A stretch of 64,000 bases of DNA. Source: Gemmatimonadaceae bacterium. Lineage in GTDB: Bacteria > Gemmatimonadota > Gemmatimonadetes > Gemmatimonadales > Gemmatimonadaceae. The position numbers were made by a program, and so were the translations under genes. Below, piece by piece: positions 1 through 64,000 of the stretch (positions are counted from its first letter, which is position 1; each line of letters opens with the position of its first letter). Below the pieces are notes generated by a model. That model ran no database searches. It was not told the origin of the DNA and worked only from the letters and a program-made list of their open reading frames with translations. Location of the stretch: NCBI GenBank assembly GCA_020852815.1, contig JADZAN010000003.1, forward strand, positions 62,001-126,000, in the 5' to 3' direction.

Positions 1-689
1 GCCCCTTTCACGTGCCCGAACAGCTCGCTCTCGAAGACGCCATCGGCGAGCCCCCCCATGTTCACCGCCACGAAGCCGCGCGGCGCGCGCGGCGACGAGG
101 CGTGCAGCCAGGTGGCGACGAGTTCCTTCCCCGTGCCGTGCTCGCCGGTGATGAGGACGTTGGCATCGCTGGGCCCCACGCGCTCCATCAGCTGCAACAC
201 CGGGCGCATCACCGACGACTCGGCGATCAGCGTGGGGAGCGTCGCGGTCGCCGAGCGAAGGGCGCGGTTCTCTCCCTCCAGCGACTGCGCCCGCCGCAGC
301 GCTCGTCCCAGCTCCACCGCGTTGCGCACGATGGCGACCAGGCGCGCGTTGTCCCAGGGCTTCTCCACGTAGTCGTGCGCCCCGCGGCGCATCGCCTCGA
401 CCGCGGTATCGATGCTCGCCCACGCCGTCATCACGACGATGGGGAGCGTCGCGTCGTGCGCCACCAGCTGCTGCAGGAGGTCCAGCCCCTCGCGCCCGGA
501 GGTCGTGTCGCGCGTGTAGTTGAGATCGGCCAGCACCGCGTCGTATTCGCGCGATCGCACCGACGCCAGCACCTCCATCGGCGACCGCGCCGCCTCCACG
601 TGGTAGCCCTCACCCTTGAGCAGCAGCCGCAACGCCTCGAGGACGTCGGGTTGGTCGTCGGCGATGAGGAGGCGGGGGGAGCGAGGCAT
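1..689 (-). CDS. sigma54-dependent response regulator, NtrC family (3' end outside window)
   Basis: Partial gene reading left from ATG at 689; about 229 codons are visible with no stop. The N-terminus is a receiver domain: acidic pair DD at residues 10-11, phospho-acceptor Asp in the ADLNYTRDT segment, Thr in MTAW and Lys in EKPW. It is followed by a sigma54 AAA+ domain with Walker A GEHGTGKE (most relatives have GESGTGKE) and ELFGHVKGA, where the sigma54-contacting GAFTGA loop would begin at the window edge. It lies just downstream of the two-permease efflux operon on the same strand, so it probably belongs to that operon and regulates it. The HK partner is not in the window. The family call is firm; the target is inferred. 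Confidence 0.9.
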   Translation of the reverse strand, partial: MPRSPRLLIADDQPDVLEALRLLLKGEGYHVEAARSPMEVLASVRSREYDAVLADLNYTRDTTSGREGLDLLQQLVAHDATLPIVVMTAWASIDTAVEAMRRGAHDYVEKPWDNARLVAIVRNAVELGRALRRAQSLEGENRALRSATATLPTLIAESSVMRPVLQLMERVGPSDANVLITGEHGTGKELVATWLHASSPRAPRGFVAVNMGGLADGVFESELFGHVKG

Positions 690-695
690 CTTCTG

Positions 696-836
696 CGAGA
701 GGACGAGAAGACGAGAATGACGAGAAGACGAGATCCTGAATGGCGGAAGATGCCCAAAGTAGCGCGGCGCGCCTACCCCACCCGGGCGCTAACGCCCACT
801 CGTCTTCTCGTCTTCTCGTCCTCCCGTCCTCTCGTC
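696..836. repeat. inverted pair of GACGAGAAG-type arrays
   Basis: Array 696-733 reads as degenerate GACGAGAAG units; array 799-836 is the same repeat in inverted orientation. About 65 bases of unrelated sequence separate them. The second arm lies inside the 3' end of the upstream ATPase gene and encodes its last residues. A transcript across both arms could form a long imperfect hairpin, so it may act as a terminator or processing site between the ATPase and regulator genes. Confidence 0.75.
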
Positions 837-1559
837 AGACACCACCCACCCGTCGCGCACCGTCACGATCCGGCTCCCGTACTGTGCGTTCTCCTCCGAG
901 TGCGTCACCTGCACGATCGTCGTCCCCGCCTGGTTGAGCCCCACGAACAGCTCCATGATGTCGCGCGCCTGCGACGAGTGCAGGTTCCCCGTGGGCTCGT
1001 CGGCCAGGAGGAGCGCCGGCTTGGCGATCACGGCGCGCGCCACTCCCACGAGTTGCTGCTGCCCCCCCGAGAGCTGGCGCGGGTAGAGATCCTTCTTCCC
1101 CACGATCTGGAAGCGGTCGAGCGTGTCGGCCACGATGGCGGCGCGCCGGTCGCGCGGGACGTCGCGGTAGGACAGCGGGACGTCGAGGTTCTCGGCCACC
1201 GTGAGGTCGTCGAGCAGGTGGTACTGCTGGAAGACGAAACCGATGTGGCGCCGGTTCAGCGTTAGGCGCTCCTTGTTCCCCAGCGCGTGCACCGGCGTCC
1301 CCCGCAGGAAGTACTCGCCCGTCCAGGCGCCGTCGAACATTCCCAGGATCGAGAGGAGCGTCGACTTGCCGGCCCCGGATGGCCCCATGATCGTCACGAA
1401 CTCGCCAGGGTTGATGTCGAGCGTGACGCGGCGAAGCACGTACGATTTCCCCATCGGGAGGTCGTACGCCTTCTCGACACCGCGCATCGAGACGAGCGGA
1501 CCGGTGAACACGTCGTCGGCGACGGTCGCGTCGGGCTTGCTGCTGCGGAAGAGCGCCAT
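789..1559 (-). CDS. ABC transporter ATPase (LolD/MacB type)
   Basis: 256 residues. It energises the adjacent ADOP/MacB-like permease at the inner membrane. Walker A GPSGAGKS at 59-66, Q-loop Gln 111, signature LSGGQ at 163-167, Walker B LLLADE at 182-187 and H-loop His 220 are all present. The region after the signature is unusual: [10 protein letters not shown] replaces the canonical QQQRVAIARA, and GNLHSS replaces GNLDS. The last ten or so residues ([11 protein letters not shown]) are encoded by an intergenic-type array and are probably not functional. It starts 50 bases after the permease stop, with a G-rich repeat between. Family is certain; substrate unknown. Confidence 0.93.
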
Positions 1560-1560
1560 G

Positions 1561-1596
1561 GAGACGGGAGAGGGGAGACGGGAGACGGGAGAATGG
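1561..1596 (+). repeat. G-rich GGGAGAC microrepeat (possible G-quadruplex)
   Basis: Four or more runs of three or more G separated by 1-4 bases (AGA, AGAC) fill the gap between the permease stop and the ATPase start. The G-rich strand is the plus strand, so the non-transcribed strand of this minus-strand operon could fold as a quadruplex. Similar arrays occur at 11070 and 46361. Confidence 0.6.
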
Positions 1597-1608
1597 AACC
1601 CGTGGAGT

Positions 1609-4092
1609 CTACTGACTGCGCAGCGCTTGCACGGGATCGAGGCGCGAGGCGCGTCGCGCCGGAAGGTAGGCGGCCAGCGCGCACACGAGGAGGATGAGGA
1701 GCGTCTGCGTGGCGAAGGTGAGGGGATCGGTGGCGCTGATGCCGAACACCAGCCCGCGCAGGAGGCGGGCGCCGCCCCATGCCAGCGCCAGCCCCACCGC
1801 CGCCCCCACGCTCGCCAGCAGCATCGCCCGCCCCATGATGAGCGTCACGACCTCGCGACGCACCGCGCCCAGCGCCATGCGGATCCCCAACTCGCGCGTG
1901 CGCAGCGAGACGGTGTAGGCCAGCGCCGCGTAGATCCCGATGATGGCCAGCACGAGCCCCAGGAGCGCGAAGGCGCCCAGGAGATACGCACCGAACCGGA
2001 TGCGACCGAGCGCGCTCCCAGCGCGCTGCTCCAGCGTGCGTTCGTCGTACACTGCCAGGTCGCGACTCTCGGCGCGCACCGCGCTGCGCGCGCTGGCCGC
2101 CAGCTGCATGGGGTCGCCCGCCGTCCGCATGAAGTAGAGCCCGCGCCCCCACGTGACCTGCAGGTACGAGCCGTAGAACTCCGCGTGCGGCTCGCGCCCC
2201 ACCGCTCCGTAGTTGATGTTGTCGATGACGCCGACAATCTCCGCGCGATTCCAGGCGCCGAAGCCTATCCCGATCGACTTGCCCACCGCGTCGCCCCGCG
2301 GGAAGAGGCGCTGAGCCGCCGCCAAGTTGATCACCGCCGCCATCGGGGCGCCCTCGCGATCGCGCGCATCGAGGAATCGCCCGGCGATCAGGCGTCCGCC
2401 CACCGCCTTCAGGTAGCCGTCGTTCACGACGTGCACGCCGATGCTGGGGCGTGCGCCCGATTCGGGAAGCGCGACGCCGTCCACGCTCAGGACGATCGTC
2501 CCGGGGCACTCCTCCGAGAGCGGCGCGCACTCGTCGGTGCCGACCGCGGTGACGCCGGGAAGGGCGCCCAGTCGCGACACGAGCGATGTGCGGAACGCCG
2601 TGGCGCGCGAGCCGGCAAACATCGAGTCGCGCGGCGGCTGCACACGCATCGTGTAGACGCCGCGGGCGTCGAACCCCGCATCGACGCCGCGCGCCTTGGC
2701 AAACGATCGGGAGAGGAGCCCAGCGCCCACGAGCAGGAGGAGCGAGAGCGCAACGTTCCCCGTGACGAGGAGCGCACGCGAGCGCCCACGCCGAAAGGTG
2801 AGTCCGCCCTCCGACGATGCGCCGGCGCCGTCCTTGAGCGCCTCGCCCAGTCGCGGGCGCGAGGCGCGTAGCGCGGGCACCACGCCGCACAACGTCCCCG
2901 TCACGAGCGACAGCGCCAACCCGAACGCGAGGACGCGACCGTCCAGCCGCACGGCCGACAGGTCGAGGAACTGCGCCGTTTGCGTGCGCAGGTGGCCGCC
3001 GCTCGCGGGGACGAGGGTGCGCACGGCCTCGGTGGACCAGCTCGCGACCAGGATGCCCAGCACGCCGCCCGTGAGCGACAGCAGCAACGTCTCGGCCAGC
3101 AGTTGCGCCGCCACCTGGGAGCGCCTGGCGCCAATGGCGACGCGCACGGCAAACTCGCGCGTGCGCACGGCGGCGCGCGCCAGGAGGAGGTTGGCCACGT
3201 TCACGCACGCAATGAGGAGGACGCAGGCCACCGCCCCGAAGAGGACGAGGACCGAGCGCGAGAGCGACGCGTCCTCGCGCGCCTCGCGCAGCGTGACGGC
3301 GCGCGCCCCCCACACCGCGCCGTCCCCCGCCTCGGGGAGCGGATGCGCCGCCTCCACCTGCCGCCCTAACGCGAGCATCTCCGCGGAGGCGCTGGCCGCG
3401 CTCACGCCGTCGCGCAGCCGCCCCACCGCGTCGAACGAGTGGTTCCAGCGCTCGCGGAGGATCTCCGGGTAGGAGAAGCGAGGTGCGGCCGAGATCGGGG
3501 CCCACAGCGCCACCTCCCCGCTCAGCCCGCGAAAGCCGGCAGGTGCAACGCCGACCACGGTCACGGGGTCGCGCTCCAGCACGATCGTCCGGCCAATGAG
3601 CGAGGAATCGCCGCCAAAACGCCGCATGAAGAGCGCATGGCTCAGGACCGCCACCGGCGCCGCCTGCGGCGTATCGTCGCCCGGCTGCAGCCCGCGCCCC
3701 AGCGCCAGCGGGGCACGCAGCAACGTGAAGTAGTTCCCCGAGACGAGCTCCATGCGCAAGCGCTCGCTCCCGTCGCCCCCCGACAGCAGCAACTCCTGCG
3801 TCGTGTAGGCGGCCACTCCCTCGTACGAACGCTGCAGCGAGCGCATCGTTTCGAACTTGGGATACGACCACACGATCGCCTGCGTCTCCTCGTTGGGCGG
3901 GCGCACGGTGATGGAAAGGTCCATCAGCCGGTCGCTCCCCTGCCACGGGAGCGCGCGCAGCATCGTCGCCTCCACCACACCGTAGATGGCCGTCGTCGCG
4001 CCGATTCCCAGCGCGAGCGTCAGGACGGCGGCCGCTGACGAGAGCGGGGTGCGCGCCAGGGCACGCAGGGCCACGCGAAAGTCGGGCATCAT
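1609..4092 (-). CDS. ADOP-family ABC permease (MacB_PCD/FtsX, duplicated)
   Basis: About 827 residues from the ATG at 4092 (MMPDFRVALRAL); an upstream in-frame start at 4146 adds a hydrophilic leader and seems less likely. Architecture is that of the duplicated orphan permeases: an N-terminal transmembrane helix (about 17-42), a periplasmic MacB-like core, a central block of FtsX helices (motif NVANLLLARAA), a second periplasmic core, and a C-terminal FtsX block ending SRLDPVQALRSQ. These permeases work with an ATPase and adaptor to export or extract substrates across the envelope. It is the second permease of the operon, followed by its own ATPase. Confidence 0.92.
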   Translation of the reverse strand: MMPDFRVALRALARTPLSSAAAVLTLALGIGATTAIYGVVEATMLRALPWQGSDRLMDLSITVRPPNEETQAIVWSYPKFETMRSLQRSYEGVAAYTTQELLLSGGDGSERLRMELVSGNYFTLLRAPLALGRGLQPGDDTPQAAPVAVLSHALFMRRFGGDSSLIGRTIVLERDPVTVVGVAPAGFRGLSGEVALWAPISAAPRFSYPEILRERWNHSFDAVGRLRDGVSAASASAEMLALGRQVEAAHPLPEAGDGAVWGARAVTLREAREDASLSRSVLVLFGAVACVLLIACVNVANLLLARAAVRTREFAVRVAIGARRSQVAAQLLAETLLLSLTGGVLGILVASWSTEAVRTLVPASGGHLRTQTAQFLDLSAVRLDGRVLAFGLALSLVTGTLCGVVPALRASRPRLGEALKDGAGASSEGGLTFRRGRSRALLVTGNVALSLLLLVGAGLLSRSFAKARGVDAGFDARGVYTMRVQPPRDSMFAGSRATAFRTSLVSRLGALPGVTAVGTDECAPLSEECPGTIVLSVDGVALPESGARPSIGVHVVNDGYLKAVGGRLIAGRFLDARDREGAPMAAVINLAAAQRLFPRGDAVGKSIGIGFGAWNRAEIVGVIDNINYGAVGREPHAEFYGSYLQVTWGRGLYFMRTAGDPMQLAASARSAVRAESRDLAVYDERTLEQRAGSALGRIRFGAYLLGAFALLGLVLAIIGIYAALAYTVSLRTRELGIRMALGAVRREVVTLIMGRAMLLASVGAAVGLALAWGGARLLRGLVFGISATDPLTFATQTLLILLVCALAAYLPARRASRLDPVQALRSQ

Positions 4093-4183
4093 GGCGTCGT
4101 CAGGCGAGAAGGGAAGCTGGCAGCGACAGTCGGGATGAGGATGCAAGGCCCATGTGCGAGCGCTGGTGTCGTGGCGGCTCGGC

Positions 4184-4212
4184 GTTCAGTCGGCGTTCAA
4201 TCGGCGTTCAAT
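4184..4212 (-). repeat. 11-bp tandem duplication of a stop codon
   Basis: On the minus strand the permease gene ending at 4208 finishes with an 11-mer (ACGCCGATTGA) present in three copies, placing TGA triplets at 4208, 4197 and 4186. Because 11 is not a multiple of three, the copies put a stop in each of the three frames. Confidence 0.85.
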
Positions 4213-6616
4213 CGGCGCGCAGCGCGCGCACCGGGTCCACGCGCGTCGCCCGTCGCGCCGGGATCCAGCTGGCGAGCAGCGCCACGGCGCCGAGCGTCAG
4301 CGAGACACCGATCAGCGTGATGGGGTCGGTCGCGCTCACGCGATAGAGCGCACCGCGCAGGAGCTGCGACAGCACCACCGCTGCCGGGATGCCGATCGCG
4401 AAGCCGATGCCGATCAGTCGCAGCGCCCCGCGCAGCACCAGGCGCATCACATCACCCGCGGTGGCGCCGAGCGCGATGCGCACCCCGAGTTCCCGGGTGC
4501 GTTGCGCCACGAGGTACGACATCACGCCGTACAGCCCGATGGTCGCCAGCAGCAACGCGGCGATCGCGAACACGGCAAACATCGACCCGAACACCCTCGG
4601 CTGGAACATCCGGTCACGCACCACGAAGTCCATCGTGGCCAGGCGCGCCAGCGGGAGGTCGGGGTCGATCGACGTCACCGCCGCGCGCACCGCCGCGGTC
4701 AGCGCCGCCGCATCGGCGATCCCGCGCACCGCGATCCCGGTCGACCCCGCGGCGCCCGGCGGGAGCGGCACGATGAGTTGCGGTCGACGGCGATCCATCA
4801 CGCTGCGCGTCACCAGATTGGGCACCACGCCAATCACCGTGCGCGGCGCCGCCGTCGGCGCCCCAACGACCAACAGCTTGCCGATCGGCGACTCCCCCGG
4901 CCATTCGCGCTGGGCGAGCATCTCGTCGATCATCACGACCGGGGCGTCGATGCGGGCCTCGTCCTCCGCGATCGGGCGGCCGCGGCGCACGGGGACGCGC
5001 AGCGTGGAGAGGTACGACGGCGACACGCGCAGCAAACTCGCGGAGGGCGCCCCGCCTTCGCGGTACTCCTTCCCCTCCGGGTAGTACGGCGATTCCCTGC
5101 AGCAGTCGGCCACCAGTTGGCGGTCGATCGTCCCCACGTCGGCCACTCCCGGGATGGCGCGCAGCCGTTCATCGAGGACCGCGCGGAAGGCAGCGCGCGC
5201 GCTGTCGGTTGCGTACCGCGCGCCCGTTGGCGCCAGGTCGAAGGTGAGCAGGTTCTCCGTGGCGAAGCCCAGGTCGGCCTGCATCGTCTGCAGGAAGCTC
5301 TTCACCATCAGCCCCGCGCCGACGAGGAGCACCAGCGACAGCGACAGCTCGGTCACGACCAGCGTGGCGCGCGTGCGCCCCACCTTCGCCGTGCCGCTGC
5401 CGCCGCGCCCGCCGGCATCCTTCAACGTCTCGCCTAACGCGGGACGCGAGAGCTGCCACGCCGGGACGGCGCCGAAGACGAGTCCCGTCAGCAGCGTCGT
5501 CGCCGTGGTCACGAGCACCACCGTCCGGTCCACGTCGAACGTCATCCAGTACGGGACGGTGGTCGGCATCATCCGCTGCGTGAAGAACTCCACGCTCCAC
5601 GCCCCCACCAGGAGCCCCAGCACCCCGCCGCCAATCGAGAGGAGGATGCTCTCGGTGAGTAGCTGTCGCACGATCCGGGCGCGCGATGCCCCCACCGCCA
5701 TCCGCACTGCCACCTCGCGGTGCCGCGAGGCGCCGCGCGCCAGCAGGAGGTTGGCCACGTTGGCACAGGCAATCAGCAGCACGAAGCCCACCGCGCCGAG
5801 CATGATGAGGAAGATCGCCCTCACCTCGCGTGCGACGAGGTCGTTCCCCGGGACGATCCACGAGCTCCACTCGCTGTTGGTCGTTGGATAACGGAGGGCG
5901 TTCTGGCGCATCAGCGCCGCCACGCGCGCGTCAGCCTGCGCGACCGTGACCCCGGGCGCGAGGCGCGCCGCCACCTGATATGCGCGCGCGTCGCGATGCC
6001 CGCGCATCGAGGCCGGCGCCAGCGGGAGCCAGAGGTCGTCCTGTTCCGGGTAGCGCACCCCGCGTTGCATCACCCCAACGATGGTATGCGCCTCGCCGTC
6101 GATCAGCACGCTGCGCCCCACCACGTTCGGGTCCGAGGCAAAGCGCCGTTCCCACAGCCCCGAGCTGATCACCGCGACGCGCCCCGCCTCCTCCTCGTCG
6201 GGGCGGATGAAGCGCCCCCGCTCGGCGCGCAGCCCCAGCATCGGGAAGAGCGACGCCGACACGCGCGACCCGTTCACGCGCTCCGGTTGCTCCATCCCAC
6301 CCACGTTCCACGTGCCCGCGAGGCTCGCCCCCACGGCGGCGAAGGTGCCGGGCAGCTCCGCCACATCGCGGTAGTCGTCGTACGACCAGCTCCCGTACGT
6401 GTGCCGCTCACCCGTGGTGCGCCACATGCTCAGGTGCATCACCCGTTCCGAGTCGGCGAACGGCATGGGGCGCACGAGCAGCGTGTTGAGCGGCGTCCAG
6501 ATGAAGACGTTCGCCGCAATGCCGAGCGCCACGCAGATGGTCGCCGCCGCCGTGAACGTCGGTGACTTGGCCAGCGAGCGGAAGGCGAAGCGAATGTCCT
6601 GCGCGATGGAGTCCAT
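4208..6616 (-). CDS. ADOP-family ABC permease (MacB_PCD/FtsX, duplicated)
   Basis: About 802 residues from ATG at 6616 (MDSIAQDIRFAFRSL); a longer start at 6667 would add an Arg-rich tail and is not favoured. Same plan as its downstream neighbour: N-terminal helix (about 22-45), MacB-like periplasmic core, central FtsX helices (NVANLLLARGASRHREVAVR), second core, and C-terminal FtsX helices ending RATRVDPVRALRAD. The two permeases are clear paralogues. It lies 60 bases after a 34-codon membrane-peptide gene and 120 bases before the second permease. Its stop codon is duplicated in tandem. Confidence 0.92.
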   Translation of the reverse strand: MDSIAQDIRFAFRSLAKSPTFTAAATICVALGIAANVFIWTPLNTLLVRPMPFADSERVMHLSMWRTTGERHTYGSWSYDDYRDVAELPGTFAAVGASLAGTWNVGGMEQPERVNGSRVSASLFPMLGLRAERGRFIRPDEEEAGRVAVISSGLWERRFASDPNVVGRSVLIDGEAHTIVGVMQRGVRYPEQDDLWLPLAPASMRGHRDARAYQVAARLAPGVTVAQADARVAALMRQNALRYPTTNSEWSSWIVPGNDLVAREVRAIFLIMLGAVGFVLLIACANVANLLLARGASRHREVAVRMAVGASRARIVRQLLTESILLSIGGGVLGLLVGAWSVEFFTQRMMPTTVPYWMTFDVDRTVVLVTTATTLLTGLVFGAVPAWQLSRPALGETLKDAGGRGGSGTAKVGRTRATLVVTELSLSLVLLVGAGLMVKSFLQTMQADLGFATENLLTFDLAPTGARYATDSARAAFRAVLDERLRAIPGVADVGTIDRQLVADCCRESPYYPEGKEYREGGAPSASLLRVSPSYLSTLRVPVRRGRPIAEDEARIDAPVVMIDEMLAQREWPGESPIGKLLVVGAPTAAPRTVIGVVPNLVTRSVMDRRRPQLIVPLPPGAAGSTGIAVRGIADAAALTAAVRAAVTSIDPDLPLARLATMDFVVRDRMFQPRVFGSMFAVFAIAALLLATIGLYGVMSYLVAQRTRELGVRIALGATAGDVMRLVLRGALRLIGIGFAIGIPAAVVLSQLLRGALYRVSATDPITLIGVSLTLGAVALLASWIPARRATRVDPVRALRAD

Positions 6617-6676
6617 GCGGCGCGCTCCAGCGATGGTGGGGCGCGGCCGCGAGGTGGCGCCGCGCACGGGACGTAC

Positions 6677-6781
6677 CTATCCCTTCCAGAACGCCATGAG
6701 CGTCGAGAGTCCCGCCACCACGACGGCGCTGCCTAACGTCAACACGACGATGACGGCACCGAGGCGAGGGGCGGGCCTCAC
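6677..6781 (-). CDS. 34-residue single-helix membrane peptide, coupled to the ATPase gene
   Basis: A small frame starting at GTG 6781. The GTG overlaps the TGA of the upstream ATPase gene as GTGA, the usual sign of translational coupling, and the frame ends with TAG at 6677-6679. The product begins MRPAPRLG, continues with a hydrophobic stretch of about 22 residues (VIVVLTLGSAVVVAGLSTLM) and ends AFWKG: a positively charged N-terminus and one transmembrane helix. I recognise no family. By position it could be a small accessory subunit of the efflux complex. The overlap and hydrophobicity support it, but it is short enough to need experimental proof. Confidence 0.55.
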   Translation of the reverse strand: MRPAPRLGAVIVVLTLGSAVVVAGLSTLMAFWKG

Positions 6782-7497
6782 ACCGGCGCCCCCGCCATCT
6801 CGTCCACCACACGCCCGTCAAACAGGTGAATCGACCGGTCGGCGTGGCGCGCGTAGCGCGGATCGTGCGTCACCATGCAGATCGTCGCGCCGCCGCGATG
6901 CAGCTCACGCAACAGCTCCATCACCGCCTCGCCGTTCGTCGAGTCGAGGTTCCCCGTCGGCTCGTCGGCCAGGAGGATCGCCGGGTCGCCCGCCACCGCG
7001 CGCGCCACCGCCACGCGTTGCTGCTGGCCGCCCGACAGCTGCGACGGATAGTGCTTCACGCGATGCGACATCCCCACGCGCTCCAGCGCGTCGTGCACGC
7101 GCTTCTTGCGCTCGGCCGCCCCCATTCCGCGATACGTCAGCGGCAGCTCGACGTTCTCGTAGACGGTGAGGTCGCCGATGAGGTTGAACGCCTGGAAGAT
7201 GAAGCCGATCTGCCGGTTGCGGATGCGCGCCCGGTCGGCCGCCGAGAGGTTGGACACGTCCTCGCTGGAGAGCATGTACGTCCCGCCGGTTGGCGTGTCG
7301 AGGAGACCGAGAATCGAGAGGAGCGTCGTCTTGCCGCACCCCGACGGGCCGTTGATGGCGACGTACTCGCCAGGACGGATGTCCAGGTGGATGTCGGCCA
7401 GTGCATGCGTCTCCACCTCGTCGGTGTAGAAGATCTTCTTGATCCCCGTCATGCGGATGAGGGGTTCCGCGGCCGGCAGGTCGTTAGGCATGGTCAT
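6778..7497 (-). CDS. ABC transporter ATPase (MacB/LolD type)
   Basis: 239 residues starting MTMPNDLPAAEP; the ATG at 7497 overlaps the adaptor stop as ATGA. Complete motor: Walker A GPSGCGKT at 50-57, Q-loop Gln 102, LSGGQ at 154-158 followed by a canonical QQRVAVARA, Walker B ILLADE at 174-179, H-loop His 211. It sits between the HlyD-like adaptor and the two permeases and should power the first of them. Unlike the other ATPase of the operon, all consensus residues are normal. Confidence 0.95.
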   Translation of the reverse strand: MTMPNDLPAAEPLIRMTGIKKIFYTDEVETHALADIHLDIRPGEYVAINGPSGCGKTTLLSILGLLDTPTGGTYMLSSEDVSNLSAADRARIRNRQIGFIFQAFNLIGDLTVYENVELPLTYRGMGAAERKKRVHDALERVGMSHRVKHYPSQLSGGQQQRVAVARAVAGDPAILLADEPTGNLDSTNGEAVMELLRELHRGGATICMVTHDPRYARHADRSIHLFDGRVVDEMAGAPV

Positions 7498-8813
7498 CGC
7501 TCGATTCTCACCCGGTTGACGTTGTCGAAACGCGACATGTCGGAGATGATGACGCTGTCGCGCGTCTGAAGGCCCTGCAGCACCTCGATGGTACTCACCG
7601 ACGCCCGCCCCAGCTTGACGCTGATGCGCGTGGCGTTCTTGCCGTCGGCCTCGATGCGGAACAGCCCCACCGCCTGTTCCGGTTGCCCGTACGCCGGGCG
7701 CCCCACGTACAGCACATCGTCGAGCCGTTCGAGCTCGATCACCCCGTCCACCGACAGGTCGGCGCGCGCCCCCTTGGGAAGCTCTCCCTCGAGCGCGACC
7801 TCCACCGTCACCGTCCCGTTGGTCGAGATCGGGTCGACGCGCATCACCTTGCCGTTGATGATCCCGTTGCGCGTGTCGACCGCCGTCTTCTGCCCCAGCA
7901 CGATGTCCTTTGCCTGCGTCTCGGGAACCCGCAGCACCGCCTTGAGCCGCCCCGGCTGTGCCACGGTGGCCAGCGTCTGTCCCGGCACCACCCACTGCCC
8001 CAGCTCCAGCGGCAGCGTTTGCAGCTGGCCGTCCAGCCCGGAGAGCACGCGCATGGAGGCCACGCGCTCCTGCTGGAAGCGCGCCACCGCACGCATCTGT
8101 TCCACGTTCGCCTTCGCCTTCCCCAGCTGCTCCGACATCGCGCCGGTGAGGATCTCCAGGCGCTTGGTCTCGAACTCGAGTCGGTCTTCCAGCTCCTTGA
8201 CCGCGTCGCGCGCCTTCTCCACCTCGTTCTTCGACGACAGCCCCTTGGAGTCGAGCCCCTCGAAGACCCCCGCGTCGCGCAGCGCGTTGGCCCGCAGCGT
8301 CTTGATCTGCGCCACCTGCGACGCCTGGTTGAGACGGTTGGTCTCCAGCGTGGTGCGCAAGGTGACGAAGTCCTGCTCCGCTTGCGTCAGTTGCCGCTGC
8401 GCCTCGAGCGCCTGCAGCTGCACTTCCGGGTTGGAGAGCTCCAGCAGCACGGTGCTGGCGGTCACCTGCGACCCCGGGCGCAACGGGCGCGCTTCCACAC
8501 GCCCCGCCGTCACCGCCGCCACGTAGCGGATGTTCTCCGGCACCAGCGTTCCCGGCGCGCGCACCTGCCGGATCATCGTCCCGCGCTGCACCGAGTCGAC
8601 CCACAACTCACTGCGCGAAACGCCGGGGGGGCGCGCCTCCAGGTTGCTCAGCGCCAACGTAGTCGCCACCACGGCGACGACCGCGCCGGCGATGAGCAGG
8701 TTGCGCTTGGTCTTCTTCTGTGGTGCTCGCTTGATGTCCACGAGGGCGGGTTCGGCGGATGTAGTCGGCGAATTGGACAACCGCGGCGGCGCCGCGGTTT
8801 CGCCCCTGTCCAA
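7494..8813 (-). CDS. HlyD/MacA-like periplasmic adaptor of a tripartite efflux pump
   Basis: Up to 439 residues from a TTG at 8813; later starts (TTG 8780, GTG 8741) are possible because the first 25-30 residues are poorly ordered. One membrane anchor lies at about 39-58. Next come a biotinyl-lipoyl-like half, a long coiled-coil hairpin (about 125-250, rich in Gln, Glu and Lys), the second lipoyl half and a beta-barrel with TVEVALEGELPKGARADLSV, as in MacA-type membrane fusion proteins. First gene of the operon. It would connect the ADOP permeases to an outer-membrane channel not seen here. Confidence 0.9.
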   Translation of the reverse strand: MDRGETAAPPRLSNSPTTSAEPALVDIKRAPQKKTKRNLLIAGAVVAVVATTLALSNLEARPPGVSRSELWVDSVQRGTMIRQVRAPGTLVPENIRYVAAVTAGRVEARPLRPGSQVTASTVLLELSNPEVQLQALEAQRQLTQAEQDFVTLRTTLETNRLNQASQVAQIKTLRANALRDAGVFEGLDSKGLSSKNEVEKARDAVKELEDRLEFETKRLEILTGAMSEQLGKAKANVEQMRAVARFQQERVASMRVLSGLDGQLQTLPLELGQWVVPGQTLATVAQPGRLKAVLRVPETQAKDIVLGQKTAVDTRNGIINGKVMRVDPISTNGTVTVEVALEGELPKGARADLSVDGVIELERLDDVLYVGRPAYGQPEQAVGLFRIEADGKNATRISVKLGRASVSTIEVLQGLQTRDSVIISDMSRFDNVNRVRIER

Positions 8814-8923
8814 GGGAAGTCCCGTGCCGCGATACGGTTCAGCGCAAGTCGTTGACGGGGAAAGCGTTAGGCAGCACGCCGGCGCGCGCGCCGATCCCCG
8901 TGGTGTGCGCTGGTGGGACGCGA

Positions 8924-8939
8924 TGTCCGGAAGCGGACA
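8924..8939. promoter_or_regulatory. inverted repeat upstream of the efflux operon, possible activator site
   Basis: TGTCCG-gaag-CGGACA, a perfect 6-bp inverted repeat about 110 bases upstream of the adaptor start. The TGT-N10-ACA form and the distance fit an enhancer for an NtrC-type activator like the one at the end of the operon. No clean -24/-12 element was found between it and the gene. The rest of 8814-9094 holds a terminator and no gene I can support. Confidence 0.35.
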
Positions 8940-9023
8940 CTCTCACCCTCCGCGCCCACGCCGCATTCGCTCGCGCTCTCCCGCCAGACCGCGCCAGGTC
9001 GCGCCCACACACACGCTCCCCTC

Positions 9024-9049
9024 TAAGAAAAACGGCCCCGAACGGGCCG
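9024..9049 (-). terminator. intrinsic terminator after the NlpC/P60 gene
   Basis: On the minus strand a CGGCCC/GGGCCG stem with a 5-base loop is followed directly by TTTTTCTT. It lies 46 bases beyond the stop at 9095. Confidence 0.85.
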
Positions 9050-9094
9050 CCACCAGGAGATCGAAGAGAACGTCGCGCCGGAATCGCCGAGCGC

Positions 9095-9748
9095 CTACTG
9101 CGCGTCCCCCGTGCTGTCGGCGAGCGTGATCAGTCGGCGCGCACTCTGCCACTTTCGCAGAAGGGTGGGGCCCAGCGAGGCCAGCGAGGTCTCCACCACC
9201 TGGCGCCGCGACGTGCTGGCGTGGATCACCTTGCCGTCGCCCGCGTAGATCCCGATGTGGGTGATGCGGCGCTTGGTCCCGAAGGTCAGCAGGTCGCCCG
9301 GGCGCAGGTTCGCCGTGTCGCGCGCCACCTCGCGGCCAAACTTCGACTGCTCGTGCGCGGTGCGCGGGAGGGTGAACGAGAGCGCTCCCATCACGTAGCG
9401 AATCAACCCGCTGCAGTCGAAGGCCTTGCCCGGCGCCTGCGCCCCCAGCCGATACCGCGCCCCGATCTGCGACCTGGCCACTGTCAGGAGCGAGTCGCGC
9501 ATCGCCGATTCCGCGGTGAGCGACGACACGGTGAGCAGCGGCATGTCGGTGGAGAGCGCCGCCACTTCATGGGGCTCGCTCATGCGGATGGAGAGCGAAT
9601 CCTTGAGGCGCTGCGCCGACTCGCTGAAGGCGGCGAACGGCTTCCGGCGTACCCGCTTCTGCCTCGTGCTCCGCTGCGCGAACGCGTCGTGCGAGAGCAC
9701 GAGCGTCAGCGTGAGGGCAAGCGCGAACAGTCTGGCGAAGCGGGGCAT
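9095..9748 (-). CDS. exported NlpC/P60-family peptidoglycan hydrolase
   Basis: 217 residues. A signal peptide (about 1-25, cleavage near AFA/QR) is followed by a basic linker and a C-terminal NlpC/P60 domain with catalytic Cys 112 in FDCSGL, His 164 in THIGIYAG and the third polar residue near IHAS (His 176). This fold cleaves stem peptides of peptidoglycan (gamma-D-Glu-meso-DAP type) in the periplasm. The length is typical of a single-domain enzyme. Monocistronic, with its own terminator. Confidence 0.92.
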   Translation of the reverse strand: MPRFARLFALALTLTLVLSHDAFAQRSTRQKRVRRKPFAAFSESAQRLKDSLSIRMSEPHEVAALSTDMPLLTVSSLTAESAMRDSLLTVARSQIGARYRLGAQAPGKAFDCSGLIRYVMGALSFTLPRTAHEQSKFGREVARDTANLRPGDLLTFGTKRRITHIGIYAGDGKVIHASTSRRQVVETSLASLGPTLLRKWQSARRLITLADSTGDAQ

Positions 9749-9966
9749 TGCGCTGGGTTGGCGTTCGTTGCGGCTCTACTGCAAGGCGATCGAGCGAGAT
9801 CCAGGCGGTGCGGCACGCCGCACACTCGGCATACCACAGACTGCTGCCGAGCCGGCGGGGAAACTACCTGCCGAGTCGGCATCGGTAAGAGGACCCACGT
9901 CACACCGCCCAACTTTGCACTGGCCAGCTGGTCAGTACCCCGGCTTCATTCGGTGATACCGCGGCT
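9749..9966. other. intergenic region with short inverted and direct repeats
   Basis: 218 bases between queD and the hydrolase gene, both on the minus strand. It holds a 7-bp inverted repeat with a 2-base loop at 9808-9823 (GTGCGGC/GCCGCAC), two direct copies of CTGCCGAGYCGGC near 9845 and 9870, and a second copy of the queD stop region 21 bases beyond the real one. No gene seen; it presumably contains the queD terminator and the hydrolase promoter. Confidence 0.5.
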
Positions 9967-10338
9967 TCAGGAGCCGGCGTCCTGATCCCCGCGGTAGATA
10001 CACCCCGACGTACACGTCTCCCGGACCTGGATCTCGGCCAGCCCCGGAAGGGCGGGGACAAGGGAGCGCCAGATCCACTTCGCGAGGACCTCGCTGGTGG
10101 GATTCTCCAGCCCTGCGACGTCGTTGAGATATCGGTGATCGAGCTGGTCGTGGATCGGGGAGAATGCGCGCTTGATGTCGGCGAAGTCCATGACCCACCC
10201 CGTTTCCGCGCCCACGTCGCCCCGCACGGTCACCTTCACATGGAATGAATGCCCGTGCAGGCGCGCACACTTGTGTTCTGGTGGAACGTTGGGGAGGCGA
10301 TGCGCGGCCTCGAAGCTGAATTCCTTGAATACGAGCAT
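9967..10338 (-). CDS. queD: 6-carboxy-5,6,7,8-tetrahydropterin synthase
   Basis: 123 residues from ATG at 10338. Converts 7,8-dihydroneopterin triphosphate to 6-carboxytetrahydropterin, the first committed step of preQ0 synthesis. Zinc ligands His 13 (AAHRL), His 28 and His 30 (HGHSFHV), active-site Cys 24 (CARLHGH) and Glu 107 in the RETCTSG motif typical of QueD are visible. It is last in a queC-queE-queD run. About 100 bases of repeat array separate it from queE. Confidence 0.95.
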
Positions 10339-10350
10339 CGGGAAGGGGCA

Positions 10351-10430
10351 GAAGACGAGAGGACGAGAAGCCTGTCCCAGCGAAGGCTGGGAACGAGAAG
10401 CCTGTCCCAGTGAAGGCTGGGGACGAGACG
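10351..10430 (+). repeat. GACGAGAAG array with two 30-bp hairpin units
   Basis: A short GACGAGAGG run leads into two exact-length 30-base units (10371-10400 and 10401-10430). Each contains CCCAGC-gaag-GCTGGG (second copy CCCAGT), which folds into a 6-bp hairpin, followed by GACGAGA. The same unit occurs twice at 15753-15812. It lies between queE and queD within one apparent operon. Confidence 0.85.
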
Positions 10431-10436
10431 ACTGCC

Positions 10437-11066
10437 TTACCGGAGGCCGAGAGTCTTGTGGGTCTGCAGGCTCAGGTGCCACTGGGGGTGAGCCAGGCAG
10501 TAGCGGATGGCGGCTTCGGTGTTCTCGGCGCGCTGCGGGCCGTCCATGGGTTGGAGCGAGAAGTGGCGGAACTGGTAGTGCTCGAACCGTTCGGGGGGGG
10601 CGTCCGCTTGCGGGTAGACGAGCTTGAGTTCGTTCCCGGCCGTCAGGCGCAACTCGGTGGCGCCCTTGGGGCTGACGCAGATCCAGTCCAGCCCCGGCGG
10701 CGCGGGTTGGGTGCCGTTGGTCTCCACCGCGACCTCGAAGCCGGCGGCGTGCAGGGCGCGCACGGCTTCCTCGTCCAGCTGCAACAGCGGCTCTCCGCCC
10801 GTGCACACCACATACGGCTTGCCGCCGCCCCCCGCTGGCCAGCGCTTGCGCACCGCGTCGGCGAGTGCCTGGGCGGTGGCGAACTTGCCGCCGTCGGGGC
10901 CCACCCCCACGAAATCGGTGTCGCAGAACGGGCACGCCGCCGACTCCCGATCTGCCTCGCGCCCCGTCCACAGATTGCACCCGGCAAAGCGGCAAAAGAC
11001 GGCGGGGCGCCCGGCGTGCGCACCTTCGCCCTGCAACGTGTAGAAGATCTCCTTCACCGTGTACAT
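10437..11066 (-). CDS. queE: 7-carboxy-7-deazaguanine synthase (radical SAM)
   Basis: 209 residues. Radical SAM enzyme converting 6-carboxytetrahydropterin to 7-carboxy-7-deazaguanine. The cluster motif is the long form C-x14-C-x2-C (Cys 30, 45, 48, ending CPFCDTDF) rather than CxxxCxxC, as in one recognised QueE subgroup. The CTGGEPLLQ segment near 88-96 is the SAM-binding GGE motif. Its ATG shares one base with the queC stop (TGATG), indicating coupling. Confidence 0.95.
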
Positions 11067-11833
11067 CAGGACGGGGGACGGGGGACGGGGGGCGGGAGAG
11101 GGTCCGGCGTGTGCGAGGAGGCGTCGTGCGCGTAGCGCGTGGGGTCGCGGATGCCGGCTTCGTGAAAGCCGCGTCGCCTCAGCAGGCAGGCATCACAATG
11201 GCCGCAGGCGGCGCCGTCGGCTGCGGGATCGTAGCAGCTCGTCGTGATCCCGTAGTCCACGCCTAACGAAACGCCGAGCGTGATGATCTCCCGCTTGGTG
11301 AGCGCCATGAGCGGCGTGCGGAGGGTGACCGGGCGCGTCCCTTCCACACCGGCGCGCGTGGCGAGGTTCGCCATCCGCTCGAAGGCGGCGATGTACTCCG
11401 GTCGGCAGTCGGGATAGCCGCTGTAGTCCAGTGCGTTCACCCCGATGAAGATGTCGCCTGCCTCCAGCACCTCGGCCCACGCCAGGGCAAACGCAAGGAA
11501 GATCGTGTTGCGCGCCGGGACATACGTGACCGGGATCTCGTTCGAGGGTTCGTCCAGCGGACGGTCCTTGGGAACCGCCAGGTCGCCCGTGAGCGCCGAG
11601 CCGCCGAACATGCGCAGGTCGATGTCGGCAATCACGTGCTGCGCCACGCCGAGTTCGCGCGCCACGTGCTGGGCGGCCGCGATCTCGGCGCCATGGCGCT
11701 GGCCGTAGCGAAACGAGAGGGCATGCACCGCATACCCCTCGTGCCGGGCAACGGCGAGGAGCGTCGTGGAGTCGAGGCCGCCGCTCAGGAGGAGCACGGC
11801 ACGGCGCGTGGGGGGGGGGTGTTGGCTAGGCAC
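11066..11833 (-). CDS. queC: 7-cyano-7-deazaguanine synthase
   Basis: 255 residues from GTG at 11833. ATP-dependent conversion of 7-carboxy-7-deazaguanine to preQ0. The PP-loop SGGLDST lies at 17-23, and the zinc-binding cysteines near the C-terminus are CYDP...CGHCDAC (about 203-220). The final 17 residues ([17 protein letters not shown]) are encoded by a GGGGGAC array and probably are a non-functional extension. It is the first gene of the queC-E-D set. No queF is seen, so the pathway may continue elsewhere or feed another 7-deazaguanine use. Confidence 0.95.
11070..11100 (+). repeat. GGGGGAC microrepeat inside the 3' end of queC
   Basis: Runs of G5-6 separated by AC or C form a quadruplex-type motif on the plus strand and lie within the last codons of queC, next to the queE start. 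Confidence 0.6.
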
Positions 11834-11906
11834 GTGGTGACGGCGGTGTTAATGTCTCGAACCTAGTCGCCCCGACCACCAGTCTCCACGCCACGACTCC
11901 CTCCCC

Positions 11907-12710
11907 GTGCCGCGTTTCCCCTCTGCCGTTTCCATCCTCGCCGTCGTTGCGACGGTCGCGGCGTGTGCCCCCAAGGCGTCCGTTGCCCCCACGCCCGCAG
12001 CGCCCGCCAAGGAACCGCCGGCCCCCGATGGTCACACCGTCATCAAGGCGATGAACGATCGCTACATCGGGAAGTTCTACATGACGCTGACCTACAAGCA
12101 GAACGTCAGCATCATCGGCACCAACGGGCGCGAGACGCGGCAGGTGTGGAACCAGTACGTCACCCTCCCCGGACGCCAGCGCATCGACTACGTCCCGCTT
12201 GCCTCCCGCAGTGGCGTGCTGTACGCCGACGGCAAGCTCTACTCCTTCACCAACGGGAAGGTGGCCAACTCGCAGCCGGGGTGGCATCCGCTCCTCGTTC
12301 TCACCGGCGACGTGTACACGCAGATGCCGGACACCACAGCCATGCAGCTCGATTCGCTCGGCTTCGACCTTGCCATCGCCCGCAAGGACAAGTGGGAGGG
12401 GCGCGAGGTGTGGGTTGTGGGGGCGGCCGCGGGCGACAGCACGCGTTCGCAGTTCTGGGTCGACACCGACTCGCTCCTCGTGCGCCGCATCCTCCAGCGC
12501 GAGACGCGCGCCGGGCGCGTGACGGTGAACGAGACGCGCTACCTCAACTACAAGCCGGTTGCCGGCTACCCGGTGGCGTACAGCATGCGCGCCTATCGCG
12601 ACGGGCGACTGTACTTCCGCGGCGAGTCGGTGAGCGTGAAGGAAGGCGAGCGGCTCCCGGTGGAGCTATTCGAGCCGCAGGCGTGGGTCACCTCGCAGCT
12701 CAAGCGTTAG
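11907..12710 (+). CDS. lipoprotein of unknown function
   Basis: 267 residues from GTG at 11907. Signal peptide with lipobox VAAC (Cys 20), then an Ala/Pro linker and a beta-rich body with motifs such as LPGRQRIDYVPL, LYADGKLYSFTNG and VNETRYLNYKPVAGYPVAYSM. The repeated beta-strands and lipid anchor recall the LolA/LolB and outer-membrane lipoprotein-sorting fold, but the match is by impression only. Divergent from queC across about 70 bases; convergent with the chemoreceptor gene downstream. Confidence 0.7.
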   Translation: MPRFPSAVSILAVVATVAACAPKASVAPTPAAPAKEPPAPDGHTVIKAMNDRYIGKFYMTLTYKQNVSIIGTNGRETRQVWNQYVTLPGRQRIDYVPLASRSGVLYADGKLYSFTNGKVANSQPGWHPLLVLTGDVYTQMPDTTAMQLDSLGFDLAIARKDKWEGREVWVVGAAAGDSTRSQFWVDTDSLLVRRILQRETRAGRVTVNETRYLNYKPVAGYPVAYSMRAYRDGRLYFRGESVSVKEGERLPVELFEPQAWVTSQLKR

Positions 12711-12750
12711 GCACGGAACGCCGCCACACCCCGACTTCCAGCGCCGCGGG

Positions 12751-12826
12751 CGGCGTCAGGCGGCGTCGGTGGCGTCAGTCGGCGTCAGGCGGCGTCGGTG
12801 GCGTCAGGGGCGTCAAGCGGCGTCGG
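12751..12826 (-). repeat. 29-bp tandem repeat at the chemoreceptor stop
   Basis: Two 29-base units and part of a third, built from GGCGTCA/GGCGTCGG motifs, extend from the end of the chemoreceptor gene. Minus-strand TGA triplets fall at 12813, 12804, 12785, 12775 and 12756. The real stop at 12813 lies in the innermost unit. Confidence 0.8.
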
Positions 12827-14528
12827 CGCGCAGCGCCCCCACCAGCTCGCGCAGCTGCATGCTTCCCTGCAACAACTGCGTAGAGGCGGAGCTCATCTGC
12901 TCGCACGCCGCGCTCTGCTCCTGCGTCGAGGCGCTGACCTGCTGCGCCGCCGCGGCGTAGCCCTCTGCCGTTCGCGCGACCGATTGGACGCTGCGCGCCG
13001 CGGTGGCGACGATGACGGCGTTCCGCTCTGCCTTCTCGGCCGCACCACCCGCCGCCGAACGCGTGCGCCCCGCGGATTCGGTGATGCTGTCGAGCGCGGC
13101 GTCCACGTTGCGCGATACTCCCTCGATCTCTTCCACCTGCGAAACGCCGACCTCCATCGCGCGCGTCGTGGCCCCCACCTGCGCCGTCACCACGCGCGTG
13201 AGGCGCACCACGTCGTCGGCCGCGGCTTGCGCCTGCTCGGCCAGCTTGCGCACCTCGTCGGCCACGACGCCAAAACCGCGCCCCGCCTCGCCCGCGCGCG
13301 CCGCCTCGATGGCGGCGTTGAGCGCCAGCAGGTCGGTCTGCTCGGCAATGCGCCCCACCGAGGCCACGAGCTTGTTGATGTCCTCGGCCGTCACCTTGAG
13401 CGCGTCGACTTCCGAGGCCGCGTCCCGCACCGTTTCCCGCACCGTCGTCAGGATCCCTAACGAGCGCGCGATCTCGAGGCGCTTGGCGCGCGCCGTCTCC
13501 TCGATCGCCGCCGCCAGCGCCGTCAGCTCGTCGGCGCTCAACACCACGTCGTCGGCGTTGGTGCGGATGGCGCGCAACGCATCGTCGATGGCGCGCAGCT
13601 GCCGCACCTGGCTCTCGGCGCCCGTCGAGATCTCCGTCATCGACGACGCCATCTGGTTGGCCGAGGCGGAGATCTGCTCCGACACATTGGCAAGGTCGCG
13701 CGCCGAGTGCGCCACGTCGTCGGCCGTGTTCGTCGTCACCGAGACCACGCGTGACAGCGAGGCCGACGTCATGTTCATCGCGTCGGCCAGCTCGCGAAAC
13801 TCGCCCGGAAGCTCGCCATCCACGCGATTGGCGAAGTCGCCGGCGCTCAGCGCGCGCGCCTGTTGCGCCAGTTGCCGCAGCGGTCGCGCGATCCACGTCA
13901 CCGTGCTGAAGACCACGATGAGCCCCAACACCACGGCGATGGCCATGATGATCACGACCCAGGTGGCGCGCTGTTCCGCGTCGCGGCGCAGCTTGAGCGA
14001 GGCGGCGTCGACGCCGCGCGACTTGAGCGAGGCCAGTTGTCGCACGTCGCTCAGGAGCGAGTCGATGCCGGCACGGGCGCGACTCCCTTCCAGTGCAGCC
14101 GCGTCGCGCCGGCCGAGATCGGCCAGGCGGTGGGCACGTGCGTAGCGCACCTCGAGTGCCGACAGGCGCGCATCGATCGCCGCCACGAGCGACATCTCAC
14201 GCGCCGACTGTCCGTGCTGGAGGTTCATGGCGCGTTGCGCGCTGTGCGCGTCGCGCGCGAGGCGACGGAAGTCCGCCTGCGCCGACGAGTCGCGCGTCTC
14301 GAGATAGCGCTGCGCCGCCGCCAGCTCCTGCGTCACCGCCCCGGACAGTCGCGCCGAGAACTGCGCGTCCTGCTGCACCGTCTCCAGCGTTTCGCCAATC
14401 ACTCCTGACATGCGCATGATGGCGGCGCGACCGGCGAACCCCGCGGCACAGAAGAGCGCCACGAGCAGTCCAAACGAGACAAGCAGGCGCTGGCGAATGC
14501 TCTGGAAGCGCACCACGCGTTCGATCAT
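12813..14528 (-). CDS. methyl-accepting chemotaxis protein
   Basis: 571 residues from ATG at 14528, which overlaps the stop of the binding-protein gene as ATGA. TM1 at 13-35, a periplasmic four-helix-type sensor (about 36-188), TM2 at 190-213, HAMP at 213-265, then the cytoplasmic signalling coiled coil with the conserved hairpin tip ([17 protein letters not shown] near 398-414, followed by [15 protein letters not shown]). It transmits ligand binding to CheA/CheW. The direct coupling to a periplasmic binding lipoprotein suggests sensing through that protein. Confidence 0.95.
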
Positions 14529-15670
14529 TCGCCGCGCCCTCCGTCGAGCACGAGGGCGCCGCGGCGCACGCGCGTCATGACGTAGCCCTTGCCCACCACA
14601 TCGCCGGTTGATTGGAACGAGATGGGGCCGGTGACGCCGGAATAGGCGGTCTCGCTGGTGCGCGACGCGAGCCAGTCGCGCACGGCGGCGCGCGATGCGC
14701 CACCGTCGGCCAGCGCGCGGGCCACGAGGCGGGTGGCGTCGTAGGCGAGCGCGGCGTTGCCGTCGGGGTCCATCCCGTAGCGCCGGCGAAAGGTCGCGGT
14801 GAACTGCTGCACCTCGGGGCGCGGATCGCGCGAGGAGAAGGGGGCGCCGACAAAGACCCCCTCGGCGAGTGCCGTGTCGCGCACCACGCCGGTCCACCCG
14901 TCGCTTCCGAAGAACGCCGAGGTGACGCCCTGGCGGCGCGCCTCGCGCAGGATCGAGAGCCCCGAAGCCTCGGTGCCGGCGACGAAGACTACATCGGGCG
15001 TGCGCCCGGCGATCCAGGCGACAAACGGTTCAAAGTCGCCATCGCCTTCGGTGGGAATCGGGTCGCTGCCGACAATGGTTCCGCGAAAGTTGCGCTCGAA
15101 CGACTCGGCGAGCCCGCGCCCGTAGGCATTGTTCTCATACAACACCGCGGCGCGCGTAAAGCCGCGAGCGCTGGCGTGCCGCGCGAGATCGAGCCCGTTC
15201 ACCGAGTCGCTGGTGATCACGCGGAAGACCCACGGCGAGACGCCGGAGAGGTCGGGAGTGGAGGCGGTGGTGGAGACCGCGGCGAGCCCTTCGTCGTACA
15301 CACGCGCGGCAGCGATCATCGTCCCCGAGTTCACGTGTCCCACCACGGCGAGCACCTGCGGGTCGTTCACGAACTCGGCGGCGATGGCCACGGCGCGAGT
15401 CCCGTCGCCCTTGTCGTTGCGCATCACGACGCGCAGCGGATGTCCGCGCACGCCGCCTTCCTGGTTGACGAGTTCGAGTGCGAGCTCGATTCCGCGCTTG
15501 TTCATCTCGCCGTAGGCGGCGTCCCAGTTACCGGCAGCCGCAATGACCACCGCCTCGCCCGCGGGGCGGCAGGCGGTCACGGACGCCGCGACGCATGCGC
15601 CAAGCAGGAGGGGCGCCAGCGGCGCGCCGAACCGGCGCGGAGGAACGAGCTTTCGGTGAGGGTATCCCAC
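14525..15670 (-). CDS. periplasmic binding lipoprotein, branched-chain amino acid type
   Basis: About 381 residues from GTG at 15670. The frame stays open upstream for 67 more codons, but that part is a translated repeat array and is excluded. Signal peptide with lipobox VTAC (Cys 34), then a Peripla_BP_6/LivJ-like domain ([60 protein letters not shown]). Such proteins bind amino acids or small organic ligands. No permease gene is nearby. The next gene, coupled by ATGA, is a chemoreceptor, so a sensory rather than transport role is likely. Confidence 0.88.
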
Positions 15671-15714
15671 GAGAGAAAGACGCCTCCGTGGGGGGGGCGG
15701 CAACGGCGGTGGGG

Positions 15715-15829
15715 GAGAAGACGAGAAGACGAGAAGACGGGAAGACGAGAAGCCTGCCCCAGCGAAGGCTGGGGACGAGAAGCCTGTCCCAGCGAAAGCT
15801 GGGAACGAGATGCCTGCGCCGGGCAATCT
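15715..15829 (+). repeat. GACGAGAAG array with two 30-bp hairpin units
   Basis: A run of GACGAGAAG copies (from 15715) leads into two 30-base units at 15753-15782 and 15783-15812 and a decayed third. Each unit contains CCCAGC-gaag/aaag-GCTGGG. They match the units at 10371-10430. The array lies upstream of the binding-protein gene, and minus-strand translation of it mimics an N-terminal extension. It occupies most of the gap 15671-15953. Confidence 0.85.
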
Positions 15830-15925
15830 CGAGCACGAGGGGCCGAGGGCGATGGGGGCCCCTTCGGTCACTCGGATTGTGATGTGCGTTACGTAGGGCG
15901 GCGAGCGGCCGCGCGCTTGGTTAGC

Positions 15926-15958
15926 GCGCCCTCGGCGCTTACTCAGCGCTTCCTCAGC
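15926..15958 (-). repeat. 11-bp tandem duplication at the aguA stop
   Basis: Minus strand: three 11-base units of the form GCGCTGAGGAA / GCGCTGAGTAA / GCGCCGAGGGC. The first carries the real stop (15954-15956) and the second adds TGA and TAA triplets in other frames. Confidence 0.8.
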
Positions 15959-17027
15959 GCGCCGGCGCCGGCTCCTGCTGGGACAGGCAGTGCAGCGTGC
16001 CGAGGCCCCACACCAGGTCGACCGAATGGATCCCCACGACCTGTCGGTCGGGGAAGCACTCGGCGATGATGTTCAGCGCCACGCGGTCGTTGGCGTCGTT
16101 GAACGTGGGGACGAGCACGATGCCGTTGGCGACGTAGAAGTTGGCGTAGCTGGCCGGGAGGCGCTGGCCGTCCATGATGACGGCGCGTGGATAGGGGAGC
16201 GTGACGACGCGCAGCTCGCCCTTCGCCGCCAGTGAGAGGCGCCGCAGGTTGTCGGACGACCGCAGGTGGTTCTCGTCGGCCGGATCGCCCTCGTACGCCA
16301 GCAGCACGGTGAACTCGTCGACAAACCGCGCAATGTCGTCCACGTGCCCGTGCGTGTCGTCGCCCACGCACCCCTCGCCTAACCAGACGGTCTCCCGCAC
16401 GCCCAACACGTCGCGGAAGACCTGCTCGTACCCCTCGCGCGTGAGCCCCGGGTTGCGTTCCTGGATGGGCGACAGGAGGCACTCCTCGGTGACCATGAAC
16501 AACCCGGCGCCGTTGGTCTCGATGGCCCCGCCCTCCAGCACAACGCGGCCAGCACCGTCCGGGCGCATGGGTTCGAAGCGCGGGAGCCCGGTGATCGATG
16601 CGACGGCCGCGCCGACGAGGGCATCCTGCGCGTAGTTGTCGTACTTGGCCCACGCGTTGAACTGCCAGTTGGCGAGGTGGACCTTTCCCTGTGCGTCGTG
16701 CACCGCGGTGGGCGCCGAGTCGCGCAGCCAGACGCGGTCGTTAGGCACCACGTGCAGCCGGTACCCCGACGGGTCGCAGGCGTGCGCTTCCAGCCGGGCG
16801 CGCGCATCCTCACGCACCTGCTCGTCGTGACAGAGGATCTCGACCCGTTCAAACCGGTGCAGCGCGCGCACGATCTCCGCGTAGACCCACGGAATGGGCT
16901 CGAGCTTGCCCGGCCAATCCGGCTCGTGGTGCGGCCACGCGATCCACGTTGCCGTGTGGCGCTCCCACTCCGCCGGCATGCGGAACGGCGTCGCGGAGTT
17001 CGGGAGGCGCTCTTGCGAGGTCGACAT
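15954..17027 (-). CDS. aguA: agmatine deiminase
   Basis: 357 residues from ATG at 17027. Hydrolyses agmatine to N-carbamoylputrescine and ammonia. Family signatures: PAEWERHTATWIAWPH at the start, WLRDSAPT, EGGAIETNG, the catalytic HGHVDD region, and nucleophile Cys 347 in GTLHCLSQQ near the C-terminus. Length matches the family. It begins two bases after the aguB stop, so the two enzymes of the agmatine-to-putrescine route are made together. The stop codon lies in a tandem duplication. Confidence 0.95.
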   Translation of the reverse strand: MSTSQERLPNSATPFRMPAEWERHTATWIAWPHHEPDWPGKLEPIPWVYAEIVRALHRFERVEILCHDEQVREDARARLEAHACDPSGYRLHVVPNDRVWLRDSAPTAVHDAQGKVHLANWQFNAWAKYDNYAQDALVGAAVASITGLPRFEPMRPDGAGRVVLEGGAIETNGAGLFMVTEECLLSPIQERNPGLTREGYEQVFRDVLGVRETVWLGEGCVGDDTHGHVDDIARFVDEFTVLLAYEGDPADENHLRSSDNLRRLSLAAKGELRVVTLPYPRAVIMDGQRLPASYANFYVANGIVLVPTFNDANDRVALNIIAECFPDRQVVGIHSVDLVWGLGTLHCLSQQEPAPAR

Positions 17028-17029
17028 CG

Positions 17030-17962
17030 TCAGGCGCCCAGATATCGCGAGACCATCCCGCCGTACGCATCCACGCGCCGATCGCGCAAGAACGGCCAGT
17101 TGCGCCGCGTCTCCTCGATGAGCCTGGGGTCGCACGTTGCCACGAGCACCGACGGTTCGGTCCCCGCTTCGGCGAGCGGGCGCCCGAACGGATCGTAGAT
17201 GACCGACTGTCCGAAGAACTCGAGTCCGTCGGTCCCCGCTTGTGCCTCGAAGCCCACGCGATTGACGGCCGCGACGAAGACGCCGTTGGCAATCGCGTGC
17301 GAGCGCTGGATGGTGCGCCACGCATTCACCTGCGCCTCGCCGAACGTCGCCTTCTCCCCCGGGTGCCAGGCAATGGCGGTGGGATAGAACAGCACGTCGG
17401 CGCCTAACAACGACGTGATGCGCGCCCCCTCCGGGTACCACTGGTCCCAGCAGATGAGGACCCCGACGGTTCCGTAGCGCGTGTTCCAGACGCGAAAACC
17501 GTTGGCGTCGCGTGAGCGCGCGGCGTCGCGCGGCGCGGTGTCGGCCGCGTCGCCGGGCGTGAAGTAGTACTTCTCCTCGAACAGCGGGTCGTGCGGGATG
17601 TGCATCTTGCGATACACGCCCAGCAAGGTGCCGTCGGCGTCGATGATTGCCGCCGAGTTGCGGTACAGCCCCGCCGCCTGCCGCTCGTACATGGGGACGA
17701 CGAGCACCACCGCGAGTTCGCGCGCCAGCGCCTGCATGCGCTCGGTGGTGGGGCCGGGAATGGGCTCGGCCAGGTCGAACCAGTTGATATCCAGCGACTT
17801 GCAGAAGTATGGCGCGTTGAACAGCTCCTGCAGGCAGATGACCTGCGCGCCGCGCGCATGCGCACTGCGCACGCCGGCAATGGCGCGCGCGACATTGTCC
17901 TCGATCGTGCGCGAGCCGGCGACTTCCTGCACGAGCCCGACGGTGAATGGAGCGTTTGGCAT
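17030..17962 (-). CDS. aguB: N-carbamoylputrescine amidase
   Basis: 310 residues. Nitrilase-superfamily amidase that hydrolyses N-carbamoylputrescine to putrescine, CO2 and ammonia. Catalytic triad Glu 46 (LQELF), Lys 119 (YRKMHIP) and Cys 171 (LICWDQWYPE). The motif YFTPGD and the C-terminal AYGGMVSRYLGA fit the plant/bacterial NCPAH group. First gene of the aguB-aguA pair. Confidence 0.95.
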   Translation of the reverse strand: MPNAPFTVGLVQEVAGSRTIEDNVARAIAGVRSAHARGAQVICLQELFNAPYFCKSLDINWFDLAEPIPGPTTERMQALARELAVVLVVPMYERQAAGLYRNSAAIIDADGTLLGVYRKMHIPHDPLFEEKYYFTPGDAADTAPRDAARSRDANGFRVWNTRYGTVGVLICWDQWYPEGARITSLLGADVLFYPTAIAWHPGEKATFGEAQVNAWRTIQRSHAIANGVFVAAVNRVGFEAQAGTDGLEFFGQSVIYDPFGRPLAEAGTEPSVLVATCDPRLIEETRRNWPFLRDRRVDAYGGMVSRYLGA

Positions 17963-18039
17963 GTGCGGAAACTACTGCCCATCGCACGAATGGTCGACGG
18001 CTCCGGACCGCCCCACCTCGAGCGTTGGCCGCGCCGTGC

Positions 18040-19446
18040 TCACTCGATCAGCGCAATCACCACGTCGTTCACGTTGGTCCCGGTCATCCCCGTGCGCAGG
18101 AGCGCCCCCGCGGCGTCGAGCGCGGGATGGGCATCGTGCGTGGCCAGGTCGCGTTCCGGTGAGCGAGCGCTGAGGGCGATGCGCGCCCAGGTTCGTGCGT
18201 CGACGATGGCGCCGGCGGCGTCGGAGGGGCCGTCGCGACCGTCGGTGCCGGCGGAGAGGATGGTGATGCCGCGCCCTTCCGCACCGGCGTCGTGCAGCGC
18301 GCGCGCGGCGGCCAGCGCCAGCTCCTGCGCGCGCCCCCCAACCCCGGGAGTGGCGCCGAGCGCCACGGTGGTCTCCCCGCCCCACATCAGCGCCAGCCGG
18401 CACGGCGTGGTTAGGGGGCCGGCGGGGGTCGGTCGCCCGGGGAGCGAGGCGCGCGCCACCACCGCGGCGCGCGCAATGGCGTCGCCGGTGGAGCGGGCCG
18501 CGCCAGTGATCGGTGTGGGGGCAACGCGCACCGTGATACCGAGCCCGCGCGCTGCCGCCTGCGCCGCGTCGAGCGCGTCGGCATTGCCAAGGATGATCCG
18601 CGGCTCGATGCCGCGCAGCGTCTCGCTGCCGAGCTTTGGAGTTTCCGGCACCTCCCCGGTGAGCGTATGGTCCAGGTAGGTGCGGACCGGATCGGGAATC
18701 GCCGGCCACAGGCGCTGCTGCTGGGCGAGCTCGATGAGGTCGGCGGCGGAGTGGCGATCCGCGCTGCAGGGGCCGGAGGCAATCGACGCCGGGTCGTCGC
18801 CAATGACGTCCGACGCGATGAGGCAGGTGACGCGCGCGCCGGCCCCACCCAGCGCGGCGCCGAGTCGCCCGCCGCCCCAGCGCATGACGCGCTTGCGGAA
18901 GGCGTTCATCACCGCGATGGGGGCGCCGCTGCGGTGCAATCCCTGGAAGAGCGCGAGCATCGCCGCCTCTGGAATTCCCTCCACCGGCGCCGCCATCAGG
19001 CTCGATGCACCCCCCGACAGCAGGACGAAGACATCGTCACCGGGTTGGATGAGCGGCAGCAGGCGCAACACGGCGTCGGCGGCGTGGCCGGAGCCGGCGC
19101 CAGGGAGCGGGTGGTCGCCGACGATGACCGGAAGCGGGTGGGCCGTGGCACCAGTGTCGCTCGTCACGACGAGCCCTCCCTCGACGATGCGTTCCACCGA
19201 GGCGAGGACGTCGATCGTCGCGCGCGCCATCGGCGCTGCCGCCTTGCCCGTGGCGATGATCCATGGCCGGGCCCCCACCGCGATGCCTAACGCCGAGCGA
19301 TCGAGTGCGCGTTCGGTGGCGTCGTACGGATCGGCGCCGCGCACGGCGGCGGCGAAGAGCGACTCGGCCAGCGTGCGCGCGGCGCTGTGCGCCCCTGGCG
19401 CCGGGCGGGAGGGGGTGGGCGGGACGGGGGCGTCGTCGGCGATCAT
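18040..19446 (-). CDS. glycerate 2-kinase (MOFRL/GckA family)
   Basis: 468 residues from ATG at 19446 (MIADDAPVPP); an in-frame start ten codons upstream is possible. Phosphorylates D-glycerate to 2-phosphoglycerate. Landmarks: GKAAAPMA near 75, the VTSDTGATAHPLPVIVGDHP segment, the LLSGGASSL glycine loop, ASDVIGDDPASIASGP, and the C-terminal MOFRL domain (LALMWGGETTVALG, GGRAQELALAAA, SAGTDGRDGPSDAAGAI). Full length. It follows the peroxiredoxin gene on the same strand but is separated from it by a strong terminator. Confidence 0.93.
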   Translation of the reverse strand: MIADDAPVPPTPSRPAPGAHSAARTLAESLFAAAVRGADPYDATERALDRSALGIAVGARPWIIATGKAAAPMARATIDVLASVERIVEGGLVVTSDTGATAHPLPVIVGDHPLPGAGSGHAADAVLRLLPLIQPGDDVFVLLSGGASSLMAAPVEGIPEAAMLALFQGLHRSGAPIAVMNAFRKRVMRWGGGRLGAALGGAGARVTCLIASDVIGDDPASIASGPCSADRHSAADLIELAQQQRLWPAIPDPVRTYLDHTLTGEVPETPKLGSETLRGIEPRIILGNADALDAAQAAARGLGITVRVAPTPITGAARSTGDAIARAAVVARASLPGRPTPAGPLTTPCRLALMWGGETTVALGATPGVGGRAQELALAAARALHDAGAEGRGITILSAGTDGRDGPSDAAGAIVDARTWARIALSARSPERDLATHDAHPALDAAGALLRTGMTGTNVNDVVIALIE

Positions 19447-19472
19447 GGGTGAAACGTACACCCGAGAAGCGT

Positions 19473-19505
19473 GCAACGCCCCGGCGATGGTTGCCGGGGC
19501 GTTGC
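19473..19505 (-). terminator. strong hairpin between the peroxiredoxin and glycerate kinase genes
   Basis: Perfect 13-bp stem GCAACGCCCCGGC/GCCGGGGCGTTGC with a 7-base loop, six bases beyond the peroxiredoxin stop. The following sequence has only a weak T-rich stretch (ACGCTTCTCG), so it may terminate inefficiently. Confidence 0.75.
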
Positions 19506-19510
19506 AGCTG

Positions 19511-20098
19511 TCAGTCCGAACCGCCCGCTGGCGGCGAGAGCCTGTCGATCACGGCACCCAGCTCCGTGTACGCGTCTGCCGACGACTGCCGGAATGGTTG
19601 CGCCTTGTAGGCGATCTTTCCGTCGGGCCCGATCACGTACAGCGAACGGTTGTCGAGCTTGGTGGCGGGCAAGTACGCCCCGTACAGCTGCCCCACCGCA
19701 CCGTCGCCATCGCTGGCAAAGATGAATGGGAAGTTCGCGTCCTTCATCCACGAAACGAGCGCGGTGTCGGGATCGACGCTGATCCCGATGAGGGTCACCT
19801 TCTTCCCCCCATTGAAGAGCGTGGCGTACTGATCACGGTACGCCTCCATCTGGATCGTTCAACCCTTGGTCCGCGCCTTGAAGAAGAAGGCGAGCACCAC
19901 CGTGTTGCCCCTGTACGAGGAGAGCGTGATCGCCTCCTTCATCGGGCCGTCCATCGTGACGCCGCGCAGCGTGAAGTCGGGTGCCAAGTCGCCAACCCTG
20001 GGCCCGGTCTCTGCCTGCTGGGCGACAGCGGCCGACGGCGCGACGGCGAGTGCGATGGCCGCTGCCATCGTCCCGAGCCTGACCGAAGTGAATCGCAT
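19511..20098 (-). CDS. exported peroxiredoxin with in-frame TGA at the peroxidatic position (probable selenoprotein)
   Basis: Read through TGA at 19859-19861 the gene encodes 195 residues from ATG at 20098. Signal peptide 1-27 (MRFTSVRLGTMAAAIALAV, cleavage near AVAQ), then an AhpC/TSA-BCP-like thioredoxin fold: VGDLAPDFTLRGV, VVLAFFFKARTKG-U-TIQMEAYRDQY, LIGISVDPD, YVIGPDGKIAYKA. In cysteine relatives (pattern PKA-TPGCT-E--FRD) the TGA position is the peroxidatic Cys; here it is codon 80. The frame stays open on both sides with no loss of family similarity, and a SECIS-like hairpin follows. Routine gene calling would give two fragments. Alternative: nonsense mutation or base error. Selenocysteine machinery is not in the window. 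Confidence 0.85.
19823..19844 (-). promoter_or_regulatory. SECIS-like hairpin downstream of the in-frame UGA
   Basis: On the coding strand GGCGUAC-CGUGAUCA-GUACGCC forms a perfect 7-bp stem with an 8-base loop. It begins 14 bases after the UGA, so the loop starts 21 bases after it and has G as its second base. This fits the known bacterial SECIS pattern (short stem inside the coding region, loop G among the first two bases, about 16-37 bases from UGA). Confidence 0.75.
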
Positions 20099-20187
20099 GT
20101 GCCTGTCCAAGCGGGTGAGCAGACAAACTGGGGGAGACACGCGGTGATTTGCAACTCGCGACACCGATCGCCGACGTGACCGCGAGA

Positions 20188-20218
20188 GGACACCCGGGTG
20201 TCCGTGTCGGGGACACCC
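20188..20218. promoter_or_regulatory. palindromic activator-type site between divergent genes
   Basis: GGACACCCGGGTGTCC (20188-20203) is a perfect 16-bp palindrome. A further GGACACCC half-site at 20211-20218 makes a second inverted repeat with the GGGTGTCC at 20196 (7-base spacer). It lies about 80-95 bases upstream of the expected start of the sigma54-type promoter at 20257, the usual place for an enhancer-binding protein, and 90 bases from the divergent peroxiredoxin gene. Confidence 0.6.
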
Positions 20219-20256
20219 GTCGACGTAAGTCGTTGCGGCGCAAGAGCGGGACAGTC

Positions 20257-20270
20257 GGCACGCCCCGTGC
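20257..20270 (+). promoter_or_regulatory. sigma54-type -24/-12 promoter
   Basis: GGCACGCCCCGTGC: GG at 20257-20258 and GC at 20269-20270 with exactly ten bases between, matching the GG-N10-GC rule of RpoN promoters (consensus TGGCACG-N4-TTGC). It lies 42 bases upstream of the lipoprotein ATG, leaving room for a leader of about 30 bases that contains the GGAGGG ribosome site. Confidence 0.6.
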
Positions 20271-20311
20271 CCTTCCGGACGACAACCACCATGCCCCCAC
20301 CGGAGGGTTCC

Positions 20312-20902
20312 ATGTCGATCTCTCGTGCGTTCGAATCCGCGGGTCGCGTAGCTGCCACCGTCGCCACCATCGCCATCGTTGCGCTCGCCGCGTGCGGCGG
20401 GAAGGAGCAGACGGCGGCGCTCGACCAGGCGCTGCGCAACGATCTCTCGTTGGCCTCGCAGGCACAGCCGTACCAGCCGCAGATGTACGTCTCGCCCACC
20501 GAGCAGGGATACGGCTATCCGCCGCAGGGGTACTACCCGCAGGGTTACTACCCGCAGCAGGGGTACCCGCCGCAGTACTATCCGCAGCCGGTGTATCAGC
20601 AGGCGCCGCAGCAGGTGGTGTATCGTCAGGCGCCGGCGCCGCGCGTGATTCGTCGCGCCCCCGCGCCGGCGAGCGAGCCGGTGTACACCAGCGCCGGCTC
20701 GGCCAACGGCGGCGGCGGTGTCTACGGCGAGGAGCCGGTCGTGAAGCACACCAAGCGCGACGCGATCATCGGTGCGGCTGCCGGCGCCGCGATTGGCGTG
20801 GCCAGCACGCGCAACACCCTCAAGGGGGCCATCATCGGCGCGGCGGCTGGCGGGCTGCTGGGTGCCGTGTACGGCGAGAAGATCGACGTGCGCCGGCGCT
20901 AG
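20312..20902 (+). CDS. glycine-zipper lipoprotein with a Tyr/Pro/Gln-rich repeat region
   Basis: 196 residues from ATG at 20312, chosen for the GGAGGG ribosome site five bases upstream. Lipobox LAAC, Cys 28 or nearby. A low-complexity region of YPPQGYY-type repeats (about residues 60-115) precedes a C-terminal glycine zipper with two similar hydrophobic segments (IIGAAAGAAIGV and AIIGAAAGGLLGAVYG), as in YMGG-like/Rick_17kDa envelope lipoproteins. Probably an outer-membrane or periplasmic stress lipoprotein. Preceded by a sigma54-type promoter and palindromic site. Confidence 0.85.
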   Translation: MSISRAFESAGRVAATVATIAIVALAACGGKEQTAALDQALRNDLSLASQAQPYQPQMYVSPTEQGYGYPPQGYYPQGYYPQQGYPPQYYPQPVYQQAPQQVVYRQAPAPRVIRRAPAPASEPVYTSAGSANGGGGVYGEEPVVKHTKRDAIIGAAAGAAIGVASTRNTLKGAIIGAAAGGLLGAVYGEKIDVRRR

Positions 20903-20930
20903 ACGTCGTGACGCAGGCGCGGTCGCCGGC

Positions 20931-21030
20931 GCCTAACGCGCGCTCGCGACGGTCGCGCCTGACGAGCGCGCGCCTGACGGTCGCGCCTGACGAGCGCGCC
21001 TGACGAGCGCGCCTGACGCGCGCGGGCGCG
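20931..21030. repeat. degenerate CGCGCCTGACGAG tandem repeat between convergent genes
   Basis: Five or six imperfect copies of a 10-13 base unit containing CGCCTGACG fill the gap between the lipoprotein and the lipid kinase genes. Confidence 0.75.
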
Positions 21031-21037
21031 CACCAGC

Positions 21038-21066
21038 GGGGCGGGGGCGACGGTCGCTCCCGCCCC
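21038..21066. terminator. GC-rich hairpin between convergent genes
   Basis: GGGGCGGGGGCGA pairs with TCGCTCCCGCCCC (one mismatch, very short loop). It lies 11 bases beyond the lipid kinase stop at 21077 on the minus strand and could serve both genes. No T-tract. Confidence 0.5.
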
Positions 21067-21076
21067 GTGTTGCATC

Positions 21077-22036
21077 TCAGGACGGAACCGCCAGCCGCAA
21101 CGCCTGTCGGTGGCAGCGCACCGTGACGGTGCAGCCGCGCGCGCGGTGCAGTTCGCCGTCAGCGTCAAAGATGGGAGGGCTGTCGAACGTGAGCGTCGCC
21201 TCGCGCACCGAGCGAATGTCGACCTCCGGCGAGCGCGTATGGGTCCCCCGCGTGACACCGGCAAAGACCACGGCTCGGCGCAGCGCCGGGGCATCGGCCA
21301 CGCACACCAGGTCGAGCGCGCCGTCGTCGAGCCGAGCGCCGGGAGCAATGCGGAAGCCGCCGCCGAAGCGCGGCCCGTTGGCGAAGATGACGGCGAGGTA
21401 GTGTTTGCCCGGGGTTGTGGCGCCGCCCACCCGGACGTCGGCCACGATCCCGGGATAGCCGAGGAGCATCCGGGCCGCGGTGAACAGGTAGACGGCGTGC
21501 CCGCGCAGCCAGCGCACGCGCTGCGTTCCCTCGAGCACCGCGGCGTCGAAGCCAAAGCCGAGGCAGTTGACGAAGTGCACGCCGTCGGCCTCGCCGACGT
21601 CGATGCGCCGTTCCCCAACCCCCATCGCGATCTCGATCGCCCCCTCGAGGTCGTGCGCAGGGATCCCCGTCGCCCAGGCCAGGTCGTTCCCCGTCCCCGC
21701 CGCGAGAAGCGCCAGCCGCGGCCGTTCCCCCATCACCCGCGCCGCCATGATCCCGCGGACCACGTTTCCCCACGTCCCGTCGCCGCCTAACGCGGCGATG
21801 GTCGCCACCCCCTGCTCGGCGGCCTCGCGCGCCAGGTCGAACTCCTCGCCGGCGTGCGTCGTCAGCCGCAACTCGACGGCCAGCGTCCCTCCCGACCGCG
21901 CCACCGCCGACTCGACGATCGTACGAAGGCGCGGGATCAGACGCGCCCCACGCCCGCGCCCCGCGGCCGGGTTGGCGATGACCACAACGGGCGGCGTGTC
22001 GGATCGGGGGGCGTCGGAACGCGGGGCGGCAGGCAT
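21077..22036 (-). CDS. diacylglycerol/lipid kinase, YegS-DagK family
   Basis: 319 residues. ATP-dependent lipid kinase: ANPAAGRGRG near 21, the catalytic-domain signature LGGDGTWGNVV (about 83-93), AAGTGNDLAWATG, and the second-domain motif with VNCLGFGFDAAV. C-terminal SPPIFDADGELHRA places the conserved acidic residues typical of diacylglycerol or phosphatidylglycerol-type kinases. Substrate cannot be decided from sequence. Follows aconitase on the same strand beyond a strong terminator. Confidence 0.9.
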   Translation of the reverse strand: MPAAPRSDAPRSDTPPVVVIANPAAGRGRGARLIPRLRTIVESAVARSGGTLAVELRLTTHAGEEFDLAREAAEQGVATIAALGGDGTWGNVVRGIMAARVMGERPRLALLAAGTGNDLAWATGIPAHDLEGAIEIAMGVGERRIDVGEADGVHFVNCLGFGFDAAVLEGTQRVRWLRGHAVYLFTAARMLLGYPGIVADVRVGGATTPGKHYLAVIFANGPRFGGGFRIAPGARLDDGALDLVCVADAPALRRAVVFAGVTRGTHTRSPEVDIRSVREATLTFDSPPIFDADGELHRARGCTVTVRCHRQALRLAVPS

Positions 22037-22042
22037 GGCGAC

Positions 22043-22082
22043 GAAACAAACACGGCGCCACTCCCCGGGGGAATGGCGCCGT
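22043..22082 (-). terminator. intrinsic terminator after aconitase
   Basis: On the minus strand ACGGCGCCA/TGGCGCCGT (9 bp, extended by a C/G-rich inner stem) is followed by GTTTGTTTCG. It lies 28 bases beyond the aconitase stop. Confidence 0.85.
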
Positions 22083-22109
22083 GCCGATCGGCGTTGCGCG
22101 GCTCGCCGG

Positions 22110-24860
22110 CTACCGCCCGCTCACCAGTTGTCGCAACACGTACGGCAGGATCCCGCCGTTGCGGTAGTACTGCAGCTCCTCGGGGGTGTCGATGCGCGAG
22201 CGCACCGCAAAGCGCGTCTCGTTCCCGTCAGCGGCACGCGCCACCACCGTCAGCGTGGCGCGCGGCGTCATCCCCTCGCCCAGCCCCTCGATGGTGTACG
22301 CCTCGAAGCCGGTGAGCCCCAGCGATTGGCGCGTGGCCCCATCGGCAAACTCCAGCGGGATCACGCCCATCCCCACCAGGTTGGAGCGATGGATACGCTC
22401 GAACGACTCGGCGATGACGGCGCGCACGCCGAGGAGTGCCGTCCCCTTGGCCGCCCAGTCGCGCGACGACCCGGTCCCGTACTCCTTGCCGGCGATGATG
22501 ATCAGCGTCGTCCCCGCCGCCTTGTACCCTTCGCTCGCCTCGAAGAACGAGGTGGGCGCCGCGTCGCTCGTGGTGCGCGTCCACCACCCTTCCATTCCCG
22601 GCGTCAGCTCGTTCTTGAGGCGGATGTTGGCAAAGGTGCCGCGCATCATCACCTCGTGGTTGCCGCGCCGCGCGCCGTACGAGTTGAAGTCCTTCTTCGG
22701 CACGCCTAACGACAGGAGCCACTGCCCGGCCGGGCTCTTCTCGGCGATCGACCCCGCGGGGGAGATGTGGTCCGTCGTGATCGAGTCGCCGAACATCCCC
22801 AGGACGCGCGCGCCGGCAATTGGCTGCACCCCGGGCGGCGTCATCGTCATGCCCGTGAAGTACGGCGGATGCTTCACGTAGGTGGAGGCGTCGTCCCACG
22901 CGTAGCGCGACCCCGTGGGGATGCGGATGGCCTGCCACTGCGCGTCCCCGGCAAAGACGTCGCCGTATTCCTTCTCGAACTGCTCGCGCTTGACCGACGA
23001 CAGCACCACGTCCTCGACCTCCTTCGCACTGGGCCAGATCTCGCGCAGGAAGACCGGGCCGTCGGTGCCAATGCCGATCGGTTCGCGGTCGAAGTCGATG
23101 TCCATGCGCCCGGCCAGCGCGTAGGCCACCACGAGCGGCGGCGACGCCAGGTAGTTGAAGCGCGTCTGCGGATTCACGCGCCCCTCGAAGTTGCGGTTCC
23201 CCGAGAGGACTGCGGCCACAGTCAGCTTCCCGTCATCGATCGCCTTCGAGATCGGCTCGGGGAGCGGGCCGGAGTTGCCGATGCACGTGGTGCAGCCGTA
23301 GCCCACGATCTGGAAGCCTAACGCGTCGAGCGCCGGCTGCACGCCGGCCTTGTCGAAGTAGTCGCGCACCACCTTGGAGCCCGGGGCGAGCGAGGTCTTG
23401 ACCCACGGCTTGCTCGTGAGCCCCCGCGCCGACGCCTTCTGCGCCAGCAGCCCCGCGGCGAGCATCACGCTCGGGTTGGAGGTGTTGGTGCACGAGGTGA
23501 TCGCGGCAATGACGACCGCACCGTCCTTGAGCGCGAAGCGCTGCCCGCGCCACTCGCAGGGGACGCCGGCGTTCTCGTGGGTCGGTCCCTCGCCCTCCAT
23601 CACCGCCACGGCCGTCCCTTCACCCTTGCCCTTGGCCGCCGCCTGCTGCTCGCGATGCGCGCGCAGCGACTCGGTGTAGTTGGCCTTGACCGCGGTGAGC
23701 GGGATGCGATCCTGCGGACGCTTGGGGCCCGCCAGCGACGGGACCACGGTCGACAGGTCGAGCTCGAGCGTGTCGGTGAAGATCGGCTCGGCCATCCCGT
23801 CCTCGCGGAAAAGCCCCTGCGCCCTGGTGTACGCCTCGACCAGTTGCACCTGCTCCTCGCTGCGCCCCGAGAGGCGCAGGTACTTGAGCGTCTCGTGGTC
23901 CACCGGGAAGAAGCCCATCGTGGCACCGTATTCCGGCGCCATGTTGGCGATCGTCGCGCGGTCGGCCAGCGCCAGCGAGGAGAGCCCGTCGCCATAGTAC
24001 TCGACGAACTTCCCCACGACCTTCTTCTTGCGCAGCATCTCGGTGCAGGTGAGCACCAGGTCGGTCGCCGTTGCGCCTGTCGGGAGCTTTCCCGTGAGCT
24101 TGAAGCCGACAACGTCGGGAATGAGCATCGACACCGGCTGCCCCAGCATCGCCGCCTCGGCCTCGATCCCCCCCACGCCCCAGCCAAGAACGCCGAGGCC
24201 GTTGATCATCGTCGTGTGCGAGTCGGTGCCCACCAACGAGTCGCAGTAGGCGAGCCGTTCCCCGTCCTGCGCCGCGGTGAACACCACCTGTCCCAGGTAC
24301 TCGAGGTTCACCTGGTGGCAGATCCCGGTTCCCGGCGGAACGACGCGGAAGTTGCGCATCGCCTCCTGTCCCCAGCGCAGGAACTGGTAGCGCTCGGAGT
24401 TGCGCTCGTATTCCAGGTTCACGTTGAGGAGGAAGGCGGCCTCGGTCCCGTACTCGTCCACCTGCACCGAGTGGTCGATCACGAGGTCGACCGGCTGCAA
24501 CGGGTTGATCCTGGTGGGGTCGCCGCCGAGCGTGGCGATCGCGTCGCGCATCGCCGCCAGGTCGACCACGCACGGCACGCCGGTGAAGTCCTGCAACAGG
24601 ACGCGCGCCGTGCGGAACGCAATCTCCTTGTCGACCGGCTGCTTCACGTTCCAGTTGGCCAGCGTCTCGATGTCCCCCTTCTTCACGAAGGCCCCGTCCT
24701 CGCCGCGGAGGAGGTTCTCCAGCAGGACCTTGAGGGAGAAGGGGAGACGGTCGACGTTGCCGTTCGACAGCGCCCGCAGCGCATCGAGGCGGAACATCGT
24801 GTACGACCGTGGGCCAACGGTAAGGGTGGCCTTGCTGCCGAATGAGTTCGGATGGGTCAT
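22110..24860 (-). CDS. acnA: aconitate hydratase A
   Basis: 916 residues from ATG at 24860 ([10 protein letters not shown]). Citrate-isocitrate isomerase of the TCA cycle. [4Fe-4S] cysteines 457 ([11 protein letters not shown]), 523 and 526 ([13 protein letters not shown]). Other aconitase signatures: [22 protein letters not shown] (about 210-231), [32 protein letters not shown], and the C-terminal swivel domain. A Lys/Gly/Glu-rich insert (about 405-435) looks like a species-specific loop. Monocistronic, with its own terminator. Confidence 0.97.
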
Positions 24861-25120
24861 GGTCTCATCACGCAGATGAGGGCACCGCACGCCGCGGCGC
24901 AGTGAGTCACGGAGCCACTGGCGGCGGCACGCGGCCCCCGCCAGGCTGCGAGTAATGTAGCGCGATGTTGCCAAGTATCGGTCGCCGGGCCGCGCACGGC
25001 CATCACGCCCTCACGTGACGGCGCGGTAGATTCCTCCCGCGCCGGAGGGCTGCGTGGTGATCCCTCCGGCTGTGGGCGGTCGCCTCTCCCCGCCCGCGAA
25101 CTCGTCGCCCCGGGGAACCG
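24861..25120. other. divergent intergenic region, acnA / M20 peptidase
   Basis: 260 bases between divergent genes that must hold both promoters. I see GC-rich sequence with no convincing -35/-10 pair, operator or small gene. Confidence 0.4.
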
Positions 25121-26182
25121 ATGTCGGTTGAACATTCGCTCGAAGCGCAGGTCGCGGAACTCGCCATTCGGTTGATGGCGGTGGAATCGACGAGCGGGCA
25201 CGAGCAGGCGGTCGTCACCGTTGCCGAGCAGCTCCTGGCCAGTCGCGGCTGGCGCACGGAACGGATTGCCGTGGGCAATGGACGCGACGCGATCCTTGCA
25301 CAGGTGCACGACGAGGCGGTCGTCACGCTCTCCACGCACCTCGACACGGTCCCGCCGTACATCCCGCCGCGTCTCGATGGCGACACGCTGCACGGGCGCG
25401 GGGCCTGCGACGCCAAGGGCATTGCCGCGTCGATGATCCTGGCGGCGGAACGGTTGCGCGCGCGCGATGTCCCCGTCGCCCTGCTGTTCGTCGTTGGGGA
25501 AGAGACGACGCACGACGGCGCCCACGCCGCCAACGCCCATCCCACCGCATCACGCATCCTGATCAACGGCGAGCCCACGGAGAGCACGCTGGCGGTGGGG
25601 ACCAAGGGGGCGATGCGGGCGCTGGTGCGCACGACCGGTCGCGCCGCGCACTCGGCCTATCCGGAGATGGGGCACTCGGCCACGCGCGACCTGGTGCAGC
25701 TCCTTGCCACGCTCGACGACGTGGAGTGGCCGACCGATCCGGTGCTTGGTCCAACGACGGTCAACATCGGGATGCTTGGCGGCGGCGTGGCCGACAACGT
25801 CATGGCGCCGTCGGCCGAGGCGCGCCTCATGCTCAGGCTCGTTACCCCGCCCGCCGATGTGTGGCCCCTCGTGACGCGGTGGGTTGGTGATCGCGCCACG
25901 GTGGAGCAGGGAATCACCGTTCCCCCGGTGCGACTCGGCACGCTCCCCGGTTTCCCGACGAGCGTGGCCGCGTTCGCCACCGACATCCCCGCGCTCACGA
26001 ACTGGGGGACGCCCTACCTGTTCGGCCCCGGCTCCATCCACGTGGCGCACACCGCGCACGAGCACGTGTCGGTGCGCGAACTCGCCGCGGCGGTGGACGC
26101 CTACGAGCGCATTGCGCTCGCCGCGCTGGAGCGCGAGGGACTAACGGACTACTTGCCGCCGAGCCAGAGCCAGAGTCCGTAG
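25121..26182 (+). CDS. M20-family metallopeptidase/deacylase (ArgE/DapE/ACY1-like)
   Basis: 353 residues. Di-zinc hydrolase: STHLDTVP (His 73), GRGACDAKG with bridging Asp 97, VVGEETTHDG with Glu 127/128, the GEPTEST loop near 150, a dimerisation lid containing RTTGRAAHSAYPEMG, and the C-terminal ligand region GPGSIHVAHTAHEHV. The family removes acyl or amino-acid groups from N-acyl amino acids and short peptides. ArgE, DapE, LysK and carboxypeptidase G2-like roles cannot be separated by eye. Its last 34 bases overlap the convergent gene downstream. Confidence 0.88.
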   Translation: MSVEHSLEAQVAELAIRLMAVESTSGHEQAVVTVAEQLLASRGWRTERIAVGNGRDAILAQVHDEAVVTLSTHLDTVPPYIPPRLDGDTLHGRGACDAKGIAASMILAAERLRARDVPVALLFVVGEETTHDGAHAANAHPTASRILINGEPTESTLAVGTKGAMRALVRTTGRAAHSAYPEMGHSATRDLVQLLATLDDVEWPTDPVLGPTTVNIGMLGGGVADNVMAPSAEARLMLRLVTPPADVWPLVTRWVGDRATVEQGITVPPVRLGTLPGFPTSVAAFATDIPALTNWGTPYLFGPGSIHVAHTAHEHVSVRELAAAVDAYERIALAALEREGLTDYLPPSQSQSP

Positions 26183-26571
26183 ACGCCAACGCCGAGCCCG
26201 CCGACCGCGATCACCGTCCCGGCGTCGCCGCCGATGATGACGCCACCCAGGAAGGCCGCGCTGCCAACGATCGTGAGCGCCATTCCACGCGTGGCGCGGG
26301 GCGAGGCCACCACCGGCGGAGTGAGCGGCGCGTCGCCCTGGCGCACATCGAGCCCGGCGATTGTAGCCCTGACCCGCGGCCCAGTCTCGGGCGTGGCGCG
26401 CGATTCGGCCGCCGGAGTCGCGGGACGGCTGGGCGCACTCACGACACGCTCGGTTGCGCTTTGAACATCGCGCAGGTCGCTCGCGGCGATCTGGGCAGCG
26501 ACTACGGCCGGGGCAGCAGCCAGGAGGGTGGCGCCAAGCGAGAGGCGGACGAGCAGAGTGCGCACAGTCAT
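26149..26571 (-). CDS. exported hypothetical protein with a C-terminal membrane hairpin
   Basis: 140 residues from ATG at 26571. Signal peptide (MTVRTLLVRLSLGATLLAA, cleavage near VVAAQ), an Ala/Pro/Thr-rich middle, and two C-terminal hydrophobic segments (GMALTIVGSAAFLGGVIIGG and TVIAVGGLGVGVYGLWLWLG). No family recognised. It overlaps the convergent M20 gene by 34 bases at the 3' ends. A membrane or periplasmic location is inferred. Confidence 0.65.
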   Translation of the reverse strand: MTVRTLLVRLSLGATLLAAAPAVVAAQIAASDLRDVQSATERVVSAPSRPATPAAESRATPETGPRVRATIAGLDVRQGDAPLTPPVVASPRATRGMALTIVGSAAFLGGVIIGGDAGTVIAVGGLGVGVYGLWLWLGGK

Positions 26572-26797
26572 GAGAGCGTGGGGTGAGAGGCTGGGAGTCT
26601 GCCCTGCGTTGCGAGCGAGAAAACTACGAGAGTGATACCTTGCGACCAACGCGCGAGGTTCCGAAGGGCCAGCGCATCCGGATCGTGCAAAGACTTTCGT
26701 TCGCGCGTTCTCGCCGGTGTCCGCGACGAACTTGCTGGCGGCCCCGAGCGATCGCGCGCTATTATTTCCCCCCCAACACCGCCTCACGAGAGAAGGA

Positions 26798-27031
26798 ATG
26801 CCGACGCCTCCCGCCAAGATCCGGAAGCAGTACACCAACGCCGACTACCCCGAAGTCCTGCTGCGCTTCGAGGACGGTCACGAGATTCGCATCCAGAAGG
26901 GGTCGACCAAGTCGTTCGACTGCTATCCGGGCGAGCGGATCAAGATCCTCGCGAAGTACGATCCGACCTCCGACGAGCGCGAGAAGGTCGACACGCTGCG
27001 CGCCGAGCAGTTCCCGGACGCGGTGGCGTGA
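26798..27031 (+). CDS. small conserved-looking hypothetical protein
   Basis: 77 residues from ATG at 26798, preceded by the ribosome site GAGAAGGA. Sequence MPTPPAKIRKQYTNADYP continues with LLRFEDGHEIRIQKGSTK and a KILAKYDPTSDEREKVDTL tail. Soluble and charged, probably one small beta-domain and a helix. No family recognised. The 226 bases upstream (26572-26797) contain a TATTAT near 26761 that could be a -10 element, but no matching -35. Confidence 0.75.
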   Translation: MPTPPAKIRKQYTNADYPEVLLRFEDGHEIRIQKGSTKSFDCYPGERIKILAKYDPTSDEREKVDTLRAEQFPDAVA

Positions 27032-27116
27032 CCCGGCAGGGCGCTTCGGCAGCCCTGACGAAGTTGTGGCTGGCGGCTGGTGCGCGCGGCGCCCAGTCGC
27101 CGGCGCGCTCCACGCC

Positions 27117-27146
27117 ATGATCCGGCGATGATCCGGCGATGATCCG
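27117..27146 (+). repeat. 11-bp tandem duplication of a start codon
   Basis: ATGATCCGGCG, ATGATCCGGCG, ATGATCCG...: three ATGATCCG copies at 27117, 27128 and 27139, 11 bases apart. Only the third is in frame with the gene. The others open short frames and could reduce initiation at the true start. Confidence 0.9.
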
Positions 27147-28062
27147 AATAGTCCCCGAAGTCGCCGCCGCGCTGCTGGCCCGGCGACCAGTGGTCGCGCT
27201 CGAGAGTTCGGTTCTCGCGCAGGGGCTCCCCATTCCCGCCAATCGCGAGGCCGCCGAGCGCATGACGACGGCCGTGCGGCGCGCCGGCGCGCTCCCCGCG
27301 GTGACCGGGGTCGTGGATGGAATGCCGACCATCGGGCTCACCGACCCCGAACTCGAGCGCTTTCTGGCGCGTGATGGCGTGCGCAAGGTCTCCTCGCGCG
27401 ACCTGGGGGTCGCGGTGGCGCAGCGCGCCTGCGGCGCCACCACGGTCGCCGCCACCCTCGCCCTAATCGCCCGCAGCGACGTCCGCGTATTTGCAACTGG
27501 CGGCATCGGTGGCGTCCACCGCGAGAGCGCCTTCGACGAGTCGGCCGACCTGGTCGAGCTCTCGCGCACGCCGCGCATCGTGGTGTGCGCCGGCGCCAAG
27601 TCGATCCTCGATCTCCCCGCGACGCTGGAGCGCCTCGAAACACTCGGCGTCCCGGTCATCGGCTATCGCTGTCGCGAGTTCCCCGCCTTCTTCTCCACGT
27701 CGAGCGGGCTCCCGGTGACGGCGACCGCCGAGTCGCCGCAGGAGATCGCGTCCATCGAGCGCGCCCATCGGCAGTTGGGGCGTCGTGAGGCGCTGCTCAT
27801 CGTGCAGCCGCCGCCAGTGAGCGACGCCATTCCGCGGGAGGACGTCGAGGCGGCGCTGGCCGGTGCCTTACGAGACGCCGCGCTGCAGGGCGTGCGCGGG
27901 GCGGCCATGACCCCATTTCTCCTGGGCGCGGTGGAACGCGCGACGTTCGGACGCACCCGGCGCGCGAACCTCGCGCTCCTCGAGGCCAACGCGCTCCTCG
28001 CGGGTCAGATCGCCGTCGCGCTTGCGGCGGAGAGCGGTGAGGCGGGTCCGAGCGTGCCGTGA
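27139..28062 (+). CDS. psuG: pseudouridine-5'-phosphate glycosidase
   Basis: 307 residues from ATG at 27139. Cleaves pseudouridine 5'-phosphate to uracil and ribose 5-phosphate. Motifs: VVALESSVLAQGLP with the catalytic Glu, GVVDGMPTIGLT, RKVSSRDLGVAVAQ with a conserved Lys/Arg-Asp, FATGGIGGVHRESAFDES (substrate His and Asp), VCAGAKSILDLPATLE with the Schiff-base-type Lys, and GYRCREFPAFFSTSSG. No psuK kinase adjoins it. The start lies in a tandem duplication. Confidence 0.95.
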   Translation: MIRIVPEVAAALLARRPVVALESSVLAQGLPIPANREAAERMTTAVRRAGALPAVTGVVDGMPTIGLTDPELERFLARDGVRKVSSRDLGVAVAQRACGATTVAATLALIARSDVRVFATGGIGGVHRESAFDESADLVELSRTPRIVVCAGAKSILDLPATLERLETLGVPVIGYRCREFPAFFSTSSGLPVTATAESPQEIASIERAHRQLGRREALLIVQPPPVSDAIPREDVEAALAGALRDAALQGVRGAAMTPFLLGAVERATFGRTRRANLALLEANALLAGQIAVALAAESGEAGPSVP

Positions 28063-28211
28063 GGCACTCGCCGCGCGTCCTTGGGACGAGTGCGCGGCAT
28101 GACGCCATGCCCGGGAGGCGAGGGCGCGGCACGGTGCCCTGCGACTCGCTAGCTTTCCTGCGGGTACCCGGACGTGCGGTCACCTGACGCGACGCTCGTC
28201 GAGCGAGAGTA

Positions 28212-28241
28212 TTGAACACGTCTCGTTCGCAATGGTACAAT
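28212..28241 (+). promoter_or_regulatory. sigma70-type promoter
   Basis: TTGAAC (28212-28217), 18-base spacer, TACAAT (28236-28241). It is followed by a ribosome site GGAGGT at 28261 and the TPR gene start at 28277, giving a leader of about 30 bases. Confidence 0.75.
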
Positions 28242-28276
28242 AGGCCAGCACGCTCGATGCGGAGGTAGTGCCCGAG

Positions 28277-29389
28277 ATGCCGACTCCATTCCTGAGTTCC
28301 GAGGAGTACGATGAGCGCGCCCATCACCTCTACAACGAGGGGCAGTACGATGAGGCGCTCGATGTGCTTCGTGAGGGGCTCGCGCTCTATCCGCACGCGG
28401 TAGAGCTGCACGTCGGCGTGGGCTATGCCCGCCTGGCGCGCGAGGAGTACGCATGGGCGCGCCGTGCCTTCGAGGAAGCGCTCATCCTCGACCCGGAGCA
28501 CGAGGACGCACTCGCCGGGCTGGGCGAGGTCCTGCTCAAGCTCGGGCTCGAGGACGCCGCCCGGAAGTCGTTCCACACCACGCTCGCGTTAGGGTACGAG
28601 GACGACGTCGAGCTGATGCTCCAGATCGGCCGCGCCCTCTTTCGCGAAGGGCTCATCGACGACGCCAAGGAGTACTTCGAGGTGGCCGCCCGGCAAGCCC
28701 CCGACTCGGCGGAGGCGGTGGCGCTCGTGGGCTACTCCCAGCACCGCCTGGGCGACGACGACGCGGCCATCGCCACGCTGCGCAAGTCGTTGCAGCTCGA
28801 CTCCGACCACGTCGAGGCGCGCATCTACCTCGGCAACATCCTCTACGACCGCGGCGAGTACGAGGCGGCGCTGTACCATCTCGATCGCTCCAAGCCGCAG
28901 GATCACTGGGACGAACTCGGCATCTGGCGCCTGATGGAGCTGAAGCGCACGATCCATCGCCTCCCCGAGGACGATCCCGAGCTCAAGCAGTGGGAAGAGC
29001 GACTGGCCGAACTCGCCGGTGAGCCCGACGACATCGACGAGATGCTCGCCGAGATCGAGCAACGGGCCATGGAGCAGGACCAGGCCGACGTCAAGCAGCA
29101 GCTCGAGCTCTTTGGCTCGATGTTGAGCGGGCTGGTGGAACAGAAGGGCGAGACGCGCGTACATCGCATCATGACGCGCGATGGCCGGGCGTTCCACGGG
29201 AGCTGGGACGACATCGTGCGACAGATGCGAGACGGCAGCGCCACGTTCAATGGCCATTCGGTCCAGGACTTCATGCTCAACGAGGCACGTCGGGGCTTCT
29301 CGCTCTCGGGAGTCGTGATTCCCACCGGCGATGCGGAGAGCTTCATCCGCGGCAGCGCCGACGCCGGTCTGCTGCGCATCCTCACCTGA
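28277..29389 (+). CDS. tetratricopeptide-repeat protein
   Basis: About 370 residues from ATG at 28277, 11 bases after GGAGGT (a GTG at 28268 is too close to it). Six or so TPRs span residues 10-225 (EEYDERAHHLYNEGQYDEAL, AWARRAFEEALILDPEHEDAL and similar). An acidic linker (EPDDIDEMLAEIEQRAMEQ) leads to a C-terminal domain of about 90 residues (HRIMTRDGRAFHGSWDDIVR and FMLNEARRGFSLSGVVIP). No signal peptide, so a cytoplasmic scaffold is likely. Its promoter is the clearest one for a single gene in the window. Confidence 0.85.
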   Translation: MPTPFLSSEEYDERAHHLYNEGQYDEALDVLREGLALYPHAVELHVGVGYARLAREEYAWARRAFEEALILDPEHEDALAGLGEVLLKLGLEDAARKSFHTTLALGYEDDVELMLQIGRALFREGLIDDAKEYFEVAARQAPDSAEAVALVGYSQHRLGDDDAAIATLRKSLQLDSDHVEARIYLGNILYDRGEYEAALYHLDRSKPQDHWDELGIWRLMELKRTIHRLPEDDPELKQWEERLAELAGEPDDIDEMLAEIEQRAMEQDQADVKQQLELFGSMLSGLVEQKGETRVHRIMTRDGRAFHGSWDDIVRQMRDGSATFNGHSVQDFMLNEARRGFSLSGVVIPTGDAESFIRGSADAGLLRILT

Positions 29390-29488
29390 CGCCACGCCGC
29401 ACCGACGGCGCTCGTCGGTCGCCACCGGTCAGCATAATTCACGTCGTTCACGTCGTTCGCCACTTCCCACCACGGCTCATCGGGGCTC

Positions 29489-30583
29489 ATGCCAACAGAT
29501 GCCCAACGGACGGCGCGGGCCGCGTTTGACGCGGCCCGCGCATCGTTTGACCGCCTGACGAGGGCGGTTGCCGCCACGGAGGTCTCGCCTGCGCTGTGCG
29601 ACGCCTGGAGCGGAACCGAGAATGCCCTGCGCGCCTTGGCGGGGACCAACGTGCTCGGTGGAGTGGCACTCGTGCGCGAGTTGCGGCAGCGCAACCTCCT
29701 CGCGCTGGACGACGCGCACGCACTGGTCGACTTCCACGCCGCCGCCGAGCGCGCGGCGACCGAGGGCTACGCCCCCACCGACGCCGACATCGACGCGGCG
29801 CGCGCCGCCCGCGATCACATACAGCGCGTGCTGGACCGCGAGGTGGCGCCGGCGAGTGCGTCGTACACCAGTCCTCTCGCGACGCCGGCGTCACCGGCGA
29901 CGCCGCGCTCCGCGCCCGACCAACCGCCACCGGTCCCGCTCGAGGGACCGCCATCCGCCAGGAGCAATCCGCTGGCCGCGGTGCTGGTGATCGTGGTGAT
30001 CCTCGCCATGCTGGGCGCGGGGGGCTACTACGCCATGACGCTCGATCGCGAACCGTCGGAGCTGCGCGCCGGCCGGCAGGCCTTTGCGGCTGGCGACCGC
30101 GTCTCGGCGCGCAACGCCTTTGCCGCCGCGGTGCTCGCCGACCCGACGCTTGCCGAGCCGCACATCTACCTGGGGCGGCTGGCGCGCGACGCCGGCGACC
30201 GCGCCACCGCCAGCGCCGAGCTGCGGCGTGCGGTGGAGCTGGAGCCGCGCAACTACCTCGCCCACCGCGAACTGGCCGGCTTCCTTCTCGCCTCGGGGCA
30301 GGCGGAGCTGGCGCGGTCGTTCTACCAGCGCGCCATCGAGCTCAATCCCGACGACAAGGTCGCGATGGGCTTCATGGCGTGCGCGCTGCACCGCCTTGGC
30401 CGCACCGATCTCGCGGTGCGCTTTTTCCAGCGCTCGGGCGCCGGCCCCTGGGACGCCTGCAAGTCGACGCCTCCCGGCCCGCTGGGGGCGCCGCCAGCCG
30501 CAATGCCGGGTGCGTTTCCGGGTGCGGTGCCCGGTGCCGCGGGGGGAGGGGTTGCCGCCCCCGCCCGCGTTCCCCCTCGTTAG
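29489..30583 (+). CDS. membrane-anchored TPR protein
   Basis: 364 residues. Cytoplasmic helical N-terminus (1-120), a Pro/Ala-rich stretch, one transmembrane helix at about 160-183 (AAVLVIVVILAMLGAGGYYA), then three or four TPRs on the other side (SELRAGRQAFAAGDRVSARN, AVLADPTLAEPHIYLGRL, YQRAIELNPDDKVAMGFMAC) and a Gly/Pro/Ala-rich tail. Likely an envelope assembly or protein-protein adaptor. It runs 20 bases ahead of the M16 peptidase gene, so the pair is probably one transcript. The 99 bases upstream hold a short TTCACGTCG tandem repeat at 29440-29460. Confidence 0.8.
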   Translation: MPTDAQRTARAAFDAARASFDRLTRAVAATEVSPALCDAWSGTENALRALAGTNVLGGVALVRELRQRNLLALDDAHALVDFHAAAERAATEGYAPTDADIDAARAARDHIQRVLDREVAPASASYTSPLATPASPATPRSAPDQPPPVPLEGPPSARSNPLAAVLVIVVILAMLGAGGYYAMTLDREPSELRAGRQAFAAGDRVSARNAFAAAVLADPTLAEPHIYLGRLARDAGDRATASAELRRAVELEPRNYLAHRELAGFLLASGQAELARSFYQRAIELNPDDKVAMGFMACALHRLGRTDLAVRFFQRSGAGPWDACKSTPPGPLGAPPAAMPGAFPGAVPGAAGGGVAAPARVPPR

Positions 30584-30603
30584 TCCACCATACCTCCCCT
30601 CGC

Positions 30604-33222
30604 ATGATCCGCTCGCTCGACCCACGGAGCGTCCATCGTCACGTCCTCGCCAACGGGCTCACGCTCCTCATCCACGAGGATCACTCCGCCCCGGTGGCCG
30701 CGGTCGTCACCTACGTCAAGGCCGGCTACTTCGACGAGACCGATGACGTCGTGGGAATCGCCCACGTCCTCGAGCACATGTTCTTCAAGGGGACGCCGAC
30801 GCGCGGGGTCGGCGAGATCGCCAGACAAACCAAGGCCAGCGGCGGCTACCTCAACGCGGCCACGATCTACGACCACACGTCGTACTACGCCGTCCTCCCC
30901 GTCGAGGGGCTCGACGCAGGGCTGGCCATCCAGGCCGATGCCTACGCCAACTCGGTCATCGACGCCGAGGAGCTGCGCCGCGAACTCGAGGTCATCATCG
31001 AGGAGGCCAAGCGCAAGGAGGACAACCCGGGGGCGGTCACCACGGAGACGCTCTACGAACTCCTGCACGACCGGCATCGCATCAGGCGCTGGCGCATCGG
31101 GCGCGAGGCGCCGTTGCGCGCGCTCGGACGCGACCAGCTCGTGCGCTTCTATCGCAACTTCTACCGCCCGTCGAACACCGTCCTCGTCATCGCCGGCGAC
31201 GTCACCCCCGCGTCGATCCTGTCGCGCGTGACGGAACTCCATGGCGCCCTCCCCGACGGCACCATCGAGCGCCATCCTGGTGAGGACGAGGTGCAACGTG
31301 CGGGGCGCCGGTATCGCGAGCGCGCCGGCGACATCGCCGAGACGCAAGTGGCCATCGGCTGGCGCACTCCGGCCACGCGCCACCCCGACACCCCGCTCCT
31401 CGACCTGTTCGCGGCCGTGCTCTCCAGCGGACGGTCGTCGCGCCTGTACCGCGCGGTGCGCGAACAGCGACTCGCCTCGGGCGCGACGGCCTACAACTAC
31501 ACACCGACAGCGCTGGGCGTCTTTGTCCTCCACGCCGACGGACCGGCCGATCGCGCTCCCGAAGCCGCGCGCGCGATGTGGAGTGAACTGCACACGCTGC
31601 GCGAACGGGGGATCGATGCCGGCGACCTGCAGCGCGCGCAGCGTCTCTTCGAGTCGCGCTGGCTCCGACGCCTCGAGACGATGGAGGGGCAAGCCAACTT
31701 CCTCGCCGAGTGGGAGGCGTTAGGCGACTGGCGCTGGGCGGATGAGTATGCGCAGCGCATGCTCGATGCCACCGCCGACGAGGTGACCGACGCGGCGCGC
31801 CGTCATCTCGACGCGCAGCAGGCGTCGATGATGGTGTACCGCCCGGCCTCGGCGCCGGAATTCGCCGGCAACGTGGATGCGGCGTTCGCCGCGCTCGACG
31901 GTGCCCCCGCGTCGGCGCTGGCACCGGTCGCGCTCCCCCAAACGCCAGCAGCCGCAACGCCGCTCACGAGCGTGACCCCCGAGCAGGCGCATGGCGCGGT
32001 CTCCGTCTTCCGGACCGCCCGCGGCGTCCCGATCCTCGTGCGCCACAAGGCGGGCTCGCCGGTCGTGCACCTGGGGCTCTACGTCCTGGGCGGCGCCCTC
32101 GACGAGGCGGCCGCGCAGGCGGGAATCGCCACGCTCCTCGCGCGCGCCACGCTCAAGGGAACGGCCCGCCGAAGCGCCGATGGGATCGCCTTCGAGACCG
32201 AGTTGTTAGGCGGGACCATCGCGCCGACCGTCACGAGCGACGGGATTGGCTGGACGCTGTCGGTGACGCCGCGACACCTGGCTGCGGGGATCGACCTCCT
32301 GGCCGACGTCGTCATGGCGCCAACGGTTCCCGAGGGCGCGCTGGAGACCGAGCGCACGGTGGCGCTGTCGCAACTGGCGCAGCTGCGCGACGACATGATG
32401 CGCTATCCCGTGCGCCTGGCGACCGAGGCGGCGTTTGGCGACCATCCGTACGGGCGCGGTGTGTTAGGCAGCGATGCCACGCTGCGCGCGGTGACGGCTG
32501 GCGACGCGCGCGCCTGGCACGCGGCCAACGTGCTCTCCTCACCCTGCGTGCTCGCCGTGGTGGGAGACGTGGCCGCCGACGAAACGGCGCGCCGCCTCGC
32601 GTCGGCCTTCTCGGCGCTCGAATACCGCGCGCCGTTGCCGCTCGTCGAGCCGTCGTGGCCTAAGGCAGTCGTGAGTCGCGCCGAGCTGCGCGACAAGTTG
32701 CAGACCGGCCTCGCCATTGCCTTCCGTGGACCGTCGCGCCGCGACGACGCGCGTACCGAGGCGCAACTCATCGCCACCGTCGCCTCCGGGCTCGGCGGGC
32801 GCTTCTTCGACGAGCTGCGCGACAGGCAATCGCTTGGATACACCGTGCACGCCTCGGCCAGCGACCGGCTCGCGGCCGGGATGTTCGTTGCCTACATCGG
32901 AACCTCGCCCGAGAAGGAGGAGGTGGCACGCGCCGGACTCCTGCGCGAGTTCGACAAGCTGCGCGAAGCACCCATCACCGACGCCGAACTTGTGCGCGCC
33001 CGCACCTACGCGTTAGGCACGCACGCCATCGCCCAGCAGTCGGGGGGCAACGTGCTCGCCGAGCTGGTCGATGCCTGGCTGTACGGACGCGGGCTGGACG
33101 AACTCGATCGATACGCCGCTCGCCTCAACGCGGTAACGCCGCAATCGATGCAACGGCTGGCACGTGAGTACTTCGACCCTGACCGTCGCGTGGAAGGAAT
33201 CGTGCGGGGACGGCGCGCGTAG
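30604..33222 (+). CDS. M16-family zinc metallopeptidase, fused active and inactive halves
   Basis: 872 residues. N-terminal half has the inverted zinc motif HVLEH (His 54, Glu 57, His 58) with the downstream ligand Glu in ELEVIIEEAKRK near 130. The C-terminal half repeats the fold from about 465 (RGVPILVRHKAGSPVVHLGL) but has no HxxEH. Characteristic RQSLGYTVHAS and the final YFDPDRRVEGIV are present. This is the usual single-chain pitrilysin/PqqL layout, forming a clamshell that degrades small peptides. No signal peptide is obvious, so cytoplasmic. Confidence 0.92.
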   Translation: MIRSLDPRSVHRHVLANGLTLLIHEDHSAPVAAVVTYVKAGYFDETDDVVGIAHVLEHMFFKGTPTRGVGEIARQTKASGGYLNAATIYDHTSYYAVLPVEGLDAGLAIQADAYANSVIDAEELRRELEVIIEEAKRKEDNPGAVTTETLYELLHDRHRIRRWRIGREAPLRALGRDQLVRFYRNFYRPSNTVLVIAGDVTPASILSRVTELHGALPDGTIERHPGEDEVQRAGRRYRERAGDIAETQVAIGWRTPATRHPDTPLLDLFAAVLSSGRSSRLYRAVREQRLASGATAYNYTPTALGVFVLHADGPADRAPEAARAMWSELHTLRERGIDAGDLQRAQRLFESRWLRRLETMEGQANFLAEWEALGDWRWADEYAQRMLDATADEVTDAARRHLDAQQASMMVYRPASAPEFAGNVDAAFAALDGAPASALAPVALPQTPAAATPLTSVTPEQAHGAVSVFRTARGVPILVRHKAGSPVVHLGLYVLGGALDEAAAQAGIATLLARATLKGTARRSADGIAFETELLGGTIAPTVTSDGIGWTLSVTPRHLAAGIDLLADVVMAPTVPEGALETERTVALSQLAQLRDDMMRYPVRLATEAAFGDHPYGRGVLGSDATLRAVTAGDARAWHAANVLSSPCVLAVVGDVAADETARRLASAFSALEYRAPLPLVEPSWPKAVVSRAELRDKLQTGLAIAFRGPSRRDDARTEAQLIATVASGLGGRFFDELRDRQSLGYTVHASASDRLAAGMFVAYIGTSPEKEEVARAGLLREFDKLREAPITDAELVRARTYALGTHAIAQQSGGNVLAELVDAWLYGRGLDELDRYAARLNAVTPQSMQRLAREYFDPDRRVEGIVRGRRA

Positions 33223-33223
33223 C

Positions 33224-33370
33224 ACGAGAAGACGAGAGGACGAGAGGACGAGAAGACGAGATTGCCCCGCCCCGGCGCCGACTCCCGCGCCCAAGGGTCC
33301 TGACCTCGTCTTCTCGTCCTCTCGTCTTCTCGTCTTCTCGTCTTCTCGTCTTCTCGTCTTCTCGTCTTCT
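33224..33370. repeat. inverted pair of GACGAGAAG-type arrays between convergent genes
   Basis: Array 33224-33261 (GACGAGAGG/GACGAGAAG units) and array 33305-33370 (the same units inverted, about eight copies) flank a 43-base GC-rich core. They occupy the whole gap between the M16 peptidase and serpin stops. The arms could pair into a stem of 35 bp or more in either transcript, so a bidirectional terminator role is plausible. Confidence 0.85.
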
Positions 33371-34631
33371 ACGCCGCCGTCGGCGTCATGATCTTCCCCA
33401 CGAACAAAATCGTCCCGCTGATCCGTTCGCGAATCGCGAAGACAAACGGCCGGTTGACGTTCATCACCACGCGCTGGGGGAGCGAGACAACGCCGATGCC
33501 GATCGTGGTCACGGCCGCGGCCTCGGTCCCCACCTCGTTCACGTCCACGAAGCTGTTCTGCTTCACGAACGAGATGAAGAGCTCATTCCCCTTGCGCGAC
33601 GACAGGCGCGTGAAGTCGGCAACGCCGCCGATGAAGGCCGTGGGCATTCCCATGGCCTTGAGTTCGGGGTTCAGCAGCCGTTCCCACGACATCTTGAAGC
33701 GCGGGAGCGACAGCTCGGTGTCCGCGGTCCGCAGCGACGAGGTGAGCGTCGTCCACGTCGCAGCGTCCAGCGAGTTCACCAGCGACGCCACCGTCTCGCC
33801 GGTGCGCGGCAGGACGACCGTCATCGAGAACGCGTCCCCTCCGTAGCCCAGGTCCACGACCTGCCGGCCGTCCACCAGGCCCACGCGCATCGTGTCCGTC
33901 AGGTGCATCATCGGCACCGACACCGCCGCACCTCCCTCCGGCGTGAACGGCGCATTGCTCGTCCGCTTCGGATCGAACGCCTGGCGCCAGTCCCCCTTGA
34001 AGTAGATGGCGTTCATCAGGATCATCATCAGGTCGGCGTCGAGGAATTTGAGGACCTCCTCGATCTTCCCGTTCGTCGCCGTCTTGGCCCAGCCGTTGAT
34101 CGTCGTGAGCGCCGAGGGGCTGTTGAAGTCGAGCCCCGCCGTGCTGGCGTCGAAGTACGACTTGGATTCGGACAGGAAGGTGGGTTCGACGAATGGCGCG
34201 AAGGTATCGCGATAGAAGATCGAGTTCGCGATGCGGAAGTCGACGTGCGAGTCCAGCCCACGCAGGAGCGCGATCAGGTCCCGGTAGGCGGTGAGCACGT
34301 CGGTGCGCGACATGGTCCCGAAGCCCAGCGTCGTGCGCATCTCGGTCTCGGTCGTCCCCGCGGCGCCGTTCACCAGCATCCCCAGCGCCATCGACGCCGA
34401 GAGGGGTGAGATGAAGTGGTTGTCCGAAGGAGACGCGCTGTTGATGCGCCCCAACAATCGGAAGCCGAAGCCGTTGGCCGCGGTGATGATCCCCTGCTCG
34501 GCGCCGCTCAGGCTCCGCGGCAGCGTAGTAATGACGTTCGGCGCCGCCTCGCCAGGGCCCGACGAGTCGCTGCATGCTGCGGAGAGCACGAGCGAGGTAC
34601 AGCACAGGACCGCGACACCGAAACGTCTCAT
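33369..34631 (-). CDS. lipoprotein serpin (serine protease inhibitor)
   Basis: 420 residues. Signal peptide with lipobox SAAC (Cys 20), then a full serpin domain: FISPLSASMALGML near 73-86, ANSIFYRD, LMNAIYFKGDWRQAF, PRFKMSWERLLNPELKAMGM. The hinge VGTEAAAVT (about 367-375) has the small residues needed for loop insertion, so the protein should be inhibitory. Aligning the hinge places P1-P1' at Val 382-Ser 383, which would suit elastase-like proteases. C-terminal NRPFVFAIRER is canonical. Anchored in the envelope, it would protect the cell from outside proteases. Confidence 0.93.
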   Translation of the reverse strand: MRRFGVAVLCCTSLVLSAACSDSSGPGEAAPNVITTLPRSLSGAEQGIITAANGFGFRLLGRINSASPSDNHFISPLSASMALGMLVNGAAGTTETEMRTTLGFGTMSRTDVLTAYRDLIALLRGLDSHVDFRIANSIFYRDTFAPFVEPTFLSESKSYFDASTAGLDFNSPSALTTINGWAKTATNGKIEEVLKFLDADLMMILMNAIYFKGDWRQAFDPKRTSNAPFTPEGGAAVSVPMMHLTDTMRVGLVDGRQVVDLGYGGDAFSMTVVLPRTGETVASLVNSLDAATWTTLTSSLRTADTELSLPRFKMSWERLLNPELKAMGMPTAFIGGVADFTRLSSRKGNELFISFVKQNSFVDVNEVGTEAAAVTTIGIGVVSLPQRVVMNVNRPFVFAIRERISGTILFVGKIMTPTAA

Positions 34632-34641
34632 GGGATTGTCC

Positions 34642-35361
34642 TCATCGTCTCTCGGCCGGCGGATACCCCAACGCGTCGTTGAGCCATCGCACCAGCGGCG
34701 CCATTGCCTTGAAGTCCTTTTCCACCTGCTGCGTCAGCCTGGGCGAGAGCGCCATGGCATCGTCCAGCGGCGCCGACACGGTGAACGAGGCGTGCCGCAG
34801 CAGCGCGCCATGCTCGTGCTCCTTGTCGAAGCCGCGCGGGACCCGCGACAGCTTGCCTTCCTCGCTCAGTGCACCGAAGCGCGACACCAACGCCTTTGCC
34901 TTCAGCAACTTCTTGAGCTCGCCCCCGCGCTCGGCAATGCGCTCGCGGATGGCCGCCAGCGTTGGACGCGCCGGCATCCAGATCCCCCCCGCCACGAGCG
35001 ATTCGCCCGGCTCCAGGTGGAAGTAGTACCCCGCGCCGGCGCCATGCGTCTCGCTCCCCACCCCGTGAGACGCACGAACGTGCGAAAACCAGCAGGCCAC
35101 GTGTGTCTTGTACGGCGACTTGTCCTTCGAGAAGCGCGTATCGCGGTAGATGCGGAAGATCGAACGCTTGGGGCTGCCATGGATCTCCGGTGTGGACTCC
35201 GCCAGTCGCACGTCCATCTCCTCGACAAAGAGCTTCATTGGCTCCATCAGGAGTTCGTCGAACTGTTCCTTGCGCGCCTTGAACCACTCGCGGTCGTTGT
35301 GGCGCTTGAGTTGGCGGAGGAACTTGAGCGCCTCGGGGGAGAAGCCGGGAAAGATGTTCAT
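34642..35361 (-). CDS. DUF2461 family protein
   Basis: 239 residues. Matches the DUF2461/TIGR02453 pattern: N-terminal FPGFSPEALKFLRQLKRHND followed by REWFKARKEQFDELLMEPM, then RIYRDTRFSKDKSPYKTH, YYFHLEPGESLVAGGIW, and LSRVPRGFDKEHEHGALLRH. Molecular function of the family is unknown. Its ATG overlaps the stop of the upstream membrane-protein gene (ATGA), so they are co-translated. Confidence 0.9.
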   Translation of the reverse strand: MNIFPGFSPEALKFLRQLKRHNDREWFKARKEQFDELLMEPMKLFVEEMDVRLAESTPEIHGSPKRSIFRIYRDTRFSKDKSPYKTHVACWFSHVRASHGVGSETHGAGAGYYFHLEPGESLVAGGIWMPARPTLAAIRERIAERGGELKKLLKAKALVSRFGALSEEGKLSRVPRGFDKEHEHGALLRHASFTVSAPLDDAMALSPRLTQQVEKDFKAMAPLVRWLNDALGYPPAERR

Positions 35362-36884
35362 CGTCCCTCAGTCGATTCGGCGAGCGCCTGGGCGGCGCGC
35401 GCCACGGTGGTCGCGGCGGGGCGCAGGCGCCCGCCAGGGGCACGCAGCCCGTCGAGTGTGTCGTAGTCGCCTGCGCCGTCGATGATGACGGCGCGCATCC
35501 TGGGCTGGGTGGTGGCCCACGCCACCACCCCCCACAGCGCGCGCTCCTGGTTCCGCTCGCCAAACGTCCGCGGATACCCGCGCGCCGAGAAGACCCACTG
35601 CTCCTTGGTGGTGCGGCGCATCCACCGTTCCGCCAGCCGCAATCGCGCCTCGAGCGAGGCCCCGCCGCCGAACGAGGGCGCCAGCGAGAAGCCCAGCAGG
35701 TCGATCCCCGGTTGCCGCGCTCCCCACGCGTACAGCGCCGAGTCGGCGGCGGTGAAGGCCGACGCATTGAGCGCCACCTTCGTGCGCGGGCGCAGGCGAT
35801 GCACCTCCTCGGCGGCGCGCGTGAAGTAGTCGCGCCACCACGCCGGCGCCACACGCCCTAACGCGGTATGCCCGGCGTCTTCGGGGTCGAGCGCGGGTAT
35901 CACCACGTCGGGTCGCAGGCGACGCACCACCTGGTCGAGCATTGCCAGGCGGCGCTCCAGGTAGCGGCTGGGGCCCTGTCGATACAGCGCGCCATCGGCC
36001 TCGCCGTAGCCCAGCGTCACGACGAGTTGCACCGAGTCGCGGCGCAGGGCGTCGAGCGCATTGGCCAGCGAGTCCAGCGCCAGCGCTCGCACACCGTCAG
36101 GCGCAATGGTGACGCTCACGATCGACGCGTCGAGCGAGTCGGCGAGCGTCAGGTCGCGCTCCAGCGGGAGCGGGGCGGGGGGGGCGTCGAGCGTGGGGAG
36201 GATGTGCAACCCCAGCAGGAAGTCACCGCGGGGGCGCTCCTGCAGGCGCTCCGTTCCCAGTGGCGCGAACGACTCGGCGGCGTACACCGAGCGTGGGAGT
36301 TCCATCGCGAAGATCGCCACCGATGTCGCCGCCGACAGCGCCAGCACGGCGCGCACCGAGCGGCTCACCCCCCAGCGCGCTGGATATGCAGGGGAGAGCA
36401 AGGGGAGGGCGAGCACCCACGGCGACCAGAGCGCCATGCGCCCGAAGATGAGGCCCAGCGCCCCCGACTGCGCGACCGCGGTACCCACCAGCGGCGACGG
36501 CAGCGCAACGATCCACTCCGACGCGAAGCGCGCCGTGGCCGCCGCCAGCAGCGTGCAGTTGAAGGCAAAGATCGGCAGCGCAAAGAGCGGCGTCACCAAT
36601 CGGCGAAACAGTGCGTAGCCGCTCTGCAACACGTAGAAGAGCAGGACCACCGGCCAGAGCCACGCCACGAGATATACCACGCGCCCCGTCATCGTCGTGC
36701 TCGCGGCCAGCGCGATCAGCGCGCCGGGAACGATGAACAGTCCGCAGATCGACGTCAGCGCCAGAAAGAGGCGCGTCTGGCGGCGAGCATTGGCAATCTG
36801 CCCGGCCAGCAACACGTCCCAAAGCAGTACGGCGGCCGACAGCGCCACGTACAGCGAGATTCGCCAGTCGTCGCGAAGTGACAT
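35358..36884 (-). CDS. membrane protein with a C-terminal glycosidase-like extracytoplasmic domain
   Basis: About 508 residues from ATG at 36884 (MSLRDDWRISLY); upstream starts at 36902 and 36923 remain possible. The first 200 residues hold six or seven hydrophobic helices. The rest is soluble, with TIM-barrel-like strands: LVVTLGYGEADGALYRQGPS, VVIPALDPEDAGHTALG, KVALNASAF, IDLLGFSLAPSFGG, EQWVFSARGYPRTFGERNQE and AVIIDGAGDYDTLDGL. The last segments resemble glycosidase-like proteins, but I cannot name catalytic residues with confidence. No firm family. Confidence 0.65.
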   Translation of the reverse strand: MSLRDDWRISLYVALSAAVLLWDVLLAGQIANARRQTRLFLALTSICGLFIVPGALIALAASTTMTGRVVYLVAWLWPVVLLFYVLQSGYALFRRLVTPLFALPIFAFNCTLLAAATARFASEWIVALPSPLVGTAVAQSGALGLIFGRMALWSPWVLALPLLSPAYPARWGVSRSVRAVLALSAATSVAIFAMELPRSVYAAESFAPLGTERLQERPRGDFLLGLHILPTLDAPPAPLPLERDLTLADSLDASIVSVTIAPDGVRALALDSLANALDALRRDSVQLVVTLGYGEADGALYRQGPSRYLERRLAMLDQVVRRLRPDVVIPALDPEDAGHTALGRVAPAWWRDYFTRAAEEVHRLRPRTKVALNASAFTAADSALYAWGARQPGIDLLGFSLAPSFGGGASLEARLRLAERWMRRTTKEQWVFSARGYPRTFGERNQERALWGVVAWATTQPRMRAVIIDGAGDYDTLDGLRAPGGRLRPAATTVARAAQALAESTEGR

Positions 36885-36994
36885 CACGTCCCCAATCTCC
36901 ATTGGTGCGGGAGCCACGCACAAGCACGCGACAGAGCGCCGTGTGCCGGTGCGCGCCCATCCCCGAGCGCGAGACCGGGAATTACCTTGACCGC

Positions 36995-37528
36995 ATGGAC
37001 CGCCGCCCGCTGCTCTATCTCCCCTCGGTGATCTCGCTCACGCGGCTCGCAATGGCGGCGGCCTTCGTGATGATCCCGTCGCCGGTCACGCGCGTCTGGC
37101 TCATCCTCCTCGCCGCACTCACCGACTTCCTCGACGGGTGGCTGGCGCGCCGCGCCAACCTCACCACCCGCTGGGGGGCGCTGATCGATCCGGTCGCCGA
37201 CCGCATGTTCGTCTTCACCGCGGTCTGCGTCTTCCTCTTCGAGGGACTCATCTCGACGTCGCAGTACTTCATCCTGATTTCGCGAGACTTCATGACCGCG
37301 GTCGGCTTCCTCGTGGCGCGCGCCGTGTCGTGGCTGCGCCCCATCACCTTCCGCGCCCGCCTGTCCGGCAAGGTGGCCACCACGTTGCAGCTGATGGCGC
37401 TGCTGGCCGTCCTGTTGCAGCCGCATCAGGCACCCTGGCTCATCCTCGCCGTCGGCGTCACCTCGCTCTGGGCCATCGTCGACTACACGCTCATGCTGTG
37501 GCGGGAGCGCGAGCGCACCGCCGCATGA
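36995..37528 (+). CDS. CDP-alcohol phosphatidyltransferase
   Basis: 177 residues from ATG at 36995. Integral membrane enzyme that transfers a phosphatidyl group from CDP-diacylglycerol to an alcohol. The full signature DG-x2-AR-x8-G-x3-D-x3-D is present (Asp 47, Gly 48, Ala 51, Arg 52, Gly 61, Asp 65, Asp 69). Five or six transmembrane helices. It resembles phosphatidylglycerophosphate synthases, but the acceptor cannot be fixed. The stop overlaps the next gene (ATGA). Confidence 0.9.
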   Translation: MDRRPLLYLPSVISLTRLAMAAAFVMIPSPVTRVWLILLAALTDFLDGWLARRANLTTRWGALIDPVADRMFVFTAVCVFLFEGLISTSQYFILISRDFMTAVGFLVARAVSWLRPITFRARLSGKVATTLQLMALLAVLLQPHQAPWLILAVGVTSLWAIVDYTLMLWRERERTAA

Positions 37529-38016
37529 CCGTGCCGCGTCCCGCGCGCGCGGGCACGGCGCTCGCCCTCGCGGCCGCCCTCTTCCCGGCGCTCGCGCACG
37601 CACAGCGCCCCACCGGGACACAGTTCGAGGCGCGCCTCGACGCCATCGCCGCGCGCACGCCGTCGTTGCAGCTGGGAGGCGGCTTCAACGTCCCCGCCGG
37701 CCTCTACGTGCGCATCGGCGGCACCGTCGCCGGCGGCATCGCCAGGCGCAATGGCGTGACACACGGTGCCGCGCGCGCCGACGTCATTGCCCGCTTCCTC
37801 CTCGACCCCTTCGCCGAGTCGCCCATCGCCCTCTACGGACTCGGCGGCCTGAGCGCCATGGTCGACCCGTTCGAGCACGCGCGGCCGCGCGTCGTCGTGG
37901 GGCTGGGAATCGAGTCGCGCGTGCGCAACCGCCGCGCGCTGGCCGCCGAACTCGCGCTCGGCGGCGGCGTTCGCATCGCCGGCGTCATTCGCCGCGGTCG
38001 CCGCGCCGGCCGCTAG
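37525..38016 (+). CDS. exported hypothetical protein, glycine-rich beta
   Basis: 163 residues from ATG at 37525, overlapping the preceding stop by four bases. Signal peptide ending AHAQ, then LQLGGGFNVPAGLYVRIGGT, VTHGAARADVIARFLLDPF, IALYGLGGLSAMVDPF and RVVVGLGIESR. Alternating hydrophobic/Gly strands suggest a small outer-membrane beta-barrel or a surface protein, but there is no recognised family. Confidence 0.65.
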   Translation: MTVPRPARAGTALALAAALFPALAHAQRPTGTQFEARLDAIAARTPSLQLGGGFNVPAGLYVRIGGTVAGGIARRNGVTHGAARADVIARFLLDPFAESPIALYGLGGLSAMVDPFEHARPRVVVGLGIESRVRNRRALAAELALGGGVRIAGVIRRGRRAGR

Positions 38017-38099
38017 CCCGCAACGCAGCTCGCAACGCAGGCCGATGCGCAACCCGGCGGCGCCGGGCCGTCGGCACTCTCGACCTGGCCGCTCGCCCC

Positions 38100-38132
38100 A
38101 AAAAAGCAAAACCCCCTCGAACAGGAGGGGGT
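38100..38132 (-). terminator. intrinsic terminator
   Basis: Minus strand: CCCCCTC-ctgttc-GAGGGGG followed by TTTTGCTTTTTT; perfect 8-bp stem counting the closing pair. Eight bases beyond the stop at 38140. Confidence 0.92.
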
Positions 38133-38139
38133 CGTCGTG

Positions 38140-38415
38140 CTACGCCGCGGTGATCGCTTCGTTGTTCCGGCTCTGCTTCGGCGGCTGGACGAATCGCTCG
38201 CCCAGCGTGCGGATCTGCTTCAGTTGCTCCTGCGAGAGCTCGTGGAACCGATCGGCAAGATACTTCATGGTTTCATCGAACCATTCGCCCTGGTGCTCGG
38301 GCTCAGAGCCGATGACTCCGCATTGCATGATGTGCTGGAACAGCTCGTCACGGGCTTCATCGAACGGCGTCGGGATGGCCGACGGCGTGTGACGACGGGC
38401 GGGTTTCTTCGCCAT
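38140..38415 (-). CDS. small conserved-looking cytoplasmic protein
   Basis: 91 residues from ATG at 38415. Basic N-terminus (MAKKPARRHTPSAIPTPFD), then mostly helical: DEARDELFQHIMQCGVIGS, WFDETMKYLADRFHELSQEQ, LKQIRTLGERF. Own terminator. The amphipathic helices suggest a small regulatory or nucleoid-type protein, but I recognise no family. Confidence 0.75.
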   Translation of the reverse strand: MAKKPARRHTPSAIPTPFDEARDELFQHIMQCGVIGSEPEHQGEWFDETMKYLADRFHELSQEQLKQIRTLGERFVQPPKQSRNNEAITAA

Positions 38416-38557
38416 GTCCTCGGGTTGAAAGGTGGGTACGACACCCAAAGCTAATCGATCAGTAGCGTCTGCCAAAGTTACGCGCGGCCGTGCGCGAACG
38501 TTCTGCGGCTGCCGCAGTAGCTGGCAGCGCGTCTCGCGCCGCCAAGCCAGCGGACTT

Positions 38558-39487
38558 TCAGCGGCGCGACGCGAAGTCGCCGATCAGCTCGGCGAGCGTC
38601 TCGGGCGACTCCTCGGGGACGAGGTGCCCCACTTCGTCCACATTCTCGTATCGGCCGCTGGGGAAGGAAGCTGCGTATTCCTCCGCGATCGCCTTCGTGC
38701 ACCAGCGATCGCGCGTCCCCCGTACCACCAGCACCTCCTGGCGAATGGACGCCGGCGCCAGCTCCTCCAGCTCCTCCTCCTCCAGCGCCCCGGCGAGCGC
38801 CAGCAGGTGGTTCGTCCCCTCGCGCCCCAGATACGGCGCCAGGTACCGCCCCACGAGAACCGCGGGCATGTGGTCGGACGAACTGACCGATTCCTCGAGG
38901 AACGGGGTCAAGAGCGCCGAGGCGCCAAACAGCCCGCGCGTGAGGCGCAACGCGTGGCGCGCCGTGTCGCGCTGCAGATCGCGGACGGCGGGCCCCGGAA
39001 TGTCGTCCAGTGGGGGCGGCCCCACCATCACCAGTCGCGACACCCGATCGCGCCGGTCGCTTGCCAGCGCCATGGCAACAATCGCCCCGATATCGAGCCC
39101 CACCAGGGCGGCGCGCGGAATCTGGAGGGCGGTCAGCGCGCGATCGACGTAGTCCGCCTGTGCCAGCACCCCGAAGTCGGCGTCGAACGGGCGATCCGAC
39201 TCGCCGTAGCCGAAGAGATCGACGGCGTACGCCGTCATCTGCCGCACCGCCAGCATCGGCCCCACGTGCCGCCACAGGAAGGCGGTGGTCCCGAAACCGT
39301 GGAGCAGGACGACCGGCGCTCCGCCGTAGCCGAACCGCTCCACGTGCATCGCCCCCGGCCCCACCGGGACACGGAAGATGTCGGGATCGGTCGGGACGCT
39401 CACGCGAATGTGGGGGAGATGTCGGGGTGGAATCCGGCGCCATCGAGGCTCGGCTGGCGCCGGAAATGTAAGCGACCACCCCGCCAT
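38558..39487 (-). CDS. alpha/beta hydrolase with aspartate nucleophile
   Basis: Up to 309 residues (the first 30 are weakly conserved and a later start is possible). VVLLHGFGTTAFLWRH is the oxyanion region and the elbow reads ALVGLDIGAIVAMAL, so the nucleophile is Asp, as in epoxide hydrolases and haloalkane dehalogenases, not Ser. Acid/base partners lie in VVRGTRDRWC and VDEVGHLVPEESPE. The lid domain (about 160-235) is helical. Function probably epoxide or C-halogen hydrolysis, but substrate unknown. Confidence 0.85.
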   Translation of the reverse strand: MAGWSLTFPAPAEPRWRRIPPRHLPHIRVSVPTDPDIFRVPVGPGAMHVERFGYGGAPVVLLHGFGTTAFLWRHVGPMLAVRQMTAYAVDLFGYGESDRPFDADFGVLAQADYVDRALTALQIPRAALVGLDIGAIVAMALASDRRDRVSRLVMVGPPPLDDIPGPAVRDLQRDTARHALRLTRGLFGASALLTPFLEESVSSSDHMPAVLVGRYLAPYLGREGTNHLLALAGALEEEELEELAPASIRQEVLVVRGTRDRWCTKAIAEEYAASFPSGRYENVDEVGHLVPEESPETLAELIGDFASRR

Positions 39488-39629
39488 CGTCGGCGTCCAC
39501 CGCTCGCTGCCGCGCGCCTCGTGGCCATGCCCTCTCCCTCCTCACCGCTCGGCGTCCTAGGTTTCCCGTCCCCCAGACCGCCGAACACCGACGCATCGCC
39601 GCCGATGCGACGAAACCGACAGAGGAGCA

Positions 39630-40400
39630 ATGGCCAAGCAACCAGTGGATGCCGGACGAGGACGCGGACCCAACGTGGTGAAGAAGCACGCCAAGCGGCG
39701 ACAGGGGAACTTCTACGCGATCCTGGGGCTCGTGGGCGCGCTCGTCGGCGCCTTCATCTTCTACCGCGTCACCCAGCCCAAGGTGACTCCGGAGAGCACG
39801 CGCGTCGATCCGTCGCTCCTCCCGCAGGCCGAGGGGTACTTCATGGGGCGTGAAGACGCACCGGTGAAGGTCCTCGAGTTCGCGGACTTCGAGTGCCCGG
39901 CCTGCGGCCAGTTCTTCGTGCTCACCGAGCCCGACGTGCGCCAGCGCCTCATCGAGACCGGGGAGATCTCGTACCGCTTCTTCGATTTCCCCCTCCCGGG
40001 GCACAAGAACACGTGGCCGGCCTCCAACGCCGCCGCCTGCGCCAACGAGCAGGGGAAGTTCTGGCAAATGCACGACATGCTCTTCCAGTCGCAGGACGAG
40101 TGGAACGGCGCCGCGACCTCGCGCCCCAAGTCGGTCTTCAAGGGCTACGCCGAAAAGCTCGGCCTCGACGTCGCGAAGTGGGAACAGTGCTTCGACGACC
40201 AGAAGTTCCTGCGGAACATCCAGTCCCACGAGGCCGAGGCCGTGCGTCGCCAGGTGGCGCAGACGCCGACTTTCATCATCGGCTCGCGCCTGGTGCCCGG
40301 CAGCATCTCGTTTGACAAGTTCAAGGCCTACGTGGACAGCGCCAAGGCCGAACTGCCCGCGCCGGCCGCCGCGCCCGCCACCGATACGGCGAAGAAGTAG
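39630..40400 (+). CDS. membrane-anchored DsbA/thioredoxin-like disulfide oxidoreductase
   Basis: 256 residues from ATG at 39630, preceded by AGAGGAG. One N-terminal transmembrane helix (29-46), linker, then a DsbA-type thioredoxin fold with active site CPAC (Cys 89, Cys 92) in LEFADFECPACGQFF and the cis-Pro loop VAQTPTFIIG. Two further cysteines (CAN, QCFDD) may form a structural disulfide. It should catalyse disulfide exchange in the periplasm. Followed by an intrinsic terminator. Confidence 0.93.
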   Translation: MAKQPVDAGRGRGPNVVKKHAKRRQGNFYAILGLVGALVGAFIFYRVTQPKVTPESTRVDPSLLPQAEGYFMGREDAPVKVLEFADFECPACGQFFVLTEPDVRQRLIETGEISYRFFDFPLPGHKNTWPASNAAACANEQGKFWQMHDMLFQSQDEWNGAATSRPKSVFKGYAEKLGLDVAKWEQCFDDQKFLRNIQSHEAEAVRRQVAQTPTFIIGSRLVPGSISFDKFKAYVDSAKAELPAPAAAPATDTAKK

Positions 40401-40426
40401 ACGTAGCGGCCCTCGCCCTACGTGCG

Positions 40427-40459
40427 AACGCCGCCCCTCTCGATGGGGGCGGCGTTTCT
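40427..40459 (+). terminator. intrinsic terminator after the DsbA-like gene
   Basis: AACGCCGCCCC/GGGGCGGCGTT, perfect 11-bp stem with an 8-base loop, followed by TCTCGTT. It lies between convergent genes. Confidence 0.85.
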
Positions 40460-40461
40460 CG

Positions 40462-41355
40462 TTAGGTGCGGTCGGTGGCGAAGCGGCGGCGCGGGTCGAT
40501 CTTCTCGACCAAAGGCGTGGCATCCGGTCGCTTGTACACCGCCTCCTCCAGCCATCTCACCTCGTCTGCTCGCTCGGCGTCGGGGACGTCGCGCCACCAC
40601 ACCGACTTCTGCGGGTTCCACTTGTAGCTACGTGCCTTGAGCGCGTCCTTCGACTCGAAGGGGGCGCCCGTCGCGCACACGCGCCACACGGGGCGGCGCG
40701 CGTTCTCCAGCAGGAGCCGCATCGGGACGACGCCGTCCTCGAACGGCGTCGCAAGGAGATGGATCCCGGCGTAGACGTCCTCGTCGGCGCGATGCGCCTC
40801 GTAGAAGGTGCGGGCGTGCTTGTACAGCAGGAACTCGAGCTTTGCCGAGTCGAAGCCCTGGCTCGCCCACGGCACGTCCTGCTGAGAGCAGGCCCAGTGC
40901 TTGTCGGCAAAAACCGGGAGGCGCCGGTCCAGGAAGCCGCGATCGAAGGGCGCGTTGTGCGCGATGACGAGGACCGACTCGCGCGCCGCGGCGGTGATCG
41001 CCGCGTCATCCAGCCGTTGCCCTGCCACCATCTCGTCGGTAATCCCCGTCTTCGCCACCACGAAGGGGGGAATGGGGCGCCCCGGGTCCTCGTAGCAGGT
41101 GATGGCGGGATGGACCTCGTGGACCTCTCCCGTTGCCGATGAGTAGTCGAACGGAACGCCGCAGAACTGGATGATGACGTCGCTGCGCACCTCCAGGCCG
41201 GTGGTCTCGACGTCGACATAGAGCGCCCGGCGCACGTCGTTGCACGCTCCGGCGGCGTACCGCGCGCGCCGCGGAAGTCGGCGCAGCACGAGGTAGTCGG
41301 GGTCCGCGGCCAGGATGGCGGCGGCCTTCTCCGAGGCATCGCGGTCGGCGCACAT
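40462..41355 (-). CDS. DEDDh 3'-5' exonuclease (DnaQ-like)
   Basis: 297 residues from ATG at 41355. Exo I YVDVETTGL (Asp 48, Glu 50), Exo II near VIAHNAPFDRGFLDRR with Asp, and Exo III HRADEDVYA with the general-base His and Asp. The first 40 residues and the C-terminal 90 (LLENARRPVWRVCATGAPFE, KARSYKWNPQKSVWWRDV) are extra. The tail resembles the C-terminal module seen in some DNA polymerase III epsilon-like nucleases. Probably a stand-alone nuclease in repair or RNA turnover. Confidence 0.88.
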   Translation of the reverse strand: MCADRDASEKAAAILAADPDYLVLRRLPRRARYAAGACNDVRRALYVDVETTGLEVRSDVIIQFCGVPFDYSSATGEVHEVHPAITCYEDPGRPIPPFVVAKTGITDEMVAGQRLDDAAITAAARESVLVIAHNAPFDRGFLDRRLPVFADKHWACSQQDVPWASQGFDSAKLEFLLYKHARTFYEAHRADEDVYAGIHLLATPFEDGVVPMRLLLENARRPVWRVCATGAPFESKDALKARSYKWNPQKSVWWRDVPDAERADEVRWLEEAVYKRPDATPLVEKIDPRRRFATDRT

Positions 41356-41558
41356 TGGCGCCAATCTACCGTATCCACTGACATCCGAGAGGGGCGGTGC
41401 GCCGATCTCAAGCAGCCATTGGCACTTGGCCCGATCGGTCCAAAGCTCCCGCTCGTCAGGGATCACCCGGAGCGCTCCGGGGAGAAACCCTCGTTGCACC
41501 CTCTGGCGCAAAGACGGACCCTGGTAACAGCATTTTCCATCCCTGAACGGAGATCGCC

Positions 41559-42827
41559 ATGCCCGCGACGTTTACCCCCATTTCCAACGACGTGCTCGAT
41601 GGTGTGCGCAAGGGAGACGAGAAGTCGTTCGAGCGTCTCTTTCGCCAGCACTTCGATGCATTGATCGAGGAGGCGAAGGCCAACTTCGATGATGCCGCAG
41701 CGGCTCCCAAGGTCGTGGAGATTTCGGTCCTTAGGGCCTGGGAACAGCGCGCCTCGTTCGAGTCGTCGGCCGCGTTGGAGGCATTCCTTCGCAAGTCCGT
41801 TCACGATGGCGCCCTGCGGGAGAAGGGGCGCAAGGCCGCGTTGCACCGCTTCGAGGCGCACGAAGGGGTCCACGTCAAGAAGGGTCACAACGGCGCACCG
41901 GCCACGGCCGACGAGGTGTGGCAGCACGTTGCCGCGGCGTTGCACGCGCCGCCCCCCGATGCGTCGATCACCAGTGCGGCCAAGGCCGAGATGTCGCGTC
42001 ACAACGCCGCCGAGCACATGGCGGCGGTGGGGAAGCGTCGCTCGCCGCTCGTCACGCTGGCCTACTTTGGCGGCGCCGTCTTCGTCGTGGCAACGCTCCT
42101 GTGGGCCATCTTCCGCGAGTCACCCGCGCAGAAGGTATCGCGCTTCCTCAAGCATGCCGACTCGCAGGAGATCATCTCCAAGTTCGGGCAGGTGGGCTCC
42201 ATGACGCTGGGCGACGGGACCAAGGCCAAGATCGGTGCCGACTCCAAGCTCCTCATCCCGCCCGGCTTCAACACCGAGGTGCGCGCCGTCCGCGTGACCG
42301 GCACGGCATCGTTTGAGGTGGCGTCGGGACAGTCGCTCCCGTTCGAGGTTCGCGTCGGTGATGCCGCCGTGATCGCCACTGGGACCGCCTTCGTGGTGAA
42401 CTACGACACCGCCAGCTCCTCCGCCCTGGTCCGCGTCGACGAGGGGACCGTCGACGTCCGGTTCGGCGACAAGGCGAAGGAAGTGAGGTCGGTTGGTGCC
42501 GGCAAGGCGGTGACGGTGAGCAAGACCGGCGAGATCACCGATGCCTCGCAGGCGCAGGTCGACGAGACCACCGCGTGGACCTCCGGCCGCCTCGTGGTCG
42601 TCGACAAGACGTTGCGCCAGGCGCTCGAGCAGACGCGCCGCTGGTACGGCATCGCGCTCGTCCCGTCGGACCAGTCGCTCATGGAACGCAAGGTCTCGAT
42701 CGACGCCTCGCTCGACTCGTCCAAGGACATGATCGCCGACCTCGAGCAGTCCGGCAACATGCAGTTTGGCTGGGACGACAAGACGATGACGCTGTACGAC
42801 AAGGGAACGGTGAAGGCGAAGAAGTAG
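41559..42827 (+). CDS. membrane protein fusing a sigma-region-2-like domain to FecR
   Basis: 422 residues from ATG at 41559 (ribosome site GGAG). Residues about 10-100 (DVLDGVRKGDEKSFERLFRQ, VVEISVLRAWEQRASFESSA, ALEAFLRKSVHDGALREKGR) resemble region 2 of ECF sigma factors, including the core-binding helix and the F-x-S-x-x-A-L-x-A-F/Y-L signature. No region 4 follows. Instead come a linker, one transmembrane helix (163-184), a FecR domain (about 240-325, VTGTASFEVASGQSLPFEVR) and a C-terminal STN/DUF4974-like domain (335-415). Ordinary FecR proteins have a short anti-sigma N-terminus. FecR assignment is firm; sigma-like assignment is from pattern only. Confidence 0.8.
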   Translation: MPATFTPISNDVLDGVRKGDEKSFERLFRQHFDALIEEAKANFDDAAAAPKVVEISVLRAWEQRASFESSAALEAFLRKSVHDGALREKGRKAALHRFEAHEGVHVKKGHNGAPATADEVWQHVAAALHAPPPDASITSAAKAEMSRHNAAEHMAAVGKRRSPLVTLAYFGGAVFVVATLLWAIFRESPAQKVSRFLKHADSQEIISKFGQVGSMTLGDGTKAKIGADSKLLIPPGFNTEVRAVRVTGTASFEVASGQSLPFEVRVGDAAVIATGTAFVVNYDTASSSALVRVDEGTVDVRFGDKAKEVRSVGAGKAVTVSKTGEITDASQAQVDETTAWTSGRLVVVDKTLRQALEQTRRWYGIALVPSDQSLMERKVSIDASLDSSKDMIADLEQSGNMQFGWDDKTMTLYDKGTVKAKK

Positions 42828-42856
42828 TCGCCGCGCCTCACGCCAGTCCGATGCAC

Positions 42857-42888
42857 GCCCGGTGGCACCCAACGCGGTGTCACCGGGC
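42857..42888. terminator. hairpin between convergent genes
   Basis: GCCCGGTGGCACC pairs with GGTGTCACCGGGC: 13 bp with one G-U, 6-base loop, 29 bases after the FecR-fusion stop and 20 before the helicase stop. T-tract weak (GACTTCGTT). Confidence 0.65.
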
Positions 42889-42908
42889 GACTTCGTTGCG
42901 ACGTGCTG

Positions 42909-44954
42909 CTACGCCCGGTCGCGCCTGACGAGGACCTTCCGCCCCTTGATCGTCGAGCTGCGCAGCGCGTCAACGACGTCGTCGGCCACCTCGTCCGGCA
43001 CCTCGACAATCGAGAAGCGATCGGAGATCTGGATCGCGCCGATGGCGCGCGAGTCGATCCCCGCCTCGTTGGCAATCGCCCCCACCAGGTCGGCCGGTCG
43101 AACCTTGGCCGTGCGCCCGGCACCGATGTAGAGACGGGCCACGTCCCACGTGGGCCCCTGGCTCCGCTTGTGCTTGCGCGGCGGGCCAAACGACTCGTCG
43201 CGCCCCGCGCCAGCGGCGCGCCGGGTGCCACGCTCACTGCGTTCACTGCGGTCGCCGCGGTCGCCGCGGTCGCCGCGGTCGCCGCGGTCGCTGCTCTCGT
43301 ACCTGCCACGCTCGGTGGCGTCGCGATCGGCATCGCGTCGTTTGGTGGCACGCTCTCCCGTCCACGCACTCCGCTCCGCCGAGCCCTCCGCGCGCTCGCT
43401 GCGTGGCGCCCACTCCTTGCGACCGGCGCGCTCCCCGCGCGGCGCCGCCTCCGCGCGATCCGCACGACTCGTGCGAGCCGCGCTGCTCGTGCGATCCGCG
43501 CGCGTCGGGCGCTCGCGGCGTGGCGCGGCCGCCGGGATCTCCTCCTCGTCAGGCGCCCCCTCGCGTGCCTCGATCTGCTTCACCGCCGCCGCCGCCACGT
43601 CCATCAGGTCAAACTCCTCGGCCAGCGATTCCACGATCACGCGATAGGCATCCAGCTCGCCCCCCAGGATCGTCTCGCGCAGCGAGGCGCGCGTCAGCTC
43701 GAGGCGGCGGGCGCGCAGGTCAGCGACCGTGGGGACCTGGGCGATCTCGATCTTCGACTTCGTGAGGAACTCGATGTTGCGCAGCAGGCGGTGCTCGCGC
43801 GGCTCGGCCAGCGTGATCGCCACCCCTTCGCGCCCCGCGCGCCCCGTGCGCCCGATGCGATGCACGTACGACTCCGACGCCGACGGCACGTCGTAGTTCA
43901 CCACGTGCGAGACGTGCTGCACGTCCAGCCCGCGAGCTGCAACGTCCGTCGCCACGAGGAGGTCGGTCTTGTTGGCGCGGAACTTCTTCATCACGCGATC
44001 GCGCTGGTCCTGCGACATCCCGCCGTGCAACGCCTCGGCGCGATACCCGCGGGCGTTCAGCGTCTCGGTGAGTTCGTCCACCTCGGTGCGCGTGCGGCAG
44101 AAGACGATGACCGATGTCGGATGCTCGATGTCGAGCACCCGCCCCAGCGCGGCCATCTTGTGCGCGCGCGGGACGATGTACGCCACCTGACGAACCTTCG
44201 CCGCCTTCCCCGCCGCCACCGGCTCCCGATCGATCTTGATCGTCTCCGGGTCACGCAGGTGCCGCGAGGCGATGGTGGCGATGCGCGGCGGGAGCGTGGC
44301 GGAGAAGAGCGCCGTCTGCCGCTCGGCGGGCGTGGCCTCGAGGATCGCTTCCAGGTCCTCGGCAAAGCCCATGTCGAGCATCTCGTCCGCCTCGTCCAGC
44401 ACGACCGTCTTCACCGCGTCGAGCGAGAGGCTGCCGCGACGGATGTGGTCCAGCGCCCGCCCCGGCGTGGCCACCACGACGTCCACCCCGCGCTTGAGGG
44501 CTCGAAGCTGCGTCTCCATCGACGCTCCACCGTAGATGGGGAGCGAGAGGACGCCGAGCGGCTTGCCATAGCGGTGCACCGCCTCGGCCACCTGCATGGC
44601 GAGTTCGCGGGTGGGGACGAGGATCAGGGCGGCGGTCCGCTCGCGCGCCGGCGCGTTGGGCGAGAGGCGGTGGAGAAGGGGGAGTGCAAACGCCGCTGTC
44701 TTTCCGGTTCCGGTGGCCGCCTGGGCGAGGACATCGCCCCCCGTCAGGAGCGCGGGGATTGCGGCGCGCTGGATCGGCGTCGGCTCCTCGTACCCCAGCG
44801 CCGTGAGCGAGGCAAGGAGGCGCGAATCGAGGCCGAGGGCTGCAAACCCCTCCGTGGCGTCGTCGGTGCGGGTGTCCGGATCGACGACATCCGCTTCCGC
44901 GGCGAGGACGGTCTCGAGCGAAACAGGGGGGGCAGAAATGGCACGAGGAGTCAT
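42909..44954 (-). CDS. DEAD-box RNA helicase with DbpA-type RNA-binding domain
   Basis: 681 residues. Q motif near 58-63, motif I AATGTGKT (79-86), Ib ATPGRALDH, motif II DEAD (VVLDEADEML), SAT motif FSATLPPR, motif V TDVAARGLD, motif VI HRIGRTGRAGR. A linker of about 130 residues, rich in Arg/Glu/Ser with RGD repeats, joins a C-terminal DbpA_RBD domain (VARLYIGAGRTAKVRPADLV to the end). This is the CsdA/DeaD layout of cold-shock and ribosome-assembly helicases, fitting its place opposite a cold-shock protein gene and near bS21. Confidence 0.95.
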   Translation of the reverse strand: MTPRAISAPPVSLETVLAAEADVVDPDTRTDDATEGFAALGLDSRLLASLTALGYEEPTPIQRAAIPALLTGGDVLAQAATGTGKTAAFALPLLHRLSPNAPARERTAALILVPTRELAMQVAEAVHRYGKPLGVLSLPIYGGASMETQLRALKRGVDVVVATPGRALDHIRRGSLSLDAVKTVVLDEADEMLDMGFAEDLEAILEATPAERQTALFSATLPPRIATIASRHLRDPETIKIDREPVAAGKAAKVRQVAYIVPRAHKMAALGRVLDIEHPTSVIVFCRTRTEVDELTETLNARGYRAEALHGGMSQDQRDRVMKKFRANKTDLLVATDVAARGLDVQHVSHVVNYDVPSASESYVHRIGRTGRAGREGVAITLAEPREHRLLRNIEFLTKSKIEIAQVPTVADLRARRLELTRASLRETILGGELDAYRVIVESLAEEFDLMDVAAAAVKQIEAREGAPDEEEIPAAAPRRERPTRADRTSSAARTSRADRAEAAPRGERAGRKEWAPRSERAEGSAERSAWTGERATKRRDADRDATERGRYESSDRGDRGDRGDRGDRSERSERGTRRAAGAGRDESFGPPRKHKRSQGPTWDVARLYIGAGRTAKVRPADLVGAIANEAGIDSRAIGAIQISDRFSIVEVPDEVADDVVDALRSSTIKGRKVLVRRDRA
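43241..43295. repeat. in-frame 9-bp repeat in the helicase linker
   Basis: Four exact GTCGCCGCG units (43251-43286) flanked by diverged ones. On the coding strand they give tandem DRG tripeptides in the disordered linker. Copy number is likely to vary between strains. Confidence 0.85.
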
Positions 44955-44981
44955 GACGGAAGCTAGTCGCTCTCTTCGTTA

Positions 44982-45010
44982 TTGACAGATGGTAAGACCA
45001 GCCGTAGTAT
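44982..45010 (+). promoter_or_regulatory. consensus sigma70 promoter upstream of the cold-shock gene
   Basis: TTGACA (44982-44987), 17-base spacer, TAGTAT (45005-45010). It is the best -35/-10 pair in the window and lies 224 bases upstream of the csp start. A terminator-like hairpin follows about 45 bases after the expected transcription start. Confidence 0.85.
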
Positions 45011-45016
45011 TAGCGT

Positions 45017-45090
45017 TCGGCAGTAGGGCAAGTTGCAGTCAGTCCGTGAAGACCATGGGACCTCGCTCTCGCGGTGGTCCCTTTTCTGTT
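45017..45090 (+). ncRNA. promoter-terminator leader: candidate small RNA or attenuator
   Basis: From the expected start near 45017 the transcript runs about 40 bases into a hairpin GGGACC...GGTCCC (45057-45081, with inner CGC/GCG pairing) followed by TTTTCTGTTT, a complete intrinsic terminator. No reading frame of note fits. Either a roughly 70-base RNA is released, or the hairpin attenuates read-through into the csp gene 144 bases downstream. Position and elements are visible; the function is inferred. Confidence 0.55.
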
Positions 45091-45233
45091 TGGCGCATCC
45101 GCTGTTCCGACCAGGCTCGCTGGCGGATTCATGGTGCGGCCCGGCGTGGGGGCGTTGGTCCACGATTCACTTGAGTGATCGGGAAGTACGGCATCACCGG
45201 ACTCCGACCACAACAACACCTAGGAGTACGGCA

Positions 45234-45446
45234 ATGCGTATCACCGGCACCGTGAAGTGGTTCAACGACGCCAAGGGGTTTGGTTTCATCACCCCTGAGA
45301 ACGGCCAGAAGGACTGCTTCGTCCACCACTCCGCCATCCAGGGCAAGGGCTTCAAGTCCCTGGCCGAGGGCGAGCGCGTGGAGTTCGAAGTCGTGCAGGG
45401 CCAGAAGGGCCCGGCGGCTGAGAACGTCGTGAAGCTCGGCCGCTAA
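45234..45446 (+). CDS. csp: cold-shock protein
   Basis: 70 residues, single cold-shock (OB-fold) domain: [15 protein letters not shown] carries RNP1 (KGFGFI) and DCFVHHSAI carries RNP2 (FVHHS). Binds single-stranded RNA and DNA and melts RNA structure. Ribosome site AGGAG lies eight bases before the ATG. The long leader (about 217 bases from the promoter at 44982) resembles the structured leaders of cspA-type mRNAs. The 130 bases after it, up to rpsU, contain GC-rich inverted repeats but no gene. Confidence 0.97.
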
Positions 45447-45576
45447 CCCGGCCAGTCGGGGGGCGATACCCCGCCCCCCATCGGCGACCCGGCCGCCCAG
45501 CGGCCGGGGCGCCACTTCAAGCGAAAAGACGAGTCACCGTCGCCGCAGCCGCGGCGTTCCCATCGAGTAATCCATC

Positions 45577-45771
45577 ATGATTGAAGTCAAGCTCGACGAA
45601 GGCGATCGGTTGGAGTGGGCCCTCAAGGCCTTCAAGAAGAAGGTCCTGAAGTCCGGCATCCTGAAGGAGCTGCGCCGCAAGCGGCATTACGTGAAGCCCA
45701 GCGAAGCGCGCCAGCTCAAGTCGGCCGCGGCCCGTCGCCGCGCCCGGCAAAAGCCCCGCCCGTCAGAGTAA
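45577..45771 (+). CDS. rpsU: 30S ribosomal protein bS21
   Basis: 64 residues. IEVKLDEGDRLEWALKAFKK, then RRKRHYVKPSEARQLKSA and a strongly basic C-terminus: the bS21 pattern at its usual length. Binds the platform of the 30S subunit near the anti-Shine-Dalgarno region. It follows csp on the same strand and has a terminator 24 bases after the stop. Confidence 0.96.
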   Translation: MIEVKLDEGDRLEWALKAFKKKVLKSGILKELRRKRHYVKPSEARQLKSAAARRRARQKPRPSE

Positions 45772-45794
45772 CTCGGTAGTCGACCCGTCTTTCG

Positions 45795-45823
45795 CCCCCG
45801 CCCCTGTTTGGGTCGGGGGTTTC
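45795..45823 (+). terminator. intrinsic terminator after rpsU
   Basis: CCCCCGCCCC/GGGTCGGGGG stem (10 bp, one mismatch), 5-base loop, then TTTCGTCG. Confidence 0.85.
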
Positions 45824-45880
45824 GTCGTTGCGGGCACGACGAACTCCCGCTCCTCCTCGCGGTGACCCAAAGGTGGCTGG

Positions 45881-45938
45881 CAAACCGGTAGCCGCAGCCC
45901 CGGCGCATTGCGCCAGTGATGGCGCGGCTACCGGTTTG
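45881..45938. repeat. 15-bp perfect inverted repeat with nested hairpins
   Basis: CAAACCGGTAGCCGC (45881-45895) and its exact complement GCGGCTACCGGTTTG (45924-45938) enclose 28 bases. Inside lie two alternative small stems: GGCGC-att-GCGCC, or GCGCCA-gtga-TGGCGC. It lies between convergent rpsU and the hypothetical gene at 45948, after the rpsU terminator. Could be a second terminator, a small mobile remnant or a structured RNA end. Confidence 0.75.
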
Positions 45939-45947
45939 GAACCACGA

Positions 45948-46358
45948 CTAGCGCCGAGCTGCAGCCGCCGAGTCGCTCAGGCGCAACGCTGGCCGGTCGA
46001 TCACCGTCGCGTCCGGGTCGACGTCGCTCCCCACCGGCAACGCCACGTCGCGCGTGGGCTTGGCTCGCAAGGCGCGCCGCGGAACCAGCTCCTCGCCCAG
46101 CTCGACGAGGACGCGCGTTGCCACCAGCGACGCCAGTGGCTCCGGAACTCCCATCACCCGCACATACGTGTCGATCGCGCGGTCGAACGGCATGTCCTCC
46201 GACAGCGTGTCGATGAACATGAGCGCGTTGCGCACGTGCGTCTCGATGATTGCATCCTCCGCCCGCGCCTGCGCCAGGCGCATCCGCCGCTCCGCCCCCT
46301 CGTCCAGCCGACGGGGGAAGAGGGATTCGGGGAAGATTCGGCGGAGGAAGGAGGGCAT
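45948..46358 (-). CDS. hypothetical protein
   Basis: 136 residues. Basic N-terminus (MPSFLRRIFPESLFPRRLDE), a helical middle (ERRMRLAQARAEDAIIETHV, FDRAIDTYVRVMGVPEPLA) and a variable tail. No signal peptide, membrane helix or known family. It lies downstream of acs on the same strand, separated by an inverted pair of GGGGGAC arrays. Confidence 0.65.
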   Translation of the reverse strand: MPSFLRRIFPESLFPRRLDEGAERRMRLAQARAEDAIIETHVRNALMFIDTLSEDMPFDRAIDTYVRVMGVPEPLASLVATRVLVELGEELVPRRALRAKPTRDVALPVGSDVDPDATVIDRPALRLSDSAAAARR

Positions 46359-46360
46359 TG

Positions 46361-46513
46361 GGACGGGGGACGGGGGACGGGAGTTCGGTGGTGCGTGGTG
46401 CGGGGGGTGTGCGAGCTACGGGGACGGTGGCTTGCTACACGATAACGTCTCTGCCCCGCGTCGCCCATGCCAAGGCCCCGCGCGCACTCCCGTCCCCCGT
46501 CCCCCGTCCCCCG
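46361..46513. repeat. inverted pair of GGGGGAC arrays (quadruplex-prone)
   Basis: Array 46361-46384 (GGGACGGGGGACGGGGGACG plus GGAG) and its inverted counterpart near 46486-46513 flank about 100 bases between acs and the hypothetical gene. Either arm has four G-runs with AC loops. The intervening 100 bases show no gene. Confidence 0.8.
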
Positions 46514-46520
46514 TCCGCCC

Positions 46521-48485
46521 CTAGCTCTCCTGCGACTCGTATTGATCCTTCAATCTCGCCACCACACCCGGATCGGCGAGCGTAGTCGTGTCGCCCAGCG
46601 CCCGCCCCTCGGCGATGTCGCGCAGGAGGCGCCGCATGATCTTGCCGGAGCGGGTCTTGGGAAGGTCGGCGCTGAAGAGCACGTCGTCGGGGCGCGCGAT
46701 GGCGCCGATCTTCTGGGCCACGAAATCGCGCAGTTCGTCGCGTAGCTCGCCGCTGGGGTGGTGCCCGGTGCGCAGCGTGACGAAGGCGGCAAGCGCCTGG
46801 CCCTTGAGCTCGTGGTGCTTTCCCACCACCGCGGCTTCGGCGACGGTCGGGTGCTCCACCAGCGCGCTCTCCACCTCCATCGTCCCAATGCGGTGTCCGG
46901 CCACGTTCAACACGTCGTCCACGCGTCCCAGGATCCAGTAGTAGCCATCCTCGTCGCGCTTGGCGCCGTCGCCGGCGAAGTACAGGTCGGGGCGGCCGGG
47001 CCACTTGGAGAAGTACGTCTCCACATAGCGCTCGTCGTCACCCCAAATGGTCCGCAACATCGACGGCCACGGGCGCGTGAGGGTGAGGAGCCCTCCGCCC
47101 ACGGTGATCTCCGTCGCCTTGGCGTCCACGAGCTGCGCGAAGTAGCCGGGAAGCGGCTGCGTGGCCGATCCCGGCTTGGTGTGCGTGATGCCCGGGAGCG
47201 GGGAAATGACGATTGCCCCGGTCTCCGTCTGCCACCAGGTGTCGACGATGGGGCAGCGCCCGGCGCCGATGTGCGTGTGGTACCAGATCCACGCCTCGGG
47301 ATTGATCGGCTCGCCCACGCTGCCTAACAAGCGCAAGCGCGACAGGTCGTGCGCGGCGGGCCAGTCGGCCCCCCACTTCATGAAGGCGCGTATCGCCGTG
47401 GGGGCGGTGTAGAAGATCGTGACGCCATGCCGCTGGCACATCTCCCACATGCGGTCCTTCTCCGGCCAGTCGGGGGCCCCTTCATACATCACGCAGGTGG
47501 CACCGTTGGCCAGCGGGCCGTACACCAGGTACGAGTGTCCCGTCACCCACCCTACATCGGCCGTGCACCAGAACACGTCCTCTTCCTTGAGGTCGAAGAC
47601 GTGCCGCGTGGTGTACGCCACACCGGTGAGGTAGCCCCCGGTGGTGTGCACAATCCCCTTGGGCTTCCCGGTTGTTCCGGATGTGTAGAGGATGAAGAGC
47701 ACATCCTCGGCCTCCATGGGCTCGGCCGGGCAGGAGGCGTCGGCCTGCTGCATGAGGCGATGGTACCAGTGGTCGCGCCCCTCCTCCATCTCCACGTAGG
47801 CCTCGCCAATGGGCCCCGACGTGCGCCGCTGCACGACCACGACGTGCTTCACCGACGGAACCTCCTCCAGCGCCTTGTCGGTGTTGCGCTTGAGGGGGAC
47901 GATCTGCCCGCGTCGATAGCCGCCGTCGGCGGTGATCACGACCTTGGCCTCGGCGTCGTTCATGCGATCGCGCAGCGACTCGGGCGAGAAGCCGCCAAAG
48001 ACGACGGAGTGAATCGCCCCGATGCGCGCGCACGCCAACATCGCGATTGCAGCTTCGGGAATGAGCGGGAGGTAGATCCCCACCCGGTCGCCGCGACGCA
48101 CGCCGAGCTTCTTGAGGACATTGGCGAACTTCTGGACGTCCTGGTACAGCTCCCAGTAGGTGATCGTGCGACGGTCGCCCGGCTCGCCCTCGAAGATGAT
48201 CGCCGCCTTGTTGCGCCTGGCGCTGTTGATGTGCCGGTCCACGCAGTTGAAGGCGACGTTGAGCGTCCCGCCTTGGAACCAGCGAGAGCGCGGCGGCTGC
48301 CAGTCCAGGACCGTGTGCCACGGCGTGAACCAGTCCAGCGCGCGCGCCTGCTCGGCCCAGAAAGCCTCGTAGTCGGCGGAGGCGCGCTCGTAGACCTCGG
48401 GAGAGCGGTCGTGCGCGTTCCGGGCAAAGTCCTCGCTGGGCGGGAACTTCCGGTTCTCCTGCAGAAGAACGTCGATGTCGGACAT
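46521..48485 (-). CDS. acs: acetyl-CoA synthetase
   Basis: 654 residues from ATG at 48485 ([20 protein letters not shown]). AMP-forming ligase making acetyl-CoA from acetate. P-loop-like [20 protein letters not shown], the acetate-pocket [36 protein letters not shown] with the adenylate Asp, and the C-terminal [19 protein letters not shown] with the catalytic Lys that is a known acetylation site in the family. Full length for Acs. Its 3' end runs to the edge of a GGGGGAC array. Confidence 0.97.
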
Positions 48486-48861
48486 GACGGAAGCGGTCGG
48501 ATTCGGGAGACTCGCCGCGCGCCGGGGCGTGAGCGGTAGGGCGTGGCGCTTCGGGAGGTCCCCGAGTAGCGCCAAGCGTTCCGATTCTGGGGAGGTGAGC
48601 GTGGATGTGCAACCGGAAAAGCGCGACGGCGCGCCATGGAGTTCGGGCGCGGTACGGTCGATACGGCAGAGTGGAGAGCCTGCCGCGATTTGCCGACCAC
48701 ATGCGCCGCCGCCGGCGCCGCCATGAATCAGGCAAGTCACGCCACGGCAACGGTTTCACCACTGCTGGCGCGCGCTGGCACGCTGTTCGCCATCATCACC
48801 GCCGTCCGGGACGACGATTGGTGCCCCGGTACGAACGGCCCCTCATTCGTCCAGTCATCCC
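48486..48861. other. 376-bp divergent intergenic region upstream of acs
   Basis: I see no convincing gene on either strand. It has one clear structure: GGCGCT/AGCGCC (48545-48550 with 48568-48573) enclosing TCGGG/CCCGA, a two-tier hairpin about 60 bases upstream of the acs start, which may lie in its leader or overlap its promoter. The rest should hold the acs promoter and the promoter for the STAS gene. Confidence 0.5.
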
Positions 48862-49164
48862 ATGACCGCAGTCGTCGAATCGAACCTGATTCTCGCCCCC
48901 TCGCGCCTCGTCTCGGAGACGCGAGTCGACTTCCGCTGCGCCGCGCTCGATTCGCTGGAGCGCGCCCGGGAGAGCGGGACCCCCCTCCTCGCCATCGACA
49001 TGGGGGAAACGCGCGATGTGGACGCGAGCGGGCTCGGGATCCTCGTCCTGGTCCAGAAACGGGCGCGCGAGCGCGGCATCACCACCCGCCTCCTCAACAC
49101 GCAGAGCAGCGTCCGCTCACTCCTCACGCTCACCAAGCTCGAGCCGCTCTTCGAGTTCGCCTGA
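48862..49164 (+). CDS. STAS-domain protein (anti-anti-sigma factor type)
   Basis: 100 residues. LLAIDMGETRDVDASGLGIL carries the STAS strand-loop-helix with the phosphorylatable Ser in D-A-S-G-L-G, followed by LVQKRARERGITTRL and the C-terminal helix. SpoIIAA/RsbV-like proteins are phosphorylated by an HPK-type anti-sigma kinase and release a sigma factor. No partner gene adjoins it, so membership in a sigma cascade is likely but unproven (MlaB-like role possible). Confidence 0.85.
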   Translation: MTAVVESNLILAPSRLVSETRVDFRCAALDSLERARESGTPLLAIDMGETRDVDASGLGILVLVQKRARERGITTRLLNTQSSVRSLLTLTKLEPLFEFA

Positions 49165-49177
49165 GACCGCGCCAAAC

Positions 49178-49197
49178 CGGCCGCCCTGTGGCGGCCG
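49178..49197 (+). terminator. hairpin after the STAS gene
   Basis: CGGCCGCC-ctgt-GGCGGCCG, perfect 8-bp stem 13 bases after the stop, no T-tract. The remaining bases to 49376 show nothing else. Confidence 0.5.
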
Positions 49198-49376
49198 AGC
49201 ACGTGAATCGCGCCACCTCGTCGCGCCCGCGCCTCCTGCGTCGGGCGCTTCTTGTTGGATTTCCCCCGGTTCCGGGTTTGCAACGGGGTCAAAGGGGACC
49301 AGATTCCTCGTGACATGTTTTCCTTCCGGTTCGGCCCCGCGCCGGCCGTCATCCTCGCGGATCGCTTTCTCCTCTG

Positions 49377-50411
49377 ATGGTCACGATCAAGGACGTCGCA
49401 CGGCGGGCGGGTGTGTCGGTGGCAACGGTATCACGCGTGCTCAACAAGAGCGGCCCCGTCAGTCCCGCGGCCGCGGAGCGCATCCACGAGGCGGCCGAAG
49501 CGCTGCACTACGTCCCGCACGGTGGCGCGCGTTCGCTCATCACCTCCAGGACCAACACCATCGGCGTCCTCCTTCCCGATCTCTACGGCGGCTTCTTCTC
49601 CGAGATGATCCGCGGGATCGACCAGACGGCGCAGCAGCACGGCTATCACCTTCTCCTTTCGGGCTCGCACAACCGGCGCAACGAGATGGAGGGGGCCATG
49701 CGGGCCATGCGTGGCCGCACCGACGGCGTCATTGCCATGTCGCCGCACTTCGATGCGCGCACGCTGGTGGAGAACCTCCCGCCGTCGCTCCCGGTGATCC
49801 TCCTCTCCTGCGAGGCGGGTGACAGCGACTACCAGGTGATCGCGATCGACAACGCGAGTGGCGCCGCGGCGATGGTTCGCCACCTCGTTGCCCTGGGGCA
49901 TCGCCGCATCGCGATGGTCATGGGGGAGAAGGGGCACTTCGACACCGCCGAGCGTCTCCAGGGCTACCGGCAGGCGCTGCTGGATGCGGGGATCGAACTC
50001 GACGCGCGCTACGAGGCGCAAGGCGACTTTAGCGAAGCGTCGGGGCACCGTGCGGTGCAGGAACTGCTCGCGCTCGACGAGCGCCCCACGGCGATCTTCT
50101 GCGCCAACGACTCGATGGCGATCGGCGGGCTGGCGGCGGTGCACGAGGCAGGGCTCGACGTTCCCGACGACATCACCGTGGTCGGCTTCGACGACATCCC
50201 GCTCGCGCACTACCTGTCGCCGCCGCTGTCGTCGGTGCACGTCCCGGTCTTCGAGATGGGGGAGCGCGCCGTGTCGCGCCTCATCGCGGCGCTCAAGGGC
50301 GAGCCCACCTCGGAGCGCCGCCACGAGCGTCTTCCCACGCACCTGGTGGTGCGCGATTCGTGCGCCCCTCCGCCCGCAGAGGCGCGGCAGGCCAACGCCG
50401 GGCGCGCCTGA
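49377..50411 (+). CDS. LacI-family transcriptional regulator
   Basis: 344 residues. N-terminal helix-turn-helix TIKDVARRAGVSVATVSRVLN (split over residues 3-23) with hinge helix AARSLITSRT-type, then a periplasmic-binding-like sensor (TNTIGVLLPDLYGGFFSEMI, MVRHLVALGHRRIAMVMGEKG, AIFCANDSMAIGGLAAVHEAG, VVGFDDIPLAHYLSPPLSSV). Represses sugar or nucleoside genes in response to a small ligand. No transporter or catabolic gene adjoins it, and no LacI-type operator palindrome was seen nearby. The tail after 320 is variable. Confidence 0.93.
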   Translation: MVTIKDVARRAGVSVATVSRVLNKSGPVSPAAAERIHEAAEALHYVPHGGARSLITSRTNTIGVLLPDLYGGFFSEMIRGIDQTAQQHGYHLLLSGSHNRRNEMEGAMRAMRGRTDGVIAMSPHFDARTLVENLPPSLPVILLSCEAGDSDYQVIAIDNASGAAAMVRHLVALGHRRIAMVMGEKGHFDTAERLQGYRQALLDAGIELDARYEAQGDFSEASGHRAVQELLALDERPTAIFCANDSMAIGGLAAVHEAGLDVPDDITVVGFDDIPLAHYLSPPLSSVHVPVFEMGERAVSRLIAALKGEPTSERRHERLPTHLVVRDSCAPPPAEARQANAGRA

Positions 50412-50450
50412 GCGCTCGCACCAACGTTCAACACGTAGCGTGACATCCGC

Positions 50451-50993
50451 ATGATCCATCCCTGGCGCGATCTCCCGCCTGGCCCGCACCCGCCAGACGA
50501 GGTCACCGCAGTCATCGAGATCCCCAAGGGGAGCCGCAACAAGTACGAGCTGGACAAGGAGTCGGGGCTCTTCAAGCTCGACCGCGTCCTCTACTCGGCG
50601 GTGCACTACCCTGGCGACTACGGCTTCATTCCGCGCACGCTGCACGAGGACAACGATCCTCTCGACATCATCGTGCGCATCGACGAGCCGACCTTTCCCG
50701 GCTGCCAGATCCAGTCGCGCCCCATCGGCGTGCTCAAGATGCTCGATCGCGGCGAACCGGACGACAAGATTCTCGCCGTCCCCTCGCACGATCCGCTGCA
50801 CCACGAGTACTACGACATCGCCGACCTGCCGCGGCACTACCTGGACGAGATCGAGCACTTCTTCCAGATCTACAAGGACCTGGAGGGGAAGCGCATGCAG
50901 ATCGTCGGTTGGGAGAAGAGCGAAGTCGCGATGCGCGTGATCGAGGATTCGATCGTGCGGTACGCGGCGCGCTACCTCACGCAGGGACCGTAG
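50451..50993 (+). CDS. ppa: inorganic pyrophosphatase (family I)
   Basis: 180 residues. Hydrolyses pyrophosphate with Mg2+. Signatures: EIPKGSRNKYELDK, HYPGDYGFIPRTL, and the metal-binding EDNDPLDIIV (Asp triad), then KILAVPSHDP and the C-terminal EGKRMQIVGWEKSEVA. Length and motif order are those of hexameric bacterial enzymes. 39 bases after the LacI gene on the same strand. Confidence 0.97.
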   Translation: MIHPWRDLPPGPHPPDEVTAVIEIPKGSRNKYELDKESGLFKLDRVLYSAVHYPGDYGFIPRTLHEDNDPLDIIVRIDEPTFPGCQIQSRPIGVLKMLDRGEPDDKILAVPSHDPLHHEYYDIADLPRHYLDEIEHFFQIYKDLEGKRMQIVGWEKSEVAMRVIEDSIVRYAARYLTQGP

Positions 50994-51093
50994 TGCGGCG
51001 CTAGCGCCACCGCCGCATCACGGGTGCGGCTCTAGCGCCAGCGCCGCATCACGGGTGCGGCGCTAGCGCCAGCGCCGCATCACGAGGGCGGCG
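50994..51093 (-). repeat. 31-bp tandem duplication of the ketosynthase gene end
   Basis: Three units of 31 bases repeat the last codons of the ketosynthase gene (coding VMRRWR-stop). TAG triplets fall at 51063 (real stop), 51032 and 51001, exactly 31 apart and so in three frames. Each unit contains the palindrome GGCGCTAGCGCC or a one-base variant. The array fills the gap to the convergent ppa gene. Confidence 0.9.
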
Positions 51094-52304
51094 TTGATGC
51101 CGCCAAAGCCGAACGAGTTGCTGATGAGGTGTTCCACGCGCGCCGAGACTCCCTCGCTCGCCACGTGGGCCAGGGCGCAGGCCTCGTCAGGCGCCTCCAG
51201 GTTCACCGTGGGCGGGAGCCACTCGCGCTCCAGCGCCAGGGCGCAGATGGCGGCCTCGATCGCCCCCGACGCGCCTAACGCGTGCCCGTAGTACCCCTTG
51301 GTCCCGCTCACCGGGACCGTCGCCGCGCGCTCGCCCAGCACCTGGCGGATAACCTGCGTCTCGGTAGGGTCGTTGAGTGGTGTCGAGGAGGCGTGCGCGT
51401 TGACGTAGCCCAGCTCGTGTGCCGCCAGCTGCGCGTCGGCCAGGGCCAGGCGCATGGCGCGCGCCGCCTGGCTCCCGTCGGGGCGCGGCGCGGTCATGTG
51501 GTGCGCGTCGTTGGTCTGGCCAAAGCCCAGGACCTCGGCGTAGATCGGGGCGCCGCGCGCCACGGCACGATCGTGCTCCTCCAGCACCAGCACCGCCGCC
51601 CCCTCGCCCATCACGAAGCCATCGCGGTCCCGGTCAAAGGGGCGCGAGGCACGGAGCGGATCGTCGTTTCGCGTCGACATGGCGCGAATGAGCGCAAAGG
51701 CGCCGTAACAGAGCGGGGCGAGCGGTGCCTCGGCGCCGCCGGCAATCATCACGTCCGCATACCCGTCGCGCACCTGGCGGAAGGCGTCTCCGATCGCGAT
51801 GGTCCCCGAGGCGCAGCTCATGGCATTGGTGCTGTTGGGCCCCTGCACGCCGAACTCGATGGCGATGTTGCAGCTGGAGGCACCGCCAAAGACGGCAAGC
51901 GCGAGCGTGGCATCCACGGCGCGCAGCCCCTGGCGCAGGAAGACACCAAGCTGCTCCTCGGCGTAGCCCACGCCGCCGAGCGCCGTTCCCATCATCGCCC
52001 CCACCCGCTCCCGGTCCTCGCGCGCCAGGTCGAGCTGGGAGTCCTCCAGCGCCATGCGCGCCGCGGCCACGGAGAACTGCCCGAAGCGATCGAGTCGCCG
52101 CGCGCGCTTGGCTTCGATGTGATCGCTGGCCACGAAGTCGTTCACTTCCGCCGCGGTGTGCGAACGGAAGATCGAGGGATCGAAGCGCGACAGCGCGCGC
52201 ACGGCCGATTGCCGCGCGGCAAGCCCGCTCCACAGTCCGTCACGCGTGGTGCCGATGGGCGTGATGGCGCCGATGCCGGTGACGACGACGCGACGCCCCT
52301 TCAT
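51063..52304 (-). CDS. beta-ketoacyl-ACP synthase (FabF-like, stand-alone)
   Basis: 413 residues from ATG at 52304, which overlaps the SRPBCC stop (ATGA). Thiolase fold with catalytic triad Cys 164 (AMSCASG), His 304 (NAHASSTPLND) and His 341 (YYGHALGASG), plus the SFGFGGINAALV end. The residues around both His (ASS for GTS, YYGHALGASG for TGHLLGAAG) differ from housekeeping FabF. Its company (methyltransferase, cyclase-like protein, FAD oxidoreductase) suggests a special fatty-acid or polyketide product rather than primary lipid synthesis. No ACP gene nearby. Confidence 0.92.
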   Translation of the reverse strand: MKGRRVVVTGIGAITPIGTTRDGLWSGLAARQSAVRALSRFDPSIFRSHTAAEVNDFVASDHIEAKRARRLDRFGQFSVAAARMALEDSQLDLAREDRERVGAMMGTALGGVGYAEEQLGVFLRQGLRAVDATLALAVFGGASSCNIAIEFGVQGPNSTNAMSCASGTIAIGDAFRQVRDGYADVMIAGGAEAPLAPLCYGAFALIRAMSTRNDDPLRASRPFDRDRDGFVMGEGAAVLVLEEHDRAVARGAPIYAEVLGFGQTNDAHHMTAPRPDGSQAARAMRLALADAQLAAHELGYVNAHASSTPLNDPTETQVIRQVLGERAATVPVSGTKGYYGHALGASGAIEAAICALALEREWLPPTVNLEAPDEACALAHVASEGVSARVEHLISNSFGFGGINAALVMRRWR

Positions 52305-52882
52305 GTGAGTGGCGAGCGCGAGGCGTTCGCGCGCGCCTCGGCGAGGAAGTCGGCGCGTGCGAGGAGTGGAGCGAGGTGACCTTCGGCGATACGCGCCAAC
52401 CCCTCGAGGGTGCGCGTCGCGATGCCGTGCACGAAGACGGGCCCGATGACGACGGTGGCGGCCCAGATGCCGATGAGCGGCCAGTGCGGTCCATCCCACG
52501 CATGCACCAGTCGCACGCGTGTTCCTTCGCCGTTGGGTAACGCCTCGAAGCCCCACTCCACGTCCATGCGCGTCGTGATGCCGCCGATGTGGCGAAAGCG
52601 TATCGCGGGTCGCCCTTCGTCCACTTCCATCTCCGATAGCCACCACGTGGGCCAGTTGAGGACGCCGAAGGGGCGGTTGGCGCTCATCTCGACGATCCCG
52701 CCGCCGCCCTGGGCGCGGTCGCGAAAGCGGACGAAGCGGTAGTGCGGGAGGTACGCCGGCCAGTGTTCGACCTGGCGAGCGAGGGCGAAGATCTCGGCGA
52801 CGCCTGCGCGCACGACGCGTTCGTCCACGGTCTCCATGGCACGTCCCGCGGGGAGCGGGCCTAACGAGAACGGTTCGCGCAT
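52301..52882 (-). CDS. SRPBCC (polyketide cyclase/START-like) protein
   Basis: 193 residues from ATG at 52882, or 178 if it begins at METVDERVV. N-terminal strand-helix VVRAGVAEIFALARQVEHWP followed by YLPHYRFVRFRDRAQGGG, a WWLSEMEVDEGRPAIRFRHI core and the long C-terminal helix (EGLARIAEGHLAPLLARADF): the helix-grip fold of coenzyme-Q-binding/cyclase proteins. The pocket would hold a hydrophobic or aromatic intermediate. Coupled to the ketosynthase gene. Confidence 0.85.
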   Translation of the reverse strand: MREPFSLGPLPAGRAMETVDERVVRAGVAEIFALARQVEHWPAYLPHYRFVRFRDRAQGGGGIVEMSANRPFGVLNWPTWWLSEMEVDEGRPAIRFRHIGGITTRMDVEWGFEALPNGEGTRVRLVHAWDGPHWPLIGIWAATVVIGPVFVHGIATRTLEGLARIAEGHLAPLLARADFLAEARANASRSPLT

Positions 52883-52933
52883 GCGGCGGGCGTTTAGGGA
52901 GAGTGGGAGAGGGGGAGAGGTTGGGACGGCGCG

Positions 52934-53623
52934 TCAGGCAGTGGGCGCCCAACTGGCGGTAAGGCGAAAGCCGGGGCGCCGCCGGACCTCGGGACGGACG
53001 CCGCAGCTGTCATACACCACCGACTCCAGTTCGGGCACCGTGAAGCCCCGCAGCACGGAGACGACACCGTCGTGGCGACTGACGGGGTGGAAGCCGAGGG
53101 CAAACGACGCGACCCACAACCCGCCGGCGGCTATCCAGCTACGGCGCAGGTCGCTCACGATGACGCGGCATCGCGCCACGCGGTGCATCTCGCCCAGCAG
53201 CCTGGCCAGCGCCGCGCCCTCGAAGTGGTGCGCCACCTGGTGGCACGACACGATGTCGATGCTGCGGTCGGCCATCGGGAGCTGCAACGCGGAGGCGCAC
53301 ACGCCCTCGTCGGCGTGCCGTCGCGCGGCGCGGGCCAGCGAGGCATCCAGGTCGAGGGCGATGGTGTGCATCGCGATGCCGTGCGCCTCCCCGAAGTGGC
53401 GCGCATGCGCGGTGGCCTCACCCGTTCCGGTCCCGATGTCGAGGAACGATGCGGCGCGCGGCAGGGCGTGGGCGCACTCGCCGAGTGCGGCGAGGAGCGC
53501 ACGGGTCCCCCCGAACAGGCGGTTCGCCATCGCGATGTCGCGGTGCGACCGGGTTCGCAGCTGCAACGGCAGGTCGCGCTGGTCGAGGATCTCGGGGCCG
53601 AGATGCCGGCGGGGGGTGAGCAT
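52934..53623 (-). CDS. SAM-dependent methyltransferase, class I
   Basis: 229 residues. Motif I ASFLDIGTGTGEATAHA, motif II IALDLDASLARAAR, motif III region LPMADRSIDIVSCHQVAHHF (UbiE/Methyltransf_11 type), then CRVIVSDLRRSWIAAGG. The family methylates small molecules, often quinone or polyketide intermediates. It lies between the flavin reductase and the cyclase-like gene, 21 bases from the former. Confidence 0.88.
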   Translation of the reverse strand: MLTPRRHLGPEILDQRDLPLQLRTRSHRDIAMANRLFGGTRALLAALGECAHALPRAASFLDIGTGTGEATAHARHFGEAHGIAMHTIALDLDASLARAARRHADEGVCASALQLPMADRSIDIVSCHQVAHHFEGAALARLLGEMHRVARCRVIVSDLRRSWIAAGGLWVASFALGFHPVSRHDGVVSVLRGFTVPELESVVYDSCGVRPEVRRRPGFRLTASWAPTA

Positions 53624-53644
53624 GCGAATGGCCGCGCGGCGCGC

Positions 53645-54124
53645 TCAGCGCTCCAACTGCGCGTAGCCGCCGCGGTAGTACAGGAGCGGGCGTTCGTCGC
53701 GGGCGTTGGCGTCTTCCACCTCGGCCACGAGGATCGTGTGGTCGCCCTCGTCGTGACGCGCCGTGACGTGGCACTCGAGCACGGCGAGGACGTCGTCGAG
53801 CACCGGCGCGCCGCGCCGCGAGCGCGAGAAGCCGATGCCGTCGAAGCGCGCCTCGGCCTCCGTGCGCGAGAAGCGGCGCGAGAGTGCCTCCTGCGACGCG
53901 CTGAGCACGTTCACCGCGATCCACTCGGCCTCGCGGAGCGGCTGGTAGATCGACGCGTGGCGATCGATGCAGACGAGGATGAGCGGCGGCGAGAGCGACA
54001 GCGACGTGAAGGCGCTCACCGTCATGCCATGGTCGTGCCCGGCGGCATCGCGGGTGGTCACGACCGTGACGCCTGACGCGAAGCGGCCCAGTACGCTGCG
54101 AAAGAGATCGGAATCGAGGGGCAT
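53645..54124 (-). CDS. flavin reductase-like (FMN-binding split barrel) protein
   Basis: 159 residues from ATG at 54124 (MPLDSDLFRSVLGRFASGVT); a start eight codons upstream is possible. GVTVVTTRD, HGMTVSAFTSLSLSPPLILVCID and SIYQPLREAEWIAVNVLSA match the short-chain flavin reductases that supply reduced flavin to monooxygenases. C-terminal LLYYRGGYAQLER is typical. Next to an FAD-dependent oxidoreductase gene, it may be that enzyme's partner. Confidence 0.92.
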   Translation of the reverse strand: MPLDSDLFRSVLGRFASGVTVVTTRDAAGHDHGMTVSAFTSLSLSPPLILVCIDRHASIYQPLREAEWIAVNVLSASQEALSRRFSRTEAEARFDGIGFSRSRRGAPVLDDVLAVLECHVTARHDEGDHTILVAEVEDANARDERPLLYYRGGYAQLER

Positions 54125-54166
54125 GTCGGGACGAAGGAGCACCGCCATGGACGGCGGAGTGAGTCG

Positions 54167-55420
54167 TCAGGCGCCGGTGAACAGGCGCCAGAGGAAGCCG
54201 GGGCGCAGCACTTCACGCGGCGGGACAAAGTCGCCCGTGACGCCGACGAGAAGGTCGGCCATGTCGCGACGACGCGAGAGGACCTGCGCGGCCCGGTTGA
54301 ACAACGCGGGATAGGCGACGGCGGTGCCCACGGCGCGTTCCACGATGCGCTTGCCGCGCAGCACGTCGTTCAGCGCGCGGTCGTAGGCGGCGAGGGCAAT
54401 GTCGCGCGAGCGGTGCGTGGCGGCGCGCACCCCCTCGAATGCGTAGGGGGTGAGGAGTTCGCCGCCGTGCAGCGCGGTGTGGATCCCCTCGCCGGTGAAC
54501 GGGTCGAAGAAGTCGGCGGCGTCGCCGACCAGGGCGCTCCCGGGGGCCCAGGCACGGCGCGCGCGCTGGTTGAAGGGGCCCGTGGCGCGCGGAGTCGTTA
54601 GGCGCGTGGCGTGCGCGAAGCGTGCGGCCAGGTGCGCGTGGCGGGCGATCCATGCGTCGAGAAAGGCGCCCGCGTTGCCCGCGATGGCCCGCGCGTCGCG
54701 TTGCGGCACCACCACCGCCACGTTGGTGTGCCCGCGCCCCACGTCGGCCAGCCCCAGGTAACCGTCCCGTTCGACGTGCATCTCGCCGAAGCGCCCCACG
54801 CCGTCCACACCGCCATAGTGCGCCACCACGGCCACGCGCCGGGGAAAGCGCCCGCGGCTCGTTAGGCCCAGCCGCCGAGCCACCACCGAGTGCAGTCCGT
54901 CGGCGCCAACCGTGAGCTCGGCGCGCCAGCTGCGCCGCCCCCCATCCATGTTGCCTTCCACGCCAACGATGCGCCCTTCGCCCGCGCGCAGCACATCGCG
55001 CACCTTGGCCCCTTCCACCACGCGGGCGCCGGCGGCGCGCGCGCGATCCAGCAGGATGGCATCGAGCTCACGACGCGGGAGGGCGAGGCCGCGGTCGCGA
55101 AAGCCGCGGAATCCGTGCGAGGCGACAAACTCGCCGTGGATCACCGCGCCATTCGGGGCGCGCACGCGCATACCGTGCAGCTGCGCCGCCCCCGCGCGCT
55201 CGATCGTTTCCAGCGCCCCCATCTCGTCCAGGATGCGCGACGCCTGCGGCGAGAGGTACTCGGCGCACGGCTTGTCGCGCGGGAAGCGCGCGCGGTCGAG
55301 GATGCAGACGTCGACGCCGGCGCGTGCAAGGAAGCAGGCGGTCGCCGAGCCGGCGGGGCCACCGCCGACCACCAGCACCTCGGCGTCGCGCGTGCGGAGG
55401 GCGGGGGCGCCGATAGGCAT
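54167..55420 (-). CDS. FAD-dependent oxidoreductase (geranylgeranyl reductase / monooxygenase family)
   Basis: 417 residues from ATG at 55420; a GTG at 55453 overlaps the preceding stop as GTGA and may be the true start, adding 11 residues. Rossmann motif VLVVGGGPAGSATACFLARA, the RFPRDKPCAEYLSPQA segment typical of the geranylgeranyl reductase group, VGADGLHSVVAR, and the second FAD motif LVGDAADFFDPFTGEGIHTA. Could reduce isoprenoid double bonds or oxidise an aromatic product. The flavin reductase gene next to it favours a flavin-dependent oxygenation or reduction step. Confidence 0.88.
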   Translation of the reverse strand: MPIGAPALRTRDAEVLVVGGGPAGSATACFLARAGVDVCILDRARFPRDKPCAEYLSPQASRILDEMGALETIERAGAAQLHGMRVRAPNGAVIHGEFVASHGFRGFRDRGLALPRRELDAILLDRARAAGARVVEGAKVRDVLRAGEGRIVGVEGNMDGGRRSWRAELTVGADGLHSVVARRLGLTSRGRFPRRVAVVAHYGGVDGVGRFGEMHVERDGYLGLADVGRGHTNVAVVVPQRDARAIAGNAGAFLDAWIARHAHLAARFAHATRLTTPRATGPFNQRARRAWAPGSALVGDAADFFDPFTGEGIHTALHGGELLTPYAFEGVRAATHRSRDIALAAYDRALNDVLRGKRIVERAVGTAVAYPALFNRAAQVLSRRRDMADLLVGVTGDFVPPREVLRPGFLWRLFTGA

Positions 55421-55449
55421 GCCCCCTGTTGCCCGCACGGCGCTCGCCG

Positions 55450-55998
55450 TCACGAGGTCACCAGCAGGTATAGCTGTCCCGCGATCTCGAGCTGGTCGCC
55501 GGTGCGGCGCACGTCGTAGCTGAGCTGCGTCGTGGAGGGTGACGTGAGGTCGATGATGACGCGCGTCCCTTCCATGCGGTAGCGGCCGGCGCTCACGAGG
55601 ACGTCGGCGAGTCCGTAGGAGTAGTTGCGCGCCACCTGGACGCGCACCGCCGTGCCGTCTCTCCCGAACTGCCACGTCGTTTCCGACGAACGTGAGAGCC
55701 CGAAGTCGTCGATGAAGAAGACGACGCGCCGCCAGCTGCCGACCACGGAGAGTGCGCCGGTACCCGTGCCGGTGGTGGCGATGGTGACGCGGCGCGGCGA
55801 CGCGATGCCAGGGCCATCGCACGCGCTGAGCGTGAGCGTGAGCGTGAGTGCGAACGTGAGCGCACTCGCGAGCGCTGTTGCGCGCGCCGCGTTCCGCGCG
55901 GTTGTCGCGCGCACGACGCTCCTCGGCCTCATGGCTCGCCAGGTGCCAACGATCGCGCGGCGCATCATGGCTCGTTTCCTCGCACGCTCGGGTTCCAC
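55450..55998 (-). CDS. hypothetical lipoprotein
   Basis: Up to 182 residues; the start is uncertain (ATG at 55998, 55968 or 55932). The lipobox LTLSAC ends a hydrophobic region encoded by a short CTCACG repeat. The mature part is a beta-rich domain (WRRVVFFIDDFGLSRSSETT, WQFGRDGTAVRVQVARNYSY, GRYRMEGTRVIIDL, GDQLEIAGQLYLLV) resembling lipocalin-type or META-like small domains. No firm family. Confidence 0.7.
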   Translation of the reverse strand: MEPERARKRAMMRRAIVGTWRAMRPRSVVRATTARNAARATALASALTFALTLTLTLSACDGPGIASPRRVTIATTGTGTGALSVVGSWRRVVFFIDDFGLSRSSETTWQFGRDGTAVRVQVARNYSYGLADVLVSAGRYRMEGTRVIIDLTSPSTTQLSYDVRRTGDQLEIAGQLYLLVTS

Positions 55999-56038
55999 GT
56001 TCCAGACGAAACAATTGCGCCTGACGGCAGCGCGCGCG

Positions 56039-56836
56039 TCATCCCCACACCCCGCCGGCGAGGAGCGCCACGACGCCTCCCGCCAGGCTGCTCGTTAGGT
56101 TCACGACGTCGTTGTCCACCCCCGCCACGCCGCTGCGCCGTTGCGTCTCGCGGCCGCAGTCGTGCACGCGCCGCTCCGTGGCCTCGCGGCAGTGCGAGCA
56201 CCAGCGCCGTTCCTGCACGGTGGCACCCAGCACGGTATCGGCCAGCGCGCCGCCAATCCCGCCGAGCGTGGTCGACACCACTACCTGTAGATCGAAGCCG
56301 CCGAGATGCGCAACGGTTCCGAGCACGAGCGCCCCGGCGATCATGGCGAGCGTGCCAGTGGTCGTCACCGCCCCCGATGTACCCGGGGGAACGGGGCGCC
56401 ATCCACGCAGCGTGCGCGGCACGCCCCCTATCGCGGTGCCAATCTCGGTGGCCCAGGTGTCGGCCGTGGCGCCGGCCAGCGCGCCAAGCCCCGCCAGCGT
56501 CCACTGTGGCGCCGGCGAGACGATCGCCCCAACGGCGCAGAGCGCAAAGACGCCGCCGTTTGCAATCACCTGCCACGCGTCGCGCTCGCCCCCCTTGTCG
56601 ACAATGCCGCCGGTGACGCGCTCCTTGGCGGCGCGACGCCAGCGCGACAGGAGCGTGGACGGAACGAAGAAGGTGAGGAGCACCGCGCACCATCCCCACC
56701 CGGCGGCCGTTGCCACCGTCCCGACCAGCAACGCGCTCCACGCACCCGACGGGGTGAGTGCGCGCGCGCGTCGCGCCGCCAGCGCAATGGCTGCGGCGAG
56801 CGCGAGTCCGGCCAGGGTTCGAGTGAGAAGCGTCAT
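56039..56836 (-). CDS. DUF92 / phytyl-phosphate-kinase-like membrane protein
   Basis: 265 residues, six or so transmembrane helices. TPSGAWSALLVGTVATAAGW, FFVPSTLLSRWRRAAKERV, GATADTWATEIGTAIGG, and TSGAVTTTGTLA match the DUF92 (TIGR00297) family, whose plant member VTE6 phosphorylates phytyl phosphate. A cytoplasmic loop has WCSHCREATERRVHDCG, a possible metal site. First gene of the seven-gene minus-strand run down to the ketosynthase, so an isoprenoid or lipid-alcohol substrate may be involved. Confidence 0.88.
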   Translation of the reverse strand: MTLLTRTLAGLALAAAIALAARRARALTPSGAWSALLVGTVATAAGWGWCAVLLTFFVPSTLLSRWRRAAKERVTGGIVDKGGERDAWQVIANGGVFALCAVGAIVSPAPQWTLAGLGALAGATADTWATEIGTAIGGVPRTLRGWRPVPPGTSGAVTTTGTLAMIAGALVLGTVAHLGGFDLQVVVSTTLGGIGGALADTVLGATVQERRWCSHCREATERRVHDCGRETQRRSGVAGVDNDVVNLTSSLAGGVVALLAGGVWG

Positions 56837-56905
56837 GCGGCGTGTCTGGGCGCACGCAAATTACTTGAACGGGGTCACAGGGGCCGTTAGCTTCGCTCGA
56901 TCCAT

Positions 56906-57538
56906 ATGTCCGACACGGTCGACGCCCTCCTCCCGCTCTCGTTCCTCGAAGCCGTCCGCCACGTCGACAGCCCCGTCGAGGACTTCGAGGCGGAACTCGT
57001 CGGCGACCTGCGCAACAAGCGCCTGGGGCTCAGCGAGACGGTCTACATGCAGATCCGGCGCTTCGCCGAGGCCGTCAAGCGGGGGCAACGCACCTCGATG
57101 GAGGAGGCGGTGGGGCTGGCGACGCTCCTCGGGCGGCGCCCCGATGCCGAGGCGGTCTTTCGCGTGGCGGGGCGGCACATGGCCACGGAGTCGTACCAGA
57201 CCATCGGCGGCTTCTCGCGCGGGTTGATGCGGCTCCTCCCCAACTTCCTGGCGCGCCCGCTCGCCCTGTCGCACTCCCGCCGCCTGGCGCGCCGCTATCT
57301 GCTCGGGCGCATTTCCCGTGTAGGGGCGCATGTATATCTCGAGGTCGACAAGTCGGTGACGCTCGACACCGCGCCGCGCTCCGTTGGCTGCACCTACTAT
57401 GAGGCCAGCCTCAAGGAGCTGCTGCGCCTTCTCGTCAACAGCGTCGGCGCGGTGGAGCACGTCCGCTGCGCCTCGCGCGGCGAGGGCGCCTGCGCCTGGC
57501 GCGCCGAATGGAAACCCACCTCCGCCCAGCAGGAGTGA
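56906..57538 (+). CDS. hypothetical protein with a V4R-like C-terminus
   Basis: 210 residues, soluble. N-terminal helical domain (LPLSFLEAVRHVDSPVEDFE, ETVYMQIRRFAEAVKRGQRT), then a C-terminal domain with YYEASLKELLRLLVNSVGAV and VRCASRGEGACAWRAEW. The C-x3-G-x2-C-x-W ending recalls V4R / heme-NO-associated sensory domains, but I do not claim the family. Divergent from the DUF92 gene and five bases upstream of the M24 peptidase gene. Confidence 0.7.
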   Translation: MSDTVDALLPLSFLEAVRHVDSPVEDFEAELVGDLRNKRLGLSETVYMQIRRFAEAVKRGQRTSMEEAVGLATLLGRRPDAEAVFRVAGRHMATESYQTIGGFSRGLMRLLPNFLARPLALSHSRRLARRYLLGRISRVGAHVYLEVDKSVTLDTAPRSVGCTYYEASLKELLRLLVNSVGAVEHVRCASRGEGACAWRAEWKPTSAQQE

Positions 57539-57542
57539 TCCC

Positions 57543-58730
57543 ATGCCTCGCCTGAGCCCCGAGTCGCTCCCCGAGATCCAGCGCGCGATTGCCGATGCCG
57601 GGCTCGATGGCTGGCTGCTCTACGACTTCCGCGGCACCAACCCCATCGCGCAGGACTTCCTGGGCTTCGGGCACTTGCACCTGTCGCGGCGCATCTTTGT
57701 CCTCGTGCCGCGCATCGGGGTCCCGGTCGCCATCACGCACAACATCGAGCAGGGAGCGTGGAAGGGGTGGCCCGCCGGCTGGCGGCGCGAACGCTACTCG
57801 TCCTGGCGCGCGCTGGAATCGCTCCTGCACGAGATCGTTGGGGACAAGCGCGTGGCGATGGAGTACTCGGCCGGCGATGCCGTCCCATATCTCGATCGCA
57901 TCCCCGCCGGCACGCTGGAAATGGTGCGCGCCGCCGGCGCCACGGTGGTCTCCTCGAGCGAGCTGGTGTCGCGCTTCTACGCCTGCTGGAGCAACGACGA
58001 CCTCCTGGCCCATCGCCGCGCCGCCGAACACATCGCCGGCATCGCCCACGAGGCCTTCCTGCACGCCGGTTCCATGGCGCGCGCCGGCACCCCCATCGCC
58101 GAGCACGTGCTGCAGTCCCGCATGATGGACGCCTTTGCCCGCGCCGGCCTCGAGACCTACTCGCCGCCTAACGTGTCGGTCGGCGCCAACGCCGCCGATC
58201 CGCACTACGCCCCCTCGGCCGACAATCCCAAGGTCATCACCGTCGGCAACGTCGTCCTCATCGACCTGTGGGCGCGCGAGGCCGGCCGCCCGTATGCCGA
58301 CCAGACGTGGATGGCCATTATCGGCGCGCCGAGCGCGCGCGTCGTCGAACTGTGGAACGTGGTCCGCGACGCGCGCGACGCCGCCATCGCGCTCCTGGAG
58401 CGCGAAATCGCCGCCGGTCGCGACGTGCGCGGCGCCGACGTCGACGATGCAACGCGCGCCGTCATCGTGAAGGCCGGGCTGGGCGACTACTTCACGCACC
58501 GTACCGGCCACTCGATCGACTCGCGCGAGATCCACGGCTCCGGCCCCAACCTCGACAACCTCGAGACGCGCGACGAACGCCTCCTCATCCCCGGCGTCGG
58601 CTTCTCCATCGAACCCGGTGTCTACTTCCCGGGCGATGTCGGGCTCCGCACCGAGGTCAACGCCTACATCGGCGACGGCGCCCTCGTCGTCACACCGGTC
58701 GAGATCCAGCGCGAGCTGATCGTTGCTTGA
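57543..58730 (+). CDS. M24-family aminopeptidase (Xaa-Pro type)
   Basis: 395 residues. Creatinase/prolidase-type N-domain followed by the pita-bread catalytic domain. All five metal ligands are visible: Asp in VVLIDLWA, Asp in YADQTW, His in HRTGHSID, Glu in FSIEPGVYFPG, and Glu in LRTEVNAYI. Removes N-terminal residues from peptides with proline in second position. It starts five bases after the preceding stop, and its last eight bases overlap the next gene, so peptide hydrolysis is linked to amino-acid transport. Confidence 0.93.
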   Translation: MPRLSPESLPEIQRAIADAGLDGWLLYDFRGTNPIAQDFLGFGHLHLSRRIFVLVPRIGVPVAITHNIEQGAWKGWPAGWRRERYSSWRALESLLHEIVGDKRVAMEYSAGDAVPYLDRIPAGTLEMVRAAGATVVSSSELVSRFYACWSNDDLLAHRRAAEHIAGIAHEAFLHAGSMARAGTPIAEHVLQSRMMDAFARAGLETYSPPNVSVGANAADPHYAPSADNPKVITVGNVVLIDLWAREAGRPYADQTWMAIIGAPSARVVELWNVVRDARDAAIALLEREIAAGRDVRGADVDDATRAVIVKAGLGDYFTHRTGHSIDSREIHGSGPNLDNLETRDERLLIPGVGFSIEPGVYFPGDVGLRTEVNAYIGDGALVVTPVEIQRELIVA

Positions 58731-60102
58731 CGCCGGAGGCGCGGCGCCGACCACGGACGCAAGCCAACTCCGGCGCGAACTGGGCGTCTTCTCCGCGGCA
58801 CTCCTCGTCGTCGGCGGCATCATCGGGAGCGGGATCTTCTTCACCCCCGCCGAGGTGGCGCGCGCGCTCCCCAACGCGACGACGATCTTCTCGGTCTGGG
58901 TGCTGGGCGGCTTCCTGGCACTCGCCGGCGCGCTGACGTACGCGGAACTGGGGGCCATGCTCCCCGACGCCGGCGGACCGTACGTCTACATCCGCCACGC
59001 CTTCGGTTCGCTCCCCGCCTTCCTGTATGGATGGATGAACCTCCTGAGCATTGCCTCGGGAGCCATCGCCGCGGTTGCCATGGGCTTTGCCGGCTACCTG
59101 GGGCGCTTCGTCGACCTTGCCCCTGCGGGTGGGCCCATCGGCGTCGCGGCGGCTACCATCATCGTCCTGTCGCTCACCAACATCCTCGGCATTCGCCCCG
59201 GGGCGGCGCTCCAGAACGTGCTCACCGCGGCCAAGATCGCCGCGCTCGCCGCACTAATCGTCGGCGGCTTCGTCCTCTGGACGTCAATCGGGGCGCCGCT
59301 CCCGGTGCCAAACGCACCGGCTCCGCGCGAGTCGCTGGTGACAGGGTTCGCCGCGGCCTTCGTCGCCGTCCTGTTCACCATTGGCGGGTGGCAGCAGATG
59401 AACATGGTCGCCGGGGAGATTCGGGATCCCGAGCGCACCATCCCCAAGGCGCTGTTCATCGGGATCCTCATCGTGATCGCGATCTACCTGGGGGCCAACG
59501 CCGTCTACCTGCACGCTCTCGGGCGCGACGGGTTGGCGGCGAGCCAGGCGGTCGCTGCCGACACCGCCTCCCGGCTCGTGGGGTCGGCCGGTGCGTCGTT
59601 CATCACCATCGCGGCGATGATCTCCATCCTCGGCTTCGTGAACGTGGCCATCCTGGCCAACGCGCGCATTCCCTACGCCTTGGCGCGCGACGGAGTCTTC
59701 TTCGAGTCGGTCGGGAGGGTGCACCCCCAATTCGGGACGCCGCACATCGCCATCACCCTGTGTGGCGGCTGGGCGCTGGTGCTCCTGTTTGCCACCAAGG
59801 GTGGGATCGGCGACCTCCTGAGCGGGGTGGTCTTCGCCGACTGGATCTTCTTCGGCCTCGGGGCGGCGTCGGTCTTCCAGCTTCGGCGGACTCGCCCGGA
59901 GGCTCGGCGCCCGTACCGTGCGTGGGGCTATCCGATCGTTCCGGCGCTCTTTGTGGTCGCGGCGGGTTTTGGAGTGCTGAGCGCCTTCCTCGCTGCACCT
60001 CGGACGTCAGCGGCCGGAACGGTGATGCTGGTGGTGGGCGTTTTCGTTCACCGATTGTTCAGCAGGAGAAACGGCAGTCGTGTAGCGGGCGATATGCGTT
60101 GA
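58723..60102 (+). CDS. APC-superfamily amino acid permease
   Basis: 459 residues from TTG at 58723, overlapping the M24 gene by eight bases. Twelve predicted helices: VVGGIIGSGIFFTPAEVARA is the unwound helix-1 substrate site, then VWVLGGFLALAGALTYAELG, GWQQMNMVAGEIRDPERTIP (helix 6) and RIPYALARDGVFFESVGRVH. LAT/YfnA-like importer or exchanger. The coupling to a prolyl peptidase suggests uptake or export of amino acids released from peptides. Followed by a strong hairpin. Confidence 0.92.
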   Translation: MLDAGGAAPTTDASQLRRELGVFSAALLVVGGIIGSGIFFTPAEVARALPNATTIFSVWVLGGFLALAGALTYAELGAMLPDAGGPYVYIRHAFGSLPAFLYGWMNLLSIASGAIAAVAMGFAGYLGRFVDLAPAGGPIGVAAATIIVLSLTNILGIRPGAALQNVLTAAKIAALAALIVGGFVLWTSIGAPLPVPNAPAPRESLVTGFAAAFVAVLFTIGGWQQMNMVAGEIRDPERTIPKALFIGILIVIAIYLGANAVYLHALGRDGLAASQAVAADTASRLVGSAGASFITIAAMISILGFVNVAILANARIPYALARDGVFFESVGRVHPQFGTPHIAITLCGGWALVLLFATKGGIGDLLSGVVFADWIFFGLGAASVFQLRRTRPEARRPYRAWGYPIVPALFVVAAGFGVLSAFLAAPRTSAAGTVMLVVGVFVHRLFSRRNGSRVAGDMR

Positions 60103-60194
60103 CTGACCGAGTGGATCGGCGGCAGTTGGCTAGCTACAGCGGCGACAAGGAGAAATTCTGGTCCGATCGGTCAACTAGGCGACTGACCTATGAG

Positions 60195-60226
60195 AAAGGG
60201 GGCAATCCGATCGGACTGCCCCCTTT
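60195..60226. terminator. bidirectional terminator hairpin between convergent genes
   Basis: AAAGGGGGCA/TGCCCCCTTT (10 bp) with an inner TCCGA/TCGGA stem. T-rich on both exits (minus strand TTTCTCATAG). The AT content around 60100-60190 is locally higher, and no gene is seen there. Confidence 0.8.
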
Positions 60227-60275
60227 GCCACGTTAGGCTGTTCGTTTGGACAGGCGCTCGGTCCCTCGCAACGCG

Positions 60276-60554
60276 CTACGAGAGCCAGAGCCGGATCTGG
60301 TAGATCTCCGGCTGAAGCCCCAGCCCCGCCGCGTAGGACGTTTCCAGGTCTTCGAGGAGCGCCGCCGGCTCGATCTCGAAGTCATCGCCCGCCGTGTTGT
60401 AGGTATGCGTACTCCACTCTCGGACGCGGACCTGTCCGTCGAACGGGCGGCCGATGAGGAGGAATCGCTCGGCCCGCCCCGATCCGCCTGCGATGCGGAC
60501 CGAGAGGAACTCGTCCGTGCCGACCGGGAAGTCTTCGGGGATGTGGTGATGCAT
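60276..60554 (-). CDS. small hypothetical protein downstream of ctaB
   Basis: 92 residues. MHHHIPEDFPVGTDEFLSVR, AERFLLIGRPFDGQVRVREW, ALLEDLETSYAAGLGLQPEI and a YQIRLWLS end. Soluble, mixed alpha/beta, with an N-terminal His run that could bind metal. It lies 44 bases beyond the ctaB stop on the same strand, so it may belong to the heme/oxidase transcript. No family recognised. Confidence 0.65.
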   Translation of the reverse strand: MHHHIPEDFPVGTDEFLSVRIAGGSGRAERFLLIGRPFDGQVRVREWSTHTYNTAGDDFEIEPAALLEDLETSYAAGLGLQPEIYQIRLWLS

Positions 60555-60598
60555 GGCGATGCTCCGCGTGCGGGGGGGCGTCGCGTGCGTGCTGGCGA

Positions 60599-61555
60599 TC
60601 AGTTCGCGCCCGTGAGGGGTGCGGCGAGCCGCCGGTCCAGCACCATCGCGACGAAGAGGAGCGCGAGGTACAGCAACGAATACTTGTACGTCCACCACGC
60701 CGCCTTGGTCCAGACGGCCTCGCGCCGAATGCGCAGGACGCCGTGGAGCAGGAGCGCGCCCAGCACGACGGCGCAGGCCAGGTACGGGAGGCCAAAGGCG
60801 CCGAAGGCGACCGGGAGGATCGTGAGCGGGACGAGGATGAGCGTGTACCAGAGCATCTGGTTCATCGTTTCGCGCTCGCCCCAGAGGAGGGGGGCCATGG
60901 GGACCCCCGCCTTGCCGTAGTCCTTCTGCTTTAGGAGCGCCAGCGCCCAGAAGTGAGGCGGCGTCCAGTAGAAGACGATGAGGAAGAGGTACAGCGCCAG
61001 GAGATCGACGCTCCCCGTGACCGCCGCCCACCCCACCAGCGGCGGGAAGGCGCCCGCCGCGCCGCCAATCACGATGTTCTGCGGCGACGTGCGCTTGAGC
61101 CAGCGCGTATAGATGAAGACGTAGAAGTAGAAGCCGCCTAACGCCAGCGCCGCCGTGAGGACGTTGACGAAGTGCCCCAGCAGCCAGGTGGCGAAGACGG
61201 CCAGCGCCACGCCAAAGGCGAGCACCGAGATGGCGTGCATGCGCCCCGACGGGATGGGGCGCAGACGCGTGCGCGACATGACGTCGTCGATGTCGCGGTC
61301 CATGTACATGTTCACCGCGTTGGCGCCCCCCGCCATCAGGTAGCCGCCAATCGAGACGATCAGGACCTGGAGCCACGACGGCGACCCGGCGACGTACATC
61401 GGGGCGACGGTTGTGACGAGGAGGAGCGAGATGATGCGCGGCTTGGTGAGCGAGACGAAGTCGCGCACCGGCGATACTGGGCGGTCTGGCACCACAGGCG
61501 TCGATGCCGACGACGAAGCCGGCGTCGACGCCGGCGAGGAGAGCGTCCCGCTCAT
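60599..61555 (-). CDS. ctaB: protoheme IX farnesyltransferase (heme o synthase)
   Basis: 318 residues with about nine helices. UbiA-superfamily prenyltransferase: first Asp-rich site NAVNMYMDRDIDDVMSRT, conserved FYFYVFIYTRWLKRTSPQN, and the family motif FYWTPPHFWALALLKQKDYG. Adds farnesyl to heme b for heme-copper oxidases. N-terminal 30 residues are Ser/Pro-rich and disordered. The ATG overlaps the stop of a small two-helix protein gene (ATGA). Confidence 0.96.
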   Translation of the reverse strand: MSGTLSSPASTPASSSASTPVVPDRPVSPVRDFVSLTKPRIISLLLVTTVAPMYVAGSPSWLQVLIVSIGGYLMAGGANAVNMYMDRDIDDVMSRTRLRPIPSGRMHAISVLAFGVALAVFATWLLGHFVNVLTAALALGGFYFYVFIYTRWLKRTSPQNIVIGGAAGAFPPLVGWAAVTGSVDLLALYLFLIVFYWTPPHFWALALLKQKDYGKAGVPMAPLLWGERETMNQMLWYTLILVPLTILPVAFGAFGLPYLACAVVLGALLLHGVLRIRREAVWTKAAWWTYKYSLLYLALLFVAMVLDRRLAAPLTGAN

Positions 61556-61803
61556 GATGCGTGCAGCCCTGCGGAGGCGGCGGGGGTGTTCGGCTCGAGG
61601 GCGCGCGCGGGGAGGGAGCGCCAGGTCCAGAGCAGGAGCAACGCGAGGAGCGCCGCGGGGAGAATGACCCAGAAAAACTCGCGCGTGCGGGCCACGGCCG
61701 ACGACGATGCCCCGGGCGTTCGGCCGGCGAGCGCGGCGCGCACCACCGCCACCTGCGCGACGGCGCAGATCGCGGTCGCTACCCAGAAGAACAGGTCGGA
61801 CAT
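61552..61803 (-). CDS. 83-residue two-helix membrane protein coupled to ctaB
   Basis: MSDLFFWVATAICAVAQVAV forms helix 1 and EFFWVILPAALLALLLLWTW helix 2. The second helix with its flanks (TREFFW-V-ILP...LLWTWRSLPARALEP) resembles helix 2 of cytochrome oxidase subunit II (pattern E-x-x-W-T-x-I-P), but the copper-binding domain is missing. Translationally coupled to ctaB. It could be a small oxidase subunit or assembly factor. The resemblance is by eye only. Confidence 0.7.
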   Translation of the reverse strand: MSDLFFWVATAICAVAQVAVVRAALAGRTPGASSSAVARTREFFWVILPAALLALLLLWTWRSLPARALEPNTPAASAGLHAS

Positions 61804-61894
61804 GGCGGTGTGAGTCACGGGCGAAAGGTGGCCGCGCGTCAGTCGCGATTCAACCACTCGCCGAATACGCCGCGCCGGGGTAGCATTGCCGACC

Positions 61895-63316
61895 ATGCCG
61901 ACACCCCCCTCCGCAGGCTCGACAACAGGCGGCGCCGCAAGCGCCGCATCGTCCAACGCAACGCCATCGGGCGGCGGGCTCCCGCGCCGCATCGGGCTCT
62001 GGAGCGCGGTGGCGGTGTGCATCGGGTCGACGATCGGTTCGGGGATCTTCCGGTCGCCGGCCGGGATCGCCGACAAGATCCCCGGCCCGCTCCCCCTTCT
62101 CTCGGTCTGGGTGGTGGGAGGCGTCTTTGCGATGTGCGGTGCGCTGACGCTGGCCGAGGTGGCGTCGTACATCCCGCAGACCGGTGGCTTCTACGCCTTC
62201 TTGCGCGAGGGATGGGGGCGGCTCTATGCCTTCCTCTTCGGCTGGGGGCAACTGACGGTGGTGCGCGCCGCCGCGTTAGGCGCGATCGCCATCACGTTCG
62301 CCGAGTACTTCATGCGGGTGATCGGATTCGACCCGACGGTGGCGCCGTACGACCAGTACGCGCGCTTCGTGGCGGCGGGGGCGATTGCCTTCACGGCCGT
62401 GCTCAACATCGTCGGCGTGCGCTGGGGGACGCTGATCACCAACATCACGACGGTGGCCAAGTTCGGCGGGCTGGCCTTCATCGTCGTCGTGGCGCTGGCG
62501 TTAGGCATTCCACAGACCGGCGGCCACTTCACCCCGCTCGTCCCCGAGGGGAGCTTCGTCCCGGCGAGCGCGGGGCTGGCGCTCGTCTCGACGCTGTGGG
62601 CGTACGACGGCTGGGGCGATGTGTCGTACGTGGCGGGCGAGGTGAAGGACCCGCAGCGCAACCTGCCGCGCGCGCTCATCGGCGGGACGATGGCGGTGAT
62701 CGTGATCTACTGCCTGGCGAACCTGGCGTATCTCGCGGTGCTCCCGGTGGAGCAGATCCGCACCTCCAAGCTGGTGGCCGCCGACGTGGCGCAGGTGGTG
62801 CTGGGGCGCCCCGGCGTGGTGCTCGTCTCGGTGACCGTGATGCTGTCGACCTTTGGGACGCTGAGCGCCGTCCTGCTCACGTCGCCGCGCGTCTTGTTCG
62901 CCATGGCCGACGACGGGATGCTGTTCAAGCCGGTGGCGGCGGTGCACCCGAAATACAAGACGCCCTATGTCGCCATCTCGCTGGTGGCGCTGCTCGGGCT
63001 GGTGTACGTCCTCTTTCTCACCTTCGAGAAGCTGGCCGACACCTTCGTGATCGCGATGCTCCCCTTCTACGCGCTGGGGGTGGCGGCGGTGTACCGCCTG
63101 CGCGCGCGTCCGGGGTATGTCCCGCAGTTCAAGACCCCCGGCTATCCGGTCGTCCCGGCCGTCTTTCTCGCCTCGGTCGTGATCCTGCTGGTGAACGCCC
63201 TGCTGGATGCGGGAAGCCGCCCGTGGGTGGCGGGGATTTACGCGGTCCTGCTCGCCGGGGTCCCGGTCTGGATGGTGTTCTTCCGGACACCACGTTCCGG
63301 GGCGCGGGCGACGTGA
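61895..63316 (+). CDS. APC-superfamily amino acid permease
   Basis: 473 residues from ATG at 61895 (a TTG three codons upstream is also possible). Ser/Ala-rich N-terminus, then twelve helices: AVAVCIGSTIGSGIFRSPAG (helix-1 substrate loop), GGVFAMCGALTLAEVASYIP, LVSTLWAYDGWGDVSYVAGE with VKDPQRNLPRALIGG, and ISLVALLGLVYVLFLTF. LAT-like exchanger/importer and a distant paralogue of the permease at 58723. Divergent from the ctaB operon across about 90 bases. Confidence 0.93.
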   Translation: MPTPPSAGSTTGGAASAASSNATPSGGGLPRRIGLWSAVAVCIGSTIGSGIFRSPAGIADKIPGPLPLLSVWVVGGVFAMCGALTLAEVASYIPQTGGFYAFLREGWGRLYAFLFGWGQLTVVRAAALGAIAITFAEYFMRVIGFDPTVAPYDQYARFVAAGAIAFTAVLNIVGVRWGTLITNITTVAKFGGLAFIVVVALALGIPQTGGHFTPLVPEGSFVPASAGLALVSTLWAYDGWGDVSYVAGEVKDPQRNLPRALIGGTMAVIVIYCLANLAYLAVLPVEQIRTSKLVAADVAQVVLGRPGVVLVSVTVMLSTFGTLSAVLLTSPRVLFAMADDGMLFKPVAAVHPKYKTPYVAISLVALLGLVYVLFLTFEKLADTFVIAMLPFYALGVAAVYRLRARPGYVPQFKTPGYPVVPAVFLASVVILLVNALLDAGSRPWVAGIYAVLLAGVPVWMVFFRTPRSGARAT

Positions 63317-63452
63317 CGGAGCGTTTACATTTGGTGCGTGCGTCGCTGCTGGCGGGCGCCCTAGCTTGTCCCTCGGGTGACGCGCGGACCACCCCGAACC
63401 ATGCCCGCGACCAATTCGGGTGTGTCAGTTCTTACTCCTCACACGACGAACC

Positions 63453-64000
63453 ATGCACATGACTCGTCTGACACGGGCCCTCGCTCTCGCCCTCGCCGCA
63501 GTGCTCGCGGTGTCCGCTCGTGCGAGTGCCCAGGTTACGACCGGCGCCATTACCGGCGTCGTGACCGATGAAACCGGGAACCCGGTCGAGGCGGTCCAGA
63601 TCCAGATGATCAACAAGGCGACCGGGCTCACGCGCGGCGCCCTCACGGGCGCCAGCGGGCGCTACGTGATCCAGGGACTCGAAGTGGGCGCCCAGTACTC
63701 CGTGACGGCGCGCCGCATCGGCTTCCGCCCCAAGACGCTCGACAACGTCGTCGTCTCGTTAGGCCAGACCACCAAGGCCGACATCCAGATCGAGCACCAG
63801 GCCACGCAGCTCGAGGCGGTGACGATCGTCTCCGAGACCAACGCCCTCATCTCCCCCACGCGCACCGGCGCGAGCACCACGGTGGGCGACTCGGCGCTTC
63901 GCCGCCTGCCGTCGCTCAACCGCAACTTCACCGACTTCGTCGCGCTCACCCCGCAGGTCTCCAACTCGGGGCCAGGGCTCTCGGGCGGCGGCACCAACAA
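63453..64000 (+). CDS. TonB-dependent receptor, N-terminal part (cut by window end)
   Basis: Open from ATG at 63453 (or 63459) to the window end, about 182 codons. Signal peptide (MTRLTRALALALAAVLAVSA, cleavage near SAQ), then a carboxypeptidase-regulatory-like beta-sandwich (TGAITGVVTDETGNPVEAVQ, TGASGRYVIQGLEVG, VTARRIGFRPKT) and the start of the plug (TTVGDSALRRLPSLNRNFTD, LTPQVSNSG). Outer-membrane importer or surface protein of the large Cna-type group common in this phylum. The 136 bases upstream show no clear promoter. Confidence 0.88.
   Translation, partial: MHMTRLTRALALALAAVLAVSARASAQVTTGAITGVVTDETGNPVEAVQIQMINKATGLTRGALTGASGRYVIQGLEVGAQYSVTARRIGFRPKTLDNVVVSLGQTTKADIQIEHQATQLEAVTIVSETNALISPTRTGASTTVGDSALRRLPSLNRNFTDFVALTPQVSNSGPGLSGGGTN

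Follow-up and report, generated by a model that had tools for sequence, protein, structure and literature searches.

A peroxiredoxin gene on the minus strand of the window, by which we mean the whole 64,000-nucleotide stretch of Gemmatimonadaceae DNA analysed here, very probably encodes a selenoprotein of the 1-Sec type, presumably exported, in which an internal UGA would be decoded with the help of SelB and a nearby hairpin and the oxidised selenium would be reduced by an external thiol. For the central element of this account, the decoding of the TGA at 19859-19861 as selenocysteine, we see hardly any room for doubt, while a function of the protein as a peroxidase is likely. The elements of the locus are as follows:

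19511..20098, minus strand: complete gene of the predicted Sec-peroxiredoxin, from ATG 20098-20096 to TGA stop 19513-19511, with 195 residues including Sec80 and full-length homologues
20021..20098, minus strand: putative signal peptide, residues 1-26, MRFTSVRLGTMAAAIALAVAPSAAVA followed by QQ, with a basic n-region, a hydrophobic core and an AxA site as read by eye
19856..19888, minus strand: active-site segment FFFKARTKG-U-T, residues 71-81
19859..19861, minus strand: in-frame TGA, predicted Sec80, which occupies the peroxidatic site of TxxU (here TKGU); TGC or TGT in Cys homologues
19823..19844, minus strand: putative SECIS hairpin, with 5' arm GGCGUAC at 19844-19838, loop CGUGAUCA at 19837-19830 and 3' arm GUACGCC at 19829-19823

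Simple calling of open reading frames yields two fragments of this gene. An earlier note on this DNA had proposed that the two minus-strand frames are joined by one TGA into an AhpC/TSA peroxiredoxin, and the joined frame indeed gives 195 residues, closes with an ordinary TGA stop at 19511-19513 and scores well above the curated cut-off of Pfam AhpC-TSA (PF00578; 90.9 bits against 26), with 63.1 bits for Redoxin. The internal TGA also lies where the note had placed it, at the peroxidatic cysteine, since the same site is TGC or TGT in 18/18 Cys homologues. Because TGA serves both as the terminal stop and as an internal codon of one and the same gene, a global reassignment of TGA is disfavoured.

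An ordinary Cys peroxiredoxin broken by a nonsense mutation, pseudogenisation or a sequencing error would look similar at a single locus, since the change from TGC or TGT to TGA needs only one base and mechanical ORF calling splits the gene. We therefore turn to the comparative data, which refute this explanation. The survey covered 163 genomes of the order, each at least 90% complete, and found a homologue at E <= 1e-25 in 153 of them. Among the 130 homologue-bearing genomes listed, the TGA form is present in 99, and the remaining 31 have unbroken forms alone. A misread TGC or TGT is very unlikely given an identical TGA at the same codon in 99 genomes, and close relatives are not truncated at this point but have a complete frame downstream. 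TGA use moreover follows the selenocysteine machinery, and the probability left for a broken gene or an error is practically nil.

The link to the machinery is pronounced: among the matches listed, selA was found in 94 of the 99 TGA genomes and in 1 of the 31 Cys-only genomes (Fisher p = 4e-23, a value that is no formal probability because the genomes are related). All five TGA genomes without a selA match have a tRNA-Sec (71-80 bits), which makes an assembly gap the probable reason for the absence of selA. Other families of the class have TGA forms as well, with selA in 20 of the 22 genomes tested; one marker is missing in three class genomes with the TGA form, i.e., a tRNA-Sec match in G279, where SelA is present, and a SelA match in G301 and G274. 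Matches to tRNA-Sec of around 50 bits (G108, G119, and G150) are marginal compared to the clear ones (65-80 bits), and we did not take them as evidence of selenocysteine machinery. A pattern scan of contigs yielded only three distant Cys relatives, since one pattern presupposed that residue 80 is encoded as Cys and the remaining patterns were short. In G024, a genome assembled as a single contig that lacks selA, a Cys form stands in a gene order resembling that of the window (peroxiredoxin, a glycerate kinase-like gene, then nitrilase-type and deiminase-like genes). This Cys form at a syntenic locus suggests that Sec and Cys appear to be exchanged at the orthologous site according to the presence of the machinery. 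Several genomes of genus g20 (G021:C19:42110-43191, L076, L078, and others) carry Cys and Sec peroxiredoxin forms in tandem and thus offer a natural pair for comparison.

The source genome itself (5.38 Mb, completeness rated 100%) contains the full set of selA (532 bits), selB (304 bits, with the C-terminal match inside the same 750-codon frame), selD (385 bits) and a tRNA-Sec (68.5 bits, called tRNA-SeC(tca) by ARAGORN) that lies directly after selD, around 50 nt downstream. The earlier note had named a missing selB or selC among the findings that would overturn the selenocysteine reading, and both genes are present. The selD gene (L063:14577-15617; G000:C10:314601-315515) contains an in-frame TGA of its own at RCAG-U-AAK, a site at which Cys or Sec stands in other SelD proteins, so that its product is, by sequence, probably a selenoprotein as well. 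When the selD region past its TGA was folded, no hairpin stood out clearly in energy terms (z = +1.09).

Misincorporation at selenocysteine codons during selenium shortage is known in other systems and sets a precedent for the idea that the UGA in the peroxiredoxin gene is mainly read through with Cys or another residue and only occasionally with Sec. We consider this very unlikely in a genome with complete selenocysteine machinery and an in-frame TGA in selD itself, all the more as homologues that encode Cys exist and Cys could therefore be encoded directly.

The hairpin downstream of the TGA has the anatomy that had been ascribed to it, i.e., a 7-bp stem and an 8-nt loop with G as the second loop base, starting 14 nt past the UGA. 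Taken by itself, the window hairpin is not significant (z = -1.39; 17/200 shuffles fold equally well), and the case for it is therefore built on a comparison that covers 45 loci with TGA and 18 with Cys. The hairpin is kept in 45/45 TGA loci, with seven pairs in 44 and six in one, at a constant spacing of 14 nt, and RNAalifold recovers the identical hairpin unaided. The outermost stem pair is G-C in 28, U-A in 10 and C-G in 7 of these loci and never mismatched; across loci, 99.7% of the cells in the stem are paired, the covariation score was matched in 0/500 shuffles, and structures slid along the sequence collapse. Since covariation is confined to this outermost pair while the remaining pairs hardly vary, it is strong but local. 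The most divergent hairpin of a TGA locus (L089:1735) has U.C in place of one G-C pair, with loop and spacing intact.

Published rules for bacterial SECIS elements demand a loop of 3-9 nt, an upper stem of 4-16 bp, a G among the first two loop bases, a distance of 16-37 nt from UGA to loop and a minimum free energy of at most -7.5 (PMC13188914). The window hairpin, with a stem of 7 bp, a loop of 8 nt that has G as its second base, 21 nt from UGA to loop and -10.3 kcal/mol, lies within all of these bounds, as do 44/45 TGA loci with constant geometry (7-bp stem, 8-nt loop, and 21-nt spacing) compared to 4/18 Cys loci with varied geometry. An Rfam search of the hairpin (gathering threshold; E <= 10) gave no match to a SECIS family. 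Codon usage over the hairpin is unusual, too: codons +6 to +11 after the TGA are nearly fixed in the TGA set (GCG TAC CGT GAT CAG TAC), with CGT for the Arg at +8 in 44/45 loci versus 43/456 at other Arg positions of the same genes and GAT for the Asp at +9 in 44/45 loci versus 150/524 at other Asp positions. Cys loci favour CGC and GAC at these codons.

Termination followed by reinitiation across short gaps is known in bacteria, and an ATG at codon +4 (19849 in the window), which is present in 44/45 TGA loci, might allow the second piece of the protein to be made in this way if the UGA were a real stop. This Met is, however, found in most of the unbroken Cys homologues too (13/18), and the single predicted fold would require both pieces. 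A stop with reinitiation would also leave the covarying hairpin and the link to the selenocysteine machinery unexplained, and we therefore reject it as exceedingly improbable. By comparative standards, reading this UGA as selenocysteine is close to certain.

The mature window protein has no Cys besides position 80, where Sec is predicted, and no other Cys was found in the core of 63/63 homologues, including 45/45 Sec forms. A resolving Cys is thus absent, and the protein is, as far as sequence can tell, a 1-Sec peroxiredoxin. T77, residue 80 and R151 are invariant among 33 aligned homologues, while the Pro that is expected seven residues ahead of the peroxidatic residue (PxxxTxxC/U) is replaced by Phe in the window protein. 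This Pro is kept in 18/18 Cys forms but in just 8/45 Sec forms, most others having Phe or Tyr; given that the rest of the active site is in place and the family score exceeds its cut-off, we read the Phe as a variant site and not as the mark of another family. The predicted structure (pLDDT 88, with low values at the N-terminal leader) has the archaeal Bcp4 as its top PDB match and mycobacterial AhpE among the next ones (TM around 0.81-0.86 by target length, around 30% identity), which suggests a peroxiredoxin fold near the 1-Cys AhpE and Bcp types. Like 1-Cys AhpE, the window protein lacks a resolving Cys, but it would differ from both AhpE and Bcp4 in its peroxidatic Sec and its probable signal peptide. 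Leaders resembling MRFTSVRLGTMAAAIALAVAPSAAVA are also found in homologues, and we conclude from inspection by eye that the protein is probably exported.

In a maximum likelihood tree, the 45 Sec forms cluster with 96/96 support, and a single long-branch Cys form (L057:1743 from G029) falls inside the group with unsure placement; it is possibly a Sec-to-Cys reversion or an artefact of the tree. The source genome encodes a second peroxiredoxin (L021; G000:C19:101220-101672) with the motif FTSVCTTEMC, i.e., a second Cys at +5.

How such a protein would work can be outlined from these features. The hairpin 14 nt past the codon would recruit SelB with Sec-tRNA-Sec so that the UGA at 19861-19859 is decoded as Sec, a step to which the conserved anatomy and the machinery point. 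Outside the cytoplasm, the selenolate of Sec80, kept in place by the TxxU Thr and the invariant Arg151, may then reduce H2O2 or organic peroxides. As a resolving Cys is absent, the resulting selenenic acid would have to be reduced by a separate thiol, and the gene neighbourhood suggests a CcdA/DsbD-type carrier with a TlpA-like thioredoxin as the top candidate for this reductant.

Genes for TlpA-like and/or CcdA proteins are neighbours of the peroxiredoxin gene in at least 22/45 TGA loci; at these loci a TlpA-like thioredoxin gene adjoins, as does one for a CcdA/DsbD_TM membrane protein where the contig is long enough. The source genome has a CcdA/DsbD_TM and TlpA-like pair as well, which is unlinked to the peroxiredoxin (C5:36923). 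The peroxiredoxin gene of the source genome, like that of its closest relatives, instead adjoins a glycerate kinase-like gene; in the window, the peroxiredoxin is followed on the same strand (15954-19476) by this glycerate kinase-like gene (DUF4147/MOFRL), a nitrilase-type carbon-nitrogen hydrolase and an agmatine deiminase-like gene (PAD_porph). From the neighbourhood we lean slightly toward the CcdA-TlpA route as the one that reduces the Sec peroxiredoxin.

A precedent is the ScsB-TlpA-PprX chain of Caulobacter crescentus, which reduces an envelope peroxiredoxin (Cho et al. 2012, cited here from the review PMC5403849). Common to both systems would be an envelope peroxiredoxin, a TlpA-like thioredoxin in the periplasm and a transmembrane electron carrier related to DsbD, CcdA and ScsB, the link being drawn here from gene neighbourhood. 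In our case the peroxiredoxin would be a selenoprotein, and its candidate carrier is short and of the CcdA/DsbD_TM type. A Sec protein of the same fold might alternatively serve mainly as an envelope redox relay or in thiol/selenol exchange, or might depend on another reductant, which would fit the fact that TlpA-like and CcdA genes lie nearby in only around half of the sampled loci and not in the source genome. The invariant peroxiredoxin active-site residues (TxxU and Arg151), the 1-Cys peroxidases among the nearest folds and the Caulobacter chain as a precedent make these alternatives rather unlikely, and we continue to favour a peroxidase.

Peroxiredoxins with a TxxU motif are an established family of selenoproteins that includes PrxU of Eubacterium acidaminophilum and belongs to PF00578/COG1225 Bcp (PMC13188914, PMC9312934), and the novelty that had been claimed for this gene was thus overstated. 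The window protein shares with this family the AhpC/TSA fold, the predicted peroxidatic Sec in TxxU and a bacterial SECIS closely downstream. Its lineage differs in being probably exported, in having a core without a second Cys and in its spread through a class of Gemmatimonadota, and the reported PxxxTxxU motif is intact in no more than the 8/45 Sec forms with Pro. The NCBIfam model of PrxU (NF040737) gives the window protein 60.1 bits against a cut-off of 270, and no other model of an NCBIfam scan scored above its cut-off. Other Prx-like selenoproteins (the UxxC thiol:disulfide oxidoreductase, UGC Prx-like, UxxS AhpC/TSA, and Prx-SUH) have Sec motifs different from TxxU. In the open-access literature that we searched, no selenoprotein like this one is named for Gemmatimonadota. 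What is new is therefore a lineage-wide, apparently exported TxxU variant that escapes the current NCBI models.

Annotation that treats TGA only as a stop would break the gene in all genomes with the TGA form. The lineage adds a class-wide group of likely extracytoplasmic selenoproteins from Gemmatimonadota that is undescribed in the searched literature and models. A broader proposal, for which we see the chances as evenly balanced, is that Gemmatimonadota maintain a selenium-dependent peroxide defence of the envelope, in which an exported peroxiredoxin of the 1-Sec type, its active-site Pro relaxed, is recycled through a CcdA-TlpA electron chain. The paired Sec and Cys forms, including the syntenic Cys form of G024, constitute a natural test of what Sec contributes to the benefit of a peroxiredoxin.

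Follow-up and report, generated by a model that had tools for sequence, protein, structure and literature searches.

IutY of Pseudomonas putida, a member of the ECF243 group, carries sigma-2 (residues 8–84) and sigma-4 (residues 100–164) regions, a transmembrane (TM) segment and a FecR-like part. It is described as an active sigma factor after cleavage by Prc and RseP, and its gene adjoins the receptor gene iutA (PMC5411451, PMC9249621). In ECF48, ECF52, ECF53 and some ECF36 proteins, the sigma factor is fused to membrane anti-sigma extensions of the zinc-finger or DUF2275 kind, and these proteins are regarded as sigma factors that proteolysis switches on (PMC8999054). RsoA of Bacillus subtilis is a stand-alone sigma-2 protein without sigma-4 that joins transcription initiation with SigO, and the sigma-like domain of PhyR, a protein of the general stress response, in which the polymerase- and promoter-binding regions are degenerate, titrates the anti-sigma factor NepR (PMC8103513).

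Here we analyzed a 64,000-nucleotide stretch of a Gemmatimonadaceae genome (the window; assembly GCA_020852815.1, contig JADZAN010000003.1, positions 62,001–126,000), in which one gene (41559–42827, plus strand; open reading frame confirmed at exactly these coordinates) encodes a 422-residue protein that reads as a FecR-type membrane sensor with a FecI-type ECF region 2 replacing the anti-sigma domain. Like IutY, its nearest counterpart among known proteins, this fusion has a sigma part, one TM segment and a FecR part on a single chain, although its sigma part consists of region 2 only; unlike IutY, it lacks sigma-4 and the core-binding residues, and no receptor gene lies among its eight neighbours. 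With ECF48, ECF52, ECF53 and some ECF36 proteins it shares the placement of a sigma part and a membrane regulator on one chain, but its extension is FecR, unlike those described for these groups (PMC8999054). It resembles RsoA in having sigma-2 without sigma-4, but differs in having lost the polymerase contacts and in being tied to a sensor. As in FecR cell-surface signalling regulators, a TM segment, a FecR domain and a C-terminal part are present and align over 286 columns; unlike ordinary FecR proteins, the fusion has sigma-2 where the anti-sigma domain would be and no sigma neighbour. The likeness to PhyR, drawn by sequence only, lies in sigma homology with degenerate polymerase and promoter contacts, whereas PhyR combines an ECF structure with a receiver domain and has NepR as its partner, and the fusion has region 2 only and is membrane-bound, with no receiver domain among its Pfam matches. 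By this comparison, PhyR would be a better functional analogue of the fusion than IutY. No sigma-2-only FecR fusion was described in the titles and abstracts of the open-licence literature searched; the main ECF classification, which lay outside that search, might contain the group.

Results

The gene is preceded by GGAG (41549–41552), a likely Shine–Dalgarno-like ribosome-binding site 6 nt upstream of the ATG as read off the sequence. Its product comprises, all encoded on the plus strand, a sigma region 2-like domain (residues about 8–105, 41580–41873; from NCBIfam and profile–profile comparison), a His-rich linker (residues 110–162, 41886–42044; from alignment with ordinary FecRs and His counts), a single predicted TM helix (residues 163–185, 42045–42113; from hydropathy), a FecR domain (residues 210–298, 42186–42452) and a FecR_C/STN-like part (residues 345–411, 42591–42791; from Pfam and alignment with ordinary FecRs). 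The FecR domain matches PF04773 above the curated cut-off (E 1.2e-9). The lone hydrophobic segment peaks at residues 163–185 with a mean hydropathy of 2.1, and a comparable peak is present in 75 of 76 relatives. The first-pass annotation had placed a sigma-2-like domain on the same chain as a TM helix and FecR, which these matches bear out. It had also assigned an STN-like C-terminal domain; the C-terminal part, residues 345–411 included, does align throughout with ordinary FecRs, but the FecR_C match reaches 16.1 bits against a cut-off of 24.4, weaker than that assignment implied. A GKRR motif before the TM helix suggests that the N-terminus lies inside the cell. Genome searches found one full copy of the fusion in the source genome. 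The anatomy of the fusion, a FecI-type sigma region 2 with a TM segment and FecR and without region 4, can on these comparisons be regarded as firm, with little room for doubt.

The relatives were assembled into a 76-row alignment of full-length fusions, with start codons picked by script and uncurated. Left out were L002 and L004 (the source genome's own ordinary FecR), L034 (a distant FecR), L092 (a duplicate of L016), L006, L089, L090 and L091 (halves at contig ends), L070 (cut), L087 (a fragment) and L083–L086 and L088 (without the N-domain); L003 gave no match. They were compared with 21 ordinary FecRs from the source genome and related genomes, with 30 FecI proteins (30 loci out of a longer list) and with 16 other ECFs, which are the source genome's 22 sigma-2 proteins less five that we read as group 2/3-like and one FecI that is among the 30 reference proteins.

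NCBIfam ECF models match the N-domain, with a best E of 6.5e-7 for this protein alone. At E ≤ 0.01, TIGR02985 (FecI type) matches 56 of the 76 full-length relatives (best 1.7e-8) and the SigE family model 51; Pfam Sigma70_r2 is sub-threshold on the fusion protein (E 0.04), and no more than 20 of the 76 have a match to it at E ≤ 1. In profile–profile comparison, the N-domain matched the 30 FecI proteins at 99.1% (E 5e-19) over 100 columns, corresponding to residues about 5–105, versus 1.4% for the N-termini of the 21 ordinary FecRs, and residues 98–165 matched region 4 at 0.1%, with no Pfam region-4 match in the protein. Because of these three values, we take the N-domain to be a region 2 of FecI type, with region 4 lacking. 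The earlier claim that residues about 10–100 resemble ECF region 2, with no region 4, thus holds, also when the N-terminus is set against anti-sigma domains. By the same values, an anti-sigma domain hidden in residues 1–109 and a region 4 hidden in residues 98–165 were both rejected. With a profile of the 76 N-domains, the 30 FecI proteins scored 34.8–68.2 bits, the best-scoring other ECFs of the source genome 37.4 and 35.9 bits, and none of the 21 ordinary FecRs more than 1.4 bits; against PDB sequences, ECF sigma factors ranked first (9n9q_C, annotated RpoE, E 3.1e-5; SigL, 0.0038). Trp61 is kept in 72/76 fusions and 30/30 FecI proteins versus 4/16 other ECFs, and Arg64 in 74/76, 28/30 and 0/16, respectively, so that these two residues appear as FecI hallmarks that are rare among the source genome's other ECFs. 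Besides them, the fold-associated positions Leu/Phe24 (76/76) and Phe/Tyr28 (64/76) are retained in the fusions. A CID match (PF04818, E 0.016–0.063, under the cut-off) was dropped as chance because only one of the 76 relatives has it.

Structures predicted from single-sequence input had mean pLDDT values of 37.0 and 60.7, too poor for use. The low-confidence model placed helices at residues 10–17, 21–42, 49–63, 71–82 and 85–102, and the shorter model contained five helices, the number expected of sigma-2. With the model of pLDDT 60.7, no solved structure reached E ≤ 0.001 in Foldseek, and the hits listed by VIA-align were at noise level, the sigma row among them (6tyg_F, Z 3.3) being indistinguishable from noise. 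With models this poor and structure matches at noise level, the fold similarity therefore rests on sequence.

The residues through which region 2 meets polymerase and promoter were counted at positions numbered as in the 422-residue protein of the window. The helix equivalent to region 2.2, which in sigma factors forms the polymerase clamp contact, was placed by profile alignment at residues 46–60 (41694–41738, plus strand) and reads A49-P50-K51-V52-V53-E54-I55, where FecI has A-E-[DE]-[LV]-[VA]-Q-[DE]. An acidic residue at position 51 occurs in 0/76 fusions, 30/30 FecI proteins and 15/16 other ECFs, and 69 of the 76 fusions carry Lys or Arg there; Gln54 is present in 4/76, 27/30 and 13/16, and an acidic residue at 55 in 5/76, 30/30 and 14/16. 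None of these three features is kept in 67 fusions and one is kept in nine, whereas FecI proteins have all three (27/30) or two (3/30). Pro50 was left out of this count, as RpoE-type sigma factors carry Pro there too in the alignment. The mean net charge over residues 46–60 is +0.54 in the 76 fusions versus −3.13 in the 30 FecI proteins and −2.19 in the 16 other ECFs. The Arg/His-rich equivalent of regions 2.3/2.4 was placed in the same way at residues 82–98 (41802–41852, plus strand). Its residues 83 and 87 correspond to Asn83 and Asn87 of FecI, which we take to be the residues that read the promoter −10 element; Asn83 is found in 2/76 fusions, 30/30 FecI proteins and 11/16 other ECFs, and Asn87 in 0/76, 29/30 and 4/16, respectively. 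The first-pass annotation had singled out the core-binding residues for a conservation check, and in the fusions they are lost. The polymerase-binding surface thus appears to have been both lost and reversed in charge; the N-domain has in all likelihood ceased to work as a sigma subunit, and we consider it probable that it does not bind polymerase.

Both roles that the first-pass annotation offered for the protein depend on that surface and fare poorly. A working sigma factor tethered to the membrane and freed by proteolysis would follow the precedent of IutY, in which sigma, TM and FecR parts share one chain and release is attributed to Prc and RseP (PMC5411451), and the source genome does encode a member of the M50 (RseP-type) protease family. 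With region 4 absent and the counts at positions 51, 54, 55, 83 and 87 as given above, we consider this role very unlikely, since a working sigma factor is hard to reconcile with the loss of both the polymerase-binding surface and the promoter-reading residues. In kinase-activated ECFs, phosphorylation can supply the acidic charge in the motif (PMC8103513); restoration by a kinase at position 51 or 54 was rejected, as no fusion has Ser or Thr at either position, and Ser or Thr occurs at position 55 in 19/76. A decoy that occupies the polymerase clamp without transcription would make use of the sigma-2 homology, but the charge of the clamp contact is reversed, as the Lys/Arg count at position 51 illustrates, and of all the roles considered here this one seems to us the least probable.

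Downstream of the N-domain, the alignment with the 21 ordinary FecRs sets in at profile column 114 (residue 110) and extends almost to the C-terminus (E 4e-44, over the 286 columns noted above). The first 24 shared columns, at the start of the linker, match the linker that follows the anti-sigma domain in ordinary FecRs weakly when taken alone (20%, E 0.0011). Because FecR homology starts at about residue 110, sigma-2 occupies the place of the anti-sigma domain. At least three His residues fall within the 40 residues before the TM helix in 71/76 fusions and in four of five relatives that lack the N-domain (N-less relatives), versus 1/21 ordinary FecRs. His153 is present in 75/76 relatives, and Cys is almost absent from the segment. 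Since the N-less relatives keep these His residues, the segment is tied to the FecR side and not to sigma-2; its composition makes metal or pH sensing possible.

These features bear on a reading in which the N-domain is an output module derived from sigma-2 but outside the sigma/anti-sigma network, so that the protein would be a membrane one-component regulator whose Arg/His-rich last helix binds either DNA or some protein other than a sigma factor, and metal might tune it by way of the His-rich segment. The segment at residues 82–98 is indeed basic, with a mean net charge of +3.66, and the His enrichment over ordinary FecRs and the near-invariance of His153 are in keeping with such tuning. 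FecI proteins (+4.47) and other ECFs (+4.0) are, however, as basic over the same segment, and the putative metal site, being retained in N-less relatives, is a feature of the FecR side. We consider an output module of this kind unlikely.

The genes around the fusion encode a DsbA-like thioredoxin, an RNase T-type exonuclease, a DEAD-box helicase and metabolic proteins, and neither a sigma factor nor a TonB-dependent receptor was found among the eight nearby proteins scanned. The DEAD-box helicase gene, at 42909–44954 (minus strand), is convergent with the fusion gene and encodes a DbpA RNA-binding domain preceded by a GDR/SER-repeat stretch. The earlier statement that no separate sigma gene adjoins the fusion extends to the window's whole 162.6 kb contig, which has no sigma-2 Pfam match, the genome's 22 matches all lying on other contigs. 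Among 48 fusion loci, several of them shortened by contig ends, none holds a full sigma factor besides the fusion itself, and one (L037) has a region-4-only match; a sigma gene lies within 4 kb of 19/20 ordinary FecRs. Apart from the gene itself, no group of frames in the neighbourhood recurs in more than 12 of 55 fusion loci. The STN Pfam domain was not found in the source genome, and a FecA-type receptor is therefore not in evidence. The genome has 22 region-2 proteins and two FecR proteins. An ordinary fecI/fecR pair in divergent transcription lies on its contig C24 at 350237–352056 (L002, L107, L169), and its contig C5 (65500–67200) encodes a 228-residue ECF-like protein (L167) that the Pfam region-2 model missed and that was found via region 4.

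This genomic context weighs on two readings that call for a partner protein whose gene lies elsewhere. The fusion could still be an anti-sigma factor, its sigma-2-like domain capturing ECF region 4 in trans and so doing the FecR anti-sigma job with another fold. The N-terminus of FecR is reported to bind region 4 of FecI (review, PMC9249621), the sensor half of the fusion is intact and most of the 22 sigma-2 proteins in its own genome are candidate partners; yet the 48 loci offer no sigma neighbour save the region-4-only match, and the literature examined yielded no documented packing of sigma-2 against sigma-4 in trans, so that we judge this reading decidedly unlikely. Alternatively, the fusion could supply region 2 of a two-subunit sigma factor whose region 4 comes from a second protein, as in RsoA/SigO (PMC8103513). 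Consistent with this, 13 of the genome's 33 region-4 matches fall, on comparison by eye, in frames for which Pfam gives no region-2 match. One of these frames, L167, appears by eye to be a complete ECF-type protein, and such pairing needs a polymerase contact whose residues are lost; a two-subunit sigma factor strikes us as extremely unlikely.

At E ≤ 1e-55, the full profile matches 94 of 179 genomes of the family, spread over 23 of 35 genera and including 70 of the 105 genomes that are at least 90% complete. These matches comprise 86 full-length copies, three interrupted at contig ends (G040, G252 and G393) and five without the N-domain. In a tree of the FecR part, the fusions and N-less relatives stand on one side and the 21 ordinary FecRs on the other (100/100), and the five N-less relatives form one group nested inside the fusions, from which we infer one origin and one secondary loss. 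The N-less relatives (L083, L084, L085, L086 and L088) come from five genomes of one genus (g9) and keep a short His-rich tail, the TM helix and the FecR part; a search of their loci for the sigma-2 domain as a separate gene gave nothing better than E 0.92. Among the matches listed outside the family in a profile search of 395 genomes of the phylum, none starts before residue 110. One genome outside the family, G250, gave a match beginning at residue 63 in another search; the locus concerned, L159, holds an ordinary FecR with a sigma gene nearby. A short exact-pattern search of wider contigs, which may have left out near relatives and so says little on other phyla, returned one distant FecR, from Sphingobacterium. 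In G079 (contig C14, 149020–150030), a fusion relative was matched in two pieces separated by an in-frame TAG, reflecting a decayed gene or a sequencing error.

Over 33 close pairs, which are not independent and were treated by a simple counting method, the N-domain has a median dN/dS of 0.20 and the remainder of the protein one of 0.225. Both parts are under purifying selection, and the N-domain therefore does something; five relatives have kept the rest without it, and the domain is therefore dispensable for some of the protein's functions. A functionless relic of a fecI–fecR fusion, or a chance resemblance, would sit well with the loss in one subclade and with the absence of the fusion, at the threshold used, from 85/179 genomes. 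Set against the dN/dS of the N-domain, the FecI match at E 5e-19 and the 86 full-length copies, it appears very unlikely indeed.

Discussion

The explanation that we favour, tentatively and at somewhat less than an even chance, is by analogy with PhyR that the protein is a membrane-anchored sigma mimic whose N-domain serves as a docking surface for a partner, either a sigma or an anti-sigma factor; the docking, taken as a separate part, is held about as tentatively, if anything a shade more so. The fusion probably had a single origin, and its route would have been a deletion in which region 4 and the anti-sigma domain disappeared and fecI region 2 came to abut the FecR linker. What is left of the sigma-2 surface would then be shown to a putative partner, sigma or anti-sigma, whose gene lies elsewhere; in response to a periplasmic signal, the FecR side would alter the mimic or free it by proteolysis, a logic akin to that by which the degenerate sigma-like domain of PhyR titrates NepR.

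Class I anti-sigma factors touch sigma-2 in regions 2.1 and 2.2 (PMC7406223). When the contacts of anti-sigma helix 4 in RpoE structures, as tabulated in PMC7406223, were mapped onto the fusion with an offset of +2/+3, positions 24, 25, 28, 29, 57 and 61 were found to keep their residue class and positions 50 and 54 to be changed. Most of the region 2.1 contacts and the hydrophobic region 2.2 contacts thus seem to be retained, whereas the polar ones differ, a pattern that fits mimicry weakly and folding equally, as the retained positions may serve folding alone. Mimicry of an anti-sigma target is also weakened because anti-sigma factors bind partly through the changed region 2.2 surface. Against the mimic further stand the lack of a conserved neighbour pointing to a partner in the 55 loci, the five relatives that keep the rest of the protein without the domain and the failure to find an STN-domain receptor in the source genome. 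More doubtful than the mimic itself is its elaboration into signal-gated docking, in which, within one lineage of the family, a FecR sensor would have exchanged its anti-sigma domain for the region 2 that belonged to its target and would use it within the sigma/anti-sigma network, with the polymerase face reversed in charge and a His-rich neck that is possibly metal-sensitive.

The fusion is a real, conserved and unusual architecture among sigma/anti-sigma hybrids. Because its N-domain escapes the Pfam cut-off for sigma-70 region 2, similar cases may hide in other phyla, and the 86 full-length natural sequences, together with a clade without the domain, make the role of each part testable. PhyR already provides an example of sigma mimicry and IutY one of a sigma/anti-sigma hybrid; the fusion would combine both. 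If the mimic reading is true, a sigma domain has in this family given up polymerase binding and been retained on a membrane sensor as a module for protein interaction.
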